Shown here: piece by piece, positions 1-64,000 of the stretch
Layout: each line of letters begins with the position of its first letter
Position numbering within the stretch: position 1 is the stretch's first letter
From: Paraburkholderia ginsengiterrae
GTDB taxonomy: Bacteria > Pseudomonadota > Gammaproteobacteria > Burkholderiales > Burkholderiaceae
Reading direction: 5' to 3'
Assembly: GCF_001645125.1 (NCBI RefSeq)
Contig: NZ_LXKA01000022.1
Location: 144,249-208,248 of the forward strand
DNA: 64,000 bases
Notes under the pieces: model-generated
What the model was told of the DNA's origin: nothing
The model's input: only the letters and a program-made list of their open reading frames with translations
The model's database searches: none
Position numbers and translations under genes: made by a program

Positions 1-13
1 GAGGAGCAGCAAC

Positions 14-1144
14 GTGGCGCAAGACCCCGCAGACGGCGTCTACTTTGGATTGATGTCCGGCACCAGCATGGACGGCGTGGACGGCGTGGCCGTCCGGTTC
101 ACCCAAGGGAAGCCGCCGGAGGTGCTGGCCGAAGCGTTTGTGGGTTTCGCGGACAGCCTGCGCGACGCCCTGTTCGCGCTGCAGCAGCCCGGCGACAACG
201 AGATCGAGCGCGAAGCGCTGGCCGCCAATGCGCTCGCCACCCGCTACACGGTGTGCTGCCACGAACTGCTATGCAGCAGCCACGTGTCCGCCGCGGAGGT
301 CCGGGCGATCGGGGTGCACGGGCAGACCGTGCGGCATCGGCCGGAAAAGGGCTTTACGCGGCAGATCAACAACCCCGCGCTGCTCGCCGAAATGACGCAG
401 ATCGACGTGATCGCCGACTTCCGCAGCCGCGACGTCGCGGCCGGCGGCCAGGGCGCGCCGCTGGTGCCGGCTTTTCACGCCACCGTGTTCGGCGCGAAAA
501 ACGAAACGCGGGTGGTCTGCAATCTGGGCGGCATCAGCAACATCACGATTCTGAGCGCGACCGGCAGCGTGCGCGGCTTTGATTGCGGGCCAGCCAATGC
601 GCTGCTCGACGAGTGGGCGCATCGCCATCTTGGCAAGCCGTTCGACGAAAACGGCCATTTCGCGGCGAGCGGCCAGGTGGATCGCACGCTCCTGAACGCC
701 TTGCTCGACGAACCGTTTTTCACCCAGCAGCCGCCAAAGAGCACCGGCCGCGATCTGTTCAATTCCGAATGGATGGACGCGAAGCTGCAGCCGTTCACCG
801 GGCTGAACCCGGCCGACGTGCAAGCGACGCTGGTCGCCCTGACGGCGGTGACCGTTGCCCGCGAAATCGAGCGGCACGCGCCGGATGTTGAAGCGGTTTA
901 TGTGTGCGGCGGCGGCGCGCGCAATCCGGAGATTATGAAGGCGCTTCAGCAGGCGCTGGAAGATAGCGGCGTGAGTGGCGTGCCCGTCATGACCACCGAT
1001 GCGCTCGGCGTGCCGCCAAGCCAGGTGGAACCGCTGGCGTTCGCATGGCTGGCGATGCGCTGTATGGCGCGCCTGCCGGGCAATTTGCCGGCTGTGACGG
1101 GTGCCGCCGCCGAACGGGTGCTTGGCGCGATCTACCCGCGCTGA
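14..1144 (+). CDS. anmK: Anhydro-N-acetylmuramic acid kinase AnmK
   Basis: Cytosolic kinase of cell-wall recycling: it opens the 1,6-anhydro ring of anhMurNAc and phosphorylates it to MurNAc-6-phosphate. The protein is 376 aa, the usual family length. The N-terminal ATP-binding motif [12 protein letters not shown] lies at residues 12-23, and a glycine-rich VCGGGARNP motif of the actin-like ATPase fold is near residue 298. The start is GTG at 14, chosen because GAGGAG sits at 1-6 and no upstream start is visible. The gene converges with erpA over a shared hairpin terminator. Genes further upstream are outside the window, so I cannot say whether it is co-transcribed with a peptidoglycan hydrolase. 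Confidence 0.95.
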
Positions 1145-1175
1145 TCGCCGCGTCTGATTTCGGTGCATACAACGA

Positions 1176-1199
1176 AAAACGGGGCCGAAGCCCCGTTTT
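1176..1199. terminator. Bidirectional intrinsic terminator between anmK and erpA
   Basis: The stem GGGGC/GCCCC closes a CGAA tetraloop and is extended by C-G and A-T pairs, giving a run of T on either strand. It lies between two convergent genes, so it can end both transcripts. Confidence 0.8.
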
Positions 1200-1226
1200 C
1201 CATACAACCAGTCGCTTAACCGGCGA

Positions 1227-1592
1227 TCAGACCGAGAACGACGAGCCGCAACCACAGGTGGTCGTGGCGTTCGGGTTCTTGATAACGAATTGCGCGCCGT
1301 TGATGTCGTCCTTGTAGTCGATCTCAGCGCCAACCAGATACTGGTAGCTCATCGAATCGATCAGCAGCTGGACGCCGCTCTTGTTCATAACCGTATCGTC
1401 TTCGTTGACGGCTTCGTCGAACGTAAAGCCGTACTGAAAGCCCGAGCAGCCGCCGCCCTGCACGAAAACGCGCAGTTTGAGGTCCGCATTGCCTTCTTCT
1501 TCGATCAGTTGCTTGACCTTGTCAGCCGCTGCGTCGGTAAAAACGAAGGGGGCGGGCATCTCGGTCACGGGTGTATCGGTGACTGCGTTCAT
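1227..1592 (-). CDS. erpA: Iron-sulfur cluster insertion protein ErpA
   Basis: A-type Fe-S carrier that delivers clusters to apoproteins, including those of isoprenoid synthesis. It is 121 aa with the three conserved cluster ligands in place: Cys49 in GGGCSGF and Cys113/Cys115 in the C-terminal TTCGCGS. The start is ATG at 1592 with GGAGAG six bases upstream. The gene lies downstream of rplM-rpsI on the same strand but is separated from them by about 280 bp and a strong hairpin terminator, so it probably has its own promoter; a possible -10 (TACAAT on the minus strand) is at 1622-1627. The N-terminal 15 residues are less conserved in the family than the rest. Confidence 0.95.
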
Positions 1593-1796
1593 TCGAACTC
1601 TCCAAAAAGCTTCTAGCCGCTATTGTAGGGCTGATCTCGATATCGTGCTGAAGCCCACAAAATCAATAGGTTCTTACAGGATTTGATGGTCAGCGCGTGG
1701 GTGGCGCGGGTGGCGCCGACGCGGCCCTGCACCGGGCCGGGGCCGCCGTGAGGCCTCGTCGGCCCAAAACCCCGCAAACTGTTGCCCCACAATGAA

Positions 1797-1830
1797 AAAA
1801 GCCGCCTTCGCGACAGCGTTGGCGGCTTTT
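1797..1830 (-). terminator. Terminator of the rplM-rpsI operon
   Basis: A 10-bp stem (AAAAGCCGCC with GGCGGCTTTT) encloses a 14-nt loop, and the minus-strand transcript ends in a T run. It lies about 40 bp after the rpsI stop codon. Confidence 0.75.
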
Positions 1831-1870
1831 GCAGCGCTCCGGCCCGAAGACCGGCTCGCACCCGAAACGA

Positions 1871-2263
1871 TTAACGCTTCGAGAATTGCTTCCGGCGACG
1901 TGCCTTGTGGAAGCCGACCTTCTTACGTTCGACTTCACGAGCGTCACGCGTAACGAAGCCTGCTTTCGACAGTTCCGGCTTCAGCGTTGCGTCGTAGTCC
2001 ATCAGCGCGCGGGTGATGCCGTGGCGAACCGCACCGGCTTGACCCGTTTCACCGCCACCCGTCACGTTGACCTTGATGTCGAACGTAACGCCGTGGTTCG
2101 TGAGTTCCAGCGGCTGACGCACGATCATCAGCGACGTTTCGCGCGAGAAGTAATCGGCGATAGGCTTGCCGTTCACAACGATATCGCCCTTGCCTGCCTT
2201 GATGAACACACGTGCGACGGCGCTCTTGCGGCGGCCCGTGCCGTAATTCCAGTTACCGATCAT
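1871..2263 (-). CDS. rpsI: 30S ribosomal protein S9
   Basis: Small-subunit ribosomal protein whose C-terminal tail reaches the P-site tRNA. It is 130 aa, the normal length, begins with [15 protein letters not shown] and ends in the conserved basic tail RRRKQFSKR. It is the second gene of the near-universal rplM-rpsI operon, 11 bp after rplM. A hairpin terminator follows. Nothing unusual is seen. Confidence 0.98.
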
Positions 2264-2274
2264 GTGGGCTCCCC

Positions 2275-2703
2275 TTAGATCTCGAGCGCTTTCGGCTGTT
2301 GTGCCGAATGCGGATGCGTTGCTTCAGCGTAGACCTTCAGCTTCTTGATCATCGCGTAGCCGAGCGGGCCCTTCGGCAGCATGCCCTTGACCGCTTTCTC
2401 GAGCGCACGGCCCGGGAAGCGTTCTTGCATCTTGCCGAACGTCGTTTCATAGATACCGCCCGGGTAGCCCGAATGGCGATAGTACTTCTTGTCAGTCGTC
2501 TTGTTGCCCGTGACCTTCAGCTTGCCGGCGTTGATAACGATGATGAAATCACCGGTGTCGACGTGGGGAGTGAATTCAGGCTTGTGCTTGCCGCGAAGAC
2601 GGTGTGCCACTTCGCTGGCGACACGCCCGAGAACCTTATCCGTCGCGTCAATCACGTACCATTCGCGCGTCACCTCATGGGCTTTTGCGGAAAACGTCTT
2701 CAT
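2275..2703 (-). CDS. rplM: 50S ribosomal protein L13
   Basis: Large-subunit assembly protein L13, 142 aa as in E. coli, starting [20 protein letters not shown]. It is the first gene of the rplM-rpsI operon. A typical bacterial L13 mRNA leader (autoregulatory site) could lie in the roughly 260 bp upstream, but I see no clear structure there. The next transcript upstream is the candidate small RNA ending at 2972 on the same strand, and its strong terminator should insulate rplM from it. Confidence 0.98.
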
Positions 2704-2971
2704 GATCGATCCAAAAAAATTGCTGCGCCCAATGTGTTTTTTCCTGCTTGTAGTGTGCGCATCGAGGCGCGTGCAGGCTCTCCCTGGTTCTTCCTCCGCG
2801 GGCGCGGATGCGGAAAAGCCCTGAATTATAAAGGAATTTGCGACGCCAAGTCAAAACGTACGGGACTTTTGCGCGAATTTCCCGGCCATCGACCGTCCAG
2901 CAGCGCCATTTGCCACCCTGGCAGGCTCGAAACCGGCGTGGCCGCGGGGCCTAAAGGCGGGCTCGCTGGCG

Positions 2972-3061
2972 AAAAAAAACCCGAACGAGCGGTTCGGGTT
3001 TAATCCACCAAAGGAGGAGGTGGAGGAGACAGCGGAGGTTGCACACTTGCTGCAACCGATG
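2972..3061 (-). ncRNA. Candidate small RNA with an anti-Shine-Dalgarno loop
   Basis: Reading the minus strand, a transcript of about 90 nt is framed by a promoter (3068-3096) and a strong intrinsic terminator. It holds three hairpins. The first has a perfect 7-bp stem GGTTGCA/TGCAACC (3037-3057). The second has the stem CCACC/GGTGG (3005-3023) with the loop TCCTCCTTT, an exact complement of the Shine-Dalgarno sequence AAAGGAGGA. The third is a 9-bp stem AACCCGAAC/GTTCGGGTT (2978-3000) followed by eight T. A CU-rich single strand (CTCCGCTGTCTCCTCC) joins the first two. The layout resembles the CU-rich-loop 'cuckoo'/CcsR small RNAs known from alpha- and betaproteobacteria; kinship is inference. 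No credible ORF explains it. Confidence 0.65.
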
Positions 3062-3067
3062 GATCAG

Positions 3068-3096
3068 ATTATATGAGTCCACCTTGTGCGGCGCAA
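3068..3096 (-). promoter_or_regulatory. Sigma70-type promoter of the candidate small RNA
   Basis: On the minus strand TTGCGC (3091-3096) is followed by a 17-bp spacer and a perfect TATAAT (3068-3073). A start about seven bases further on falls at roughly 3061, just before the first hairpin. Confidence 0.65.
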
Positions 3097-3120
3097 GAAG
3101 ATTTGCATCGCGAAATACAA

Positions 3121-3194
3121 TCTCATAATGTGAGAACCGCATTTCTCAGCCTCATTACACTAAATTTCCTTTTAAATCAGATACTAAAAGTATC
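3121..3194. promoter_or_regulatory. Inverted repeats upstream of the small RNA and the OsmC gene
   Basis: TCTCA-TAATG-TGAGA (3121-3135) is a perfect 5-bp inverted repeat, and a further TCTCA follows at 3144-3148. GATACT-AAA-AGTATC (3180-3194) is a second perfect inverted repeat. They lie in an AT-rich stretch between the divergently oriented small RNA and OsmC-family gene. They look like regulator sites, but no regulator can be named. Confidence 0.3.
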
Positions 3195-3393
3195 CAGCAC
3201 GACCGCCTCACCAATCATCTTCTAGAGTAAAACCCCTAAACCCCTGCGGGCATTCCCGAATCGGCCGAACATGCGGCGGCGCAACACGCAAGCCGTCATT
3301 CCGCATAATTTCCAGCAAAAGTCGCCTCGGGCGGATACTCAAACACCGGGCTACAATGCCGTCTCGATATAGCGAAGCGCGGTGGAGCACAGC

Positions 3394-3816
3394 ATGGAAT
3401 GCAAAGTGAGCTGGATGGGGCAAGACGGAATGGCATTTGCGGCCGAGACGGGCAGCGGCCATCTGGTTGCGATGGACGGCGCGCCTGAAGGCGGCGGCCG
3501 CAATCTCGCGCCGCGTCCAATGGAAATGGTGCTGCTCGGCACGGGCGGCTGCACGGCCTACGACGTCGTGATGATCCTGAAGAAGAGCCGGCAGGAAATT
3601 TCTGACTGCTCGGTGACGCTGAAGGCCGAACGCGCCAGCGAAGACCCGAAAGTGTTCACCAAGATCCACTTTCACTTCACCGTGACGGGCAAGAATCTGA
3701 ATCCGGCCACTGTGGAGCGCGCGATCAACTTGTCGCACGACAAATACTGCTCGGCTTCGATCATGATCGCGAAAACCGCTGAGCTGACGCACTCGTTCGA
3801 CATCGTCGCGGGCTGA
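3394..3816 (+). CDS. OsmC/Ohr-family protein
   Basis: Predicted thiol peroxidase-like protein of the OsmC superfamily, 140 aa, closest in layout to the YhfA subgroup. The two cysteines expected of the family are present: Cys53 in LGTGGCTAYDV and Cys119 in DKYCSASIM. The ATG at 3394 is preferred over the in-frame GTG at 3382 because GGAG (3384-3387) lies six bases before it. Its usual role would be removal of organic peroxides, but YhfA-like members are poorly characterised and the substrate is unknown. It ends before a 15-bp-stem terminator. Confidence 0.85.
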   Translation: MECKVSWMGQDGMAFAAETGSGHLVAMDGAPEGGGRNLAPRPMEMVLLGTGGCTAYDVVMILKKSRQEISDCSVTLKAERASEDPKVFTKIHFHFTVTGKNLNPATVERAINLSHDKYCSASIMIAKTAELTHSFDIVAG

Positions 3817-3877
3817 GCGCGGCCTGACGGCTGCGACGCGGGCCGCAGCGCCCGTCACCGAACATCAGCACAAAAAG

Positions 3878-3911
3878 AAAATGCCGGCGTCCGTTGGGAC
3901 GCCGGCATTTT
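3878..3911. terminator. Long bidirectional terminator between the OsmC gene and rnpB
   Basis: A perfect 15-bp stem (AAAATGCCGGCGTCC with its complement) encloses a GTTG loop, with T runs on both strands. It can serve the OsmC-family gene on the plus strand and rnpB on the minus strand. Confidence 0.9.
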
Positions 3912-3919
3912 TTGTTGGG

Positions 3920-4336
<417 letters not shown>

Positions 4337-4435
4337 GGGGCGGATTTTAACATCTGCGGGACCCACAGGCCGGTTCGGAAGCAGAATTGGCCGAATGGCC
4401 GAGGGTCGCCAAGCCAAGAGACGACGTGAGCGCAC

Positions 4436-5263
4436 CTAGCGGGTGCGCCGCCCCGTGCGAAATACCGCGGCATCATCGTAAAACGAAGGCGACTCGTTCT
4501 CAGGCCACCAGCCAGGAATGCCCAGCACGGGAAGCGGCGCGAACATGCGGCTCGTCAATGCTTCGGTGTTCAGCAGCGCCGCGCTGACGGCCTCGTCAAG
4601 CCATGCGTCGCGCGTCGCGGCGTCCCAGTCGAAGTAGGCTGGCGGCACCTCGACGACCCACGCATGCCCCGTGCAAGCCTTGAACGGCGCAATCAGCTTT
4701 TCCAGCAACGCGTGGCCGAAGCAGCGCACTTCGCACTGCGTGCCCCATGCGCCGCGCCCGGTGACCAGTAACGTCTGCCAGTCAAATCCGCGCAAGGCTG
4801 CGCTCAAAGCCGGATCCGCGCATGCGAACAACAGCGCGTTCTCATCGAACAGAGTCAGCGTATCGCGCACGCCGCCGCGGGTCGGACCCACGCCCAGCAC
4901 GTCGATGGCCGCCGACTGCCGCGCGTTCAATGCCGCCTTGATGCGTGGAAATGCAAACCACATCGACCCGTTGAAGAAGTCGTGCAGATTGTGGCGGGTC
5001 GGCACGCAGCCCGTCGACGCGATATGCGCCTCGTAAGCCGCACCGGGCGGCAGATCGTCCTGCGCGATAAACGCAAGGCGCTGGCCCCGCCCGGTGGTTC
5101 GACGCATCTCGCGGGCGTCGGCGTTCATCTGCGCGAGCAGCGCCGCGTAGCTCGTCAGCGCGGCCTGCTGCCAGCGCCGGCCGCGCCCGGCAAACTGCGC
5201 GAACCATGGTTTCGACCAGTCGATACCGGCGAAACCCGCTTGGTCCGCTTCATGCACCTGCAT
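4436..5263 (-). CDS. DUF3025 domain protein
   Basis: Conserved proteobacterial protein of unknown function, 275 aa. It contains the recognisable family core HNLHDFFNGSMWFAFPRIK, followed by KAALN, near residues 92-115. No signal peptide, membrane segment or known catalytic motif is seen. It starts 11 bp after the pyrC stop codon on the same strand, so the two are probably co-transcribed; I recall this pairing from other Burkholderia genomes but no functional link is established. The end lies about 100 bp from the rnpB 5' end. Confidence 0.8.
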   Translation of the reverse strand: MQVHEADQAGFAGIDWSKPWFAQFAGRGRRWQQAALTSYAALLAQMNADAREMRRTTGRGQRLAFIAQDDLPPGAAYEAHIASTGCVPTRHNLHDFFNGSMWFAFPRIKAALNARQSAAIDVLGVGPTRGGVRDTLTLFDENALLFACADPALSAALRGFDWQTLLVTGRGAWGTQCEVRCFGHALLEKLIAPFKACTGHAWVVEVPPAYFDWDAATRDAWLDEAVSAALLNTEALTSRMFAPLPVLGIPGWWPENESPSFYDDAAVFRTGRRTR

Positions 5264-5274
5264 CTAGCGCGACC

Positions 5275-6336
5275 TCAAACCATGCGCCAGCCGATCGACT
5301 CGCCGCCGCGCAGCGGCACGACCGGGGTATCGCCGACCGGCAGTTCCGCCGGCAGCGTCCATTCCTCGCGACGCAGCGTGACCTTCTCCTCGCTACGCGG
5401 CAAACCATAGAAATCCGCGCCGAAGAAGCTCGCGAAACCTTCGAGCTTGTCGAGCGCGCCAGCTTTGTCGAAGGCCTCGGTGTAAAGCTCGAGCGCGTGC
5501 AGCGCCGTATAACAGCCCGCGCAACCGCAGGCGTGCTCTTTCAACCCCTTCGGATGCGGCGCGCTGTCGGTGCCGAGGAAGAAGCGCGGATTGCCCGACG
5601 TCGCCGCCTCGACCAGCGCCACGCGATGCGTCTCGCGCTTCAACACCGGCAGGCAGTAGTAATGCGGACGAATGCCGCCCTGGAAGATCGCGTTGCGGTT
5701 GTACAGCAGATGGTGCGCCGTGACGGTCGCGCCCAGCAGCCCCGGCGCCACGCCGGCTTCACGGATATAGTCGACCGCGTCTTTCGTGGTGATGTGCTCG
5801 AACACCACCTTCAGCGCCGGAAAGTCACGGCGCAGCGGCGTCATGACCCGGTCGATGAACACCTTCTCGCGATCGAACAGATCGATCGACGAATCCGTCA
5901 CTTCGCCGTGCACGAGCAGCGGCATGCCCACTTCCTGCATCACCTCGAGCGTTTTGGCGCACTTCATGATGTCGGTCACGCCCGCGTCCGAGTTGGTCGT
6001 GGCGCCCGCCGGATACAGTTTCACGCCATGCACGAAGCCGCTTTCGCGCGCGCGGCGGATTTCGTCGGGCGGCGTGTTGTCGGTCAGGTACAACGTCATC
6101 AGCGGCTCGAACTTCGCGCCTGCCGGGATGGCGGCGACGATGCGCTCGCGGTACGCCGCGGCCATTGCAGTAGTCGTGACCGGTGGCTTCAGGTTCGGCA
6201 TGATGATCGCGCGGCCGAACTGGCGCGCGGTGTCCGGCAGCACGGCGGCCAGCATTTCGCCGTCGCGGACGTGCAGGTGCCAGTCGTCCGGGCGGGCAAG
6301 CGTGATGGAGTCGAGGGAAGCGTTGGAGGCAGTCAT
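5275..6336 (-). CDS. pyrC: Dihydroorotase PyrC
   Basis: Zinc enzyme of pyrimidine synthesis that cyclises N-carbamoyl-aspartate to dihydroorotate. The ATG at 6336 gives 353 aa, close to E. coli PyrC (348 aa). The open frame extends to a TTG at 6396, but that N-terminus (VLVSFWFLV) is not part of the family. The metal-binding HxH is at His20/His22 in [10 protein letters not shown]. Other family motifs ([13 protein letters not shown] near residue 100, GTDSAPH in the C-terminal third) are intact. A second pyrimidine gene, pyrF, occurs at 50.2 kb, not in an operon with this one. Confidence 0.95.
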
Positions 6337-6536
6337 GGCGAGAGGGCAGCGAGTTTCAGCGACTAAAAACCAGAACGAGACCAGAACGAGTCCCAAAGGA
6401 AGCCAATTCAGTGGTCAAACCGTCGTGTTGCGGCCTGAACACACGTCAATTTTGCTATTTGGCGCTTCTAGCTCGGTGATATGCTTGGAAAATCATCATT
6501 GTAACGGCTCGCCCCGTTAACAGGCTTACCAGCAAC

Positions 6537-7472
6537 ATGTGCCAACTTCTTGGAATGAACTGCGCCGCACCAACGGACGTCACGTTCTCGTTCACCGGCT
6601 TTGCGGCGCGCGGCGGCGTCACCGATCACCATGCCGACGGCTGGGGCATCGCCTTCTTCGAAGATAAAGCCTGCCGCCTGTTCATCGACCACCAATCGTC
6701 GGCCACCTCGCCGATCGCCGAGATGGTCAAGCGCTATCCGATCAAATCGAAGAACACGATCGCGCATATCCGCAAGGCGACGCAAGGGCACATCCTGCTG
6801 GAAAATTGCCACCCGTTCATGCGTGAACTGTGGGGGCGTCACTGGATCTTCGCGCACAACGGCGACCTGAAAGACTATTCGCCCGTGCTCAACGGCATTT
6901 ATCAGCCGGTCGGCACAACGGACAGCGAACTCGCTTTCTGTGCGCTGCTCGAAGGTTTGCGCAAGGCCTTTCCCGGTGCGCAGCAGCCGCCGCTCGACGA
7001 ACTGTTCGCCGCGCTCGAAACGCTCACGCGCGAGATCACGCAGTTCGGCGTGTTCAATTTCCTGATGTCGAATGGCCAAGCCCAGTTCGCGCATTGCTCG
7101 ACGCATCTGCACTACATCGTGCGGCGCTGGCCGTTTTCCACCGCGCATCTGGTCGACGCGGACGTCTCGATCGATTTCGCCAAGTACACCACGCCGGAAG
7201 ACCGCGTCGCGGTGATCGCGACCAAGCCGCTGACCGACAACGAGGTGTGGACCGCGTTCAAGCCGGGCGATCTGATGATGTTCCAGTGCGGCGAAGTGAT
7301 CGGCCGCGTCAACGTGCCCGTGCCGGCCTCGGTGCTGGAGAAGCTGCGCAATCCGGCTCTGGATGCATCGGCTTCGGCAAGCACGATTGCGGCTTCGTCG
7401 GCGGCCGTCCCAGTGGCCGAGACCGAAGTCGACCTCGAAGCGGCCGACGACGCCGCCGCATTCGAATCCTGA
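6537..7472 (+). CDS. Class II glutamine amidotransferase (YafJ type)
   Basis: Predicted stand-alone Ntn-type glutaminase domain, 311 aa. The catalytic nucleophile would be Cys2 (MCQLLGMNC), exposed after Met removal. Further family motifs are HADGWGIAF near residue 32, HIRKATQG near 82 and FAHNGDL near 105. The last 45 residues are Ala/Glu-rich and probably unstructured. The physiological acceptor of the released ammonia is unknown for this family. It is divergent from pyrC, with a 200-bp gap, and ends at a good terminator. The ribosome-binding site before the ATG is weak. Confidence 0.85.
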   Translation: MCQLLGMNCAAPTDVTFSFTGFAARGGVTDHHADGWGIAFFEDKACRLFIDHQSSATSPIAEMVKRYPIKSKNTIAHIRKATQGHILLENCHPFMRELWGRHWIFAHNGDLKDYSPVLNGIYQPVGTTDSELAFCALLEGLRKAFPGAQQPPLDELFAALETLTREITQFGVFNFLMSNGQAQFAHCSTHLHYIVRRWPFSTAHLVDADVSIDFAKYTTPEDRVAVIATKPLTDNEVWTAFKPGDLMMFQCGEVIGRVNVPVPASVLEKLRNPALDASASASTIAASSAAVPVAETEVDLEAADDAAAFES

Positions 7473-7531
7473 CCGCTTGCCTAAACGTAACAGCGCTCGT
7501 CCACCTGATTCAGGACGGGTCAGCAGAAACG

Positions 7532-7565
7532 AAAAAGCCGCTTCTAACCAGAAGCGGCTTTTTTT
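7532..7565. terminator. Bidirectional terminator between the amidotransferase gene and gltL
   Basis: An 11-bp core stem AAGCCGCTTCT/AGAAGCGGCTT with an AACC loop is extended by A-T pairs, and T runs occur on both strands between convergent genes. Confidence 0.9.
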
Positions 7566-7614
7566 CTGCCTTCGGGCCGCGCCGGTGGAACGGCGCAGCG
7601 CCCGATAACGACGC

Positions 7615-8340
7615 TCAGTGCAGGATCTTCGCGAGGAAGTCCTTCGCGCGGTCCGACTTCGGGTTGGCGAAGAAGTCTTCCTTGCGGTCGTCTTCGACGA
7701 TCAAGCCCTTGTCCATGAAGATCACGCGGTGCGCGACCTTCTTCGCGAAGCCCATTTCGTGCGTGACGCACATCATGGTCATGCCTTCCTGCGCGAGTTC
7801 GACCATCACGTCGAGCACTTCGTTGATCATTTCCGGGTCGAGCGCCGAGGTCGGCTCGTCGAACAGCATGGCGATCGGGTCCATGGACAGCGCGCGCGCA
7901 ATCGCCACGCGCTGTTGCTGACCACCCGACAACTGCCCCGGGAACTTGTCCGCATGAGCGCGCAGACCCACGCGATCGAGCAGCTTGAGGCCCTTCGCGG
8001 TCGCTTCGTCGCTCGAGCGGCCGAGCACCTTGACCTGCGCGAGCGTCAGGTTCTGCACGATCGACAGATGCGGAAACAGCTCGAAGTGCTGGAACACCAT
8101 GCCGACCTTCGAACGCAGCTTCGACAGATTGGTTTTCTTGTCGGTGAGCGACTGGCCGTTGATGACGATCTCGCCCTTCTGGAACGGCTCGAGGCCGTTG
8201 ACGGTTTTGATCAGCGTGGACTTGCCCGAGCCCGACGGCCCGCACACCACCACCACTTCACCCTTTTTGACTTCCGTCGTGCAGTCGGTCAGCACCTGAA
8301 ACTGACCGTACCACTTCGAAACGTTCTTGATAGAAATCAT
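7615..8340 (-). CDS. gltL: Glutamate/aspartate ABC transporter ATPase GltL
   Basis: ATP-binding subunit of a polar amino acid importer, 241 aa. Walker A is GPSGSGKST (34-42), the signature LSGGQ is at 137-141, and Walker B with the D-loop ([12 protein letters not shown]) is at 157-168. The start at 8340 is set by the ATGA overlap with the gltK stop and matches the [12 protein letters not shown] family start; the open frame upstream is inside gltK. It is the last gene of gltI-gltJ-gltK-gltL, ending before a terminator. The assignment to glutamate/aspartate rests on resemblance to E. coli GltIJKL and on the neighbour gdhA. Confidence 0.92.
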
Positions 8341-9014
8341 CTTGCGACCTTTTTCTGAAGACCTTTGACGAGGCTCGACGCGATCACGCAGATCACGAAA
8401 TAACACGCGCCCGCGAACAGTACCATTTCGACGTTCGTACCGTCACGGTCGCCAATATTCGTGGCAGTGCGGAAGAAGTCGGCGAGGCTGATCACGTAGA
8501 CGAGCGACGTGTCCTGAAAGAGCACGATGCCTTGCGTCAGCAGCAGCGGCACCATGGCGCGAAATGCCTGCGGCAACACGATCAGGCGCATGGCCTGCGG
8601 GTAGCTCATGCCGAGCGCGAACGCCGCGTTGACCTGCCCGCGCGGCACCGCCTGAATGCCGGCACGGATGATCTCCGAATAGTACGCCGCCTCGAACAGC
8701 GAGAAAGCGACCATGGCCGACGCGAGGCGAATGTCAATATCCGGCGACAGACCCAGCACGTTCTGCAGCACTTGCGGCACGATCAGGAAGAACCACAGCA
8801 GCACCATCACCAGCGGGATCGAACGGAAGATCGTCACGTAGCCCTTCGCGAACCACTCGAAGGGTTTGAACGACGACAGACGCAAGATTGCCAGAACAGT
8901 GCCCCAGACGATGCCGATCACGATCGCAATCAGCGTGATCTTGATGGTAATGAGGGCGCCGGTCCACAGCGTAGGCATTGCGCCCGGAATACCGCTCCAG
9001 TCGAAATGGTGCAT
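8337..9014 (-). CDS. gltK: Glutamate/aspartate ABC transporter permease GltK
   Basis: Inner-membrane permease of the HisM/GltK family, 225 aa, with several hydrophobic segments and a C-terminal EAA loop ([20 protein letters not shown]). The ATG at 9014 overlaps the gltJ stop codon as TGATG, and GGAGG lies six bases upstream, so translation is probably coupled. A GTG three bases earlier is possible but less likely. Together with GltJ it would form the transmembrane channel fed by GltI and driven by GltL. Confidence 0.92.
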
Positions 9015-9754
9015 CACTTGCCTCCGATATAGCCGGGCAACCGGGACTTGTGTTCGACCCAGCGCATCAGTTGCATCACGACCAGATTGATCAGCACGTA
9101 CGCGAGCGTGACCGCGATAAACGACTCATACGTCTGCGACGTGTAGTCGACCAGCTGACGCGCCTGAGCGGACAAGTCGAGCAGACCGATCGTCGACGCG
9201 ACCGCCGAGTTCTTGAAGATATTCAGAAACTCGGACGTGAGCGGCGGCACGATGATCCGGTACGCGACCGGCAACAGCACGTAGCGATACGTCTGCCATT
9301 GCGTGAAGCCCATGGCCAGACCCGCGGCGCGCTGGCCCTTCGGCAACGCGTTGATGCCCGAGCGCACCTGCTCGCACACGCGCGCGGCGGTGAAGAGCCC
9401 GAGACAGAGGATCGACGACGAAAAGAACTGCGCGCTCGGCGGCAATTGTTTGAACCAGTTGCCGATGGAGACGGGCAGCAGCTCCGGTATCACCAGATAC
9501 CAGATGAAGAACTGCACGATCAGCGGAATATTCCGGAAAATCGCGACATAGAGCGTGCCGATACGCGACGCCCATTGGTTCGGCACCGTGCGCAGCACGC
9601 CAAAGAGCGACCCGACGATCAGCGCGATCACCCATGCCGACAGCGACACGGTAATCGTCACCCAGAAGCCCGACAGTAGCCAGCCCAGATAGGTGGTCGG
9701 CTCGCCCGTGGAGACCGGACTTAGCAGAATGCCCCAGTTCCAGTGATATGACAT
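9014..9754 (-). CDS. gltJ: Glutamate/aspartate ABC transporter permease GltJ
   Basis: Second permease subunit, 246 aa from the ATG at 9754 (an in-frame TTG lies six bases upstream). Its start [14 protein letters not shown] is typical of GltJ, and an EAA loop ([19 protein letters not shown]) is near residue 155. It is followed directly by gltK. A 9-bp hairpin at 9776-9806 separates it from gltI and may reduce read-through, giving more binding protein than permease. Confidence 0.92.
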
Positions 9755-9775
9755 GACCAAGACTCCAGCAAAAAG

Positions 9776-9806
9776 AAACGGAAGAAGCGCGTAGCCCCTT
9801 CCGTTT
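9776..9806 (-). terminator. Intercistronic hairpin between gltI and gltJ
   Basis: The 9-bp stem AAACGGAAG/CTTCCGTTT is followed on the minus strand by a T-rich stretch. It lies just before the gltJ start and looks like a partial terminator or mRNA-stabilising hairpin. Confidence 0.55.
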
Positions 9807-9836
9807 CGTTCAGCGTTTCAAAAAAACAGCTAAGGT

Positions 9837-10730
9837 TTAATCGATTGCCTTGTCATTCGGGCTCTTGAAGAGCGCCTTCATGTCGTCGCTTTCCGGGAAG
9901 GCCAGGTTCAGGCCCTTCGGCGGAATCGGCGATTCGAACCACTTCTTGTAGATCGCGTCGGCTTCGCCCGAGGTTTCGACCTTGGCGATCGCGTCGTCGA
10001 CGACCTTCTTGAATTCCGCATCGTTCTTGCGAATCATGCAACCGTAGGCCTCGTGCGATAGCGGCGTGCCCACGATCACGAAATCGCCCGGGTTGTTCGA
10101 CTTCGCGCGCTCGCCCGCGAGCAGCGCGTCGTCCATCATAAAGGCAGCGGCGCGGCCCGTGGAGAGCGTCAGGAACGACTCGCCGTGGTCCTTCGCGCTG
10201 ATGATGTTCATGCCCATGCTCTTGTCCTGGTTCATCTTGCGAAGGATGCGCTCGGAGGTCGTGCCGGCGGTCGTGACGACCGTCTTGCCCTTCAGGTCGG
10301 CCCAGTCCTTGATGCCGGAGTCTTTCTTGGTCATCAGGCGTGTGCCGATCACGAAGATCGTGTTCGAGAAGGCTGCCTGTTGCTGGCGCTCGGCATTATT
10401 GGTGGTCGAGCCGCACTCCATGTCGACGGTGCCGTTCTGCACCAGCGGAATACGGTTTTGCGACGTGACCGGCGTGAGCTTCACCTTCAGGTTAGGCATA
10501 TTCAGCTTCTGCTTCACGGCCTCCACCACTTTCAGGGCGAATTCCTGCGAGTAGCCGATCACGTTCTGTTTGTCGTCGTAATACGAAAACGGAATCGACG
10601 ATTCGCGATGGCCCAGCGAAATGACGCCCGTATCCTTGATTTTTTTCAGCGTGCCAGCGTCTTGCGCATGCGCGCCAACCGTAAACAGTCCGAGAGTCGC
10701 GAGCAGCAGCGCAGCTTTTTTAACCTTCAT
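9837..10730 (-). CDS. gltI: Periplasmic glutamate/aspartate-binding protein GltI
   Basis: Solute-binding protein of the importer, 297 aa. A clear signal peptide (MKVKKAALLLATLGLFTVGA) ends at AHA, before QDAGTL. Family features include GYSQEFA near residue 60, MECGSTTNNAER near 105 and the C-terminal KKWFESPIPPKG. The ATG at 10730 has AAGGAG upstream; the longer frame (to 10802) has no such site. It is the first gene of the operon and lies 262 bp from gdhA, which runs the same way, so glutamate uptake and glutamate oxidation are adjacent. Confidence 0.94.
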   Translation of the reverse strand: MKVKKAALLLATLGLFTVGAHAQDAGTLKKIKDTGVISLGHRESSIPFSYYDDKQNVIGYSQEFALKVVEAVKQKLNMPNLKVKLTPVTSQNRIPLVQNGTVDMECGSTTNNAERQQQAAFSNTIFVIGTRLMTKKDSGIKDWADLKGKTVVTTAGTTSERILRKMNQDKSMGMNIISAKDHGESFLTLSTGRAAAFMMDDALLAGERAKSNNPGDFVIVGTPLSHEAYGCMIRKNDAEFKKVVDDAIAKVETSGEADAIYKKWFESPIPPKGLNLAFPESDDMKALFKSPNDKAID

Positions 10731-10873
10731 GTGTGATCTCCTTGGCAAGAACCGGCGCCAGTTTAGCAAAGTAATTATTCTGAAAGTATGGCTATAAACC
10801 ATGTTGTTGCGTGTCCACAGCGACGTTTTCGCAGCGCTTCGAAAAGGTTAGTCAACCTTTGCGGACATGCAAA

Positions 10874-10904
10874 GGCGGGCGGCATCGATATGATGCCGCC
10901 CGCC
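10874..10904 (-). terminator. GC-rich hairpin after gdhA
   Basis: A 13-bp perfect stem (GGCGGGCGGCATC with its complement) encloses five bases. The minus-strand side is followed by only TTT, so termination may be incomplete or factor-assisted. Confidence 0.5.
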
Positions 10905-10992
10905 GGGTCAAATACGCAGTCTTGTGGACCGCGTTAAAGCAGGGATTGTGGCGGCCCCGCAGATAGCGGAACCGCCGTGCGACCAGAAAAGA

Positions 10993-12306
<1,314 letters not shown>

Positions 12307-12444
12307 GAACGCTCCGGCGTTGATCGAGTTGCAGCATTGTCGAAAAACGCCGTATCGAAATCCAATGCCGTTTCCTTATCCGATTATGTTTTTTTTGCAT
12401 AACCTGCGGGAAGCCGCAATTTCACGTCGTAGCGAGGCAGGATT

Positions 12445-13401
12445 TCAGGCCGCGCCTTGCGCCAGCTCCTCCGACACCACGTCCCACAACTGACGCACGA
12501 GAATCTGCCGCGCATCGTCGCTCTTCGCCGCGAGCTTGTCGCGATAGAGACGGATCTCCATGGTCAGCGTGAGTTGTCCCTCGGGCGTGCCACGCGTGGC
12601 GCGATCAAGGCGGATCAGCTTGCCGGTGGCCACGGCATCTTCCACCGCGCTGTGCGGCAGGAACGCGATGCCGTGGCCGGCCAGCGCCATCGCCTTGAGC
12701 CCCTCGGCCATATCGGTTTCATAGAGGCGGTCCAGGTGCAGGCGCTCCGACGCGTTGGCAAGGATGACCTCAGTCATGCGCCCCAGATACGCATTCGGCG
12801 TGTACGACAGATACGGCGTGGGCGCGTCGCTCGCACCCGGCAGCGTATGACGCGGCCGGCCCGCGCGGCCGGGCGCCGAGAACGGGCTGATCGGCTCGTT
12901 GCCGAGCGTCAGCATGTCGTAGCGGCCGGGATCGAGCGCGATCGGATGGCTGGGGTGGTGATACCCCATCATCAGATCGCAGCCGCCTTCCACCAGAGAG
13001 AGCGCCGCATCGTGCACGTTCAACGCGCGCAGCCGCGTGTGAATCGGGCCCATCTGCGCTTCGATCCGCTGCAGCCAGCGTGGGAAGTAGGTCAGCGACA
13101 GCGTGTGGGGCACCGCGAACTCGATGGTCGCTTGCGGCGTCGCCGTGTGGCCGCGCAGCAGCGCACGCGCTTCGTGGAATTGCGACAGCATCGCGAGCGC
13201 CTGCTCGTTGAACACCTGGCCGGCCGCCGTGAGCCGCGTCGGATAAACCGAACGGTCGATCAGTTCCGTGCCGAGCCACGCTTCGAGCGCCTGAATCCGT
13301 CGGGAGAACGCCGGCTGGGTGACGTGGCGCAGTTCAGCCGAGCGGCTGAAACTGCGCGTCTCAGCGAGCGAAACGAAGTCTTCGAGCCATTTCAGTTCCA
13401 T
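12445..13401 (-). CDS. LysR-family regulator (HypT/YjiE-like)
   Basis: DNA-binding transcription factor of 318 aa. The winged-helix HTH is at residues 1-60 (ELKWLEDFVSLAETRSFSRS, with QPAFSRRIQALE as the recognition helix region). The effector domain carries stretches such as YTPNAYLGRM and ALAGHGIAFLP that match the pattern of E. coli HypT, the hypochlorite-responsive regulator; whether the oxidant-sensing function is shared is unknown. The start at 13401 is chosen because MELKWLEDF is the family start; the open frame runs 13 codons further. It faces purB divergently, with 221 bp between them. Confidence 0.8.
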   Translation of the reverse strand: MELKWLEDFVSLAETRSFSRSAELRHVTQPAFSRRIQALEAWLGTELIDRSVYPTRLTAAGQVFNEQALAMLSQFHEARALLRGHTATPQATIEFAVPHTLSLTYFPRWLQRIEAQMGPIHTRLRALNVHDAALSLVEGGCDLMMGYHHPSHPIALDPGRYDMLTLGNEPISPFSAPGRAGRPRHTLPGASDAPTPYLSYTPNAYLGRMTEVILANASERLHLDRLYETDMAEGLKAMALAGHGIAFLPHSAVEDAVATGKLIRLDRATRGTPEGQLTLTMEIRLYRDKLAAKSDDARQILVRQLWDVVSEELAQGAA

Positions 13402-13445
13402 GCAGGGGCCTGCTGCCAACGGTAGGGAGGAAGTCAGCATTCTAG

Positions 13446-15011
<1,566 letters not shown>

Positions 15012-15053
15012 GCGACTCTGCTTGCCTGTGGATCGCCTCGTGATTCGGGGCGT

Positions 15054-15084
15054 AAAAAAACCGCTCCGAGGAGCGGTTTTTTTT
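15054..15084 (+). terminator. Terminator after purB
   Basis: The stem CCGCTC/GAGCGG with a CGAG tetraloop is flanked by seven A and eight T, a perfect-looking bidirectional terminator. It is nearly identical to the one at 37667-37697. Confidence 0.9.
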
Positions 15085-15106
15085 CATCTGCAACGACGCG
15101 GCAAAC

Positions 15107-15604
15107 TCACTTGCGCTGCTCAACCTGCCTGAGCACTTCGTCGACGATCTCATCCGGCGACAACTCGATGCTCACCGTGATCGCTTCATCCGGGCCCGGT
15201 TCCTCGAGCGTGTCGAGCTGGCTTTGCAGCAGCGACGGATCGAAGAAATGGCCCGTACGGGTGGTCAATCGCTGCTCCAGTACTTCACGCGAACCCTTCA
15301 GGTAAACGAAGCACACGTCCTTGTCATCGTTACGCAAAATGTCGCGATACGAGCGTTTCAGCGACGAACACGTGAACACCGCCGTCTCGCCCGCATTCTG
15401 TTTTTCTTCGATCGCGGCACGAATGGTTTTCAGCCAGGGCCAGCGGTCTTCGTCGGTGAGCGGAATGCCATGATGCATTTTCTCCTTGTTAGCGGCGCTG
15501 TGAAACGCGTCGCCGTCAGTGAACGTGCATTGCAAGCGTTCCGCCAGTAATTCGCCAATTCTCGACTTGCCGGCACCCGACACGCCCATTGCGATCAGAA
15601 TCAT
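15107..15604 (-). CDS. gntK: Gluconokinase GntK
   Basis: Phosphorylates gluconate to 6-phosphogluconate, feeding the Entner-Doudoroff pathway. It is 165 aa, normal for the thermoresistant GntK family. The P-loop GVSGAGKS is at residues 8-15, and the family motifs DGDAFHS, LTDEDRWPWL and CSSLKRSYRD are present. It lies 10 bp after the GntP-family permease, so uptake and phosphorylation are made together. Edd and Eda are encoded just upstream on the same strand. Confidence 0.95.
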   Translation of the reverse strand: MILIAMGVSGAGKSRIGELLAERLQCTFTDGDAFHSAANKEKMHHGIPLTDEDRWPWLKTIRAAIEEKQNAGETAVFTCSSLKRSYRDILRNDDKDVCFVYLKGSREVLEQRLTTRTGHFFDPSLLQSQLDTLEEPGPDEAITVSIELSPDEIVDEVLRQVEQRK

Positions 15605-15614
15605 CTAAAACTCC

Positions 15615-17000
15615 TTACACGACCGCCGCGAGTGCGAAGGTCAAACCCAAGCCCATCAGTGAAATGATGGTTTCGAGGAGCGACCATGTCTTGAAGGTCT
15701 GCCCCACCGTCATACCGAAGTATTCCTTGATCAGCCAGAAACCGCCGTCGTTCACGTGCGAAAAGATCAGCGAGCCCGAGCCGGTGGCGAGCACCAGCAG
15801 TTCCGGCTTGACCTGCACGCCGCTCGCCGCCGCGATCGGCGCGACGATCCCGCACGCGGTCGTCATCGCAACGGTTGCCGAGCCGGTCGCAAGACGGATC
15901 ATTGCCGCGACCATCCAGCCGAACAGCAGCGGCGACAGATGCGCCGCGGTCGCCACGTTGACGATTTCCTTCGAAATGCCGCTATCCATCAGCACGCGCC
16001 CGAAACCGCCGCCCGCGCCGACGATCAGCGTAATGCCCGCGATCGGCGCGAGACATTCGCCGCAGAACTTCTGGATCTGCTCGCGATTGAAACCGCGGCT
16101 CGCACCGAAGGTCCAGAAGCTGACCAGCACGGCGATCAGCAGCGCGACGTCCGAATTGCCGACGAAGTGCAGCAGGTCGTTCGGCAAGGTTTTCGGCGTG
16201 GAGACGAGATCGGCCCAGCTTCCGACCAGCATCAGGATCACCGGCAACAGAATCGTGACCAGCGTCACGCCGAAGCTCGGCAGTTCGCGCTTCGGCGCTA
16301 CGTTCTGCGCGCCGTTCTTAGCGGCATCATCGTGACCGAGGAATTGCGCGGCGAGCGCGTTTTCCTTCGGCAGCTTGATATAGCGGCTGATCAGCAGCGC
16401 GAACAGCGGACCGGCGACGATCGCGGTCGGCACGCCGACGATCAAGCCATACGCGATGGTTTTGCCGATATCCGCGTGATACGCCTGCACGGCGAGCATC
16501 GCGGCCGGGTGCGGCGGAAGCAGCCCGTGCACGACGGACAGACCCGCAACCATCGGCAAGCCGACCAGCAGCAGCGATTTGTTGGTGCGCTTCGCGACGT
16601 TGAAAGCGATCGGAACCAGCAGCACGAAACCGACTTCGAAGAACACCGGCAAGCCGACGATGATCGCGACGACCACCATTGCCCAGTGGATGTTCTTCTC
16701 GCCAAAGAAGTTGATCAGCGTGGTGGCGATGCGCTCGGCACCGCCGGACTCGGCCATCATCTTGCCGAGCATGGTGCCCAGGCCGACCACGATGGCAATG
16801 TGCCCAAGCGTGTTGCCGTTACCGGTTTCGAACGATTTGACGATGGTCGCCATCGGCATGCCGGCTGCAAGACCCAGCAGCAGCGACACGATGATCAGGA
16901 CAAGGAACGGATACACCTTGTAGCGCGTGATCATCAAGATCAGCAAGGCGATGGCGATCACCGCGTAGACCAGCAGCATACTGCCGTGGACAGCTTCCAT
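15615..17000 (-). CDS. GntP-family gluconate:H+ symporter
   Basis: Inner-membrane permease of 461 aa with about a dozen hydrophobic segments. Family motifs include GLPVFFEVGFVLL near residue 117, LPPHPAA near 162 and SGSLIFSHVNDGGFWL near 413. Together with GntK it should import and phosphorylate gluconate. The ATG at 17000 has AGGAGG seven bases upstream. A terminator at 17160-17208 separates it from eda, so it is probably a separate transcription unit from edd-eda. GntT, GntU and GntP cannot be told apart here. Confidence 0.9.
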   Translation of the reverse strand: MEAVHGSMLLVYAVIAIALLILMITRYKVYPFLVLIIVSLLLGLAAGMPMATIVKSFETGNGNTLGHIAIVVGLGTMLGKMMAESGGAERIATTLINFFGEKNIHWAMVVVAIIVGLPVFFEVGFVLLVPIAFNVAKRTNKSLLLVGLPMVAGLSVVHGLLPPHPAAMLAVQAYHADIGKTIAYGLIVGVPTAIVAGPLFALLISRYIKLPKENALAAQFLGHDDAAKNGAQNVAPKRELPSFGVTLVTILLPVILMLVGSWADLVSTPKTLPNDLLHFVGNSDVALLIAVLVSFWTFGASRGFNREQIQKFCGECLAPIAGITLIVGAGGGFGRVLMDSGISKEIVNVATAAHLSPLLFGWMVAAMIRLATGSATVAMTTACGIVAPIAAASGVQVKPELLVLATGSGSLIFSHVNDGGFWLIKEYFGMTVGQTFKTWSLLETIISLMGLGLTFALAAVV

Positions 17001-17159
17001 GAAGCTCCTCCTTTTGCGTTATTGATTGTGTGCCGGACACGAACCGGCATCTTGTCTCACGGCGACCTGTGCGGAGCCAGAAAACCGGGCGAGCCGCGCG
17101 GACGCTGAATTTTACTGTTTGCTGTCTGAAAAGTACGCCCTTACCACGCACCTATTACA

Positions 17160-17208
17160 AAGGAGCCTCGCCGCGACAGCCTGACCGGCTGCATCGACGA
17201 GGCTCCTT
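17160..17208 (-). terminator. Hairpin between eda and the gluconate permease gene
   Basis: An 11-bp outer stem AAGGAGCCTCG/CGAGGCTCCTT has an inner CAGCC/GGCTG stem. The minus-strand run of T after it is short, so read-through into the permease gene is possible. Confidence 0.65.
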
Positions 17209-17252
17209 AACGTCGGACCTTGATAATGGGCTAACGCATACGCTGCTGCAAC

Positions 17253-17894
17253 TTAATGCGCCGCCGCGACCAGTTGGCTGGCGGCACGCGCAAGACGCGT
17301 GACCTCGTCCCAGTTCTGTGCGGCTAGCGCGGCCTTCGGCGTCAGCCACGAGCCACCGACGCACACCACGTTTGGCTGCGACAGGAAATGCGTGGCCGTC
17401 TCGGCGGTGATACCGCCGGTCGGGCAGAACTTCAGGGTCGGGAACGGCCCGTGAAAAGCTTGCAGCATCGGCACACCACCCGCCTGCTGCGCCGGGAAAA
17501 ACTTCACGATCTCGTAACCGAGTTCGAGCGCGGCGATGATGTCGCTGGGCGTCATCACGCCCGGCAGCAGCGGCAAACCGGCATCCTGCGCGGCCTTGTG
17601 CATGTCTTTCGTCAGGCCCGGCGACACGCCGAACTGCGCGCCGGCCTTCTTCGCCTGAGCGCAGTGCTCGGGCTTCGTGATCGTGCCGACGCCGACCACG
17701 ATGTCGTCGGCCAACTGGCTCGCACGTTCGATTGCTGCGAGGCCCGCTGCGGTGCGCAACGTGATTTCAAGCACCTTCACGCCGCCCGCATGCAGCGCGC
17801 GCGACACGTGCTCGCCCTGTTCCGCCGAGTCGAACGCGAGCACCGGAATCACCGGGCCCAGGCGCACGATTTCGCTTACTGTTTTCGAGGTCAT
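17253..17894 (-). CDS. eda: KDPG aldolase Eda
   Basis: Cleaves 2-keto-3-deoxy-6-phosphogluconate to pyruvate and glyceraldehyde 3-phosphate. It is 213 aa. The Schiff-base lysine is Lys131 in EIVKFFPA, and the general base glutamate is Glu43 in KVLEITLRT. It follows edd by 26 bp in one operon; AAGGAG precedes the ATG. A second, related aldolase (dgoA, 58.9 kb) serves the galactonate route. Confidence 0.96.
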   Translation of the reverse strand: MTSKTVSEIVRLGPVIPVLAFDSAEQGEHVSRALHAGGVKVLEITLRTAAGLAAIERASQLADDIVVGVGTITKPEHCAQAKKAGAQFGVSPGLTKDMHKAAQDAGLPLLPGVMTPSDIIAALELGYEIVKFFPAQQAGGVPMLQAFHGPFPTLKFCPTGGITAETATHFLSQPNVVCVGGSWLTPKAALAAQNWDEVTRLARAASQLVAAAH

Positions 17895-17920
17895 AGTCAG
17901 ACTCCTTGTTTGTGCGGCAC

Positions 17921-19834
<1,914 letters not shown>

Positions 19835-19933
19835 CGGAGCTCCTTCGTCGCTGGCCAAGAGACGGGCGGGCAGGCGCGCACTATGCCAGGTAAGTATCGC
19901 GGGAATGTCAGATCAGCTGACGTTGCCATCTTA

Positions 19934-19948
19934 GTAGAAAAACTACAT
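19934..19948. promoter_or_regulatory. HexR-like operator 1 (edd side)
   Basis: GTAG-AAAAA-CTAC is a perfect inverted repeat; the minus strand reads TGTAGTTTTTCTAC. It lies 100 bp upstream of the edd start. It resembles the TGTA...TACA sites described for HexR in other proteobacteria. Confidence 0.6.
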
Positions 19949-20064
19949 GATCGCAACGACAACTCCTGCTGCGCCGCCGCATCCCAAATCCGGCCGCACG
20001 GCCCTACTGGCCTTGCTTCGGCCTGCAATACAGGCGACCTAGGGATTACACCTAGAACATAAAA

Positions 20065-20078
20065 TGTAGTTTTTGTAC
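20065..20078. promoter_or_regulatory. HexR-like operator 2 (hexR side)
   Basis: TGTAGTTTTTGTAC differs by one base from the first site read on the other strand. It lies 57 bp upstream of hexR, so autoregulation is plausible. Confidence 0.55.
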
Positions 20079-20134
20079 CTTCTTCTGCAATCGGCTATAG
20101 TCCAGCCATTCTTCAGCATAGTGCGAGTTTTCCG

Positions 20135-20980
20135 ATGATGCTGTCCCAAGTGGAAGAGATGCGCGACCAGTTGCGGCCGTCCGAGCGCAAGCTGGCCGAC
20201 TACGTGATCGAGGCGCCGCGCGAAGTGCTCGATCTGTCGATGACGGAAGTGGCCGCCCGCGCCGGCGTGAGCCAGCCGACCATTGCGCGGTTCTGTCATG
20301 CGCTCGGGTTTTCGGGCTTTCGTGAGTTCAAGATCCGGCTCGCGCAAGGGATTGCGTCGGGCGTGCCGACCGTCTATCGGGACGTGCGGCCGGATGAGGG
20401 CGCGCCCGGACTGATCGCCAAAGTATTCGACCGGACCATCGGCACGCTGATCGAGGTGCGCAACAGCCTGTCGCCGGATAGCGTCGAAGCAGCAGTCGAA
20501 CTGCTGGCGAACGCGGCGCGTATCGAGTTCTACGGTGCGGGCGGTTCGGGCATTGCCGCGCAGGATATCCAGCACAAGTTCTTCCGGTTGGGCATGCCGA
20601 GCGTCGCGTACTCCGATCCGCATACTTATTCGATGTCGGCGGCGCTGCTCGAACCCGGCGACGTGGTAGTGGCGGTGTCCAACACGGGCCGCACCCGCGA
20701 CATCATCGAAGCAGCGCGCTCGGCGCTCGCTCGCGGCGCGAAGGTGATCGCGATTACGCATGGCAGTTCGCCGCTTGCGCGGGTCGCGACAATCTGTCTG
20801 TTCTCGAACGTCGTGGAGGAAAACGACGTGTTTTCGCCGATGACTTCGCGCATGTCGCATCTGGCGATCGGCGACATTCTGGCGGTCGGCGTAGCGCTCA
20901 AGCGTGGGCCAGAATTGGTGGAGCGGTTGGGCCAGGCGAAAGGGGTGATCGGCCGGTTGAGGATCGACGGCGAGGGTTGA
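20135..20980 (+). CDS. hexR: RpiR-family regulator HexR
   Basis: Repressor of hexose catabolism genes; in other proteobacteria KDPG relieves its binding. It is 281 aa: an N-terminal HTH of the RpiR type (SMTEVAARAGVSQPTIARFC near residues 35-54) and a C-terminal SIS sugar-phosphate-binding domain (about 125-265, with FYGAGGSG and VSNTGRT). It is divergent from edd-eda, and two near-identical candidate operators occupy the gap. A second ATG follows the first immediately; the ribosome-binding site is weak. The 3' end abuts a decayed adhesin gene on the opposite strand. Confidence 0.93.
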   Translation: MMLSQVEEMRDQLRPSERKLADYVIEAPREVLDLSMTEVAARAGVSQPTIARFCHALGFSGFREFKIRLAQGIASGVPTVYRDVRPDEGAPGLIAKVFDRTIGTLIEVRNSLSPDSVEAAVELLANAARIEFYGAGGSGIAAQDIQHKFFRLGMPSVAYSDPHTYSMSAALLEPGDVVVAVSNTGRTRDIIEAARSALARGAKVIAITHGSSPLARVATICLFSNVVEENDVFSPMTSRMSHLAIGDILAVGVALKRGPELVERLGQAKGVIGRLRIDGEG

Positions 20981-20984
20981 GAAA

Positions 20985-21748
20985 CTAATGAAATTGAAAA
21001 AGGCCTGCGCGATGACGTTATTTACCTTTGCGTCTTCCGACATCAACTGGCTCACGTTCACCGCGTCCGTGCCGCTCAGGCCCGCCGCCACGTTCGTGAT
21101 ACGGCGCTCTGCGCCTGCCGAGCCCACCGACACTTCACCACCGGCTGCCGTCGCTGCCGAGATCGCCGTGCCGCCGGTCGGCGTGAAGCCCGCCGTCGTC
21201 AGCGTCGTCGAGTTCGCCACTGACCTTGAGCCCAGTGCCACAGAGTTGGTTGTCGTTGCGCTTGCAAGAGCGCCAATTGCCAGGCTTTCTCTGCCTGACG
21301 CCGTCGCCTCCTCACCCATCGCTTGTGCAGCAAACCCTGTCGCAACCGAATAGTAACCAAACGCCTGACCGAAAGTCCCACTGGCGGTTGCACCGCTGCC
21401 TACGGCAGTGCTTGAGTCGCCCGAAGCAGTGGCGGACGCTCCGACAGCCAGTGCTAAGCTTCCCGACGAGAGCGCCTGCGTGCCGATGGCGACACCCTTG
21501 CCGCCATCATTGCCGTTGTACGTCACCCTTGCCCCAGTGCCAATTGCTTCCTGCGACGACGCGACCACTGAGCCGCCGTCCAGGGCACCTGCAGACACAT
21601 CCATCGACACGCCCGCCCCTGCCGCCAACAGCGCGGTCGTAAGCAGCACCTTGCTCCTGCTCTTCTTCCCTCGACTTTTCGCCGTTTCCGATGCAGCGAC
21701 GTAAGTGCCGGTGGTTTCATTCCAGACAGTTTTGTAAGACTTATTCAC
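20985..21748 (-). pseudogene. Truncated trimeric autotransporter adhesin (YadA/Hep_Hag head)
   Basis: The reading frame starts at GTG 21748 with an extended signal peptide region (VNKSYKTVWNETTGTYVAAS, then a hydrophobic core LLTTALLAAGAG). It continues with about ten YadA-head heptad-like repeats (for example SSTAVGSGATASG, ESLAIGALASA, NSVALGSRSVA) and a neck-like GTDAVNVSQLMSE. It then loses family character: no stalk and no C-terminal YadA anchor follow. The frame stays open to 20039 only because it runs antisense through hexR. Without the anchor it cannot form a surface trimer, so I call it a remnant. GAAGGGA lies upstream of the GTG. Third-position GC is lower than in neighbouring genes. 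Confidence 0.75.
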
Positions 21749-22439
21749 GGATTCATTCCCTTCGAACATGTTAAAAATGTTTCCGATTTGCAGCGGACTA
21801 ATTTGAGTGCCGCACGCAGACCAGGTAGTTATCGAAGGAATGAAAAGCCGATTACCAAAGGAAACTTGCAACCAATCTCATTAAACCTTCGATCGATGAT
21901 TCGAATATAAAATCGGCCACCATATACCTCCATGGGAAAATTCTTAAAACCATGCGAAGACATCTTAAAATAGTAGAGCTTACATAGGATTAGTCTTAAT
22001 TACGGTCCGCGATGCCTCCCCTTCTGATCAGAGTGCTTGACAAAAAAATACAATCAATAAAAGAGTCAGCGATTTTTTTGGCTACGCCGCGACCACTAGG
22101 ATTAGTCTGAAAGACTGGATACTGAGTATCAACTTTCCTGATGAATCGTTCGCCATGAATTTATTGGCTTAATCGTCGAAATTTTCTCAGTTAAATATAA
22201 TAATTTCTAAGAATTGCCTTATTTAAAAATTCGGCGGCCATCTACAAAATCGAATTCATTGTTTCTGACAAAGTCCGTATCACCGGGACGGTCGCAAAAA
22301 AGGGCGCAATCAAACTAGCCAGTGCGATTTTCATGTGGAATTCGCAAGCAACCTTAAGCGCTCAGCCCCATTCATTCACACCCGCGGACGATCAACCAAT
22401 TCGGCATCCTCCCAGGGAAAGCTTCCACAAGGAATCCTC
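21749..22439. other. AT-rich intergenic stretch with a repeated 12-mer
   Basis: About 690 bp with no credible gene, clearly more AT-rich than the rest of the window. It lies between the starts of the adhesin remnant and the NTF2-like gene and probably holds promoters for both. The 12-mer TAGGATTAGTCT occurs twice, at 21985-21996 and 22097-22108. The rest shows nothing I can name. Confidence 0.6.
21985..22108. repeat. Direct repeat TAGGATTAGTCT (two copies)
   Basis: Two exact copies lie 112 bp apart, upstream of the adhesin remnant. The sequence resembles half-sites of RcsB/NarL-type response regulators, which is inference only. Confidence 0.45.
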
Positions 22440-22874
22440 ATGAAACTCGCCGCCATTCTGACCACTGTTGGCCTGCTGCTTGCGTCGACCGCATCGCCTG
22501 CATCCGCCGCGACGCAAGACGAAGTCGCTCTGATCGCGCTCGAGCAATCCTGGGCGAAGGCCGCCTCCAGTCACGACGAAGCCGCGCTCGACAAATTGCT
22601 TGACGATTCGTATGTCGAGGTCACGGCCAACGGCACGCATCGCAGGAAAGCAGATGCGCTCGCCGCGCCTGGTCTGCCTGCGGGTTCGTCCCAGTCGCTA
22701 GACGAACTCAAGGCGCAGGTAAGCGGTGATATTGGTGTCGTCACCGGCGTCAACTACTATTCCCCAGCGCCTGGCTCTGTAGCGACGAAATATGTATTCA
22801 CCGATGTTTATGCAAGACGCCCAGATGGCTGGCATGTCATTTCGTCTCGCATGTCGCTCAGGCCCTTGCGCTAA
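22440..22874 (+). CDS. Exported NTF2-like (DUF4440) protein
   Basis: Predicted periplasmic protein, 144 aa. A signal peptide (MKLAAILTTVGLLLASTASP) ends near ASA, before ATQDEV. The rest matches the SnoaL/NTF2-like fold of DUF4440: an initial helix with LEQSWAKA, the LDDSYVEV strand and a C-terminal YVFTDVYARRPDGWHVISSR. Members are small pocket proteins of unknown ligand. AAGGAATCC lies upstream of the ATG at 22440; the frame is open further upstream without support. A broken paralogue follows 85 bp downstream. Confidence 0.8.
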   Translation: MKLAAILTTVGLLLASTASPASAATQDEVALIALEQSWAKAASSHDEAALDKLLDDSYVEVTANGTHRRKADALAAPGLPAGSSQSLDELKAQVSGDIGVVTGVNYYSPAPGSVATKYVFTDVYARRPDGWHVISSRMSLRPLR

Positions 22875-22958
22875 GGCTATATAGCGGCGGCTCAACGTAA
22901 TCTTGACGCCGCGGCCAGCACGGCACGGCGCGGTCCGCCAGTTCATCAGAGGGAAGTC

Positions 22959-23263
22959 ATGAAACACCTAAGCTTCTTGGCGTCATAGGCCTATCAGCCG
23001 GCGTGCTAGCACTTGGGCTTCATACCGAGATGCAAGCCGACGCCACCTTTGCCTCGATTGAGCAGGCGTGGGTCGATGCCGCGATCCGCGGTGACCGCGC
23101 AACCCTTGACCAACTGCTCGACGACTCGTTCGCCGAGACGATGCCTAACGGTGCGCGTCGCACGAACGCCGACGTCCTGTTCGCGCTGACGTGGAGAGTC
23201 ATGGCATATTGTGTCGTCAAGTACGACGTGTGGTGCCAGCGCATAGGTGTTCGGACAACGTAA
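22959..23263 (+). pseudogene. Broken tandem paralogue of the NTF2-like gene
   Basis: The ATG at 22959 has AGAGGGAAG upstream and begins a signal peptide (MKHLSFLAS), but a TAG stops it after nine codons. Similarity resumes in another frame from about 23003, so a frameshift is needed. The segment IEQAWVDAAIRGDRATLDQL continues as LDDSF and parallels IALEQSWAKAASSHDEAALD followed by KLLDDSY of the upstream gene. After about residue 60 it diverges and lacks the C-terminal strand. It is a duplicated, decayed copy. Confidence 0.65.
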
Positions 23264-23295
23264 TCAGAGCGTCCAACACCGGCACCAACAATAAA

Positions 23296-23330
23296 AAAGG
23301 CGGCTTACCGAATCCGGCAAGCCGCCCTTT
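23296..23330. terminator. Terminator between the NTF2-like pair and hemJ
   Basis: The stem AAAGGCGGCTT/AAGCCGCC-TTT with an inner CCG/CGG is flanked by A and T runs and sits between convergent genes. Confidence 0.7.
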
Positions 23331-23381
23331 CACAAATCGAAGCCTGCAACTTGCAGCACCCAATCAAAAACCGCCCACGTC

Positions 23382-23798
23382 CTAAAACGGCTTGATCACC
23401 ACCAACGCCACCGCCGCCAGCATCCCCAGCACCGGCAGCTCGTTGAACATCCGATACCACTTATCCGAGCGACGATTCTCGCCGCGCTCGAAGGTCCGCA
23501 GCAGCACGCCGCAATACGCGTGATAGATGATCAGCAGCACCACCACGCCCACCTTCGCGTGAATCCAGCCCTGCCCGCTGCCAATTCCCACCGCGAGCCA
23601 CAGCCACAATCCGCACGCCAGCGCCGGCACCGCGATAAACGTCATGAAGCGGAACAGCTTGCGCGCCATGATCAACAGTCGCGCCACCGCGGCGGGTTCC
23701 GTCTCCATCGCCAGATTGACGAAGATGCGCGGCAGATAGAAGAGGCCCGCGAACCAGGAAGCAATCAGGACGATGTGAAACGTTTTTACCCAAAGCAT
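23382..23798 (-). CDS. hemJ: Protoporphyrinogen oxidase HemJ
   Basis: Inner-membrane protein of 138 aa in the HemJ/UPF0093 family, which oxidises protoporphyrinogen IX in haem synthesis. Four hydrophobic segments are evident. His8 (KTFHIVLIASWF) and Lys82 (WIHAKVGVV) correspond to the conserved residues regarded as essential in the family. It lies 89 bp downstream of proA on the same strand. Confidence 0.85.
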   Translation of the reverse strand: MLWVKTFHIVLIASWFAGLFYLPRIFVNLAMETEPAAVARLLIMARKLFRFMTFIAVPALACGLWLWLAVGIGSGQGWIHAKVGVVVLLIIYHAYCGVLLRTFERGENRRSDKWYRMFNELPVLGMLAAVALVVIKPF

Positions 23799-23887
23799 CA
23801 GCGATCCTTGTGCATGTAGTGGCGCAAAGCGGCGCGCGCGGGCCGGCGCGCCTTTGCGAAAACGAGGTGGCGAGAGGCCCTGATGGC

Positions 23888-25159
23888 TTATTGCCGCCCT
23901 TCGCCGTGCCCCAGCACGATGTATTTGAGCGACGTCAGCCCGTCCAGCCCCACCGGGCCGCGCGCGTGCAGCTTGTCGTTCGAAATGCCGATTTCCGCGC
24001 CGAGGCCAAATTCAAAGCCGTCGGCAAATCGCGTCGACGCGTTGACCATCACGCTCGCGGAATCCACTTCCCGCAGGAAACGCATCGCACGGTCGTGGTC
24101 TTCGGTGACGATCGCGTCGGTGTGCTGCGAGCTGTACTCGTTGATGTGTTCGATCGCCGCATCAAGGCCGTCGACCACCTTGATCGCCAGCACCGGCGCC
24201 AGATACTCGGTGCGCCAGTCTTCCTCGGTGACATCGACGAGCGGGCCAACGCCGGCTGCCGACAACACCGCGCGCGCCGCGGGGTCCACGCGCAATTCGA
24301 CTTCCTTCTCGCAATACAGCTTGCCCAACGGCGGGAGCACCTCTGCCGCGATACCACGCGCGACCAGCAGCGTTTCCATCGTGTTGCACGTGCCGTAGCG
24401 GTGCGTCTTCGCGTTATCGCAAACGGTCAGCGCCTTGGCCAGATCCGCGCGATCGTCCACGTACACGTGGCAGATGCCGTCCAGGTGCTTGATCATCGGC
24501 ACGCGCGCTTCGTTCATCAGGCGTTCGATCAGGCTCTTGCCGCCGCGCGGCACGATCACGTCGACGTATTCGGTCATCGTAATCAGCTTGCCGACTGCGG
24601 CACGGTCGGACGTAGCCACCACTTGCACGGCGTCCTGCGGCAAACCCGCTGCTTCCAACCCTTCGCCGATCAACTTTGCCAGCGCCGTATTGCATTCGAG
24701 CGCTTCAGAACCGCCGCGCAGAATCGTCGCGTTGCCCGACTTCAGGCACAGCGCGGCGGCGTCGATCGTCACGTTCGGACGCGATTCGTAGATGATGCCG
24801 ATCACACCCAGCGGCACACGCATCTGGCCCACCTGGATGCCGCTCGGGCGATATTTAAGATTGCTGATCTCGCCGATCGGATCGGCCAGCGCAGCAACTT
24901 GCCTCAGCCCTTCCACCATCGTCTTCAGCGCTTTATCCGACAGCGTCAGACGGTCGATGAAAGCCGCGTCGAGGCCTTTTTCACGGGCCCGCGCGACGTC
25001 ACGCGCGTTGGCGTCCTTCAGTAACGCGGCATCGCGTTCGATGGCTTGCGCAACAGCCGCAAGCGCGGCGTTCTTGTCAGCAGTCGACGCCCGTGCCATC
25101 GCCCGCGAAGCTTGGCGGGCGCGGCGGCCGAGGTCGGTCATGTACTGGTCGATATCCAT
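23888..25159 (-). CDS. proA: Gamma-glutamyl phosphate reductase ProA
   Basis: Reduces gamma-glutamyl phosphate to the semialdehyde in proline synthesis. From the ATG at 25159 ([15 protein letters not shown]) it is 423 aa. The catalytic Cys is near residue 257 in [12 protein letters not shown]. The open frame extends to 25312, but only the shorter start fits the family. It lies downstream of holA, 230 bp away, on the same strand. proB is not in this window. Confidence 0.95.
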
Positions 25160-25389
25160 GGTGATTCTCGTGTTGCCGCGCACGTCGACGTGCGGCGGAC
25201 AGGCAGAATTAGCGAAAGATGAAGCGATTGTAAGTCGGGTGAAGGCGCTTTGCTCGCGGCTGCGGCCGGTGCTGTCCAGGCAGCCTGAGCCGTCACAAGG
25301 CAAACGATGCACGCTTGAGCGGCACTGGAGACACTAGCGTCAGCGCTTCAGCGCTCGCCTGGCGGACACATCAGGCCTGCCGTTGCGTT

Positions 25390-26508
25390 TCAGGCTGGCC
25401 TTCGAGCCGGCGCCGGTGCCGCGCTTCGAGGTCGTGGCGGCGGCACTGGCGCCGTTTTCGGCGCGGCCACCGTCATGGCGAGTTCGAACAAGCCATCCCA
25501 CGGATCCGGCGGCGGGTCGTTGCGATGATTCCCCGGCGTGCCGCCGGACAGACCTTTAACCTGCCGGTCCAACCGCGCCGCCAAAGCGAGCGCCTTTTCC
25601 AGCGCGCCTTCGCTCACGCGTGACAACGCCGGTCCGATCAGCCGTTCGCGCGGACCCCACACGCGGTTTTCGCGCACCAGCATCGCAAGCGGCTTGCCGG
25701 CCGCGACGCCGCGCTTGATCCGCAGCAGCGTGCGCACTTCTTCGACCACTGCCCACAGCACCAGCACAGCGGCCTCGCCTTCGCCGCGCAGTCCGTCGAG
25801 CATGCGCGACAAACGGCCAACGTCGCCGGCCAGCATCGCTTCGTTCAACTTGAAAACGTCATAACGGGCGACATTCAGCACGGCATCCTGAACCTGTTCG
25901 AAGCTCAGCGAGCCAGCCGGATACAGCAGCCCGAGCTTCTGAATTTCCTGATGCGCCGCGAGCAGATTGCCTTCCACCCGCTCGGCGATGAAGGCCAGCG
26001 CGCGCCGCCCCTCTTCACCTGCGGCCACCCGCTGGCCCTGCGCCGCGAGCCGCTGGCCGACCCAATTCGGCAACTGCGCGCGCTCGACCGGATCGATCTT
26101 CAACGCCACGCCCGCATCGGACAACGCCGTAAACCACGCCGACTTCTGCGTGGCCGCATCGAGCCGCGGCAGCGTGATCATGGTCAGCACGTCGTCATTG
26201 ACGGCCGCAGCAAGCGCTTTCAGCGCGTCGGCGCCTTCCTTGCCGGGCTTGCCCGACGGAATGCGCAATTCGACCAGTTGACGGTCGCCGAACAGCGACA
26301 TCGACTGGCTCGCGCCCAGCAGCGAACTCCAGTCGAAGCCACGCTCGACCGTAAACACCGAGCGATCGGTGAAGCCGGCCGCGCGCGCGGTGCCGCGAAT
26401 GCGGTCGCACGCTTCCTGCGCGAGCAGGTGCTCGTCGCCGTACACGACGTACAGTCCGGCGAGACCCTTGGCGAGATGCGCTTCGAGCGCGTCAAGTCGC
26501 AGTTGCAT
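25390..26508 (-). CDS. holA: DNA polymerase III delta subunit HolA
   Basis: Clamp-loader subunit that opens the beta sliding clamp. It is 372 aa. Typical features are LYVVYGDEHLLAQEA near residue 18, SMSLFGDRQLVELR near 70 and the domain II/III helices. The last 30 residues are Pro/Ala/Arg-rich and probably disordered. It follows lptE by 36 bp; leuS-lptE-holA is a common proteobacterial order and likely one transcript. Confidence 0.93.
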   Translation of the reverse strand: MQLRLDALEAHLAKGLAGLYVVYGDEHLLAQEACDRIRGTARAAGFTDRSVFTVERGFDWSSLLGASQSMSLFGDRQLVELRIPSGKPGKEGADALKALAAAVNDDVLTMITLPRLDAATQKSAWFTALSDAGVALKIDPVERAQLPNWVGQRLAAQGQRVAAGEEGRRALAFIAERVEGNLLAAHQEIQKLGLLYPAGSLSFEQVQDAVLNVARYDVFKLNEAMLAGDVGRLSRMLDGLRGEGEAAVLVLWAVVEEVRTLLRIKRGVAAGKPLAMLVRENRVWGPRERLIGPALSRVSEGALEKALALAARLDRQVKGLSGGTPGNHRNDPPPDPWDGLFELAMTVAAPKTAPVPPPRPRSAAPAPARRPA

Positions 26509-26544
26509 GGCTACCGATCGGCGAAGTTGAACAAAGACAGCAAA

Positions 26545-27096
26545 TCAAAGCGGCGGCGGCGGCAACGGCGCACGCGGCGCGACGGCCGGCACCGCTTCAG
26601 CCGGCGTCGGATGGAGCGACTTCACAATCGCGAGACGCCGCGTCAGCTGGTCGATCGCATCGTTTTCCATGTCGGCATAAAGAATGTCGCTTTCGGCGAC
26701 CTTCGCTTGCGAATACTGGTCGCTATAGGTCATCGCGCGGTTCAGCGCGATGATGCTCGGCGGAATCAGGATGGTGCCGTCCTTGCCGGTCAGCGAGTAC
26801 GTCATCGAGAAATTCAATTGATACTCTTCGACCACGCCCAGCGTGTTCAGCGTCAGCGTGCTGATGTCGCGGCCTTCGGCGATGTGCAGCGTCGCGTCGG
26901 CGTTGGCGGGCGAGCTGACCACCACCGTGTCGCTGCCGCCTTGCACCATGCGCGCGAGGCGCGCACCGGCCGACGGGGATCCGCCCGCAACAAAGAGGCG
27001 TTTGAACGCGTAGTCCTGCTGACCGCGCAGCTGGAAGCCGCAGGCGGACAACATCAACACGCTGCAAGCCAGCGTCAATAACGATCTGCGAGTCAC
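26545..27096 (-). CDS. lptE: LPS-assembly lipoprotein LptE
   Basis: Outer-membrane lipoprotein that plugs the LptD barrel for LPS export. From the GTG at 27096 (GGAGCC upstream) it is 183 aa, with a signal peptide and the lipobox LSAC followed by GFQLRGQ, the conserved start of the mature LptE. The overlapping ATG is followed at once by a stop, so GTG is the sensible start. The C-terminus is Pro-rich. It lies between leuS and holA as in most beta- and gammaproteobacteria. Confidence 0.92.
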   Translation of the reverse strand: MTRRSLLTLACSVLMLSACGFQLRGQQDYAFKRLFVAGGSPSAGARLARMVQGGSDTVVVSSPANADATLHIAEGRDISTLTLNTLGVVEEYQLNFSMTYSLTGKDGTILIPPSIIALNRAMTYSDQYSQAKVAESDILYADMENDAIDQLTRRLAIVKSLHPTPAEAVPAVAPRAPLPPPPL

Positions 27097-27207
27097 ATTG
27101 GCTCCTGGGTTCGCAGTAGATTCCTCAGCGGGAGACAGGCGCCGCACGCGGCGGCGTCCTGGCTGCTGTCATGTTTTCGTGGACCGTCCAGCAAACGCCG
27201 CGGGCGC

Positions 27208-29901
<2,694 letters not shown>

Positions 29902-29987
29902 TTATACCGTCCGCGGACGGGTACGCCGCGCGGCGGGATGTTCGGACCCGATACGGGCGGTGTGACGATGAGTTCGCGGCAGGTTCG

Positions 29988-30419
29988 CTACGGGGTCGCT
30001 TTCGGTGGCGGCGGGTCCGTCACGAAACCAAGCCGTTCGAGCCCGGCCTGCTGCGCCGCGCCCATGACCTGCGCGATCACCTCATAGCGCGTGGAGCGTT
30101 CAGCGCGCAGCTGGATCTCCGGCTGGTCGGCCTGCTTGCCCGCCTGCGCGAAGCGCGCGCGCATCTGCTCGAGCGTGATGACGCTGCCGTCCCAGTAAAG
30201 TTTGCCGGCGGCGTCGATGGAAAGGGAAATGGTTTGCGGCGTCTGGCGCGCGGGCGCGGACGCGACTTTCGGCAAATCGAGCCGGATCGCGTGCGTGAAT
30301 AAAGGCGCGGTAATAATAAAAATCACCAGCAGCACCAGCATCACGTCGATCAACGGCGTCATGTTGATCTCGGCCATGGGCGCAGACGTCTGCTTCTTTT
30401 CGAGTCCGCCGAATGCCAT
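29988..30419 (-). CDS. exbD: ExbD/TolR-family biopolymer transport protein
   Basis: Inner-membrane protein of 143 aa with one transmembrane segment. It carries the conserved proton-pathway aspartate in NMTPLIDVMLVLL near residue 25. It pairs with the ExbB-like protein encoded 26 bp upstream to energise outer-membrane transport through the proton motive force. AGGGAGGC precedes the ATG at 30419. It could serve TonB or a Tol-like system; no tonB or tolA lies here, so the partner is open. It is close to fur, which would fit iron uptake, but that link is inference. Confidence 0.85.
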   Translation of the reverse strand: MAFGGLEKKQTSAPMAEINMTPLIDVMLVLLVIFIITAPLFTHAIRLDLPKVASAPARQTPQTISLSIDAAGKLYWDGSVITLEQMRARFAQAGKQADQPEIQLRAERSTRYEVIAQVMGAAQQAGLERLGFVTDPPPPKATP

Positions 30420-30445
30420 GCTGCCTCCCTCTGCCCGAGCCGCGC

Positions 30446-31156
30446 TTAATGAGTCGAGGCCGGCCGTGGGCGCGCCGCGACAGGAGCCGGCTCCACCGGC
30501 GCACACACGTAGGCGTGCAGGTCATGCGCGAAGCCGTCGAGATCGTCCGACAATTGCCGCGCCAGACGGCCGAGCACGTTGTACGCCAACACCGCCGGAA
30601 TCGCGACCACAAGGCCGAAGGCGGTCATGATGAGCGCTTCGCCGACCGGTCCGGCGACATTTTCGATCTGCGCCTGACCGCTCGCGGCAATGCTGCCGAG
30701 CGCGTGATAGATGCCCCACACGGTGCCGAGCAAGCCGACGAACGGCGCCGTGCTGCCTACCGAGGCCAGCAGCACCTGGCCAAATTCGAGCCGCCGCTGC
30801 GACGCATTGAGCGCCTGCCGCAGCGCGCGCAGAACCCGCTCGCCGCGCTCGACGCGGGCGAGCAGCGCGCCGGGAATGTCCACTTCCGAGGCATGGAGCG
30901 CCGCTTCCGCGAGCGGCGTGAAGACACGCTCGCGGTCCACCCGTTTCAGCACCGCGACGCCTTCGGACAGCGTGGGCGCCTGCCAGAACTGAGCGATCGC
31001 ACGGGTAGCCTGACGTTTGGCGCGCGCGAGGATCCAGCTCTTGACGACCAGAAAGCACCAGCTCGCGATCGACATGGCCAGCAGTACGTACGCGACGCCG
31101 TGCGTGACCGCGTCGCTGGTTTGCAGGTAATGGATGATGCCGCTGCTGCCTGCCAT
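30446..31156 (-). CDS. exbB: MotA/TolQ/ExbB-family proton channel
   Basis: Inner-membrane channel protein of 236 aa with three hydrophobic segments. The third segment contains the conserved FGLVVAIPAVLAYN near residue 185, and LGTVWGIYHAL is near 148. The ATG at 31156 begins MAGSSGIIHYLQ; the frame is open much further upstream into the gap before dapB. It forms a unit with exbD just downstream. The Pro/Ala-rich last 20 residues look disordered. Confidence 0.87.
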   Translation of the reverse strand: MAGSSGIIHYLQTSDAVTHGVAYVLLAMSIASWCFLVVKSWILARAKRQATRAIAQFWQAPTLSEGVAVLKRVDRERVFTPLAEAALHASEVDIPGALLARVERGERVLRALRQALNASQRRLEFGQVLLASVGSTAPFVGLLGTVWGIYHALGSIAASGQAQIENVAGPVGEALIMTAFGLVVAIPAVLAYNVLGRLARQLSDDLDGFAHDLHAYVCAPVEPAPVAARPRPASTH

Positions 31157-31232
31157 CTGACCTCGCCTTGGAAAAGTGATTTCAGGGCGCAAACAGGGGA
31201 TACGAGGCCCCTGCGATTCGCTCGAGCCGGCT

Positions 31233-32030
31233 TCAACGCAGGCCGAGCACGTCCTGCATGTCGAAGAAGCCGGTTTGGCGGTCTTCGAGGAAACGCACGG
31301 CACGCAGCGCGCCTTGCGCATAAGACAAACGGCTTGCCGATTTGTGCGTGATCTCGATGCGCTCGCCGATACCCGCAAACAGCACCGTATGGTCGCCGAC
31401 AATGTCGCCGCCGCGAATCGCCGAGAAGCCGATCGTGGACGGGTCGCGCTCGCCGGTCACGCCTTCGCGGCTGTAGACCGCGCAGTCGTCGAGATTGCGG
31501 CCGAGCGCGTTGGCGATCACTTCGCCCATGGTCAACGCCGTGCCGGACGGCGCGTCGACCTTGTGGCGGTGATGCGCCTCGATGATCTCGATGTCGTAGC
31601 CCGTGGCGAAATGTTTCGCCGCGTACTCGAGCAGCTTGAGCGTCACGTTCACGCCGACGCTCATGTTCGACGCGAACATGATGGCGACTTTCTCCGCCGC
31701 GGCGCGCAGCTGCGCCTTCTGCGCGTTGTCGAAGCCGGTCGTGCCGATCACCATTTTCACGTTGTGGCGCTGTGCGGCTTCGAGATGCATCAGCGTGCCT
31801 TCAGGGCGCGTGAAGTCGATCAGGTAGTCGGATTCGGCGAATACGCGCTCGATGTCGTCGGTGAGCGTCACGCCCGTCTGTTTGCCGAGAAACGCGCCAG
31901 CATCCTGACCGAGCTGCGGGGCGCCCGCGCGGTCGAGCGCACCGGACAGCGTGGCGTCGGGATCGTTGAGGACGGTTTCGATGAGCATGCGGCCCATACG
32001 GCCCGATGCGCCAGCAATGGCAATTTTCAT
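31233..32030 (-). CDS. dapB: Dihydrodipicolinate reductase DapB
   Basis: Lysine/diaminopimelate pathway enzyme, 265 aa. The nucleotide-binding GASGRMGRM is at residues 7-15, and the active-site stretch [15 protein letters not shown] is near 155. The ATG at 32030 is the family start. It lies between bamE and exbB, all on the minus strand. bamE-dapB may be one transcript (179-bp gap). Confidence 0.96.
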
Positions 32031-32209
32031 GGCTACGAGGGTTCGCGAGGGTTCGAAAAATGCACACCCGGCAAGGGCGGGCAAAGGCGGCGGCGGGCAG
32101 CAAGCCCCGGCGCCGCGCATCACTGACCAGCAGTGAACCGGACGGGTGCCGCGCGCGGTGCGGTTACTCACTCGCGCGCAGCTCCCATCTTAAAACACGG
32201 ACAGCTCGA

Positions 32210-33100
32210 TCAGCCGCCCGTTCCCGAAGTCGACGGAACAGCGGTCAGCGGCGTGTTGTGCGTCGGGCCGCCATTACTGCTTTGCGGCCCCGTCGGCCCA
32301 ACCGGATTGCTGTTGTCCGTGCCCGGCACCTGCGGCGGCGGCGGACGGTGGAACTGGAACTGCGGCTGACCCGCGGCCGTGGGGCCCTGCGACGGGATGC
32401 CGCCACCGTTGGCGGTTGGTGCGGAAGGCACGGCTGCCCGCGTACTACGCGGCGCCAATTGCACCGCACCGGTCGCACGATTGGCGGCTTGCGCGGCTTC
32501 CGCGTTGGCGTCCGTGGACGGCACAGCGGCTGCCGCGGCGTCGGCGGACGGCGAACGCGCGGTATCCGGCACAGTCGGCGTGGTCGGCACGGCTGCGGCG
32601 GTGGCTGCCGGCGCGCTCGCGCCGCCCGCACCGCTCGCCACGACAGGCGCCGCGGCCCTCTTCTTGCCCGCCTTGTCGCCGTCGATTTCAGCCAGCAGCT
32701 CGAGGTTGGACGGCAGATCGTCACCACCCGACCAGCTCGCGACGCGGTCGCCCGCGAACAGAACGACGAAGTCGCGCTGCTGCACGACGGCCGTCGAGCC
32801 GCGCTTGAAGTAGAACACGTAATCCCAGCGGTCCGCGTGGAACATGTCGGTCAGGAGCGGCGTGCCAAGCAGCTGCTTCACCTGCGCCCGGGACATGCCG
32901 ACCTGCATTTGCGAGGCCGCTTCCTGCGAGACGAAATTGCCTTGCACCACCGTGATCCGGTACGGCGTGATGCTTTGGGCGATACGTTGCGTCAGGCTGT
33001 CGTAAGTGGAACATCCGGCAAGAACCGCAACCGTGGCAACTGCGATCAAGGTACCCCGCACGCGGCTCCCCCGGTAAATCAATTGAGATTTAGAAATCAT
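32210..33100 (-). CDS. bamE: BamE/SmpA-like outer-membrane lipoprotein with a long C-terminal tail
   Basis: Component of the beta-barrel assembly machine. The lipobox LAGC places the lipidated Cys at residue 30. The BamE fold covers roughly residues 45-130 (GMSRAQVKQLLGTPL near 69, DRWDYVFYFKRG near 90). The rest, about 160 residues, is a low-complexity Ala/Pro/Gly/Thr tail not found in E. coli BamE (113 aa). The gene is divergent from fur, with 119 bp between the starts. Confidence 0.9.
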   Translation of the reverse strand: MISKSQLIYRGSRVRGTLIAVATVAVLAGCSTYDSLTQRIAQSITPYRITVVQGNFVSQEAASQMQVGMSRAQVKQLLGTPLLTDMFHADRWDYVFYFKRGSTAVVQQRDFVVLFAGDRVASWSGGDDLPSNLELLAEIDGDKAGKKRAAAPVVASGAGGASAPAATAAAVPTTPTVPDTARSPSADAAAAAVPSTDANAEAAQAANRATGAVQLAPRSTRAAVPSAPTANGGGIPSQGPTAAGQPQFQFHRPPPPQVPGTDNSNPVGPTGPQSSNGGPTHNTPLTAVPSTSGTGG

Positions 33101-33219
33101 TTCACTCACCGTGCGGGCCCGCTGACGAGCCGCGCGAGTTTCATTCCATCGAAGATGACCAGAACGGCAAAAACACATTACTATGAGAGCCCAGCATTGT
33201 ACTCTAGGGATCCCTTGTC

Positions 33220-33648
33220 ATGACCAATCCAACCGATCTCAAGAATATCGGACTCAAGGCGACCCTTCCGCGCCTCAAAATCCTTGAGATTTTTCAGCAC
33301 AGCCCGGTGCGTCATCTGACCGCCGAAGATGTGTACCGCAACCTGTTGCACGAAGAACTCGATATCGGTCTTGCCACCGTTTATCGCGTGCTGACGCAAT
33401 TCGAGCAGGCCGGCCTGCTCTCGCGCAGCAACTTCGAATCGGGCAAGGCGGTGTTCGAATTGAACGAAGGGTCGCATCACGACCACCTCGTGTGTATCGA
33501 TTGCGGTCTCGTCGAAGAGTTTTTCGACTCCGAGATCGAGAGCCGTCAGCAGTCTATCGCGAAGGAACGCGGCTTCAAGCTGCAGGAACACGCGTTGGCG
33601 CTGTATGGTGCGTGCACCAAGGAGAATTGCCCGCATCGCAAGCATTGA
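33220..33648 (+). CDS. fur: Ferric uptake regulator Fur
   Basis: Iron-responsive repressor, 142 aa. A winged HTH spans residues 1-80 ([20 protein letters not shown]), and the metal-binding segments include the His cluster [12 protein letters not shown] and C-terminal Cys residues ([11 protein letters not shown]). It is divergent from bamE as in many betaproteobacteria and ends at a strong terminator. Confidence 0.97.
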
Positions 33649-33698
33649 TGCGCGTATGACTGCTGCCGGGCCGCGTTGGGGTGCGCGGTCCGGCGGGA

Positions 33699-33738
33699 AA
33701 AAAAGACCCGGCCGATTCGCATCGGCCGGGTCTTTTTT
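33699..33738. terminator. Strong bidirectional terminator between fur and allA
   Basis: The 18-bp stem (AAAAAAGACCCGGCCGAT with its complement) closes a TCGC tetraloop between convergent genes. Confidence 0.95.
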
Positions 33739-33774
33739 CTTCTGCGGCGTGGCCGCCGCACGCGGCGAGACGCG

Positions 33775-34287
33775 CTATCCCACCAGCGCAGCGCTCGTTT
33801 CGAACGCGAGCCGCCACGGCTCGGCCAAGGACACCTCATCGCAATTGGGCTGCTCGCCGCCGCGGTCGACCACCACGAAATCGCTCACCCGGTCGAGCGC
33901 GAGCAACGGATGGTGCCAGACCCCTTTCGCGTAATTCACGCCCTGCCAGGCGTCGGTCCAGAAAGCGCGCATCTGCGCCGGATCTAACTCGCCGGCCGGC
34001 GCGACGACGACCAGATAGCGGCCGGCCGTCAACGGAATGAACGCCTGGCTGCCCAGCGGATGCCGCTCCATCATCGTGATCTCGACCGGCAGCGCACGAG
34101 GCTGCGCGCGAAACAGGTTGATCAGCGGCCGGCCGCCGCTCTCCGTCACGTCGACGCTGGCGAGGTCGTGATAACGCTCGGTCGTGCCGCCGTTGATGGG
34201 GAAATGGCGTGCGCCATCCAGTTCGATCACGTCGCCGAACGGCGCGAACGCCGCGCGCGTGAGCCGTTCCATCTGCAATGTTTTCAT
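33775..34287 (-). CDS. allA: Ureidoglycolate lyase AllA
   Basis: Splits ureidoglycolate into glyoxylate and urea, the last step of this branch of allantoin degradation. It is 170 aa from the ATG at 34287. Family features are PFGDVIE near residue 17, FRAQPRALP near 59 and the WHHPLLAL metal-site stretch near 123. It lies 13 bp after the allantoicase gene, so the two successive enzymes are co-transcribed. Confidence 0.93.
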
Positions 34288-34300
34288 CGACGTAGCTCCG

Positions 34301-35311
34301 TCATACGATTTCTCCCCACAGGCGCAGGCGCGATACGCCGCCGTCCGGAAAGATATTGAAACGCACATGCGTGACCGGCCCCAGCGCAGCGATGCCGTCC
34401 GCGAAGGTATGCACGTGGTCCATCTGCAGTTTCTGTTCGCCGAGCAGAACGGGCCAGAACATCGCTTGCGTGACGAGGGAATCGTCGGTGCCGCCCGTCA
34501 CCGAGGCCGCCTGCAGCGAGCAGCGGTCCGGGAAGTTGCCCTTGAAGTGCGCCGTATCCACTTCGATCTTGCGAATCACGCCCGGCCGCGCCAGCGCGAC
34601 GATCGCCCAATCGTTGCCGGGCTCGCGGCGGCGCCGGGTTTCCCAGCCATCGCCCATGTTGACGCCGCGGCCAGGCATCAGCATCTGCGAGGCCGGCCCG
34701 AAATGCTGGTTGTTCGCCGCGACCAGGTACGCACCGTTCTCGACAGCGGCCAGATCCAGCAGCGTGCCGCGCTCCACCCGTTCCCAGTCGCGCTTCGGCT
34801 GGCCGTACACGCGCAGGCGCGCGAGGCCGCCGTCCGGATACAGATTCACCCGCAAATGGGTGAAGGCGCGCGCATCGTTCACCTCGACGTAGTGGTGCTG
34901 GTTGCCCTGCAGCGTGGTGGCCGGCACGAGCGTTTGCCAGTCGGCGTTATCGGGCGGCACGTCGCCGTCCACGTAGCAGGCGTCGATCGAGGCGGCCGGC
35001 GGGAAATTTCCGGTGAAGTGGCTCGTGTCCAGATCCACGCCGTACACGACGCCGGGGCGCGCGAGGCGGATCACGCAGTAGTCGTGGCCCGTGGTGCGCT
35101 TGCGGCGGGTTTCCCAGCCGTCCATCCACTTGCCGTGGTCATCGTATTTACCGGGGATGAACACCGCCGGCTGCGGTTCGAGCATGCGTTCTTTCGGCGC
35201 GAAGAATTCGTCGCTGGCGAACAGCGCCTGCGCGCCCAGACGCGGGTCGGCGAGGTTCATGTAGCGGCGGGTGAAAGCGGGAGCGTTGGGGTCGAGGATC
35301 GGATTAGCCAT
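34301..35311 (-). CDS. alc: Allantoicase
   Basis: Hydrolyses allantoate to ureidoglycolate and urea. It is 336 aa, composed of two similar halves: [10 protein letters not shown] and [24 protein letters not shown] and [14 protein letters not shown], and the double [26 protein letters not shown]. It forms an operon with allA. Upstream on the same strand, 101 bp away, is dctA. Other allantoin genes are not in the window. Confidence 0.94.
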
Positions 35312-35412
35312 AGTCTCGGTCAGGCAGCGAAAAGAGAAAGAGAGCCGGCATTCACAGCGTCTGCCGGCGCAGTAAGCGCGCTGCGTGGGCGCGCGGATTC
35401 GGAAGACAATCC

Positions 35413-36735
35413 TCAGACAGCCGGTGCGTGCTGGCCTTCGGCAGGCTCGGCGATGTCACCGGCCGGCACGTAGCGCAATGCCGCATCGCGGTTCAACACG
35501 CGACGCGCACGCGCCCGGTCGATATCGTTTTCCCACACGGCGACCACCACCGTCGCGACGCAGTTGCCGATCAGGTTGGTCAGGGCGCGAGCAATGCCGA
35601 CAAACCAGTCGACCGGCAGAATCAGCACGAGGCCCAGCACGGGAATCGCCGGAATCGCGGACAGCGTGGCGGCCAGAATGACGATGGCCGAGCCGGGAAT
35701 GCCGTGTGCGCCCTTCGACGTCACCAGCGAGACCAGCACTACCACGATCAGGTCATGCATGGACAGCGGCGTGTTGGTGGCCTGAGCGATGAAGATCACC
35801 GCAAGCGTGAGGTAGATGGAGAAGCCGTCGAGATTGAACGAGTAGCCGGTCGGAATAACGAGCCCGACGGTCGAATCCTTGACGCCCATCCATTCGAGCT
35901 TGCGCATGATCTGCGGCAGCACGGCGTCGGACGAAGCGGTGCCGAGCACGATCGACAGCTCTTCGCGCAGGTAGCGCATCAGCTTGAAGATGCTGAAGCC
36001 GGCGAGGCGCATGACGATGCCCAGCACCACCACCACGAACACGATGCAGCTCGCGTAGAACACGAGCACCAGCATGCCGAGTTGCTTGAGCGATTCGACG
36101 CCGTAGGTGCCGGTGGTGAAGGCAATCGCGCCAAGCACGCCGAGCGGCGCGAGCTTGATGATGAAGCTCATCACGCGGAAAAACACCTGCGAGAGCTCGT
36201 CGATCAGGCTGCTCACGCGCTGCGCCTTGTTACCGAGCAGCGACAGCGCCGAACCGAACAGCACCGAAAACACCAGAATCTGCAGGATGTCGCCCGTGGC
36301 GAACGCATTGATCGCCGTGTCGGGAATGATCTTCAGAAGAAAGCCGGCCGTGTCCTTGAGGCTTTTCGCATGCTCGGTGTAGGTCGCGAGCGAGGCGGGA
36401 TCCAGCGAGTGCAGGTCGATATTCATGCCGACGCCCGGACGCGTGGCATACGCCAGCACCGCGCCGATCACGAGCGCGATGGTCGTCATGATCTCGAAGT
36501 AGACCACCGCCTTTAGGCCGACGCGCCCCACTTTGCGCAGATCACCCGCATGCGCCATGCCGCTGACCACCACACAAAACACGATCGGGCCGATCACCAT
36601 CTTGATCAGCTTGAGAAAACCGTCGCCGAGCGGGCGTAGCGATTGGGCGAAATGCGGGAAGACGGCGCCGATCACAATACCCGCGACTAGCGCTATGACG
36701 ACCCGGCCAAACAGCGAATTGAAAAATTTCAACAC
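35413..36735 (-). CDS. dctA: C4-dicarboxylate:cation symporter DctA
   Basis: Inner-membrane symporter of the DAACS family for succinate, fumarate and malate, 440 aa. Signature stretches include [14 protein letters not shown] near residue 275, [10 protein letters not shown] near 303 and [19 protein letters not shown] near 350. The GTG at 36735 (AGGAGGA upstream) begins the usual [11 protein letters not shown] sequence. A promoter and a palindromic operator for the adjacent FadR-type regulator lie directly upstream. Confidence 0.93.
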
Positions 36736-36769
36736 GGCTTCCTCCTGGTTACGATACACCTCTGTTCAG

Positions 36770-36826
36770 ACTGGTCCGACCAGTGCTGTTATGGTGAATA
36801 GTAGGAAGCCGATATACTGACGTCAA
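36770..36826 (-). promoter_or_regulatory. dctA promoter with palindromic GntR-type operator
   Basis: On the minus strand TTGACG (36821-36826) is spaced 17 bp from TACTAT (36798-36803). The perfect palindrome ACTGGTC-C-GACCAGT (36770-36784) follows at about +8 to +22 and contains TGGTCnGACCA, the classic FadR-family site. Bound regulator would block transcription. Confidence 0.7.
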
Positions 36827-36924
36827 GGATTCATCGAACAGTGTTTACCCGCTGTTTTTTCAGCGCTTTCGGGCCGGATCGGCAACCTCAAAAAGTGAGC
36901 CGCACGAGCGTTCGGGCCGCGTAT

Positions 36925-36945
36925 TAGAATACTGGTCAGACCGCG
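36925..36945 (+). promoter_or_regulatory. -10 element and operator of the FadR-type regulator gene
   Basis: TAGAAT (36925-36930) is followed at once by ACTGGTCAGACC (36931-36942), which matches one and a half arms of the dctA operator. Autorepression is likely. Confidence 0.55.
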
Positions 36946-36963
36946 CTTATAAGTGAGCCAACC

Positions 36964-37656
36964 ATGAAGAACGCCCCGCATACCGTTACCGATGCCGCCA
37001 TCGCGACCATCCGCGAACGGATCGAAGCGGGCGTCTATCCGGTAGGCAGTTTGCTGCCGGCGCAACGTCAACTTTCCGAAGAACTGGCGATCAGCCGTGC
37101 GTCGTTGCGCGAGGCGCTCTCCACGCTCGAGGCGCTGGGTCTGCTGGTGATACGGCCCGGCAAGGGGGTGTATGTGGAGAGCGCGCAGGCCACCGCGGCA
37201 CGCTCGTGGCGCTTCGCGGAGCAGTCTTCGCTGCCGGACACCTATCAGATGCGCTTCGCGCTGGAAGGCTTTATTGCACGCATGGCCGCGCTCGCCGTCA
37301 GCGATGCCGATCTCGCCTGGCTCGAAGAGAACATCGCCGCCATGCAAACGGCGCTCGCCTGCGACGAACTCGACGAAGCCGCCCGCCTCGACTTCGACTT
37401 CCACATGCGGATCGTGAGTATTGCCGGCAACGCGGCGATCGAATCGATTCTGAGCAGCAGCGCGGAGGTCATGAAAGAAAGCCAGCGCATGCCGTTCTAC
37501 CGGCGCGAGCTGGTGCTCTCCACGTACAACGAGCATCGCCTGATTCTGGATGCCCTCAAGGCCCGCGATTCCGCCGCGGCCGGCAAAGCCATCGAGGCGC
37601 ATATCTCGAACGCCGCGCAGCGCGCCGGCGTCTATTTCCCGATTCCACAGGCGTAA
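36964..37656 (+). CDS. GntR/FadR-family regulator (FCD domain)
   Basis: Transcription factor of 230 aa: an N-terminal winged HTH (LPAQRQLSEELAISRASLRE near residues 32-51) and a C-terminal FCD domain with the Asp/His metal-ligand pattern (DFDFHMRI near 142, EHRLILDAL near 193, AIEAHIS near 214). It is divergent from dctA, and matching TGGTCnGACCa sites sit at both promoters, so it most likely represses dctA and itself. The ligand is unknown; a C4 acid or a ureide-derived acid would fit the neighbours. Confidence 0.87.
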   Translation: MKNAPHTVTDAAIATIRERIEAGVYPVGSLLPAQRQLSEELAISRASLREALSTLEALGLLVIRPGKGVYVESAQATAARSWRFAEQSSLPDTYQMRFALEGFIARMAALAVSDADLAWLEENIAAMQTALACDELDEAARLDFDFHMRIVSIAGNAAIESILSSSAEVMKESQRMPFYRRELVLSTYNEHRLILDALKARDSAAAGKAIEAHISNAAQRAGVYFPIPQA

Positions 37657-37666
37657 ACACAGGCGT

Positions 37667-37697
37667 AAAAAAACCGCTCCGAAGAGCGGTTTTTTTT
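37667..37697. terminator. Terminator between the FadR-type gene and gapA
   Basis: The stem CCGCTC/GAGCGG with a CGAA loop is flanked by seven A and eight T. It differs from the purB terminator by one loop base. Confidence 0.9.
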
Positions 37698-37717
37698 GCT
37701 GCGAAGCGCTGCAGAGC

Positions 37718-38728
37718 TTACTTCGCGTTGGCGAGCGCCACAGCCGTGTCCAGCATGCGGTTCGAGAAGCCCCACTCGTTGTCGTACCAGCTCGACACCT
37801 TCACCAGACGGCCCGACACCTTGGTCAGCGTCGCGTCGAACGTCGACGAAGCCGGGTTGTGGTTGAAGTCGACCGACACCAGCGGTGCGTCGTTGTAACC
37901 GAGGATGCCCTTCAGCGCGCCTTCCGATGCTTCCTTCATGATCGCGTTGACTTCCTCAACCGTCGTGTCGCGCGCGGCGATGAACGACAGGTCGACGACC
38001 GACACGTTGATCGTCGGGACGCGAATAGCGTAGCCGTCCAGCTTGCCGTTCAGTTCCGGCAGCACCAGGCCAACAGCCGAAGCCGCGCCGGTCTTGGTCG
38101 GGATCTGGCTGTGCGTGGCCGAGCGCGCGCGGCGCAGGTCTTCGTGGTACACGTCCGTCAGCACCTGGTCGTTCGTGTACGCGTGGATCGTGGTCATCAG
38201 ACCGTTCACGAGGCCGATCTTGTCGTTCAGCGGCTTGACGAGCGGCGCGAGGCAGTTCGTCGTGCACGATGCGTTCGAGATCACCGTGTCCGATGCCTTC
38301 AGCACGTTGTGGTTCACGCCGTAGACGATCGTTGCGTCGACGTCCTTACCGCCCGGCGCCGAGATGATGACCTTCTTCGCGCCGCCCTTGATGTGCGCGC
38401 TGGCCTTTTCCTTGGTGGTGAAAAAGCCCGTGCATTCCATCACGACGTCGACGTTCAGCTCGCCCCACGGCAGTTCTGCCGGGTTGCGGTTGGCCAGCAC
38501 GCGGATCTTGTCGCCGTTCACAACCAGGTAGTCGCCGTCCACCGACACTTCGCCCGGGAACTTGCCGTGCGCCGTGTCGTATTGCGTCAGGTGAGCGTTG
38601 GTCTTGGCATCGCCGAGGTCGTTAATGGCGACGATCTCGATATCGTGCTTCTTGCCGTTTTCATAGAAGGCGCGCAGCGTGTTGCGGCCGATCCGGCCGT
38701 AGCCGTTGATTGCGACGCGAATCGTCAT
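37718..38728 (-). CDS. gapA: Glyceraldehyde-3-phosphate dehydrogenase, type I
   Basis: NAD-dependent glycolytic enzyme, 336 aa. The Rossmann start [10 protein letters not shown] is at residues 7-16, and the catalytic Cys is near 155 in [13 protein letters not shown]. It lies 96 bp downstream of tkt on the same strand; a tkt-gapA pair is common in betaproteobacteria, usually with pgk and pyk, which are not seen here. Confidence 0.97.
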
Positions 38729-38824
38729 GGTCTATCTCCTGATGGCTAAAAAAATTCTTCCAGGCTCGTCTGACCGGCAACGTTGCCACGCGTTCAAACG
38801 CAAGCGGCAACGTCTTGCCCAGGA

Positions 38825-40846
38825 TCAGCCGAGTGCCGCTTTGGCCGTCTCTACCACGTGCTCGACGGTAAAGCCGAAATGCTTGAACAGCACGCCCGCC
38901 GGGGCCGATTCGCCGAACGTGTCGATCCCGACCACGCCGCCTTCCAGACCCACGTACTTGCGCCAGAAATCCGTCACGCCCGCTTCGATCGCGACGCGGC
39001 GCACGCCATGCGGCAGCACGCGTTCGCGGTACTCGGCGTCCTGCTTGTCGAACACCGTGGTGGACGGCATGGACACGACACGTGCCGCGATGCCTTCGCG
39101 TGCGAGCGACTCGACCGCCTTGAGCGCCAGTTCGACTTCCGAACCGGTGGCGATCAGGATGATCTTGCGTGCGACGATCTCGTCGTTCCAGTCGCGCAGC
39201 ACATAGCCGCCCTTCGCAATGTTGGCGATCTGCGCGTCGGTACGCTCGGTGAACGGCAGATTCTGACGGCTGAAGATCAGGCACGACGGGCCATGATGTT
39301 CGACCGCGTGGGTCCACGACACCGCGGTTTCGACCGTGTCGGCCGGGCGCCATACGTGCAGATGCGGGATCAGACGCAGGCTCGCCACGTGTTCGATCGA
39401 CTGGTGGGTCGGGCCGTCTTCGCCCAGACCGATCGAGTCGTGCGTGAACACGAAAATCGACGGCGCTTTCATCAGCGCGGCGACGCGCAGCGCGTTGCGG
39501 CTGTAGTCCGAGAACGTCAGGAACGTGCCGCCGAAGGCCTTGAAGCCGCCGTGCAGCGCGACGCCGTTGATTGCGGCGCTCATGCCGAACTCACGCACGC
39601 CATAGTTCACGTAATTGCCGGCCGCGCGGCCTTCCGCATTCACGCGCACCGCCTTGGCGGCCTTCCAGTTGGTCAGGTTCGAGCCGGTCAGGTCGGCGGA
39701 GCCGCCGAGCAGTTCCGGCAGCACGGCCGACAGACCTTCAATCGCCTGTTGCGATGCCTTGCGCGTCGCCACCGTTTCAGCGCGTTCGTTCGCGCCGGCG
39801 ATGATCGCCTGGGCCTTTTCCTTCCAGTCGGCCGGCAGTTGCTTCGCGTCGCGGCGCTTGAATTCGGCCGCCTCTTGCGGGTACTTCGCCGCATAGGCCG
39901 CGAACGCCTTGTCCCAATCGGACTCGATACGTGCGCCGGCTTCCTTCGCGTCCCACGCCGCGTAGACTTCCTGCGGGATCACGAACGGCTCCCACTTCCA
40001 GCCGATGGCTTCGCGGGTCGCCGCGATTTCCTTGTCGCCGAGCGGCGCGCCGTGCGAGTCGTGGCTGCCGGCCTTGGTCGGCGCGCCTTCACCGATCACG
40101 GTCTTGCAGCAGATCAGCGTGGGCTTGTCCGCTTGCTTGGCTTGTTTGATCGCCGCGTCCACCGCTTCGACGTCGTGGCCGTTCACGCCCGGAATCACAT
40201 TCCAGCCGTAGGCTTCGAAACGCTTCGGCGTGTCGTCGTGGAACCAGTGCACCACTTCGCCGTCGATCGAGATGCCGTTGTCGTCGTAGAACGCGATCAG
40301 CTTGTTCAGCTTCAGCACCCCCGCCAGCGAGCAGGCTTCGTGCGAGATGCCTTCCATCAGGCAGCCGTCGCCGACGAACACGTACGTGTGGTGGTCGACG
40401 ATCTTCGCGTCAGGCTTGTTGAATTCGGTGGCGAGCAGCGACTCGGCGAGCGCCATGCCGACTGCATTCGCCAGACCCTGTCCGAGCGGGCCGGTGGTCG
40501 TTTCGACACCCGGCGTGATGCCGTATTCCGGGTGGCCCGGCGTCTTCGAATGCATCTGGCGGAAGTTCTTCAGCTCTTCGATCGGCAGATCGTAGCCGGT
40601 CAGGTGCAGCAGCCAGTACAGCAGCATCGAGCCGTGGCCGTTCGACAGCACGAAACGGTCGCGATCGGCCCATTGCGGGTTCTTCGGGTTGTGGCGCAGA
40701 TGACGCGACCACAAAGCCACGCCGATTTCCGCCATGCCCATCGGCATGCCGGGGTGGCCGGAATTCGCTTGTTGAACGGCGTCCATGGACAACGCGCGGA
40801 TTGCGTTAGCCATCAAGGAGGTGGGTGCGGGAGACGGGGTCGTCAT
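38825..40846 (-). CDS. tkt: Transketolase
   Basis: Thiamine diphosphate enzyme of the pentose phosphate pathway, 673 aa. The ThDP motif GDGCLMEG is near residue 165, and the transketolase signatures [15 protein letters not shown] (near 28) and [12 protein letters not shown] (near 475) are intact. The ATG at 40846 begins [19 protein letters not shown]; the open frame upstream is Arg-rich and unsupported. The gene is divergent from speE. Confidence 0.97.
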
Positions 40847-41125
40847 GTCGAGTCCGGAGACAAAGTCAGAAAGCGGGGCGTGCTGGAGGCCCGGGAGCTC
40901 GGCTGACAGTTCGCTTCGGCGCGCGGTGCGGCGCCGGGAGACGCGAAACGAGCAGAGCAAACGGACAAGGCTGAAAGCGTGACATTCTAACAGAATGCCG
41001 CCCCTCCTCCTCCCCGAACGGCGCCAGGCCATGTCACCCAAGGCATCCGCCGAACCCGCGCCGCGCTTCGCCCTTTACAATTGGGCAACCTATACCCCTC
41101 GTGCTCCGGACGGAGCCCGCCAGCC

Positions 41126-42010
41126 GTGAGCGCTCCCTTGTTGTTTCATCCCAGTCCCGACGCCGTCTACGGATTTCCGCACGCGAAGCTCGTTGCGCGC
41201 GTCGATTCACCTTACCAGCGGATCGAGGTCTGGGACACGCATCAGCTCGGCCGGCTCTTCACGCTCGACGGCCGCCCGATGACCTCCACCGGCGACGAGT
41301 TCATCTACCACGAATGCATGGTGCACCCGGCCGCGCTCGCCCACCCTGCACCGAAGACGGCACTGGTGCTCGGCGGCGGCGACGGCGGCGCCGCGCGGCA
41401 GCTGCTGCGGCACGCGAGCATTGAACGGATCGTGGTGGCGGAGCTCGACGCCCAAGTCGTGCGCCTGACGCGCGAGCATCTGCCCGAAGTGCACGGCGGC
41501 GCTTTCGATGACCCGCGCGTCGAACTGGTGATCGGCGACGCCGCGCATTACGTCGCCGCAGCCGCCCAAGCCACGGCGCCCGCGCAGTTCGACGTAGTCG
41601 TATTCGACCTGACGCCACCGGATTCACCCGCCGCCGGTCTGTACACGCAAGCCTTCTACCGGCAACTCAAGCAGGTGATGAGCCCGCATGCCGCGCTCTC
41701 GGTCCACCTCGGCTCGCCGTATTTCCACGCCGAGCGCATCGCCGCCCTGCTCGACGATCTGCACGCAACGTTCGCCGTCGTGCGTGCAATGAACACGTTC
41801 ATTCCGCTCTACGGCTCGCTGTGGATGATGGCGACCGCGAGCGACACGCTCGACCCCGCCGCGCTCACTGTCGATACGCTCACGGAGCGCCTCGCCTCGC
41901 GGCAAATCGACGCCTTGCAACACTACGGCGCGGCTATGCATGCCGGACTGTTCTCGGCATCCCAGTCAGTGCGCGATAAACTAAGTCAATTCTTAAAGCC
42001 ATCCCGCTAA
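41126..42010 (+). CDS. speE: Spermidine synthase-like aminopropyltransferase
   Basis: Transfers the aminopropyl group of decarboxylated SAM to putrescine. It is 294 aa from the GTG at 41126; GGAG lies upstream at a rather long spacing, so the start is tentative. Motifs include LVLGGGDGGAARQLL near residue 83, the aspartate in FDLTPPDSPAAGLYT near 165 and YGSLWMMATAS near 231. speD is not in the window. It is divergent from tkt. Confidence 0.9.
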   Translation: MSAPLLFHPSPDAVYGFPHAKLVARVDSPYQRIEVWDTHQLGRLFTLDGRPMTSTGDEFIYHECMVHPAALAHPAPKTALVLGGGDGGAARQLLRHASIERIVVAELDAQVVRLTREHLPEVHGGAFDDPRVELVIGDAAHYVAAAAQATAPAQFDVVVFDLTPPDSPAAGLYTQAFYRQLKQVMSPHAALSVHLGSPYFHAERIAALLDDLHATFAVVRAMNTFIPLYGSLWMMATASDTLDPAALTVDTLTERLASRQIDALQHYGAAMHAGLFSASQSVRDKLSQFLKPSR

Positions 42011-42129
42011 TGCGTGGGCAAAATGCACGTTTTCCGTCGGACTGCGCTATCCGTATCGATATGCGGCCGTCCGCCTGGCCCTGACCGCGTAGCACGTGCC
42101 CCGCTAACCCCATCGATACGGAGAATTCC

Positions 42130-42543
42130 ATGACCGCCCCCCGCCCCGCCGGTGTGCCCTGGTTGACCCCCTATCTGACGGTGCGCGACGCACGTGCCAC
42201 GTCTGCGTTCTTCGAGGCGGCGTTTGGTTTCGAAGTTCGTGACAGTGTCCAGGACGACGGTGTCGTCATGCATGTTGAGATGACGTATCAAGGCCAGTTG
42301 ATTGTGATGTTCGCACCGGAAGGCGCGTTCGGCTCGGCTGCGAAAACACCCAGGAGCGCGGGCGCAATCGCACCGCAATCGTTCTATGTCTATGTCGACG
42401 ATGTCGACGCGGTTTATGCGCGGGCGCTTGCCGCCGGTGCAAAATCGCTGAGCGAGCCACAGGATCAGTTCTGGGGCGACCGGTTCGCCCAGGTCGAAGA
42501 TCTGGACGGCTACCGCTGGGCGCTCGCTCGCCACCTTTCGTAA
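42130..42543 (+). CDS. VOC/glyoxalase-fold protein
   Basis: Small beta-alpha-beta-beta-beta protein of the vicinal-oxygen-chelate superfamily, 137 aa. The pattern TPYLTVRDARATSAFFEAAF, then GFEV, near the N-terminus and DPQDQFWGDR-like GDRFAQVEDLDGYRWALA at the C-terminus are typical of the PhnB-like/glyoxalase-fold group. The substrate cannot be told. It ends 4 bp before rsmE and may be co-transcribed with it. Confidence 0.82.
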   Translation: MTAPRPAGVPWLTPYLTVRDARATSAFFEAAFGFEVRDSVQDDGVVMHVEMTYQGQLIVMFAPEGAFGSAAKTPRSAGAIAPQSFYVYVDDVDAVYARALAAGAKSLSEPQDQFWGDRFAQVEDLDGYRWALARHLS

Positions 42544-42547
42544 AACA

Positions 42548-43303
42548 ATGAGTATTTTTCTGATGCCTCGCTTCTTCGTCGGTGCGCCTCTTCAACCCGA
42601 CGACATCATGCAGCTTCCCGATGACGTCGTTCGGCACGTGCTCGTGCTGCGTTTGCAGCCCGGTGATTCAATTGTCCTGTTCAACGGCGAAGGCGGCGAG
42701 TACAGCGCCGAGCTCGTCGAGGTCGAACGCCGCTCCGCCACAGTAAAAATTCGCGAATTTCGCGATATCGAAGTCGAGGCGCCGTATCGGCTCACGCTCG
42801 CGCAAGGGATTGCCGGTGGCGACAAAATGGACTGGCTGATCGAAAAGGCCGTCGAACTCGGCGCGTCCAGTTTCGTGCCGCTGACCACCACGCGCAGTGT
42901 CGTGCGCCTCAGCGGCGAGCGCGCACAGCGGCGGCACGCTCACTGGCAAGGCATTGTGCGCGCGTCATGCGAACAGTGCGGGCGCAATCGCCTGCCGGAA
43001 GTCATGCCGGTGCGCGAGATCGCCACCTGGCTCAGCTCGATGCCCCGCACGCCGGAAGAGGGCGAGCTGCGCATCCTGTTGTCGCCGCGCGCCAGCATCA
43101 GCTTCTCGGCCTTGCCCGCCGATCCGCCGCAAGGGCGCGTCATTGTGCTGGTGGGCCCGGAAGGCGGCTTTTCCGCTACCGAGGAAGCGGCCGCGACCGC
43201 ACACGGGTTCACCGCCGTCGGTCTCGGACCTCGCGTGCTGCGCACTGAAACCGCCGGCATTGCCGTTCTCTCGGCATTGGCCGCGGGCTGGGGCGCCTGG
43301 TAA
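42548..43303 (+). CDS. rsmE: 16S rRNA m3U1498 methyltransferase RsmE
   Basis: SPOUT-class methyltransferase acting on U1498 of 16S rRNA, 251 aa. An N-terminal PUA-like domain precedes the SPOUT knot with VLVGPEGGFSATEE near residue 200 and LGPRVLRTETA near 227. Met6 (42563, MPRFFVG) is an alternative start that matches the family better. It terminates at 43377-43410. Confidence 0.93.
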   Translation: MSIFLMPRFFVGAPLQPDDIMQLPDDVVRHVLVLRLQPGDSIVLFNGEGGEYSAELVEVERRSATVKIREFRDIEVEAPYRLTLAQGIAGGDKMDWLIEKAVELGASSFVPLTTTRSVVRLSGERAQRRHAHWQGIVRASCEQCGRNRLPEVMPVREIATWLSSMPRTPEEGELRILLSPRASISFSALPADPPQGRVIVLVGPEGGFSATEEAAATAHGFTAVGLGPRVLRTETAGIAVLSALAAGWGAW

Positions 43304-43376
43304 ATTCGGCCCACGCGCCGCCGTGGCCTGATCCGGTAATCGGAGCGAGACGGCGGATCGCCCCCAAGCACCAAAA

Positions 43377-43410
43377 AACAAAGGCCCGCTCATTGGCGGG
43401 CCTTTTTGTT
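43377..43410. terminator. Terminator between rsmE and the barstar gene
   Basis: The stem GGCCCGC/GCGGGCC is flanked by A-rich and T-rich arms between convergent genes. Confidence 0.85.
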
Positions 43411-43439
43411 AGCTGAAGCAGGCGACAGTCAGGCAAAAC

Positions 43440-44009
43440 TCAGGCAAACGAGTAAAACACCCGGAACGCGACCTTGCGCTCTGCCCAGAATTCGGACGCC
43501 TCACGGAACACGTCCAGCAGCGTCTCACGCCCTTCCTTGTCGAACTTCTGGGCGACCGGCAAGTGCTCGAGCACGATCACGAAGCCCGGCTGCGTACCCG
43601 CCTTGTGGACCAGATCGGTCAGGCAATCGTAGAGCGCGTCGTAATTCTTGCCGAAATGCTTCGGAAACAGGAACGAGGTCGCGATGGTTTCGAGCACTTC
43701 CTGCTTGGACTGCGCATTCGCGCAGTACGCATACAGAAAATGCTGCCCAAGCTGGTTGGCCTCGTCAGCGAGATCCTGAACGCGGAACGCGCGGATCGAC
43801 TGTACGATGTTTGGTCGTACGGTCTTGAAAAGACTCATGGGCTCCTCGTTCGATGAAACCACAGTGCCAGCTTCGCCCTGGTTATCGCGGCCCTGATCGC
43901 CGGCGCGCATCTGCATGACGCGCTGGAACAAATTGCCGTCGCCGGCCGCGAAAAGATCCGTCGCGACTCCGGAGTCGTGCGCGTAGACGCTGTCGCTCAT
44001 GCCGTTCAT
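43440..44009 (-). CDS. Barstar-family ribonuclease inhibitor
   Basis: Cytosolic inhibitor of the RNase encoded just upstream. The barstar fold occupies the C-terminal 132 residues, with ATSFLFPKHFGKNYDALYDC and the following LTDL as the barstar core. Two starts are plausible. ATG 44009 lies 7 bp after the RNase stop and gives 189 aa with a polar, probably disordered N-terminal extension. ATG 43838 (MSLFKTV) has GAGGAG just upstream and gives the compact 132-aa form. I list the longer frame because it stays GC3-biased; both may be used. Confidence 0.85.
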   Translation of the reverse strand: MNGMSDSVYAHDSGVATDLFAAGDGNLFQRVMQMRAGDQGRDNQGEAGTVVSSNEEPMSLFKTVRPNIVQSIRAFRVQDLADEANQLGQHFLYAYCANAQSKQEVLETIATSFLFPKHFGKNYDALYDCLTDLVHKAGTQPGFVIVLEHLPVAQKFDKEGRETLLDVFREASEFWAERKVAFRVFYSFA

Positions 44010-44016
44010 CCCGATG

Positions 44017-44433
44017 TCATTCAACAATACGATTAAAACTGGTGTAGTGGTCGTCGGAGTAGTAACAATTGTCGGTTCGCTGGAGCGGACCTCCGCAGAC
44101 AATGCGACGCGCCCCGCGATTACGTGAGCGAGGCGTGGGAACGGTGTATTCGTGGTAGTAGCCGCGCCGATGCGGCGGCAGCAACCGTTCGTGATTGCCG
44201 AATACGATGCCGTCCTTCTCATACGGGTAAGGCCCGCCAGCGGCAATCAAGTTCAATGTATTGACCGCTTCGCGTGGCAACTGCGCCAACGCGACGGTGC
44301 CCTGCACCTGTGCGTTCGAATCGGCGGGTGCCGTGGAGTCGCGCGCGAACGCGCCAGGCACGGAGCCGGATAAAGCGCACAGCGTAACAGCACCGATCAG
44401 CACGCCTTTGATGCCCAGCCACTTGCGTGCCAT
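44017..44433 (-). CDS. Secreted guanyl-specific ribonuclease (RNase Sa/N1 type)
   Basis: Exported endonuclease of 138 aa. A signal peptide ends near AFA (residue 30). The C-terminal domain matches RNase Sa: HEYTVPTPRSRNRGARRIVC gives the catalytic Glu95 and Arg109/110, and SDDHYTSF gives catalytic His129. It cleaves after guanosine in this family. The next gene on the same strand encodes barstar, its cytosolic inhibitor. The arrangement is the barnase-barstar type and not an intracellular toxin-antitoxin pair, because the nuclease is exported. Confidence 0.9.
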   Translation of the reverse strand: MARKWLGIKGVLIGAVTLCALSGSVPGAFARDSTAPADSNAQVQGTVALAQLPREAVNTLNLIAAGGPYPYEKDGIVFGNHERLLPPHRRGYYHEYTVPTPRSRNRGARRIVCGGPLQRTDNCYYSDDHYTSFNRIVE

Positions 44434-44615
44434 GTCTCAGGGTTCCCCGCTGTTAAATCACGAGTTTGACGACCATGAAAGTCGTAAGGGTATCGCTAAT
44501 GGCCTTTGGAATCAACGTTCGCCAGACGCGCGAAACCGTCCGATCACGCGTCAAACAGCCACGGGACAGGCTTTGACCACTTTTGACAAAATGTTTAGCC
44601 CAACAAAGCTAAAAT

Positions 44616-44853
44616 TAGCTCAACGGAGCAATAAAGGAGTACGGGACAGATACTCGGCGGGCGGTAGACCACGCCCCGTAAGGCGCGAGCCCACTTATCC
44701 CATCGCGCAGGCTTATGGCCCTTTTTGGATTTCGGACGAGGGTCTTGAGGCCCTTTTATCCGGTCCGTGAGACGGAATGTCTTTGGTTTGCCGTTTAGGG
44801 TGGCGTCCCCTGCTCACCCTGAGGCGTGCCCGTTGCGGGCACGCCTTTTTTTT
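44616..44853 (+). ncRNA. Candidate structured non-coding transcript, no family recognised
   Basis: A plus-strand segment of about 240 nt has no gene before it (rsmE ends at 43303 with its own terminator, and both intervening genes are on the other strand), yet it ends at a textbook intrinsic terminator. Hairpins along it include GAGTA/TACTC (44637-44655), a GGGCG/CGCCC stem, GCGCGA/TCGCGC with a 14-nt loop, AGGGTG/CACCCT (about 44797-44820) and the terminator. TTGACA occurs at 44583-44588 and TAAAAT at 44610-44615, but the 21-bp spacing is poor. Third-position GC of any frame is about 50%, unlike genes here. It does not fit 6S, tmRNA, SRP RNA or a riboswitch I know. Confidence 0.45.
44823..44853 (+). 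terminator. Terminator ending the orphan transcript
   Basis: The 10-bp stem GGCGTGCCCG/CGGGCACGCC with a TTG loop is followed by eight T on the plus strand only. The minus strand lacks a T run, so it does not belong to maeB. Confidence 0.85.
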
Positions 44854-44897
44854 GTGATGCCCATCTGCGGGCGCCACGGGTAGGTCCAGATTGCGGC

Positions 44898-47192
44898 TTA
44901 GCGGGCCGCGATCACATCCGCCACCAGCAGCGCCGTCATGTTGACGATCCGCCGCACGGTCGCCGAAGCCGTCAGCACGTGCACCGGCTTGGCCGCACCC
45001 AACAGCATCGGACCGATCGCGATGTTATTGCCCGCGGCGGTCTTCAGCAGGTTGTACGAGATGTTGGCCGCATCGATGTTCGGCAGCACCAGCAGGTTGG
45101 CATCGCCTTCCAGGGTCGAGTCGGGCATGGCTTCGCGGCGCAGATTCGCGTCGAGCGCAATGTCGCCGTGCATTTCACCGTCCACCTGCAGGTGAGGCGC
45201 GCGCTCGCGCAGGATCGCCAGCGTGTCGCGCATCTTCTGGGCGCTCGGCGCGTTGCTGGTGCCGAAGTTCGAATGCGACAGCAAGGCAATCTTCGGCTCG
45301 ATACCGAAACGGCGCACTTCTTCGGCCGCCATGATCGTGATTTCGGCCAGTTCTTCCGGGGTCGGATCGACGTTCACGTGCGTGTCGACCAGGAAAATCT
45401 GCCGGTTCGGCAACACCAGCCCGTTCATCGCGGCGTAGACCTTCGCGCCTGCCTTCTTGCCGATCACCTGGTCGATGAAGTGCAGATGGCGGTGCGTGGT
45501 GGAGACCGTGCCGCAGATCATGCCGTCGGCCTCGCCCTTTTCCACCAGCATCGCGCCGATCAGCGTGGTGCGGCGGCGCATCTCGAGCTTCGCCATCTGC
45601 GCGCTGATGCCCTTGCGCGACATCATCTTGTGATATTCCTGCCAGAAGTCGCGGTAACGCTCGTCGTGGTCGGTATTCACGACCGAGTAGTCCTGCCCCG
45701 CGACCAGACGCAGGCCGTAGCGCGCAATGCGCTGCTCGATCACCGCCGGGCGGCCGATAAGGATCGGCTTGGCCAGCTTTTCGTCGACGACGATCTGCAT
45801 GGCGCGCAGCACGCGTTCTTCTTCGCCTTCCGCGAACACGATGCGCTTCTTCTCCGGCTCGACGCTACGCGCCACCTGGAAAATCGGCTTCATGGTCGTG
45901 CCGCTGTGATACACGAACTGCTGCAGATGCTGTTCGTAGGCTTCCATGTCCTCGATCGGACGCTCGGCGACGCCCGAATCCATCGCGGCCTTCGCCACCG
46001 CCGGCGCGACCTTGACGATCAGACGCGGGTCGAACGGCTTCGGAATCAGGTATTGCGGGCCGAACGACAGATCCTGAATGCCGTACGCCGTCGCGACGAT
46101 GTCGCTTTGCTCCTGGCGCGCCAGTTCGGCGATCGCGTTGACCGCCGCGATTTCCATTTCCCGCGTCACCGTCGTCGCGCCCGCATCCAGCGCGCCGCGG
46201 AACAGGAACGGGAACACCAGCACGTTGTTCACCTGGTTCGGATAGTCGGTGCGGCCCGTGCACAGCACCGCGTCCGGACGCACTTCGAGCGCCAGTTCCG
46301 GCAGGATTTCCGGCGTCGGGTTGGCCAGCGCCAGAATCAGCGGCTTGTCCGCCATCTGCTTGACCATGTCCTGCTTGAGCACGCCGCCAGCCGACAGGCC
46401 GAGGAAAATGTCCGCGCCGCCAATCGCCTCGGCCAGCGTACGAGCCGAGGTTTCGCGCGCGAAGCGCTCCTTGTCCGGGTCCATCAGTTCGACACGGCCC
46501 TTGTAGACCACGCCGGCCAGGTCGGTCACGGTGATGTTTTCGAGCGGCAGGCCGATATCGACCAGCAGGTCCAGGCAGGCGAGTGCCGCCGCGCCCGCAC
46601 CGGAGGCCACCAGCTTGACGTTCTTGATGTCCTTGCCGACCACCTTCAAACCATTGGTGACCGCCGCCGCGACGACGATCGCCGTGCCGTGCTGGTCGTC
46701 GTGGAAGACCGGGATCTTCATGCGCTTGCGGCATTCACGCTCGACGATGAAGCAGTCCGGCGCCTTGATGTCTTCCAGGTTGATGCCGCCGAAAGTCGGC
46801 TCGAGCGCGGCGATCACCTCGACCAGCTTGTGCGGGTCCGATTCGTTCAGCTCGATGTCGAACACGTCGATGCCGGCGAACTTCTTGAAGAGGACGGCCT
46901 TGCCTTCCATGACCGGCTTCGAGGCGAGCGGCCCGATGTTGCCCAGACCCAGCACCGCGGTGCCGTTCGTGACGACGCCGACCAGGTTGCTGCGCGCGGT
47001 GAAACGCGCGGCATTCAGCGGGTTTTCGACGATTTCCTCGCACGCGAACGCAACGCCCGGCGAGTATGCCAGCGCGAGGTCGCGCTGGTTGATCATCTGC
47101 TTGGTCGGGGCGATCGCGATCTTCCCCGGGGTGGGGAACTCGTGGTAATCGAGGGCGGCTTCGCGGAGTTTGCTATTGACGGGAGTCGACAT
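44898..47192 (-). CDS. maeB: NADP-dependent malic enzyme MaeB, with a phosphotransacetylase-like domain
   Basis: Oxidative decarboxylation of malate to pyruvate. It is 764 aa: an N-terminal malic enzyme (about 1-430; SPGVAFACEEI near 45, NAD(P)-binding GAGAAALACLDL near 196) fused to a C-terminal PTA-like domain (about 440-764; GRPAVIEQRIARYGL, GMICGTVSTTHRHL), which is regulatory in E. coli MaeB. The ATG at 47192 is the family start. It is divergent from thiL. Confidence 0.95.
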   Translation of the reverse strand: MSTPVNSKLREAALDYHEFPTPGKIAIAPTKQMINQRDLALAYSPGVAFACEEIVENPLNAARFTARSNLVGVVTNGTAVLGLGNIGPLASKPVMEGKAVLFKKFAGIDVFDIELNESDPHKLVEVIAALEPTFGGINLEDIKAPDCFIVERECRKRMKIPVFHDDQHGTAIVVAAAVTNGLKVVGKDIKNVKLVASGAGAAALACLDLLVDIGLPLENITVTDLAGVVYKGRVELMDPDKERFARETSARTLAEAIGGADIFLGLSAGGVLKQDMVKQMADKPLILALANPTPEILPELALEVRPDAVLCTGRTDYPNQVNNVLVFPFLFRGALDAGATTVTREMEIAAVNAIAELARQEQSDIVATAYGIQDLSFGPQYLIPKPFDPRLIVKVAPAVAKAAMDSGVAERPIEDMEAYEQHLQQFVYHSGTTMKPIFQVARSVEPEKKRIVFAEGEEERVLRAMQIVVDEKLAKPILIGRPAVIEQRIARYGLRLVAGQDYSVVNTDHDERYRDFWQEYHKMMSRKGISAQMAKLEMRRRTTLIGAMLVEKGEADGMICGTVSTTHRHLHFIDQVIGKKAGAKVYAAMNGLVLPNRQIFLVDTHVNVDPTPEELAEITIMAAEEVRRFGIEPKIALLSHSNFGTSNAPSAQKMRDTLAILRERAPHLQVDGEMHGDIALDANLRREAMPDSTLEGDANLLVLPNIDAANISYNLLKTAAGNNIAIGPMLLGAAKPVHVLTASATVRRIVNMTALLVADVIAAR

Positions 47193-47499
47193 AGGGCGGG
47201 CTTCGAAGTGCGGATTAGAATAGACGTTCGACGGCATTGTAGCCCCAATTGCCGGCTCAATTCCTTCAATACGGGTACAACTGCCGCGACTGAAACATAG
47301 CGAAAGGCCGACGTGGCGTGCTTCGGCCCGAGCCCGGTTCGAGGCGGCGTTGCGCCTGAATCGCGCATTTGCGCCGTTCGCCGCTCGTACGCCCTCGTTT
47401 GCCGCCGCGTAGAATGCGCGCCATTAACCACCCCGGTGACCACCCCCGATGACCACCTTAGCCGCCGTTCACGGCATTTAACCGCTTCCCATCGCCACC

Positions 47500-48498
47500 A
47501 TGCTCTCTGAGTTCTCGCTGATCGACCGTTTCTTTGCGCGCCGCGCCGCCCGGCACCCGTCGGGCAGCGCGGACGGCACACTCGGCATCGGCGACGACTG
47601 CGCGCTGCTGGCGCCGCGCGCCGGCGAGATGCTGGCTATATCGACGGACATGCTGGTGGAAGGCCGCCATTTCTTTGCCGATGTTGACCCCGAGGCGCTC
47701 GGTCACAAGACGCTCGCCGTGAATCTGTCGGACCTCGCCGCCATGGGCGCACAGCCGCAGGCGTTCACGCTGGCGTTCTCGTTGCCGGCAGCCGACGAAG
47801 CCTGGCTCGCCGCCTTCAGCGAAGGGCTCTTCGCACTGGCTGAGCGCTACGGCTGCGAGCTGATCGGCGGCGATACGACCGGCGGCCCGCTGAACCTGTG
47901 CGTGACGGTGTTCGGCAGCGTGCCGGCGCAGGCGGCGCTGCGCCGCGACGCCGCGCAACCGGGCGACGACATCTGGATCTCCGGCACGCTCGGCGATGCG
48001 CGCGCCGGACTCGGCGTGCAGCGCGGCGAGTGGTCCGCCGATGCCAGCGACGCTGCGACGTTTCGTCGCGCCCTCGAGCGCCCGGAACCGCGCATCGCAC
48101 TCGGTCTGGCGCTGCGCGGCGTTGCCCACGCGGCGCTCGACCTCTCGGACGGCCTCGCCGGCGATCTGCTGCATATTCTCGAACGCTCGAACCTGCGGGC
48201 CACCGTCGACGTCGACGCCGTGCCGCGCTCCGCCGCGCTGCGCCGCCTCGCGCCCGACATCCAGCGCCGCTGTACGCTCGCCGGCGGCGACGACTACGAG
48301 TTGTGCTTCACCGCGCCCGCCGCGGCGCGCGCCGCGGTGGAAGCCGCCGGCCGCGAGGTCGCGTTGCCGGTCACCCGCATCGGTACAATAAGCGCTCTCC
48401 AAACGGCGGCAGACCGCCCGGCGATTGGCTGGCGCGATGCCGCCGGCACGCCGCTCACTCTGACGATGCAAGGCTTCGATCACTTTCATGCAGACTGA
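47500..48498 (+). CDS. thiL: Thiamine-monophosphate kinase ThiL
   Basis: Phosphorylates TMP to the cofactor thiamine diphosphate. It is 332 aa, of the AIRS/PurM-like fold. Metal-ligand motifs GIGDDCALL (near 29), STDMLVEGRHF (near 48) and AVNLSDLAAMGA (near 73) are present, along with LDLSDGLAGDL near 212. The 3' end overlaps pgpA by 11 bp, indicating coupled translation. No thiamine riboswitch is seen in the 307-bp gap upstream, which is shared with maeB. Confidence 0.95.
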   Translation: MLSEFSLIDRFFARRAARHPSGSADGTLGIGDDCALLAPRAGEMLAISTDMLVEGRHFFADVDPEALGHKTLAVNLSDLAAMGAQPQAFTLAFSLPAADEAWLAAFSEGLFALAERYGCELIGGDTTGGPLNLCVTVFGSVPAQAALRRDAAQPGDDIWISGTLGDARAGLGVQRGEWSADASDAATFRRALERPEPRIALGLALRGVAHAALDLSDGLAGDLLHILERSNLRATVDVDAVPRSAALRRLAPDIQRRCTLAGGDDYELCFTAPAAARAAVEAAGREVALPVTRIGTISALQTAADRPAIGWRDAAGTPLTLTMQGFDHFHAD

Positions 48499-49054
48499 TC
48501 CCCGGCTCGGCCCTGCCGACGAACTCATCGGCGGCGAGCCGCCCAAAGCACCCCGCACGCCCGATTCGAAACCGCGCCGGGCCACCGCGCGTTTCATGCT
48601 GTCGCATCCGCTGCATATTCTGTCGCTGGGTTTCGGCAGCGGTTTGTCGCCGGTTGCGCCGGGCACGATCGGCACGCTGTTCGCGTGGGCCTCGTTCACC
48701 GTCCTGAACCGTTACCTGACCGTCGCCGAATGGGGCGCGCTGATCGTCGCCGGGTTTGTCGGCGGCATTGCGATTTGCGGATTCACCGCAAAGAAGCTCG
48801 GCATCGCCGATCCGTCGCCCGTCGTGTGGGACGAGATCGTCGCGTTCTGGCTGGTGCTGCTGATGATCACGCCGGCCACGCTGACCGACCAGTTGTGGGC
48901 GTTCGTCGTGTTCCGATTCTTCGACATGGTGAAGCCGCCGCCCATCGGCTATTTCGATCGCAGACTGAAAGGTGGCTTTGGCATCATGTTCGATGATCTG
49001 GTCGCCGCGTTTTTTACGCTGCTCGTGATCGCGCTCTGGCGCATGTCGGTTTAA
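48488..49054 (+). CDS. pgpA: Phosphatidylglycerophosphatase A PgpA
   Basis: Inner-membrane phosphatase making phosphatidylglycerol from its phosphate. It is 188 aa. Family motifs are GLSPVAPGTIGTL near residue 54, VWDEIVAFWLVL near 116 and the C-terminal FDMVKPPPIGYFDR. The first 35 residues are polar and may be disordered. Its start lies inside thiL, a common arrangement. Confidence 0.94.
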   Translation: MQTDPRLGPADELIGGEPPKAPRTPDSKPRRATARFMLSHPLHILSLGFGSGLSPVAPGTIGTLFAWASFTVLNRYLTVAEWGALIVAGFVGGIAICGFTAKKLGIADPSPVVWDEIVAFWLVLLMITPATLTDQLWAFVVFRFFDMVKPPPIGYFDRRLKGGFGIMFDDLVAAFFTLLVIALWRMSV

Positions 49055-49133
49055 CCGGCCCCGCCGGCCGCGGCTTCACGGCCGGTACGCCGCCAGGCAT
49101 TCACCGCCGCCCCCCGTTTTCCGGATTGACGCC

Positions 49134-49634
49134 ATGCCTACCGATTCCGTCGTTCACCAGCTCGCCATTCGCGTGAGCAACCGCCTGCGCGACGAGCGCC
49201 TGATGCTCGTCACCGCCGAATCCTGCACCGGCGGCATGGTGGCGACCGCGATCACCGACATTTCCGGCAGCAGCGGCTGGTTCGAGCGCGGCTTCGTCAC
49301 GTATTCGAACCAGGCGAAAAGCGAAATGATCGGCGTGCCCGCCGATCTGATCGACAAGCACGGCGCGGTCAGCGAGCCCGTGGCGCGCGCCATGGCCGAA
49401 GGCGCGCTGCGCAATAGCCGCGCGCAAGTCTCGCTGTCGATTACCGGCGTCGCCGGTCCGGGCGGCGGCACCGAAACCAAGCCGGTCGGCATGGTCTCGT
49501 TCGGCTGGAGCAACCGGCTGCATACGTCGGTGGAAACGAAGGTCTTCAAGGGCGATCGAGAAAAAATCCGCGCGCAGGCCGCCGCGCACGCGTTGCGTGG
49601 ACTGCTCGCCCTGCTCGACGAACGCGAGCACTAA
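49134..49634 (+). CDS. pncC: CinA C-terminal-type nicotinamide-nucleotide amidase PncC
   Basis: Deamidates nicotinamide mononucleotide in NAD recycling. It is 166 aa, the stand-alone CinA_C domain. Motifs TAESCTGGMVATAITDISGS near residue 27 and ITGVAGPGGGTETKPVGMV near 103 are intact. It follows pgpA by 79 bp on the same strand, probably in one unit with thiL-pgpA. Confidence 0.93.
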   Translation: MPTDSVVHQLAIRVSNRLRDERLMLVTAESCTGGMVATAITDISGSSGWFERGFVTYSNQAKSEMIGVPADLIDKHGAVSEPVARAMAEGALRNSRAQVSLSITGVAGPGGGTETKPVGMVSFGWSNRLHTSVETKVFKGDREKIRAQAAAHALRGLLALLDEREH

Positions 49635-49662
49635 CCCTCTACCGTTTGAATGCGGGAAGCCG

Positions 49663-50193
49663 ATGCCTGATTCGCACGCAGCCAGAGACGACCTGATCCG
49701 CCGCTTCGATCTCAAACCGCATCCCGAAGGCGGATTTTTTCGCGAGACGTACCGGTCGGCGGAGCGTGTGCACCGCGACGACGGTTCAGCCGAGACGCGC
49801 TCGGCGTCGACCGCCATCTACTACCTGCTCTGCGACGGCGCGCATTCCGCATGGCATCGGATCCGATCCGATGAGCTCTGGCATTTCTACGCGGGCGAGC
49901 CGCTGAACGTCCACGTGCTCGATGAGTCGGGCACGCTGGTGACGCATAAGCTCGGCAACGCGCTGACGCACGCGGACGCCGTATTTCAGGCGGTTGTACC
50001 GGCAGGCTTGTGGTTTGCCGCGGAGTGCGCTGATCCGGCGACGTTCGCGCTAGTGGGCTGCACCGTCGCGCCGGGTTTTGAGTTCAGCGAGTTCGAACTG
50101 GCGGATATCGCCGCATTGCAGGCACAGCATCCGCAACATGCGGCCTTCATCGGGCGGCTGGGGCCGGCGGCCCGGACGGATTTATCCGCCTGA
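49663..50193 (+). CDS. Cupin-like protein (DUF985)
   Basis: Conserved small cupin-fold protein, 176 aa. It begins with RFDLKPHPEGGFFRETYRS, the DUF985 hallmark, and has the cupin core SAWHRIRSDELWHFYAGEPL near 62 and APGFEFSEFELAD near 137. Function unknown; sugar or nucleotide-sugar binding has been suggested for relatives. It lies 28 bp after pncC. GGGAAG precedes the ATG at 49663. Confidence 0.8.
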   Translation: MPDSHAARDDLIRRFDLKPHPEGGFFRETYRSAERVHRDDGSAETRSASTAIYYLLCDGAHSAWHRIRSDELWHFYAGEPLNVHVLDESGTLVTHKLGNALTHADAVFQAVVPAGLWFAAECADPATFALVGCTVAPGFEFSEFELADIAALQAQHPQHAAFIGRLGPAARTDLSA

Positions 50194-50242
50194 ACCCCGG
50201 CCGTTCAGTCTGCTAGCGGTCTTTGTCCAGGACCGCCCGGCA

Positions 50243-51058
50243 TTAACGAAACTCGTTGATCCGGTCACGCGTTTCCATGGCGGCCTTCGCTGCGGCCGCG
50301 GCGAAATCGTCACCCTTGCCGGCGTAAATAATGGCCCGTGAGGAGTTGATCAGCATGCCCGTGCCGTTCGCGGTGCGGCCGGCATTGACCGTCGCCTGCA
50401 CATCGCCACCTTGCGCGCCGATGCCCGGAATCAGCAGCGGCATATCGCCGACGATCCCACGCACAACTTCAATCTCCTTCGGGAACGTCGCGCCGACCAC
50501 CAGGCTCAATTGGCCGCTCGCGTTCCACTTGTCCGCTGCCAGTTGCGCGACGACCTGATACAGCGGACGGCCGCCCGTCTCCAGGAATTGCAGATCGGAG
50601 CCGCCCGCGTTCGAGGTGCGGCACAACACGATCACACCCTTGCCTTCGTGCTCCAGGTACGGCTGGATCGAATCGAAGCCCATGTACGGATTCACCGTCA
50701 CCGCGTCGGCCTGATAGCGCTCGAACGCCTCGCGTGCATACTGCTCGGCCGTGCTGCCGATGTCGCCGCGCTTCGCGTCCAGGATCACCGGCAGGCCCGG
50801 ATGGTTCGCGTGAATGTGGGCGATCAGCTGCTCGAGCTGGTCTTCCGCGCGATGCGCCGCGAAGTAGGCGATCTGCGGCTTGAACGACGATGCATACTGC
50901 GCGGTCGCATCGACGATCGTGCGGCAAAAATCGAAAATCGCCTCGGGACGGCCCGCAAGCGCGCCCGGGAATTTGCTGGGCTCGGGATCGAGGCCGACGC
51001 ACAGCAGCGAGTTGGTGCGCTGCCAGGCGTCGTTGAGCGTCTGAATGAAATTGGACAT
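50243..51058 (-). CDS. pyrF: Orotidine 5'-phosphate decarboxylase PyrF (type 2)
   Basis: Last step of UMP synthesis. It is 271 aa, the longer type 2 subfamily. The active-site segment [18 protein letters not shown] holds the catalytic Lys near residue 95. The start is ATG at 51058 ([10 protein letters not shown]); the frame extends far upstream as a shadow of the epimerase gene. It converges on the cupin gene without a clear terminator. Confidence 0.95.
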
Positions 51059-51150
51059 GATGGGTCTCGCGGCGAGCTGGTAAGCGGAAGAGGCGGGTAT
51101 TTTACCTGTCCGGCACCGCCCTGCCCCCGCTCGTCCGCTACGAATACTGC

Positions 51151-52209
51151 CTACTGCCGCCGCGAGCCGCGCGCTCCCGGCATGGAACGCAAACCGGTGC
51201 GCTCGACGGTAAAGCGGAACGTGCGCGTGAGGCACTCGCCACGCCGCAGCATGGTCATGCCGTTTTCGCTCGCACCGCCGGCCAGGTTCACCGCGTTGAT
51301 CGGATGATCCACCGGTTCGAAGCAAAAGAAATCTTCGCCGGGCGGCGTGTACAGCACGTAGTAATCGGTGTCGGCCGCGATGTTCAGCGACAGCCGGCGT
51401 TTGGGCCACACCACCGCCGCCTGGCCGCTCCAGCCCGTAAAGGCATGATTGACGATCGTCTCCGGCAGCGGATACGCCACGCCGAATTGCCATGCGGGCG
51501 GCGCCGGCACGTGCCGCACCGGCAGCCAGTCGTCGCCGGAAAGCCACAGGCCGCCCGCCGCCGCCGACAGTTCCGTGTCCGCATCGCGCACAAAGAAAGG
51601 ATGCACGCCCAGCCCAAAGGGCAGCGTCTCGCGGCCGGTGTTTTCGATTTCGAGCGTGATGACGAGCGTCGGACCGTCGAGCGTATAGGCTTGCGACGCG
51701 CGGTACGCGTAGGGCTTGCCGTCGCGGCGCTCGAGCGTCAGGCGCACGTTTTCGCGATCCGCTTCGGCCACCTGCCACGCGGACTGCCAGCCGTCGCCGT
51801 GAATCGGCAACGGTTCATCGGGGTGATTGCGCGGCACATCGACCCGCCGTCCCGCCACCGTGAAGCTGCCACCGCCGATCCGGTTCGAGTACGGCAGCAG
51901 CGGGTAGCAGGCGAGCTGGTTCGGCTGCGTGTCGGCGGTAACATGACGGCAGCGCCGGAAAATCGGCGTCAGCGCGCCGTCGTTGCGCCAGTCGAATCGG
52001 GTGATGCCGCCGCCGAGCGTCGGCGCGACATCGAGGCGCAAATGGGCATTCGCGAGCGTCACGCACGCGACATCGCCCTCGCTGGTTTCGCCGACGGCCA
52101 CCGCCGACGTGCTCGGCCCCGGCAGCACCGGATTGGCCGCCGCGGCGAGTCGCGAGCGTCGGCTCTGGGAGGGTTGGGATGAGGCGGAAACGAGATTCGC
52201 AACAGTCAT
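51151..52209 (-). CDS. Aldose 1-epimerase family protein
   Basis: Mutarotase-like protein of 352 aa. Catalytic His are in LPIHGDGW (near residue 127) and GLGVHPFF (near 203), with the C-terminal glutamate region [14 protein letters not shown]. The ATG at 52209 is chosen because GGAGCC lies just before it. The first 40 residues are Ser/Ala-rich and not part of the domain. It is the last gene of the sugar cluster; by converting anomers it would supply the beta form to the sugar 1-dehydrogenase. Confidence 0.85.
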
Positions 52210-52390
52210 ATCTGGCTCCATCGAGAGGCGTGGGACGTTGCCGTCATTCCTGACGGGTACTGCTGGGCGACTTTCTTGATCCGGTCGCCTCAGGGTCCGA
52301 ACTGCAAGCTGCCGATTTGCTGCCACTGGGATTGCACCATCAACTTCCGATTCAATTGCAGAATCGAGACCGAAGCTGCGTCATTCTGCG

Positions 52391-53305
52391 CTAGGCGGGC
52401 GCGCCTTGAAACACCGGTTCCGGCAAACCTCGCCGCGCCGTGGCGGCGACAAACACGCCGCCCGCCGCCGCATCCGCGGCGAGCGCGTCGGCATCGAGAT
52501 CGCAGCGCGCGCTCGTGACGTACAGCGTGTCGAGGTCCACACCGCCCAGCGCGACGCAACTCGGCTGCGCGGTCGGCACGTCGACGCGTTCCGTTTCCAC
52601 GCCGTCGGGACCGTAACGCACCACGCGCCGGCCGCCCCATTGCGCGTTCCACAGGCCGCCGTCGCAATCGACGGTCGAGCCATCGGGCTCGCCCGTGGCG
52701 TCGGTCAGCTGTGTGAACAGGCGGTCGTTGGCGATGCCGCCGTCCGCGCGATAGTCGCAAACGCGAATCGCCCGCGTGGGCGAATCGCAGTAGTACATCG
52801 TCGCGCCGTCGGGACTGAACGCGATGCTGTTCGAAATAGCCGGCGCTGGCAGCGGCAAACGCTCCAGCGACAGATCGTGATTGAGCCGGTAAAACCCGCC
52901 GACCGGCTGCACCGGTGCGCTCTCGTCTTTCGTCCCGAACACGAAGCGCCCTTGCCGGTCGCAGCGGCCGTCGTTCACGCGTGTGTTCAAGCCGGGTTCG
53001 ACGTCCACGATGCGGCGCGTCTCGCCCGTAGCCAGATCGAAAAACGCCAGATGCGTGGCCAGACCGAGCAGCAGGTAACGCGGATCCGCACATAGCGCAA
53101 ACGTGGCGAGGCGCTCGGGCATGCGCCAGGACGTGCTGCCTTCATCGCTCGGGTCATAGCGCCACAGGCGTGCGCCTTCGATATCCGTCCAGTAGAAGCG
53201 GCCGGTTCTCGCGCACCAGGTCGCGCCTTCGCCGAGCGTGCATTTCGTGTCGAGCAGCAAAGCCGCCTGCGACGCAGCGGCGTGTGACGAACCGGTCGCA
53301 CTCAC
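52391..53305 (-). CDS. SMP-30/gluconolactonase family sugar lactonase
   Basis: Six-bladed propeller lactonase of 304 aa, expected to hydrolyse the sugar lactone made by the adjacent dehydrogenase (galactono- or arabinono-lactone). Motifs: CTLGEGATW near residue 23, NDGRCDRQGRFVFG near 112, SNSIAFSPDG near 160 and EPDGSTVDCDGGLW near 207, with the metal ligands Glu, Asn and Asp in place. The GTG at 53305 overlaps the SDR stop codon as GTGA, so translation is coupled. Confidence 0.88.
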   Translation of the reverse strand: MSATGSSHAAASQAALLLDTKCTLGEGATWCARTGRFYWTDIEGARLWRYDPSDEGSTSWRMPERLATFALCADPRYLLLGLATHLAFFDLATGETRRIVDVEPGLNTRVNDGRCDRQGRFVFGTKDESAPVQPVGGFYRLNHDLSLERLPLPAPAISNSIAFSPDGATMYYCDSPTRAIRVCDYRADGGIANDRLFTQLTDATGEPDGSTVDCDGGLWNAQWGGRRVVRYGPDGVETERVDVPTAQPSCVALGGVDLDTLYVTSARCDLDADALAADAAAGGVFVAATARRGLPEPVFQGAPA

Positions 53306-54102
53306 GCCCAGCCCCCGTCGACAATGACATCCTGCGCGGTGATCATCCGGCTGTCGTCGGCGGCGAGGAACAGCGCCATGCGGGCGAGGTCGGCGGGCAG
53401 CAACTCGGCGTCGATGCACTGCCCTTCCTTGATCGCCCGGCGGCCGGCGTCGTCGAGCCACAGACGCTTCTGCTTGTCCGTCATCACCCAGCCCGGCACC
53501 AGCGAATTGACGCGGATGTTGTACGGCCCGAGGTCGCGTGCGAGGCCGCGCGTCAGACCCTGCACCGCCGATTTCGACATCACGTACACCGGATAGCCGC
53601 CGTTCTTCAGCATCCAGCTGATCGAACCGAGGTTGATGATCGAGCCGCTGCTGGCCGCTTTCATGTCTTCCATCACTGCCTGCGCCGCGAAGAACTGATG
53701 CCGCAGATTCACCGCGATGCCCGCGTCGAACGACGCGGCCGTGACCTCGCCAACGGTGTGGCGTTTGTCGTTTGCGGCGTTGTTAACCAGGACCCGAATG
53801 GGACCCAGCGCGGCTTTTACGTCGGCGATCGCTTTTTGCAATGCATCGACGTCGGTCAGGTCGCACGGCAGGAACAGCGGCTTGTGCTTCGAATCGCCGA
53901 GTTCGTCGGCGAGTGCCTCGCCGGCGCTCGCATCGATATCGAAGAACGCGACCCGCGCGCCCTGCGCCGCAAAATGCTCGACGAACGATGCGCCGATGCC
54001 GGTCGCACCGCCCGTGATCAACACCGTGCGGTCTACAAGACTCGGATAGCGCGCAAAGGCGCTGTCCGCGAGACGGGCGTTTGCATTGGCCGGAGACGAC
54101 AT
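53302..54102 (-). CDS. SDR-family sugar 1-dehydrogenase (probably galactose/arabinose)
   Basis: Short-chain dehydrogenase of 266 aa. The cofactor motif GGATGIG is at residues 31-37, NNAAN near 117, and catalytic Ser/Tyr/Lys are in NLGSISWML and YPVYVMSK (about 163-181). Given its neighbours (lactonase, AraFGH-type importer, dgoK-dgoA), it most likely oxidises D-galactose and perhaps L-arabinose to the lactone. I recall a galactose 1-dehydrogenase in such a cluster in Paraburkholderia phytofirmans; that link is from memory and unverified here. Confidence 0.82.
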   Translation of the reverse strand: MSSPANANARLADSAFARYPSLVDRTVLITGGATGIGASFVEHFAAQGARVAFFDIDASAGEALADELGDSKHKPLFLPCDLTDVDALQKAIADVKAALGPIRVLVNNAANDKRHTVGEVTAASFDAGIAVNLRHQFFAAQAVMEDMKAASSGSIINLGSISWMLKNGGYPVYVMSKSAVQGLTRGLARDLGPYNIRVNSLVPGWVMTDKQKRLWLDDAGRRAIKEGQCIDAELLPADLARMALFLAADDSRMITAQDVIVDGGWA

Positions 54103-54132
54103 CGTTCGATTCCTTTTAGAACTGGATAGTGA

Positions 54133-55149
54133 TTAGTCCCGCGAGCCGCGGTTCTTCAACTGGTCGAGCAGCACGGCGGCGAGCAGGATCGCGCCACGCA
54201 CGAGGTATTGGTAGAACGCGTCGATGTTCATCAGATTCATCACGTTCTCGACCGTTCCCATAATCAGCACGCCGATCACGACGCCGGAAATCGTCGCGCG
54301 GCCGCCGAGCAGCGACACTCCGCCGAGCACGCACGCCGAAATCACGTTCAGCTCGAAGCCTTCCGCCGCGTTCGGCTGCCCCGACGTGATGCGCGAGGCC
54401 AGAATCACACCGGCCAGCGCAGTCACCGCGCCCTGGATCAGGAAGATGTAGACACGCGTGCGTTCGACGTTGATACCGGCCAGACGCGACGCTTCCGGAT
54501 TGCCGCCGATGGCGAGCGTGTTACGGCCGTACACGGTCTGGTTGAGCATCACGCCGAACACGATGAAGCACAGCAGCGTGACCCAGATCGGCAGCGACAC
54601 GCCGAAGAAGCTCAGGCCGCCGAGCGCGATAAACGTATCCGACGACACGCCGACCGCTTGCCCATGCGAGACGATAAAGCCGAAACCACGGACGATTTCC
54701 ATCGTCGCAAGCGTCGTGATCAGCGCGTTGATGCGCAGATATGCAATCACCGCGCCGTTGATAAAACCGATCGCGCCACCGGCCGCGACCGCCGCGATAA
54801 TCGCGATGAAAGTGTTACCCGTGGCGTTCAGCACCATCGCGCACAGCACGCCGGCGAACGCGACCGTCGACCCCACCGACAGGTCGAAATCGCGCGAGGC
54901 GAGACAGAACATCATCGTGCACGCGACCATGCCGATCTGCGAGATGGACAGGGCGAGGCCGAGCATGTTCTCGATCGAGAAGAAATGATCGACGGTCAGC
55001 GACATCGTGGCGAACATCACGATGAAGATCACGATCAGGCTGTACTCGGTGATCTGTTGCCACCATTTCGCCTTGTCGTTGGACTGCGGAATCAGCGCTT
55101 CGGCCGCGCCCTTGGCGGCCTGTTGCGCGAGGTTTTCTCTGGCTTGCAT
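54133..55149 (-). CDS. araH: Sugar ABC transporter permease, AraH-like
   Basis: Inner-membrane permease of 338 aa with about nine hydrophobic segments. Long stretches parallel E. coli AraH, for example MVACTMMFCLASRDFDLSVG near residue 75, INALITTLATMEIVRG near 140 and ISACVLGGVSLLGG near 275. The ATG at 55149 has AGGAG eight bases upstream; an in-frame TTG two codons earlier is less likely. It follows the ATPase gene araG by 54 bp. Confidence 0.88.
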   Translation of the reverse strand: MQARENLAQQAAKGAAEALIPQSNDKAKWWQQITEYSLIVIFIVMFATMSLTVDHFFSIENMLGLALSISQIGMVACTMMFCLASRDFDLSVGSTVAFAGVLCAMVLNATGNTFIAIIAAVAAGGAIGFINGAVIAYLRINALITTLATMEIVRGFGFIVSHGQAVGVSSDTFIALGGLSFFGVSLPIWVTLLCFIVFGVMLNQTVYGRNTLAIGGNPEASRLAGINVERTRVYIFLIQGAVTALAGVILASRITSGQPNAAEGFELNVISACVLGGVSLLGGRATISGVVIGVLIMGTVENVMNLMNIDAFYQYLVRGAILLAAVLLDQLKNRGSRD

Positions 55150-55203
55150 GTTCAAGACTCCTCCCGTTCCCCACGGGTTGCCGGACTTGCGTCCGAATGA
55201 TGT

Positions 55204-56736
55204 TCAGGCCGCCTGTTGGGCAGCGGTTCCAGGCAGCGCGGTCGAGCTTTGCGGCAACGCGAGGCTCAACACCGCTTGTTCCGTGGCGTCCTTGCGCGCA
55301 AGCTCGCCGGAAATCCGGCCCTGGCGCATCACGACGATCCGGTCCGACACGCCGAGCACTTCGGGCAATTCCGACGAGATCATCACGATCGCGCAGCCCC
55401 GCTCGGCAAGCTGATAGATCACGTTATAGATCTCATGCTTCGCGCCGACGTCGATGCCGCGCGTCGGCTCGTCGAGAATCACCACTTTCAGATCCGGTTC
55501 GGCGAGCCAGCGCGACAGAATTGCCTTCTGCTGATTGCCGCCCGAAAGGAAGCGAATCTTCTGACGGCGACTCGGCGTCTTGATCTTCAGCAGCTTGATG
55601 AAACGGTCCGCTGTCTCGGCTTCCTTCTTGCGGTCGAGGAACATCCCGGCCCGCAGATAGTGACGGCGGCAGCTGATATTGATGTTCTCCGACACCGTCG
55701 CCATGGCGACAATGCCTTCTTCCTTGCGGTCTTCCGGGCACAGCACGATGCCGTGTTTGATCGCCTCTCCCGCGCTCTTCACCTTGATCGGCTTGCCGTC
55801 GAGCAGCAGTTCGCCGGCCTTCTTGTGATCGGCGCCGTACACCAGATGCATCAGTTCGCTACGGCCCGCGCCCACCAGTCCGAAGAATCCGACGATCTCG
55901 CCGCGCCGCACTTCGAAGCTGGCCGGCTGCGCGAGCGCATGGCCTTCGATCGCCTTCGCCGCGAAGCGCACTTCGCCGAGCGGCCGCGCCGAGTAGTTAT
56001 AGATGTCCGAGATTTCACGCCCCACCATCTCGCTGACGATCGTGTCGCGCGACACGCCTTCGAGCGTCGGATGGGAGGCGATCTTGCGGCCGTCGCGGAA
56101 GATCGTGCAGGCGTCGCACAGCTCGTAGATCTCGTCCATGCGGTGCGAGATGTAGATCATCGCGCGATTGTCGGCGCGCAGATCGCGCACCAGCTTGAAC
56201 AGCACCTCCGTCTCGCGATGGGACAGCGAGCTGGTCGGTTCGTCCAGCGCGATCACGCGTGCATTGCGCAGCAGCGCCTTGCAGATTTCAACCATCTGAC
56301 GCTGCGCGATCGAGAGCTTGCGCAGCTTGGCGTTCGGATCGAGCGCCACGCCCATCGCTTCGAGACGTTCACGCACGAAGCGCTTGGCCTCGCGCTTATT
56401 GACCCAACCTAACGAGTTCGGCAGCTGGCCGAGCAACAGGTTTTCCGCGACCGTCAGATCGGGGACATATTGCAGTTCCTGGTGAATCACCGCGATGCCC
56501 GCCGCGATCGACGAAGCCGCACTTGAGAAGCGGACCTCGTTGCCGTCGATCATCACGCGCCCCGAGTCGGGCTGATATTCACCGCCGAGTATTTTCAGCA
56601 GGGTCGACTTCCCTGCGCCGTTTTCGCCCATCAGGCCGTGCACCTGGCCCACGTTGACCTCGAAGGACACACCGTCGAGCGCGCGCACGCCTGGAAAGAC
56701 TTTGCCGATATTGTCAAAACGTAGCGTCGCTGACAC
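55204..56736 (-). CDS. araG: Sugar ABC transporter ATPase, AraG-like
   Basis: Duplicated ATPase of 510 aa, as in the ribose/arabinose/galactose class. The first domain has Walker [10 protein letters not shown] (near 38) and [11 protein letters not shown] as its signature; the second has GLVGAGRSE (near 288) and [10 protein letters not shown] (near 405). The GTG at 56736 is preceded by GAGGAGG. A 270-bp gap with hairpins and repeats separates it from the binding-protein gene, which probably lets the binding protein be made in excess. Confidence 0.9.
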
Positions 56737-56747
56737 TTCGCCTCCTC

Positions 56748-56842
56748 TGTCGACCGGAGTTGGTGCTTCAGCTGTCGGCCGGAGTTCGCGCTTCAGCGCG
56801 TTACTCCGGCCCCATGCAGAGCACTTACTCCGGTCCCATGCA
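56748..56842 (-). repeat. Tandem 25-bp repeats and nested hairpins between araF and araG
   Basis: Two adjacent 25-bp units, 56748-56772 and 56773-56797, match at 22 of 25 positions. A second repeat, TTACTCCGGcCCCATGCA, occurs at 56801-56818 and again (one change) at 56825-56842. The second 25-bp unit and the first 18-mer fold into a hairpin GGCCGGAGT/ACTCCGGCC (56777-56811) with an inner CGCGC/GCGCG stem. No T run follows, so it is more likely an mRNA-stabilising or processing element than a terminator. Confidence 0.7.
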
Positions 56843-57006
56843 ATAAAGTTGCCGCTTCATGTGAACCGTGCTTTGCGGCGCCCCATCAGTCTCGGCAACT
56901 GCAAAGCATGGCTTGTCTCAACCGCTCATCTTGTACTGCTACCGCCGGTGCACCCCATCTCTGAAGCATGGCGCACCGGCGATTCATTTCACCGCCCTAC
57001 AGCGGC

Positions 57007-58005
57007 TTACTTCGATGCGAGGCCCATCTTCTCGCGCACTTCACCCACGTTGTCACGCGTGGCCAGCATGCCGGTCGTCAGCGTGAGCATCGGCGGCTCC
57101 TTGCCTTGCGTGATCCAGTCGTACATCAGCGTCGAGGTTTCTTCGCCGTGGCGCTTCGGGCTGATGATGACCGTGCCGTAGAAGCCCGTCGGCGTCGGCT
57201 TCTTGAACTCGTTCAATGCCGAGTCCGAACCGCCGATGCCGATGCCGATCATGTTGTCCGCCTTGAAGCCGCGGCCTTCCGCTGCGCGCACCGCGCCGAG
57301 CACGCCTTCGTCGTTCAGCGCGTAAGCAACCCAGTGCTTGTACTGCGGGTTCTTCGTCAGCGCGATGTTGGCGGCGTTGAACGCGTTTTCCGTGTCGGTC
57401 TTCGCTTGCGGCGCCGCGACGATGTTCGCCTTCGGGAAGCCGGCGGCCACCAGTGCGTCGGTCGCGCCGGAGGTGCGGTCATGCGCGGTCGGCAGCTGTT
57501 CGTAGGTCACGTCGATCGCGCCCACGTCCTTCATGTCCCAGCCGCGCTTCTTGATTTCCGCGGCCAGACCGTCGCCGACCTGCTTGCCGATGTTGTAGGC
57601 CGAAATGCCCATATGCGGCACCGACGCGATCGGCTTGCCCGCGCCGTCGACCAGACGGTCGTCCACCGTCATCATCTTCAGGCCGTCAGCCTTTGCCTTG
57701 GCGACGATGCCCGGTCCGAGCTTGACGTCAGGCGTGCAGATCACGAAACCTTGCGCCTTCTGGGCCGACAGGTTGTCGATCGCGCTCATCACCTTCTCGC
57801 CCGACGGCGCGCCGATCTTCACCAGCGTGAAGCCCTTCTCCTTGGCGGCGATTTCGGCGAACTTCCATTCGTCCTGGAACCACGGTTCTTCCGGCTGCTT
57901 CACGAGGAAGCCGATCTTCACCGGGTCAGCGGCCTGCGCAACCGGCGCGTTGAAGAGCACACCCGCCGCCGCTGCTGCCAGCGTGAGGAAAATTCTACGT
58001 TTCAT
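57007..58005 (-). CDS. araF: Periplasmic sugar-binding protein, AraF-like
   Basis: Solute-binding protein of 332 aa. The signal peptide ends near AQA, before ADPVKIGFLVKQPEEPWFQD, which is the AraF-like mature start. Further matches are TVDDRLVD near residue 117 and YALNDEGVLGAVRAAEGRG near 240. AGGAGA precedes the ATG at 58005. It is the promoter-proximal gene of araFGH. The substrate could be arabinose, galactose or both, as AraF-like proteins in this group often accept both. Confidence 0.88.
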   Translation of the reverse strand: MKRRIFLTLAAAAAGVLFNAPVAQAADPVKIGFLVKQPEEPWFQDEWKFAEIAAKEKGFTLVKIGAPSGEKVMSAIDNLSAQKAQGFVICTPDVKLGPGIVAKAKADGLKMMTVDDRLVDGAGKPIASVPHMGISAYNIGKQVGDGLAAEIKKRGWDMKDVGAIDVTYEQLPTAHDRTSGATDALVAAGFPKANIVAAPQAKTDTENAFNAANIALTKNPQYKHWVAYALNDEGVLGAVRAAEGRGFKADNMIGIGIGGSDSALNEFKKPTPTGFYGTVIISPKRHGEETSTLMYDWITQGKEPPMLTLTTGMLATRDNVGEVREKMGLASK

Positions 58006-58134
58006 AATGCGTGTCTCCTGACTAATTGATAACGAGAAGGTGTCGGCCGCGTCTTCTTTTTCCGGTGATGACACACGCGGCCAGCGCGTCGTCCGGTGCA
58101 ACTGTGCTACCTCTTTACTGCTTTTCTGCTGCGT

Positions 58135-58911
58135 TCAGTCGTGATACAGCGCCGAGCGGCCGCCATCCACGGTGATGCAGGTGGCGTTGATGAACGGCGC
58201 TTCGTCCGAAGCGAGAAACACCGCGGTCATCGCCACTTCTTCCGGGCGGCCAATGCGCTTCATCGGTTGCAGATCGAGCGTCGCCTGCCGCGCGGCGGCC
58301 GGATCGGCTTGTTCGTTCCACCAGTCGTGCGTCAATTGCGTTTCGATATAACCGGGCGCGATGGCATTGACCCGCACATTGCGCGGCGCGTATTCGATGC
58401 CGAGCGCGCGCGTCAGGCCGATCACACCGTGCTTCGCCACCGGGTATGGGAAACAACCCGGGATGATCTTGAACGAATGCGTCGACGCGATATTCACGAT
58501 GCTGCCGGCACCGCGCTCGACCATGCCCGGCAAGACCGCGCGGCAGCCGTTCCAGACCCCGTCGAGATCGACCGCGAAACAGCGGCGCCAGTCGTCGTCG
58601 GTCATGGTCAGCGGGTCGCAGAACACGTTGATGCCGGCGTTGTTCACCAGCACGTCGAGCGCCCCGAACGCGCGTTCGGCCTCGCTCACCGCGTGCTGCA
58701 CCGACGCCGCCTGCGTCACGTCCGTCCGCACCGCGAGCACGCGCGCGCCGGTTTGCGACACGATGCGCTCCGCCGTCTGCTGCGCGGTGTCGAGATCCAG
58801 TTCGGCCAGCACCACCGCCGCGCCTTCGCGAGCAAACGCATACGCGATTGCCGCACCGATGCCACGTCCGGCACCGGTGATCAGGGCAGTTTTACCGGCG
58901 AGCCGTGTCAT
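58135..58911 (-). CDS. SDR-family oxidoreductase
   Basis: Short-chain dehydrogenase of 258 aa. The cofactor motif TGAGRGIG is at residues 12-19, NNAG near 95, and the catalytic Ser/Tyr/Lys are in NIASTHSFKI and YPVAKHG. Its ATG overlaps the dgoA stop codon as ATGA, so the two are translationally coupled. The substrate is not known; it may act on a second sugar or a sugar acid of the same pathway. The pathway has another SDR at 53.3 kb. Confidence 0.82.
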   Translation of the reverse strand: MTRLAGKTALITGAGRGIGAAIAYAFAREGAAVVLAELDLDTAQQTAERIVSQTGARVLAVRTDVTQAASVQHAVSEAERAFGALDVLVNNAGINVFCDPLTMTDDDWRRCFAVDLDGVWNGCRAVLPGMVERGAGSIVNIASTHSFKIIPGCFPYPVAKHGVIGLTRALGIEYAPRNVRVNAIAPGYIETQLTHDWWNEQADPAAARQATLDLQPMKRIGRPEEVAMTAVFLASDEAPFINATCITVDGGRSALYHD

Positions 58912-59588
58912 TTCTGCGCACCTGCCCGGGCAATGCGCAACCCGTTGATGAACGCCTTCGCATGCGAAGCGGTCACGGCCACGCTTTGTCCCGGCTTGTA
59001 CAGCGCGGAGCCGAGGCCAAAGCCATTCGCGCCTGCGCTGAGAAACGGCCCCATGTTGTCCGGCGTGATGCCGCCGACCGGCACCAGCGGCACTTGCGCC
59101 GCGATCACCGCGCGCCACGCCTTCACGACCTGGCAGCCGAGTTGCTCGGCGGGGAACATCTTCAGCACGTCCGCGCCGTTTTTCAGCGCGATGAACGCCT
59201 CCATCGGCGTCGCGACGCCCGGGGCGCAGGCCATGCCTTGCGCTTTCGCGGCGATGACGACTTCCGGGTCGCTGTGCGGCATGACAATCAGCTCGCCGCC
59301 GGCCGCCTTCACATCGTTGACGAAAGACGAATGCAGCACCGTGCCCGCGCCGACGATGGCATCGCCCGGCAACACTTTGCGGATGGCCTCGATGCTGTCG
59401 AACGGCTGCGGCGAATTCAACGGCACTTCGACGATGCGAAAACCCGCCTCATAGAGTGCCTGGCCGTGTTCGGCGGCATCGGCGGGCGTGACGCCGCGCA
59501 TGATGGCGATCAGCGGACAGGCCTCGAATGCCGCGATCAAACCGGCGTGCGGCATGTACGGAGCTGGCAGATTGATGTGAGGTTGCAT
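58908..59588 (-). CDS. dgoA: 2-dehydro-3-deoxy-6-phosphogalactonate aldolase DgoA
   Basis: Cleaves KDPGal to pyruvate and glyceraldehyde 3-phosphate. It is 226 aa, a KDPG-aldolase-type barrel. The Schiff-base lysine is Lys143 (KMFPAEQLG), with the glutamate in IVEVPLNSP near residue 54. AAGGA lies before the ATG at 59588; a start six codons upstream is possible. It follows dgoK, and together they finish galactonate breakdown. Confidence 0.9.
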   Translation of the reverse strand: MQPHINLPAPYMPHAGLIAAFEACPLIAIMRGVTPADAAEHGQALYEAGFRIVEVPLNSPQPFDSIEAIRKVLPGDAIVGAGTVLHSSFVNDVKAAGGELIVMPHSDPEVVIAAKAQGMACAPGVATPMEAFIALKNGADVLKMFPAEQLGCQVVKAWRAVIAAQVPLVPVGGITPDNMGPFLSAGANGFGLGSALYKPGQSVAVTASHAKAFINGLRIARAGAQK

Positions 59589-59624
59589 GTTGATTCCTTG
59601 TGTCATGAGCGGCGGCGTAGCCGG

Positions 59625-60680
59625 TTAGCCGGCGTGCGCCGCGCGCGCGGCCGGGTTGATGAGCCCCGCCTGCGAGGCGACGCGCCACAAGCCGCGCTCG
59701 GTGGCGTGCTTGACCAGCTCCGCCTGGGTGCAGCCAAATTGTGCGAGCGCGAGGCGATAGCGCTCGCACAGCGCTTCATTGCCGATCAGGCGCAGGCTCT
59801 GTCCGGCGAGCGCGCTCTGCTGCTGCGCCAGGATCGCGTCGAGGCCAGCCAGTTCGTGTCCAATCAGCAATCCAGACAGATAGTCGGGCTGCTGTCGGCC
59901 CGACAGTTCTCCGGTCAGACCCAGCGTGCGGGCGCTGAATGCCGTTGCGAGCACACCTGCCCGGCCTTTTTCACGGGCGATGGTCACGCCACGCAGGAAT
60001 GCTTCGGTGTCCGGACGATCCGGCGTGGTCATCGTGCGGCCGAGGATCGTGTGCTCGCGCAATGCCGCGAAAACTTCGCCGGTCATGAAGGTATGAAAGC
60101 GTTCGATGCGGCGCGATTTCACCACCACCCATTTCGCGTGCGTGCCTGGCAGGCCGATCAGCGCCTGTGTGCCGCCGTCAACGGAATTGGCGTCCCGCCC
60201 GAGCGCGCCGAAAATCTGCGTTTCTTCGCCGCGCATCACGTTCGGGAGTTCGCCGCGTTGCAGGACGCCCGGCACGATATGCAGCGTCGCGCCGCACGCC
60301 GCCTTCACGCGGACGATGCCGGCCACCAGCGCATCGGCATTCGCCGGCGCTTCGACGTACGGCGCCTCGACCCAGCCTTGCGCGCTTCCGACCATGCCGG
60401 CGGCGATCACCGGCACGCCGGGTGCATCTGCGAGCCAGGCGCCGCAGGTGTCCTCGAATGCTGCGTCGAAGCCGCCCTGCTCGGCGCTGCGCGGCAGATT
60501 CATGATGCCCGCCGTCGATTCCCGCGTGGCCAGCACATTGCCTGACGCGTCGTACAGATAGGCGCGCAGCGACGTCGTGCCCCAGTCGAGCGCGATCAGC
60601 GCGGCGTGCGCGAGGTTGGCGTCGGCGGCGCCCGCTGCGGCGTGAATTGCTGCCGACGTGGAGGAACCCGCTTGTTTCAT
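59625..60680 (-). CDS. dgoK: 2-dehydro-3-deoxygalactonokinase DgoK
   Basis: Phosphorylates 2-keto-3-deoxygalactonate at C6. It is 351 aa, an actin-fold sugar-acid kinase with ALDWGTTSLRAYLYD near residue 30 and the family stretches LPGTHAKWV near 178 and FHTFMTGEVFAALREHTILG near 193. Its start overlaps the IclR stop as ATGA. The first 25 residues are Ala-rich and outside the fold. Confidence 0.9.
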   Translation of the reverse strand: MKQAGSSTSAAIHAAAGAADANLAHAALIALDWGTTSLRAYLYDASGNVLATRESTAGIMNLPRSAEQGGFDAAFEDTCGAWLADAPGVPVIAAGMVGSAQGWVEAPYVEAPANADALVAGIVRVKAACGATLHIVPGVLQRGELPNVMRGEETQIFGALGRDANSVDGGTQALIGLPGTHAKWVVVKSRRIERFHTFMTGEVFAALREHTILGRTMTTPDRPDTEAFLRGVTIAREKGRAGVLATAFSARTLGLTGELSGRQQPDYLSGLLIGHELAGLDAILAQQQSALAGQSLRLIGNEALCERYRLALAQFGCTQAELVKHATERGLWRVASQAGLINPAARAAHAG

Positions 60681-61654
60681 CGCTTGATCCTGCGGGTTGC
60701 CGGTTGCGGGGCACGCCAGCCGAGTTCTTCCGAGATCGCGCGCGCTTCGCGCTGCACGACCGGAATCAGTTCGTCCATGCGTTCGAGCGGCATATACGGA
60801 ATCGTGCTCGCTACCGACAGCGCCGCCACCACCGCGCCCGACGCGTCGCGCACGGGGGCCGCGACGCAGCGGATCGACGCTTCGTTTTCTTCAAGATCGA
60901 AGGTGTAGCCGCCGGCGGCATAGCTGGTCATGCGTTGCATGAAGGTCTGCGCGTCGGGGCGGTTGTCGGGCTTGAAGCTGACGCCGGCGAGCGCGCGGCG
61001 CGACGCTTCGAAGAGCGACTGCCAGACGTCCGGCGTGAGGTCGAGCATCATTGCCTTGCCGATTCCCGTCGACGCCAGCGGCATGCGGTGCCCGACGCGC
61101 GAGCGCATTTCGAGGCCACGGGTGCCGGGAATCTTGTCGATGTAGAGCACGTCGTCGCCGTCGCGCACGCCGAGGTGGATCGTGTCGAGCGTCTGCTCCG
61201 CGAGCGATTCGAGATGCTGACGGGCCACCGTGGTGAGCGGCATCTGTTCGAGCGCGATGGTGCCGAGTTCGATGAGTTTCGGGCCGAGCAGATAGCCGCC
61301 TTGCACCTGGCGAAGGTAGCGGGCCTGCACGAGGCTGCTCACCAGGCGATGCGTGGTGCTGCGGGTGGTGCCTAGCGCGGCGCCGAAGGTGCGCAAGTCG
61401 CGTACGCCGGCGGCTGCGGCTTCCAGAATCGCCAGGCCGCGCAGGAGGGTTTGCGTGCCGGCCTGCTGGGGAGTGATGTCCAGCAGCGTGCTGGGCAAGG
61501 CGATTTCGTCGGCCATGGGCTGCGGCTGGGCGCTGGCGCGCGGGCCTTTGGCGGCGGTCGCTGCGTGATGCGCAGTGTCGCTCGCCTGGTCGGCTTGCGG
61601 CTCCAGGTCAGCGTCGGACACGGTTGCGGCGTGAGTGGACATCGCTTTGTTCAT
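60677..61654 (-). CDS. IclR-family regulator of the sugar cluster
   Basis: Transcription factor of 325 aa: about 60 polar residues, then a winged HTH (LRTFGAALGTTRSTTHRLVS near residues 87-106) and an IclR effector domain (about 140-310). It is the first gene of the minus-strand sugar operon and overlaps dgoK by 4 bp, so it is expressed with the genes it probably controls. ATG 61654 or 61642 are both possible starts. The inducer is unknown; a galactose-derived keto acid is a reasonable guess. Confidence 0.85.
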   Translation of the reverse strand: MNKAMSTHAATVSDADLEPQADQASDTAHHAATAAKGPRASAQPQPMADEIALPSTLLDITPQQAGTQTLLRGLAILEAAAAGVRDLRTFGAALGTTRSTTHRLVSSLVQARYLRQVQGGYLLGPKLIELGTIALEQMPLTTVARQHLESLAEQTLDTIHLGVRDGDDVLYIDKIPGTRGLEMRSRVGHRMPLASTGIGKAMMLDLTPDVWQSLFEASRRALAGVSFKPDNRPDAQTFMQRMTSYAAGGYTFDLEENEASIRCVAAPVRDASGAVVAALSVASTIPYMPLERMDELIPVVQREARAISEELGWRAPQPATRRIKR

Positions 61655-62002
61655 GGCGATTCGCTCTTCAATGGTTTTTTTGCGCTTGCAGCGCGGGGCC
61701 GGAGAGGGGGCCTTGGGCGGTGTTGCTGGGCTGCCTGGGTTCTGCCTTTTGGGGTTTAGGCATGGGTTGGGCTTTGTCTCCGGTTTTTTTGTTGCTTTTG
61801 CTCTGGCGGTTCAGGGCCTGTCTTTTCGGCTGTGCTCTGAAGCGCTTGGCTTGTTGGGTTGGATTGTAGGGCGGTTTTTGAGAAAGCTCCAATATGTGAG
61901 TGTTGGATTCATATAATGGGATTTTTTGTTGCCGTGGGCTCTGGTTTGGGTGTGCTTTTCGGGGTGTTGGCCTTTCCTTGAATTCACGGTGGTCTATTAG
62001 CG
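61655..62002. other. Strand-skewed leader upstream of the IclR gene
   Basis: About 350 bp without a credible gene. The plus strand is very rich in G and T and poor in A and C, unlike any other part of the window. A minus-strand promoter, TTGGAG (61887-61892), 18 bp, TACAAT (61863-61868), would give a CA-rich 5' leader of about 200 nt for the IclR operon. The 118-codon minus frame is open because T is scarce there. Confidence 0.5.
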
Positions 62003-62300
62003 TTGCCCCTGTGCGGGGCGGCACCTACTTTCTTTGCCGCGGCAAAGAAAGTAGGCAAAGAAAGCCGCTTCACACCGCTAATTCTTAAGCGGGGCCCCTG
62101 GCTTGGAGGGGGTAGCGGTGCATCTGGAATCCGTGCTCTCGCACACTCCACGCTCGTGACAAGGCAGTCATTCCTCCCGCCTCGCGCTTCGCGCTCGTCG
62201 GAACGGTGCTTCACAAACCAGTGGGGTTGGGTGCTATGGATCGCAAGAATTTGATGGTTGGTGGGTATGCGCCACTTACAGATGATTACAACTGGCTGGG
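62003..62300. repeat. Dispersed Burkholderia-type intergenic repeat with a 32-bp palindrome
   Basis: The core at 62024-62055 is a perfect palindrome, CCTACTTTCTTTGCCG plus its exact complement. The half-motif AAAGAAAG recurs immediately after. From memory, near-identical blocks (short palindrome followed by about 250 bp of moderately conserved sequence) are scattered in Paraburkholderia intergenic regions, often mis-annotated as small ORFs. Boundaries are estimates. Confidence 0.6.
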
Positions 62301-62359
62301 GTGGCGGGCGCGCGTCGTTCGTACAATCCAAGCATTCGAATACGCTTCGGAGAACAAAC

Positions 62360-62761
62360 ATGAAAGCATCGCAATGGATTGCTGCCGGCCTCGTGGCACT
62401 CGCGTGCGCGTCGGCCTTTGCAGCAGCCGGCGGTAACGGCGGCGGCAATGGAGGTGGAAATGGCGGCGGCAGTGGTGGCGCCGGGCACGGTGGCCTCGGC
62501 GGCAACATGGGGGGCATGTCCGCAGGCCACATGAGCAGCAAGGGACTCAGCAATACTAATGGCTTCAACTCTCCCGACCGCGATACCGCCCGCGCCCGCG
62601 CGGCAGATCGGTCAGACACGCAGGCGGATCGCGTCGGAATGTCGACGAGCCATACCAATTCGCACGCAGCACATGCCGATCACGCCCATTCACATTCACT
62701 TGCACAAGTGAACACCCATCACCACCACACCAAACCCTCAACCATCAGCCAGTCAAGCTAA
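62360..62761 (+). CDS. Secreted Gly/His-rich small protein
   Basis: 133 aa, family not recognised. A signal peptide ends near AFA (residue 22). The mature protein starts with GGNGG repeats and GAGHGGLGGNMGGM, continues with a charged middle, and ends in a histidine-rich stretch with ten or more His (SHTNSHAAHADHAHSHS, THHHHTK). The composition suggests metal binding or a flexible envelope protein; there is no direct evidence. GGAGAA lies upstream of the ATG at 62360. Confidence 0.7.
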   Translation: MKASQWIAAGLVALACASAFAAAGGNGGGNGGGNGGGSGGAGHGGLGGNMGGMSAGHMSSKGLSNTNGFNSPDRDTARARAADRSDTQADRVGMSTSHTNSHAAHADHAHSHSLAQVNTHHHHTKPSTISQSS

Positions 62762-63171
62762 CTCAGCGCAAAAGGCACCATAGACCCACCCGCGGTCAAC
62801 GGCGCCTCGCCCGCTGCCATGCGCCCAAAGGATATGGAGCCGCGTAGTAAGCTTTTTCTCAATATTGCAACCAAGCGTAACGTCAACCTTTGCACCGCGT
62901 GCCACCTGGCTTAACGGCCGGCCGCAGCCGGTGTTTGCCGCCCCTGACACCGGACTGTTAGTGTCGTCGGCTTCGCGTTGATAGATCGCGGAGAGTCGCG
63001 GGGTTTTGACGTGCGTCGGCGCAGGACACATCGGAGTGCCGATGAATGTATGTCACCGGCAGCATCGGGCAAAGATTCTTGCGGTGCAGCAGTGCGGGTG
63101 ACTGGAAGGCGCGTCTACTGCGCCTTTCGCACGGGTTGCGCCTTTCTTTGGCGGGCGGCACCGGGTTGATT
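62762..63171. other. Stretch without a recognisable gene
   Basis: About 410 bp. Frames of 80-95 codons exist on both strands but overlap one another, lack ribosome-binding sites and match no family I know. No terminator, tRNA or operator stands out. It may be degenerate accessory DNA. Confidence 0.4.
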
Positions 63172-63624
63172 TCAATGCGTCGTCGCCGTACGCCGCGAGA
63201 CGGTTCTGAAGCCAACGGGTTTGTTGTGCATCGCCTTCGCTGCGCCGCGACTCTTGCGGTCGCCTACTGCGCCCGGTGCGGCCTTGGCCAGGAGGTCTGC
63301 TGCGTGACGCGCAGTGATTCGACTTTGAGGAATGCCCTTCGCGTCGAGCGCAATGATCTGGTACAAGTCGCGATCAATTTCGATCTCTCGCTGATAGTCC
63401 TCAGCGGTTTCAATCAAGAGTCCAAGCAGTGACCGATGATGACTTCTCTCCTCGCGTGTAATAGCAGGATTCCTATATATTGAAGACGCGAGTGTGGTTA
63501 GTTTTTCCAGTCGATCTATCTGCCGCTCGATGAGTCCGAACGCGGACAATGCGAGTTTTTCGTATTGGAGAGCATCAACGGGTGGGCGCGAGGCGGTGCG
63601 AATATTCTTGGCTGATTTACTCAT
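63172..63624 (-). CDS. Hypothetical protein, helical
   Basis: 150 aa, not recognised. GGAGATCG precedes the ATG at 63624, which supports this start over the frame's upstream limit (63795), where the translation looks like a spurious hydrophobic stretch. The middle (about 20-100) is rich in charged residues with a heptad-like helical pattern (IERQIDRLEKLTTLASSIYR), and the C-terminus is basic. It lies between the His-rich gene and an IS256 element and may belong to an accessory segment. Confidence 0.6.
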   Translation of the reverse strand: MSKSAKNIRTASRPPVDALQYEKLALSAFGLIERQIDRLEKLTTLASSIYRNPAITREERSHHRSLLGLLIETAEDYQREIEIDRDLYQIIALDAKGIPQSRITARHAADLLAKAAPGAVGDRKSRGAAKAMHNKPVGFRTVSRRTATTH

Positions 63625-63872
63625 ATGCGATCTCCAGTTGTTGACTTGGATCGCCCGACACGCATTTACAAGCTGGGTGAGCGGGCACAATGATAGGGTT
63701 AACAGACCGGCGCGTAGCACCACAAACCGGCGAGCCGCGAGGCTCCCCCACCAAAGACCCGCCCATAGAAGACAGACGAGCAAAGGCAGCCGCACACCTG
63801 CTTGCGCAAAGGTACGGGGTGTTACGCTTTATAGGCTGTTAAACCTGTTTGCCGTGGAATGCACGACCAAAT

Positions 63873-64000
63873 GGGGCCTGTCATAAATTTTGTGTTCAAG
63901 GCATAACATGTAGCTCAAGGAGCATGTATGCCACGCAAACCCAAAGCGGCGCCCAAGGCCCAGACGGCCTTGCCGTCCATTCCGAAGGAACTGATCGACC
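63873..64000 (+). mobile_element. Left end of an IS256-family insertion sequence (cut by the window)
   Basis: A likely terminal inverted repeat starts at 63873 (GGGCCTGTCATAAATTTTGT), 54 bp before a transposase start. The right end lies outside the window, so target duplication cannot be checked. Confidence 0.7.
63927..64000 (+). CDS. IS256-family transposase, N-terminal fragment
   Basis: Partial gene running off the window. AAGGAG at 63916-63921 precedes the ATG at 63927. The 24 visible codons include AALPSIPKEL-like residues (ALPSIPKELID), which match the start of IS256-family (Mutator-type DDE) transposases of Burkholderia as I recall them. Whether the gene is intact cannot be seen. Confidence 0.75.

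What the first reader, a model, noticed from the sequence alone, without database searches (positions are those of the whole stretch)
2972..3096. Unannotated small RNA whose loop is an exact anti-Shine-Dalgarno sequence
On the minus strand a TTGCGC-17-TATAAT promoter is followed by about 90 nt of three clean hairpins. The middle loop reads TCCTCCTTT, perfectly complementary to AAAGGAGGA, flanked by more CU-rich single strand, and the last hairpin is a strong terminator with eight T. Such loops in known small RNAs bind ribosome-binding sites or sequester proteins. Upstream of rplM, it could be a stress- or growth-linked post-transcriptional regulator.
Basis: partly seen in the sequence, partly recalled or inferred. 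Interest (0 to 1): 0.78.

Follow-up and report, generated by a model that had tools for sequence, protein, structure and literature searches.

The report
Known anti-Shine-Dalgarno small regulatory RNA
The feature is real, but it is the local copy of an already described family of small RNAs in Burkholderia and its relatives that is thought to block the ribosome-binding sites of nutrient-uptake genes, so it is known rather than new.

Summary
The minus strand 3060-2972 encodes a predicted 89-nt RNA with a TTGCGC-17-TATAAT promoter, three hairpins and an intrinsic terminator. It folds far better than shuffled sequence (z -5.3), and helices 1 and 3 covary among relatives.

It is not an undescribed RNA. 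Rfam RF02278, "Betaproteobacteria toxic small RNA", matches at 71.7 bits against a gathering score of 50. Its place between rplM and osmC and its length fit ncS27 (bdhR1) of B. cenocepacia, a published 92-nt RNA with overexpression and silencing phenotypes. Bordetella S17 appears to be the same gene.

Most likely mechanism: two C/U-rich single-stranded stretches pair with Shine-Dalgarno sites and lower translation of nutrient-uptake and catabolic genes when growth slows. In this genome, complementary start sites precede transport genes in 11 of 19 cases, against 5 of 27 controls, including a gluconate permease inside the window; this test was designed after the first hits.

The neighbour kept most widely is osmC, rather than rplM. 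A conserved row of dyads upstream of the promoter is the remaining lead; I could not name its regulator.

The parts
2972..3060 (-). sRNA gene, RF02278 family, apparent orthologue of B. cenocepacia ncS27 (bdhR1); predicted primary transcript 89 nt
   Evidence: cmscan 71.7 bits at 2971-3031; promoter and T-run positions; fold z -5.31
3091..3096 (-). -35 hexamer TTGCGC, inside a dyad-like block (3083-3099) whose TTGCGYCGCAYMA core also lies at the promoters of two paralogues in this genome
   Evidence: sequence; conservation; pattern search
3068..3073 (-). -10 hexamer TATAAT
   Evidence: sequence; mean majority fraction 0.97 in 54 sequences (coordinates corrected by one)
3101..3116 (-). conserved upstream dyad ATTTCGCGATGCAAAT, candidate operator
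   Evidence: mean majority fraction 0.93 in 54 sequences, against 0.38 in the upstream flank and 0.50 in the downstream flank (its printed coordinates are one too low, corrected here)
3120..3134 (-). conserved upstream dyad CTCACATTATGAGAT, candidate operator
   Evidence: mean majority fraction 0.78 in 54 sequences (coordinates corrected by one)
3037..3057 (-). hairpin 1 (5' leader hairpin), inferred to be removed by processing as in ncS27
   Evidence: fold; 4 of 5 consensus pairs show changes on both sides in 38 chosen sequences; processing inferred
3021..3031 (-). site 1: single-stranded anti-Shine-Dalgarno stretch UGUCUCCUCCA; GUCUCCUCCA is shared by the four copies in this genome
   Evidence: 91 of 94 fetched loci matched the core motif
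3004..3024 (-). hairpin 2; loop UCCUCCUUU at 3010-3018 is anti-Shine-Dalgarno site 2
   Evidence: fold; helix 2 has 5 of 6 pairs that never vary in 38 sequences
2972..3001 (-). intrinsic terminator: stem 3001-2977 with T-run 2979-2972
   Evidence: 3 of 9 pairs with both-sided changes
2275..2703 (-). rplM (ribosomal protein L13), downstream on the same strand, with its own promoter-like site at 2825-2854
   Evidence: Pfam PF00572; promoter scan 11 of 12
3382..3816 (+). OsmC-like gene, divergent; the neighbour most widely conserved beside the sRNA
   Evidence: Pfam PF02566; 68 of 80 named loci
15618..17000 (-). gluconate permease (GntP family), candidate target; start-site stretch AAAGGAGGAGCTTCATG at 16998-17014 is complementary to the loop of hairpin 2
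   Evidence: conservation of the site is limited

Best explanation
An ordinary, well-conserved member of Rfam RF02278 ('Betaproteobacteria toxic small RNA', also called 'double-hairpin RNA'), and by position and sequence the orthologue of B. cenocepacia ncS27 (bdhR1) and Bordetella S17. A sigma-70-type promoter makes a primary transcript of about 89 nt that ends at an intrinsic terminator (sequence and covariation: shown here; transcription: published for the kin, inferred here). The 5' hairpin is probably removed, perhaps by RNase E, to leave a short RNA that begins near the UGUCUCCUCC stretch (inferred from ncS27 and S17). The two C/U-rich single-stranded sites pair, probably with Hfq, with Shine-Dalgarno regions and hinder ribosome entry on many mRNAs for uptake and breakdown of carbon sources, slowing metabolism when nutrients or growth decline (mechanism published for the kin; complementarity in this genome shown here; regulation in this organism not tested).
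For: RF02278 at 71.7 bits, gathering 50, full model 1-64; four matches in the genome, three over the cut-off; 98 of 98 genomes sampled from the genus, own included, have a match over the cut-off. The rplM-sRNA-osmC order is present in named Burkholderia loci, among them B. aenigmatica (a Bcc species by recall), with a predicted length of 90-93 nt; ncS27 is 92 nt, on the minus strand between BCAL3348a and BCAL3349. Covariation in 38 chosen sequences: 7 of 20 pairs with changes on both sides, 0 of 500 shuffles as high, and at most 3 such pairs when the partner is slid by 1-3 columns. Published for ncS27: dRNA-seq start and 3' RACE, 9.7-fold rise in biofilm, planktonic growth attenuated by overexpression and raised by silencing; targets in amino-acid and sugar use (a review). 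Published for S17: RNase E processing, pairing of sites 1 and 2 with RBSs, compensatory mutations restoring regulation of a sigma-54 activator. In this genome, start sites complementary to site 1 or 2 precede 11 transport genes of 19, against 5 of 27 controls (one-sided Fisher p 0.007); the same list holds AMP-binding, acyl-CoA dehydrogenase, ring-hydroxylase and sigma-54 activator genes.
Against: No transcript data for this organism were available. The target test was designed after the first hits; gene classes may prefer different Shine-Dalgarno forms for other reasons; with other groupings p is 0.03 (ATP synthase subunits counted as transport), 0.04 or 0.08 (uptake only, 8 of 19 against 4 or 5 of 27). 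The exact site-2 match before gntP is present in 3 of 30 orthologue loci, the window's own among them; AAGGAGGAG is present in 7 of 30. In biofilms, changing ncS27 levels had no significant effect. ncS27 orthology rests on position, length and family, because the J2315 sequence itself was not fetched. S17S overexpression did not impair exponential growth of E. coli, so 'toxic' need not describe all members. Shuffle controls ignore relatedness of the sequences.
Confidence: 0.9

Rival explanations
1. Protein-binding decoy: the loops bind and titrate a regulator protein (CsrA/RsmA-like or another) rather than mRNAs.
For: Loop-displayed repeated motifs are the usual form of such decoys (recalled); the hairpin-2 loop does display the C/U motif.
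Against: CsrA-type sponges display GGA in loops (recalled); the transcript's only GGA is at the base of stem 2. Compensatory mutations for S17 and site mutations for NmsR-A argue for RNA-RNA pairing in the kin. Other proteins were not tested.
Confidence: 0.04
2. General translation brake: the RNA mimics the 16S rRNA 3' tail and lowers initiation broadly, a growth-arrest factor without chosen targets.
For: The family is reported toxic in E. coli when cloned; CACCUCC resembles the 16S tail (recalled); plasmids with nmsRB could not be brought into E. coli.
Against: S17S overexpression did not impair exponential growth of E. coli; 91-92 genes rose in the S17 deletion, a limited set; complementary start sites here lean to transport genes; native levels may be far below ribosome number (inference).
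Confidence: 0.06
3. A cis element or attenuator of the downstream rplM-rpsI operon.
For: Same strand, with rplM starting 269 bp beyond the T-run in the window.
Against: A terminator between them and a separate promoter-like site for rplM scoring 11 of 12; rplM within 1.5 kb downstream in only 35 of 80 named loci, at 165 to 726 bp from the start of the core; paralogues lie elsewhere in the genome.
Confidence: 0.02

Closest known systems
RF02278 Betaproteobacteria toxic small RNA; ncS27/bdhR1 of Burkholderia cenocepacia J2315
   Same: Family model, anti-Shine-Dalgarno sites, terminator, length (about 89 against 92 nt), position between rplM and osmC, a 5' part that the paralogues lack.
   Different: The window copy has ACCTCC where the named Burkholderia sensu stricto loci have ACCCTCC, and rplM starts 327 bp from the start of the core rather than 711-726 bp as in L131, L146 and L187. 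No functional difference is indicated.
S17 / S17S of Bordetella pertussis
   Same: Same core in two Bordetella species with osmC nearby; a COQ7 gene next to the sRNA in Bordetella genomosp. 2, as published for S17.
   Different: S17 has a 190-nt precursor and is linked to the Bvg mode; the window RNA has a short leader hairpin.
NmsR-A/NmsR-B (NgncR_162/163) of Neisseria; Rfam RF02877 (NmsRb)
   Same: Three stem-loops with anti-SD sites between SL1 and SL2 and in the SL2 loop; control of nutrient uptake and central metabolism (abstract).
   Different: The RF02877 model scores 28.3 bits, below its gathering score 52; NmsRs are tandem siblings with TCA-cycle targets.
anti-hemB, Rfam RF02837
   Same: CCUCC loop followed by a terminator; partial resemblance to the model.
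   Different: 27.9 bits, below gathering 49.5.
Cuckoo RNAs of alphaproteobacteria (recalled; no paper read here)
   Same: Anti-SD CUCCUCCC loops (recalled).
   Different: Different family; not tested here.

Membership tests
RF02278 Betaproteobacteria toxic small RNA | Covariance model score at or above gathering (50 bits) | tested here: met
   71.7 bits, whole model 1-64
RF02278 Betaproteobacteria toxic small RNA | Double hairpin: C/U-loop hairpin followed by terminator, kept in relatives | tested here: met
   Fold and pair counts; helix 2 is nearly invariant, so covariation comes from the terminator helix (and from the extra leader helix 1)
RF02278 Betaproteobacteria toxic small RNA | Toxic to E. 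coli when cloned | not testable with these tools
   Reported for the family (passages); Kimelman 2012 itself not held
ncS27 (bdhR1) orthologue group | Position between rplM and osmC, with a leader ahead of site 1 and about 92-nt length | tested here: met
   J2315 sequence not fetched, compared by published position, length and neighbouring genes
S17 of Bordetella | 27-nt conserved core and locus beside coq7 | tested here: inconclusive
   Core GTCTCCTCCACCCTCCTCCTTTGGTGGATT in Bordetella genomosp. 2 and 12 with osmC nearby, COQ7 adjacent in genomosp. 2. The window copy differs by one missing C and is not beside coq7; the S17 letters themselves were not seen.
NmsR (RF02877) | Covariance model score at or above gathering (52 bits) | tested here: not met
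   28.3 bits
CsrA/RsmA-sponge RNA (RsmY/Z type) | Several GGA motifs in hairpin loops (recalled) | tested here: not met
   One GGA, at the foot of a stem

The most novel reading that the evidence does not exclude
The ncS27-type copy is the separately controlled member of the family. A row of dyads, at about 18-bp spacing and ending over the -35, binds one unidentified nutrient-sensing regulator. The TTGCGYCGCAYMA core over the -35 is shared by the promoters of the two other copies above the Rfam cut-off in this genome and, by eye, by no other promoter-like site there, so one protein could set the level of most of the sRNA family.
Probability: 0.3. Interest if true: 0.45.

Novelty: already known. 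Interest (0 to 1): 0.2.

Why it matters
A striking anti-Shine-Dalgarno loop found by eye is a correct catch of a real sRNA, but of one already in Rfam and studied in Burkholderia and Bordetella. What remains is small: the link to osmC in many Burkholderiales, an in-genome list of candidate target start sites, and a conserved upstream dyad array. The 2017 ncS27 paper says that what regulates accumulation of these sRNAs was unknown (passage), so the array gives a starting point. I made no dedicated literature search for such an operator.

Tried and rejected
Rejected: rplM leader or attenuator (own promoter-like site, terminator, variable linkage). Rejected: CsrA-type sponge. Rejected as family: NmsR RF02877 and anti-hemB RF02837, both under gathering. 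Searched for other genes with the upstream motifs: TTGCGYCGCAYMA gave 11 matches in the genome (7 for the reversed control); 3 are sRNA promoters and the other 8 show no -10-like box at a suitable distance by eye. The O2-to-O3 pattern with up to 3 mismatches occurs only at this locus, so no regulator could be named. Target-site conservation for gntP was weak: AAAGGAGGA in 3 of 30 loci, own included, AAGGAGGAG in 7 of 30. The dicarboxylate-symporter search brought one close relative (89%) and otherwise proteins at 49% identity or less and was not analysed further. ARAGORN found no tRNA in the window. The ORF over the C4-like hit near 63.7 kb had no PHROGs match.

Rows dropped before counts: one search set aside 2 duplicate places and, by my cut of 60 aa, 5 of 24 target sites and 3 of 30 control sites; only 30 of 53 control matches had loci. 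The transport/non-transport grouping is mine, from Pfam names. Alignment A1 used 38 sequences (window plus 37 of 75 distinct cores) chosen by me; left out were near-duplicates and sequences where the leader hairpin is absent or not alignable (for example L062, L063, L088-L092, L099, L111, L112, L121, L122). The core regex requires GTCTCCTCCACC, so invariance of that stretch inside A1 is by construction; of 94 loci tried, 91 matched it and L093, L119 and L120 did not. About a dozen genomes are in that set twice. One search printed coordinates one too low; corrected here. In the family search 32 of 120 genomes had no match to the 678-base region.

Full report
What is there. On the minus strand TTGCGC (3096-3091), 17 nt and TATAAT (3073-3068) precede a transcript that should start at 3060 or 3061 and end in the T-run 2979-2972. 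The RNA folds into hairpin 1 (3057-3037), a single-stranded stretch with UGUCUCCUCC, hairpin 2 (3024-3004, loop UCCUCCUUU) and a terminator, at -33.7 kcal/mol with z -5.31. The loop 9-mer is expected 0.05 times in the window and occurs twice; the second place is the complement of a Shine-Dalgarno site on the other strand.

It is a known family. cmscan of the window gives RF02278 at 71.7 bits, gathering 50, over the whole model. The genome holds four matches, three over the cut-off. In 98 of 98 genomes sampled from the genus, own included, there is a match over the cut-off, with 3 to 10 matches per genome at E up to 0.001.

It is conserved as an RNA. In 38 sequences that I chose from the fetched family loci, 7 of 20 pairs show changes on both sides and 0 of 500 shuffles reach the observed values; sliding the partner by 1-3 columns gives at most 3 such pairs. 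The shuffles ignore relatedness, so they are not a probability. Helix 1 has 4 such pairs of 5, helix 3 has 3 of 9, and helix 2 hardly varies. Helix 2 and site 1 are therefore constrained in sequence, as expected if they contact other RNAs, though the core motif was also my selection rule (91 of 94 loci fetched by DNA similarity or chosen from such matches carry it). The leader hairpin is not universal: in some genera the -10-like box lies just upstream of site 1, and in others the leader is longer (by eye). The two other copies above the cut-off in this genome have a -10-like box just upstream of site 1, so they probably start there without a leader.

Where it sits. Of 91 fetched family loci with the core (some genomes twice), a divergent OsmC-like gene lies within 1.5 kb upstream in 86 and rplM within 1.5 kb downstream in 84; many of these were fetched with the intergenic region itself as query, so they lean to this arrangement. 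In the broader family search 88 of 120 genomes matched the 678-base region at all; 32 did not. Among 80 loci found by the core motif alone, osmC lies within 1.5 kb upstream, divergent, in 68 and rplM within 1.5 kb downstream in 35. Of the 12 without osmC, 9 loci end within about 1.03 kb upstream; of the 45 without rplM, 5 end within 800 bp downstream. In Bordetella genomosp. 2 the core lies next to a COQ7 gene with osmC beyond it; S17 of B. pertussis is published as lying between a glycosyltransferase gene and coq7 (passages). In named Burkholderia loci L131, L146 (B. aenigmatica) and L187, rplM starts 711-726 bp from the core and the predicted length is 90-93 nt. This fits ncS27 of J2315: 92 nt, minus strand, between BCAL3348a and BCAL3349 (table).

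What is published (passages read unless stated). PMC5688073: RF02278 homologues ncS03, ncS05, ncS27 and ncS62, called double-hairpin RNAs; ncS27 can be processed to a short form; it is up 9.7-fold in biofilm and 2.4- to 4.3-fold in stationary phase, starvation and glucose medium, with no significant change in osmotic stress, low pH or low iron; overexpression slows and silencing speeds planktonic growth, with no significant effect in biofilms; predicted targets of the double-hairpin RNAs include gluconate permease and other sugar and amino-acid genes. PMC10987360, a review: NcS27 affects genes of phenylalanine and tyrosine catabolism and carbohydrate transport and may balance metabolic shutdown. 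PMC12013268: ncS03 and ncS27 among 14 'core detrimental fitness genes' in two host models. PMC11722255: S17 is processed by RNase E, is Hfq-dependent, pairs through sites 1 and 2 with RBSs, including that of a sigma-54 activator, and resembles bdhR1 (section 12 read). PMC7011215: four family members in Herbaspirillum. PMC5362039, section 8 read: NmsR-A has the same three-stem-loop plan with two anti-SD sites. PMC9973317: abstract only. Kimelman 2012 and Sass 2019 were not seen.

How it works here. I searched the genome for start sites complementary to site 1 (GGAGGAGAC...ATG, 17 places, 0 in the reversed control) and to site 2 (AAAGGAGGA...ATG, 9 places, 1 in the control). After removing 2 duplicates and 5 sites without an ORF of 60 aa, 19 proteins remained. 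By Pfam, 11 are membrane transport or outer-membrane channel proteins: dicarboxylate symporter, amino-acid permease, three MFS, GntP, ABC permease, porin, OmpW, an efflux outer-membrane protein and an SMR protein. Others are an AMP-binding enzyme, an acyl-CoA dehydrogenase, a Rieske ring hydroxylase and a sigma-54 activator; 4 have no Pfam match. Of 27 controls with another strong SD (MAAGGAGT), 5 are transport proteins by the same reading. One-sided Fisher p is 0.007; it is 0.03 if ATP synthase subunits count as transport, and 0.04 or 0.08 for uptake alone, 8 of 19 against 4 or 5 of 27 depending on one protein. This was designed after the first hits, so it is supportive, not decisive. The overlap with published S17 and ncS27 target classes (transporters, a fatty-acid ligase, sigma-54 activators) is notable. 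The exact site before gntP is present in 3 of 30 orthologue loci, own included, and AAGGAGGAG in 7 of 30, so individual targets drift.

Upstream control. In 54 sequences from genus and family loci, two dyads upstream of the promoter (3101-3116 and 3120-3134) and a dyad-like block over the -35 (3083-3099) have mean majority fractions of 0.93, 0.78 and 0.81, against 0.38 in the far-upstream flank, 0.50 in the downstream flank and 0.55 in the promoter spacer (coordinates corrected by one). The core of the block over the -35 recurs at the two other copies above the cut-off. The 2017 paper mentions a common upstream motif for three homologues (its Fig. S3 not seen) and says that the regulation was unknown. 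I could not name a regulator.

Verdict. Observation confirmed; interpretation right in kind, but the RNA belongs to a described family and appears to be the orthologue of a studied sRNA. Interest is low.

Noticed in passing
window 3083-3134: Phased, conserved dyads upstream of and over the sRNA -35, candidate operators for an unknown regulator.
   Followed up: partly
L018, near 1490-1510: A paralogue in another genome of the genus (G084) carries a tandem extra copy of the TGTCTCCTCCA unit, giving a third anti-Shine-Dalgarno repeat.
   Followed up: no
L004 (G000:C374:121-188): A fourth, sub-threshold copy (41.3 bits) with a TATGAT box just upstream and a terminator-like end; a diverged family member.
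   Followed up: no
window 63673-63770, minus strand: C4 antisense RNA match (RF01695, 52 bits, gathering 45), which may mark a prophage remnant; the ORF overlapping it has no PHROGs match.
   Followed up: partly
window 3920-4333, minus strand: RNase P RNA (RF00010, 296.9 bits), close to the sRNA on the same strand.
   Followed up: no
window 3180-3194: Perfect inverted repeat GATACT-AAA-AGTATC in the osmC-sRNA intergenic region; its nearby columns are moderately conserved and may belong to the osmC promoter.
   Followed up: no
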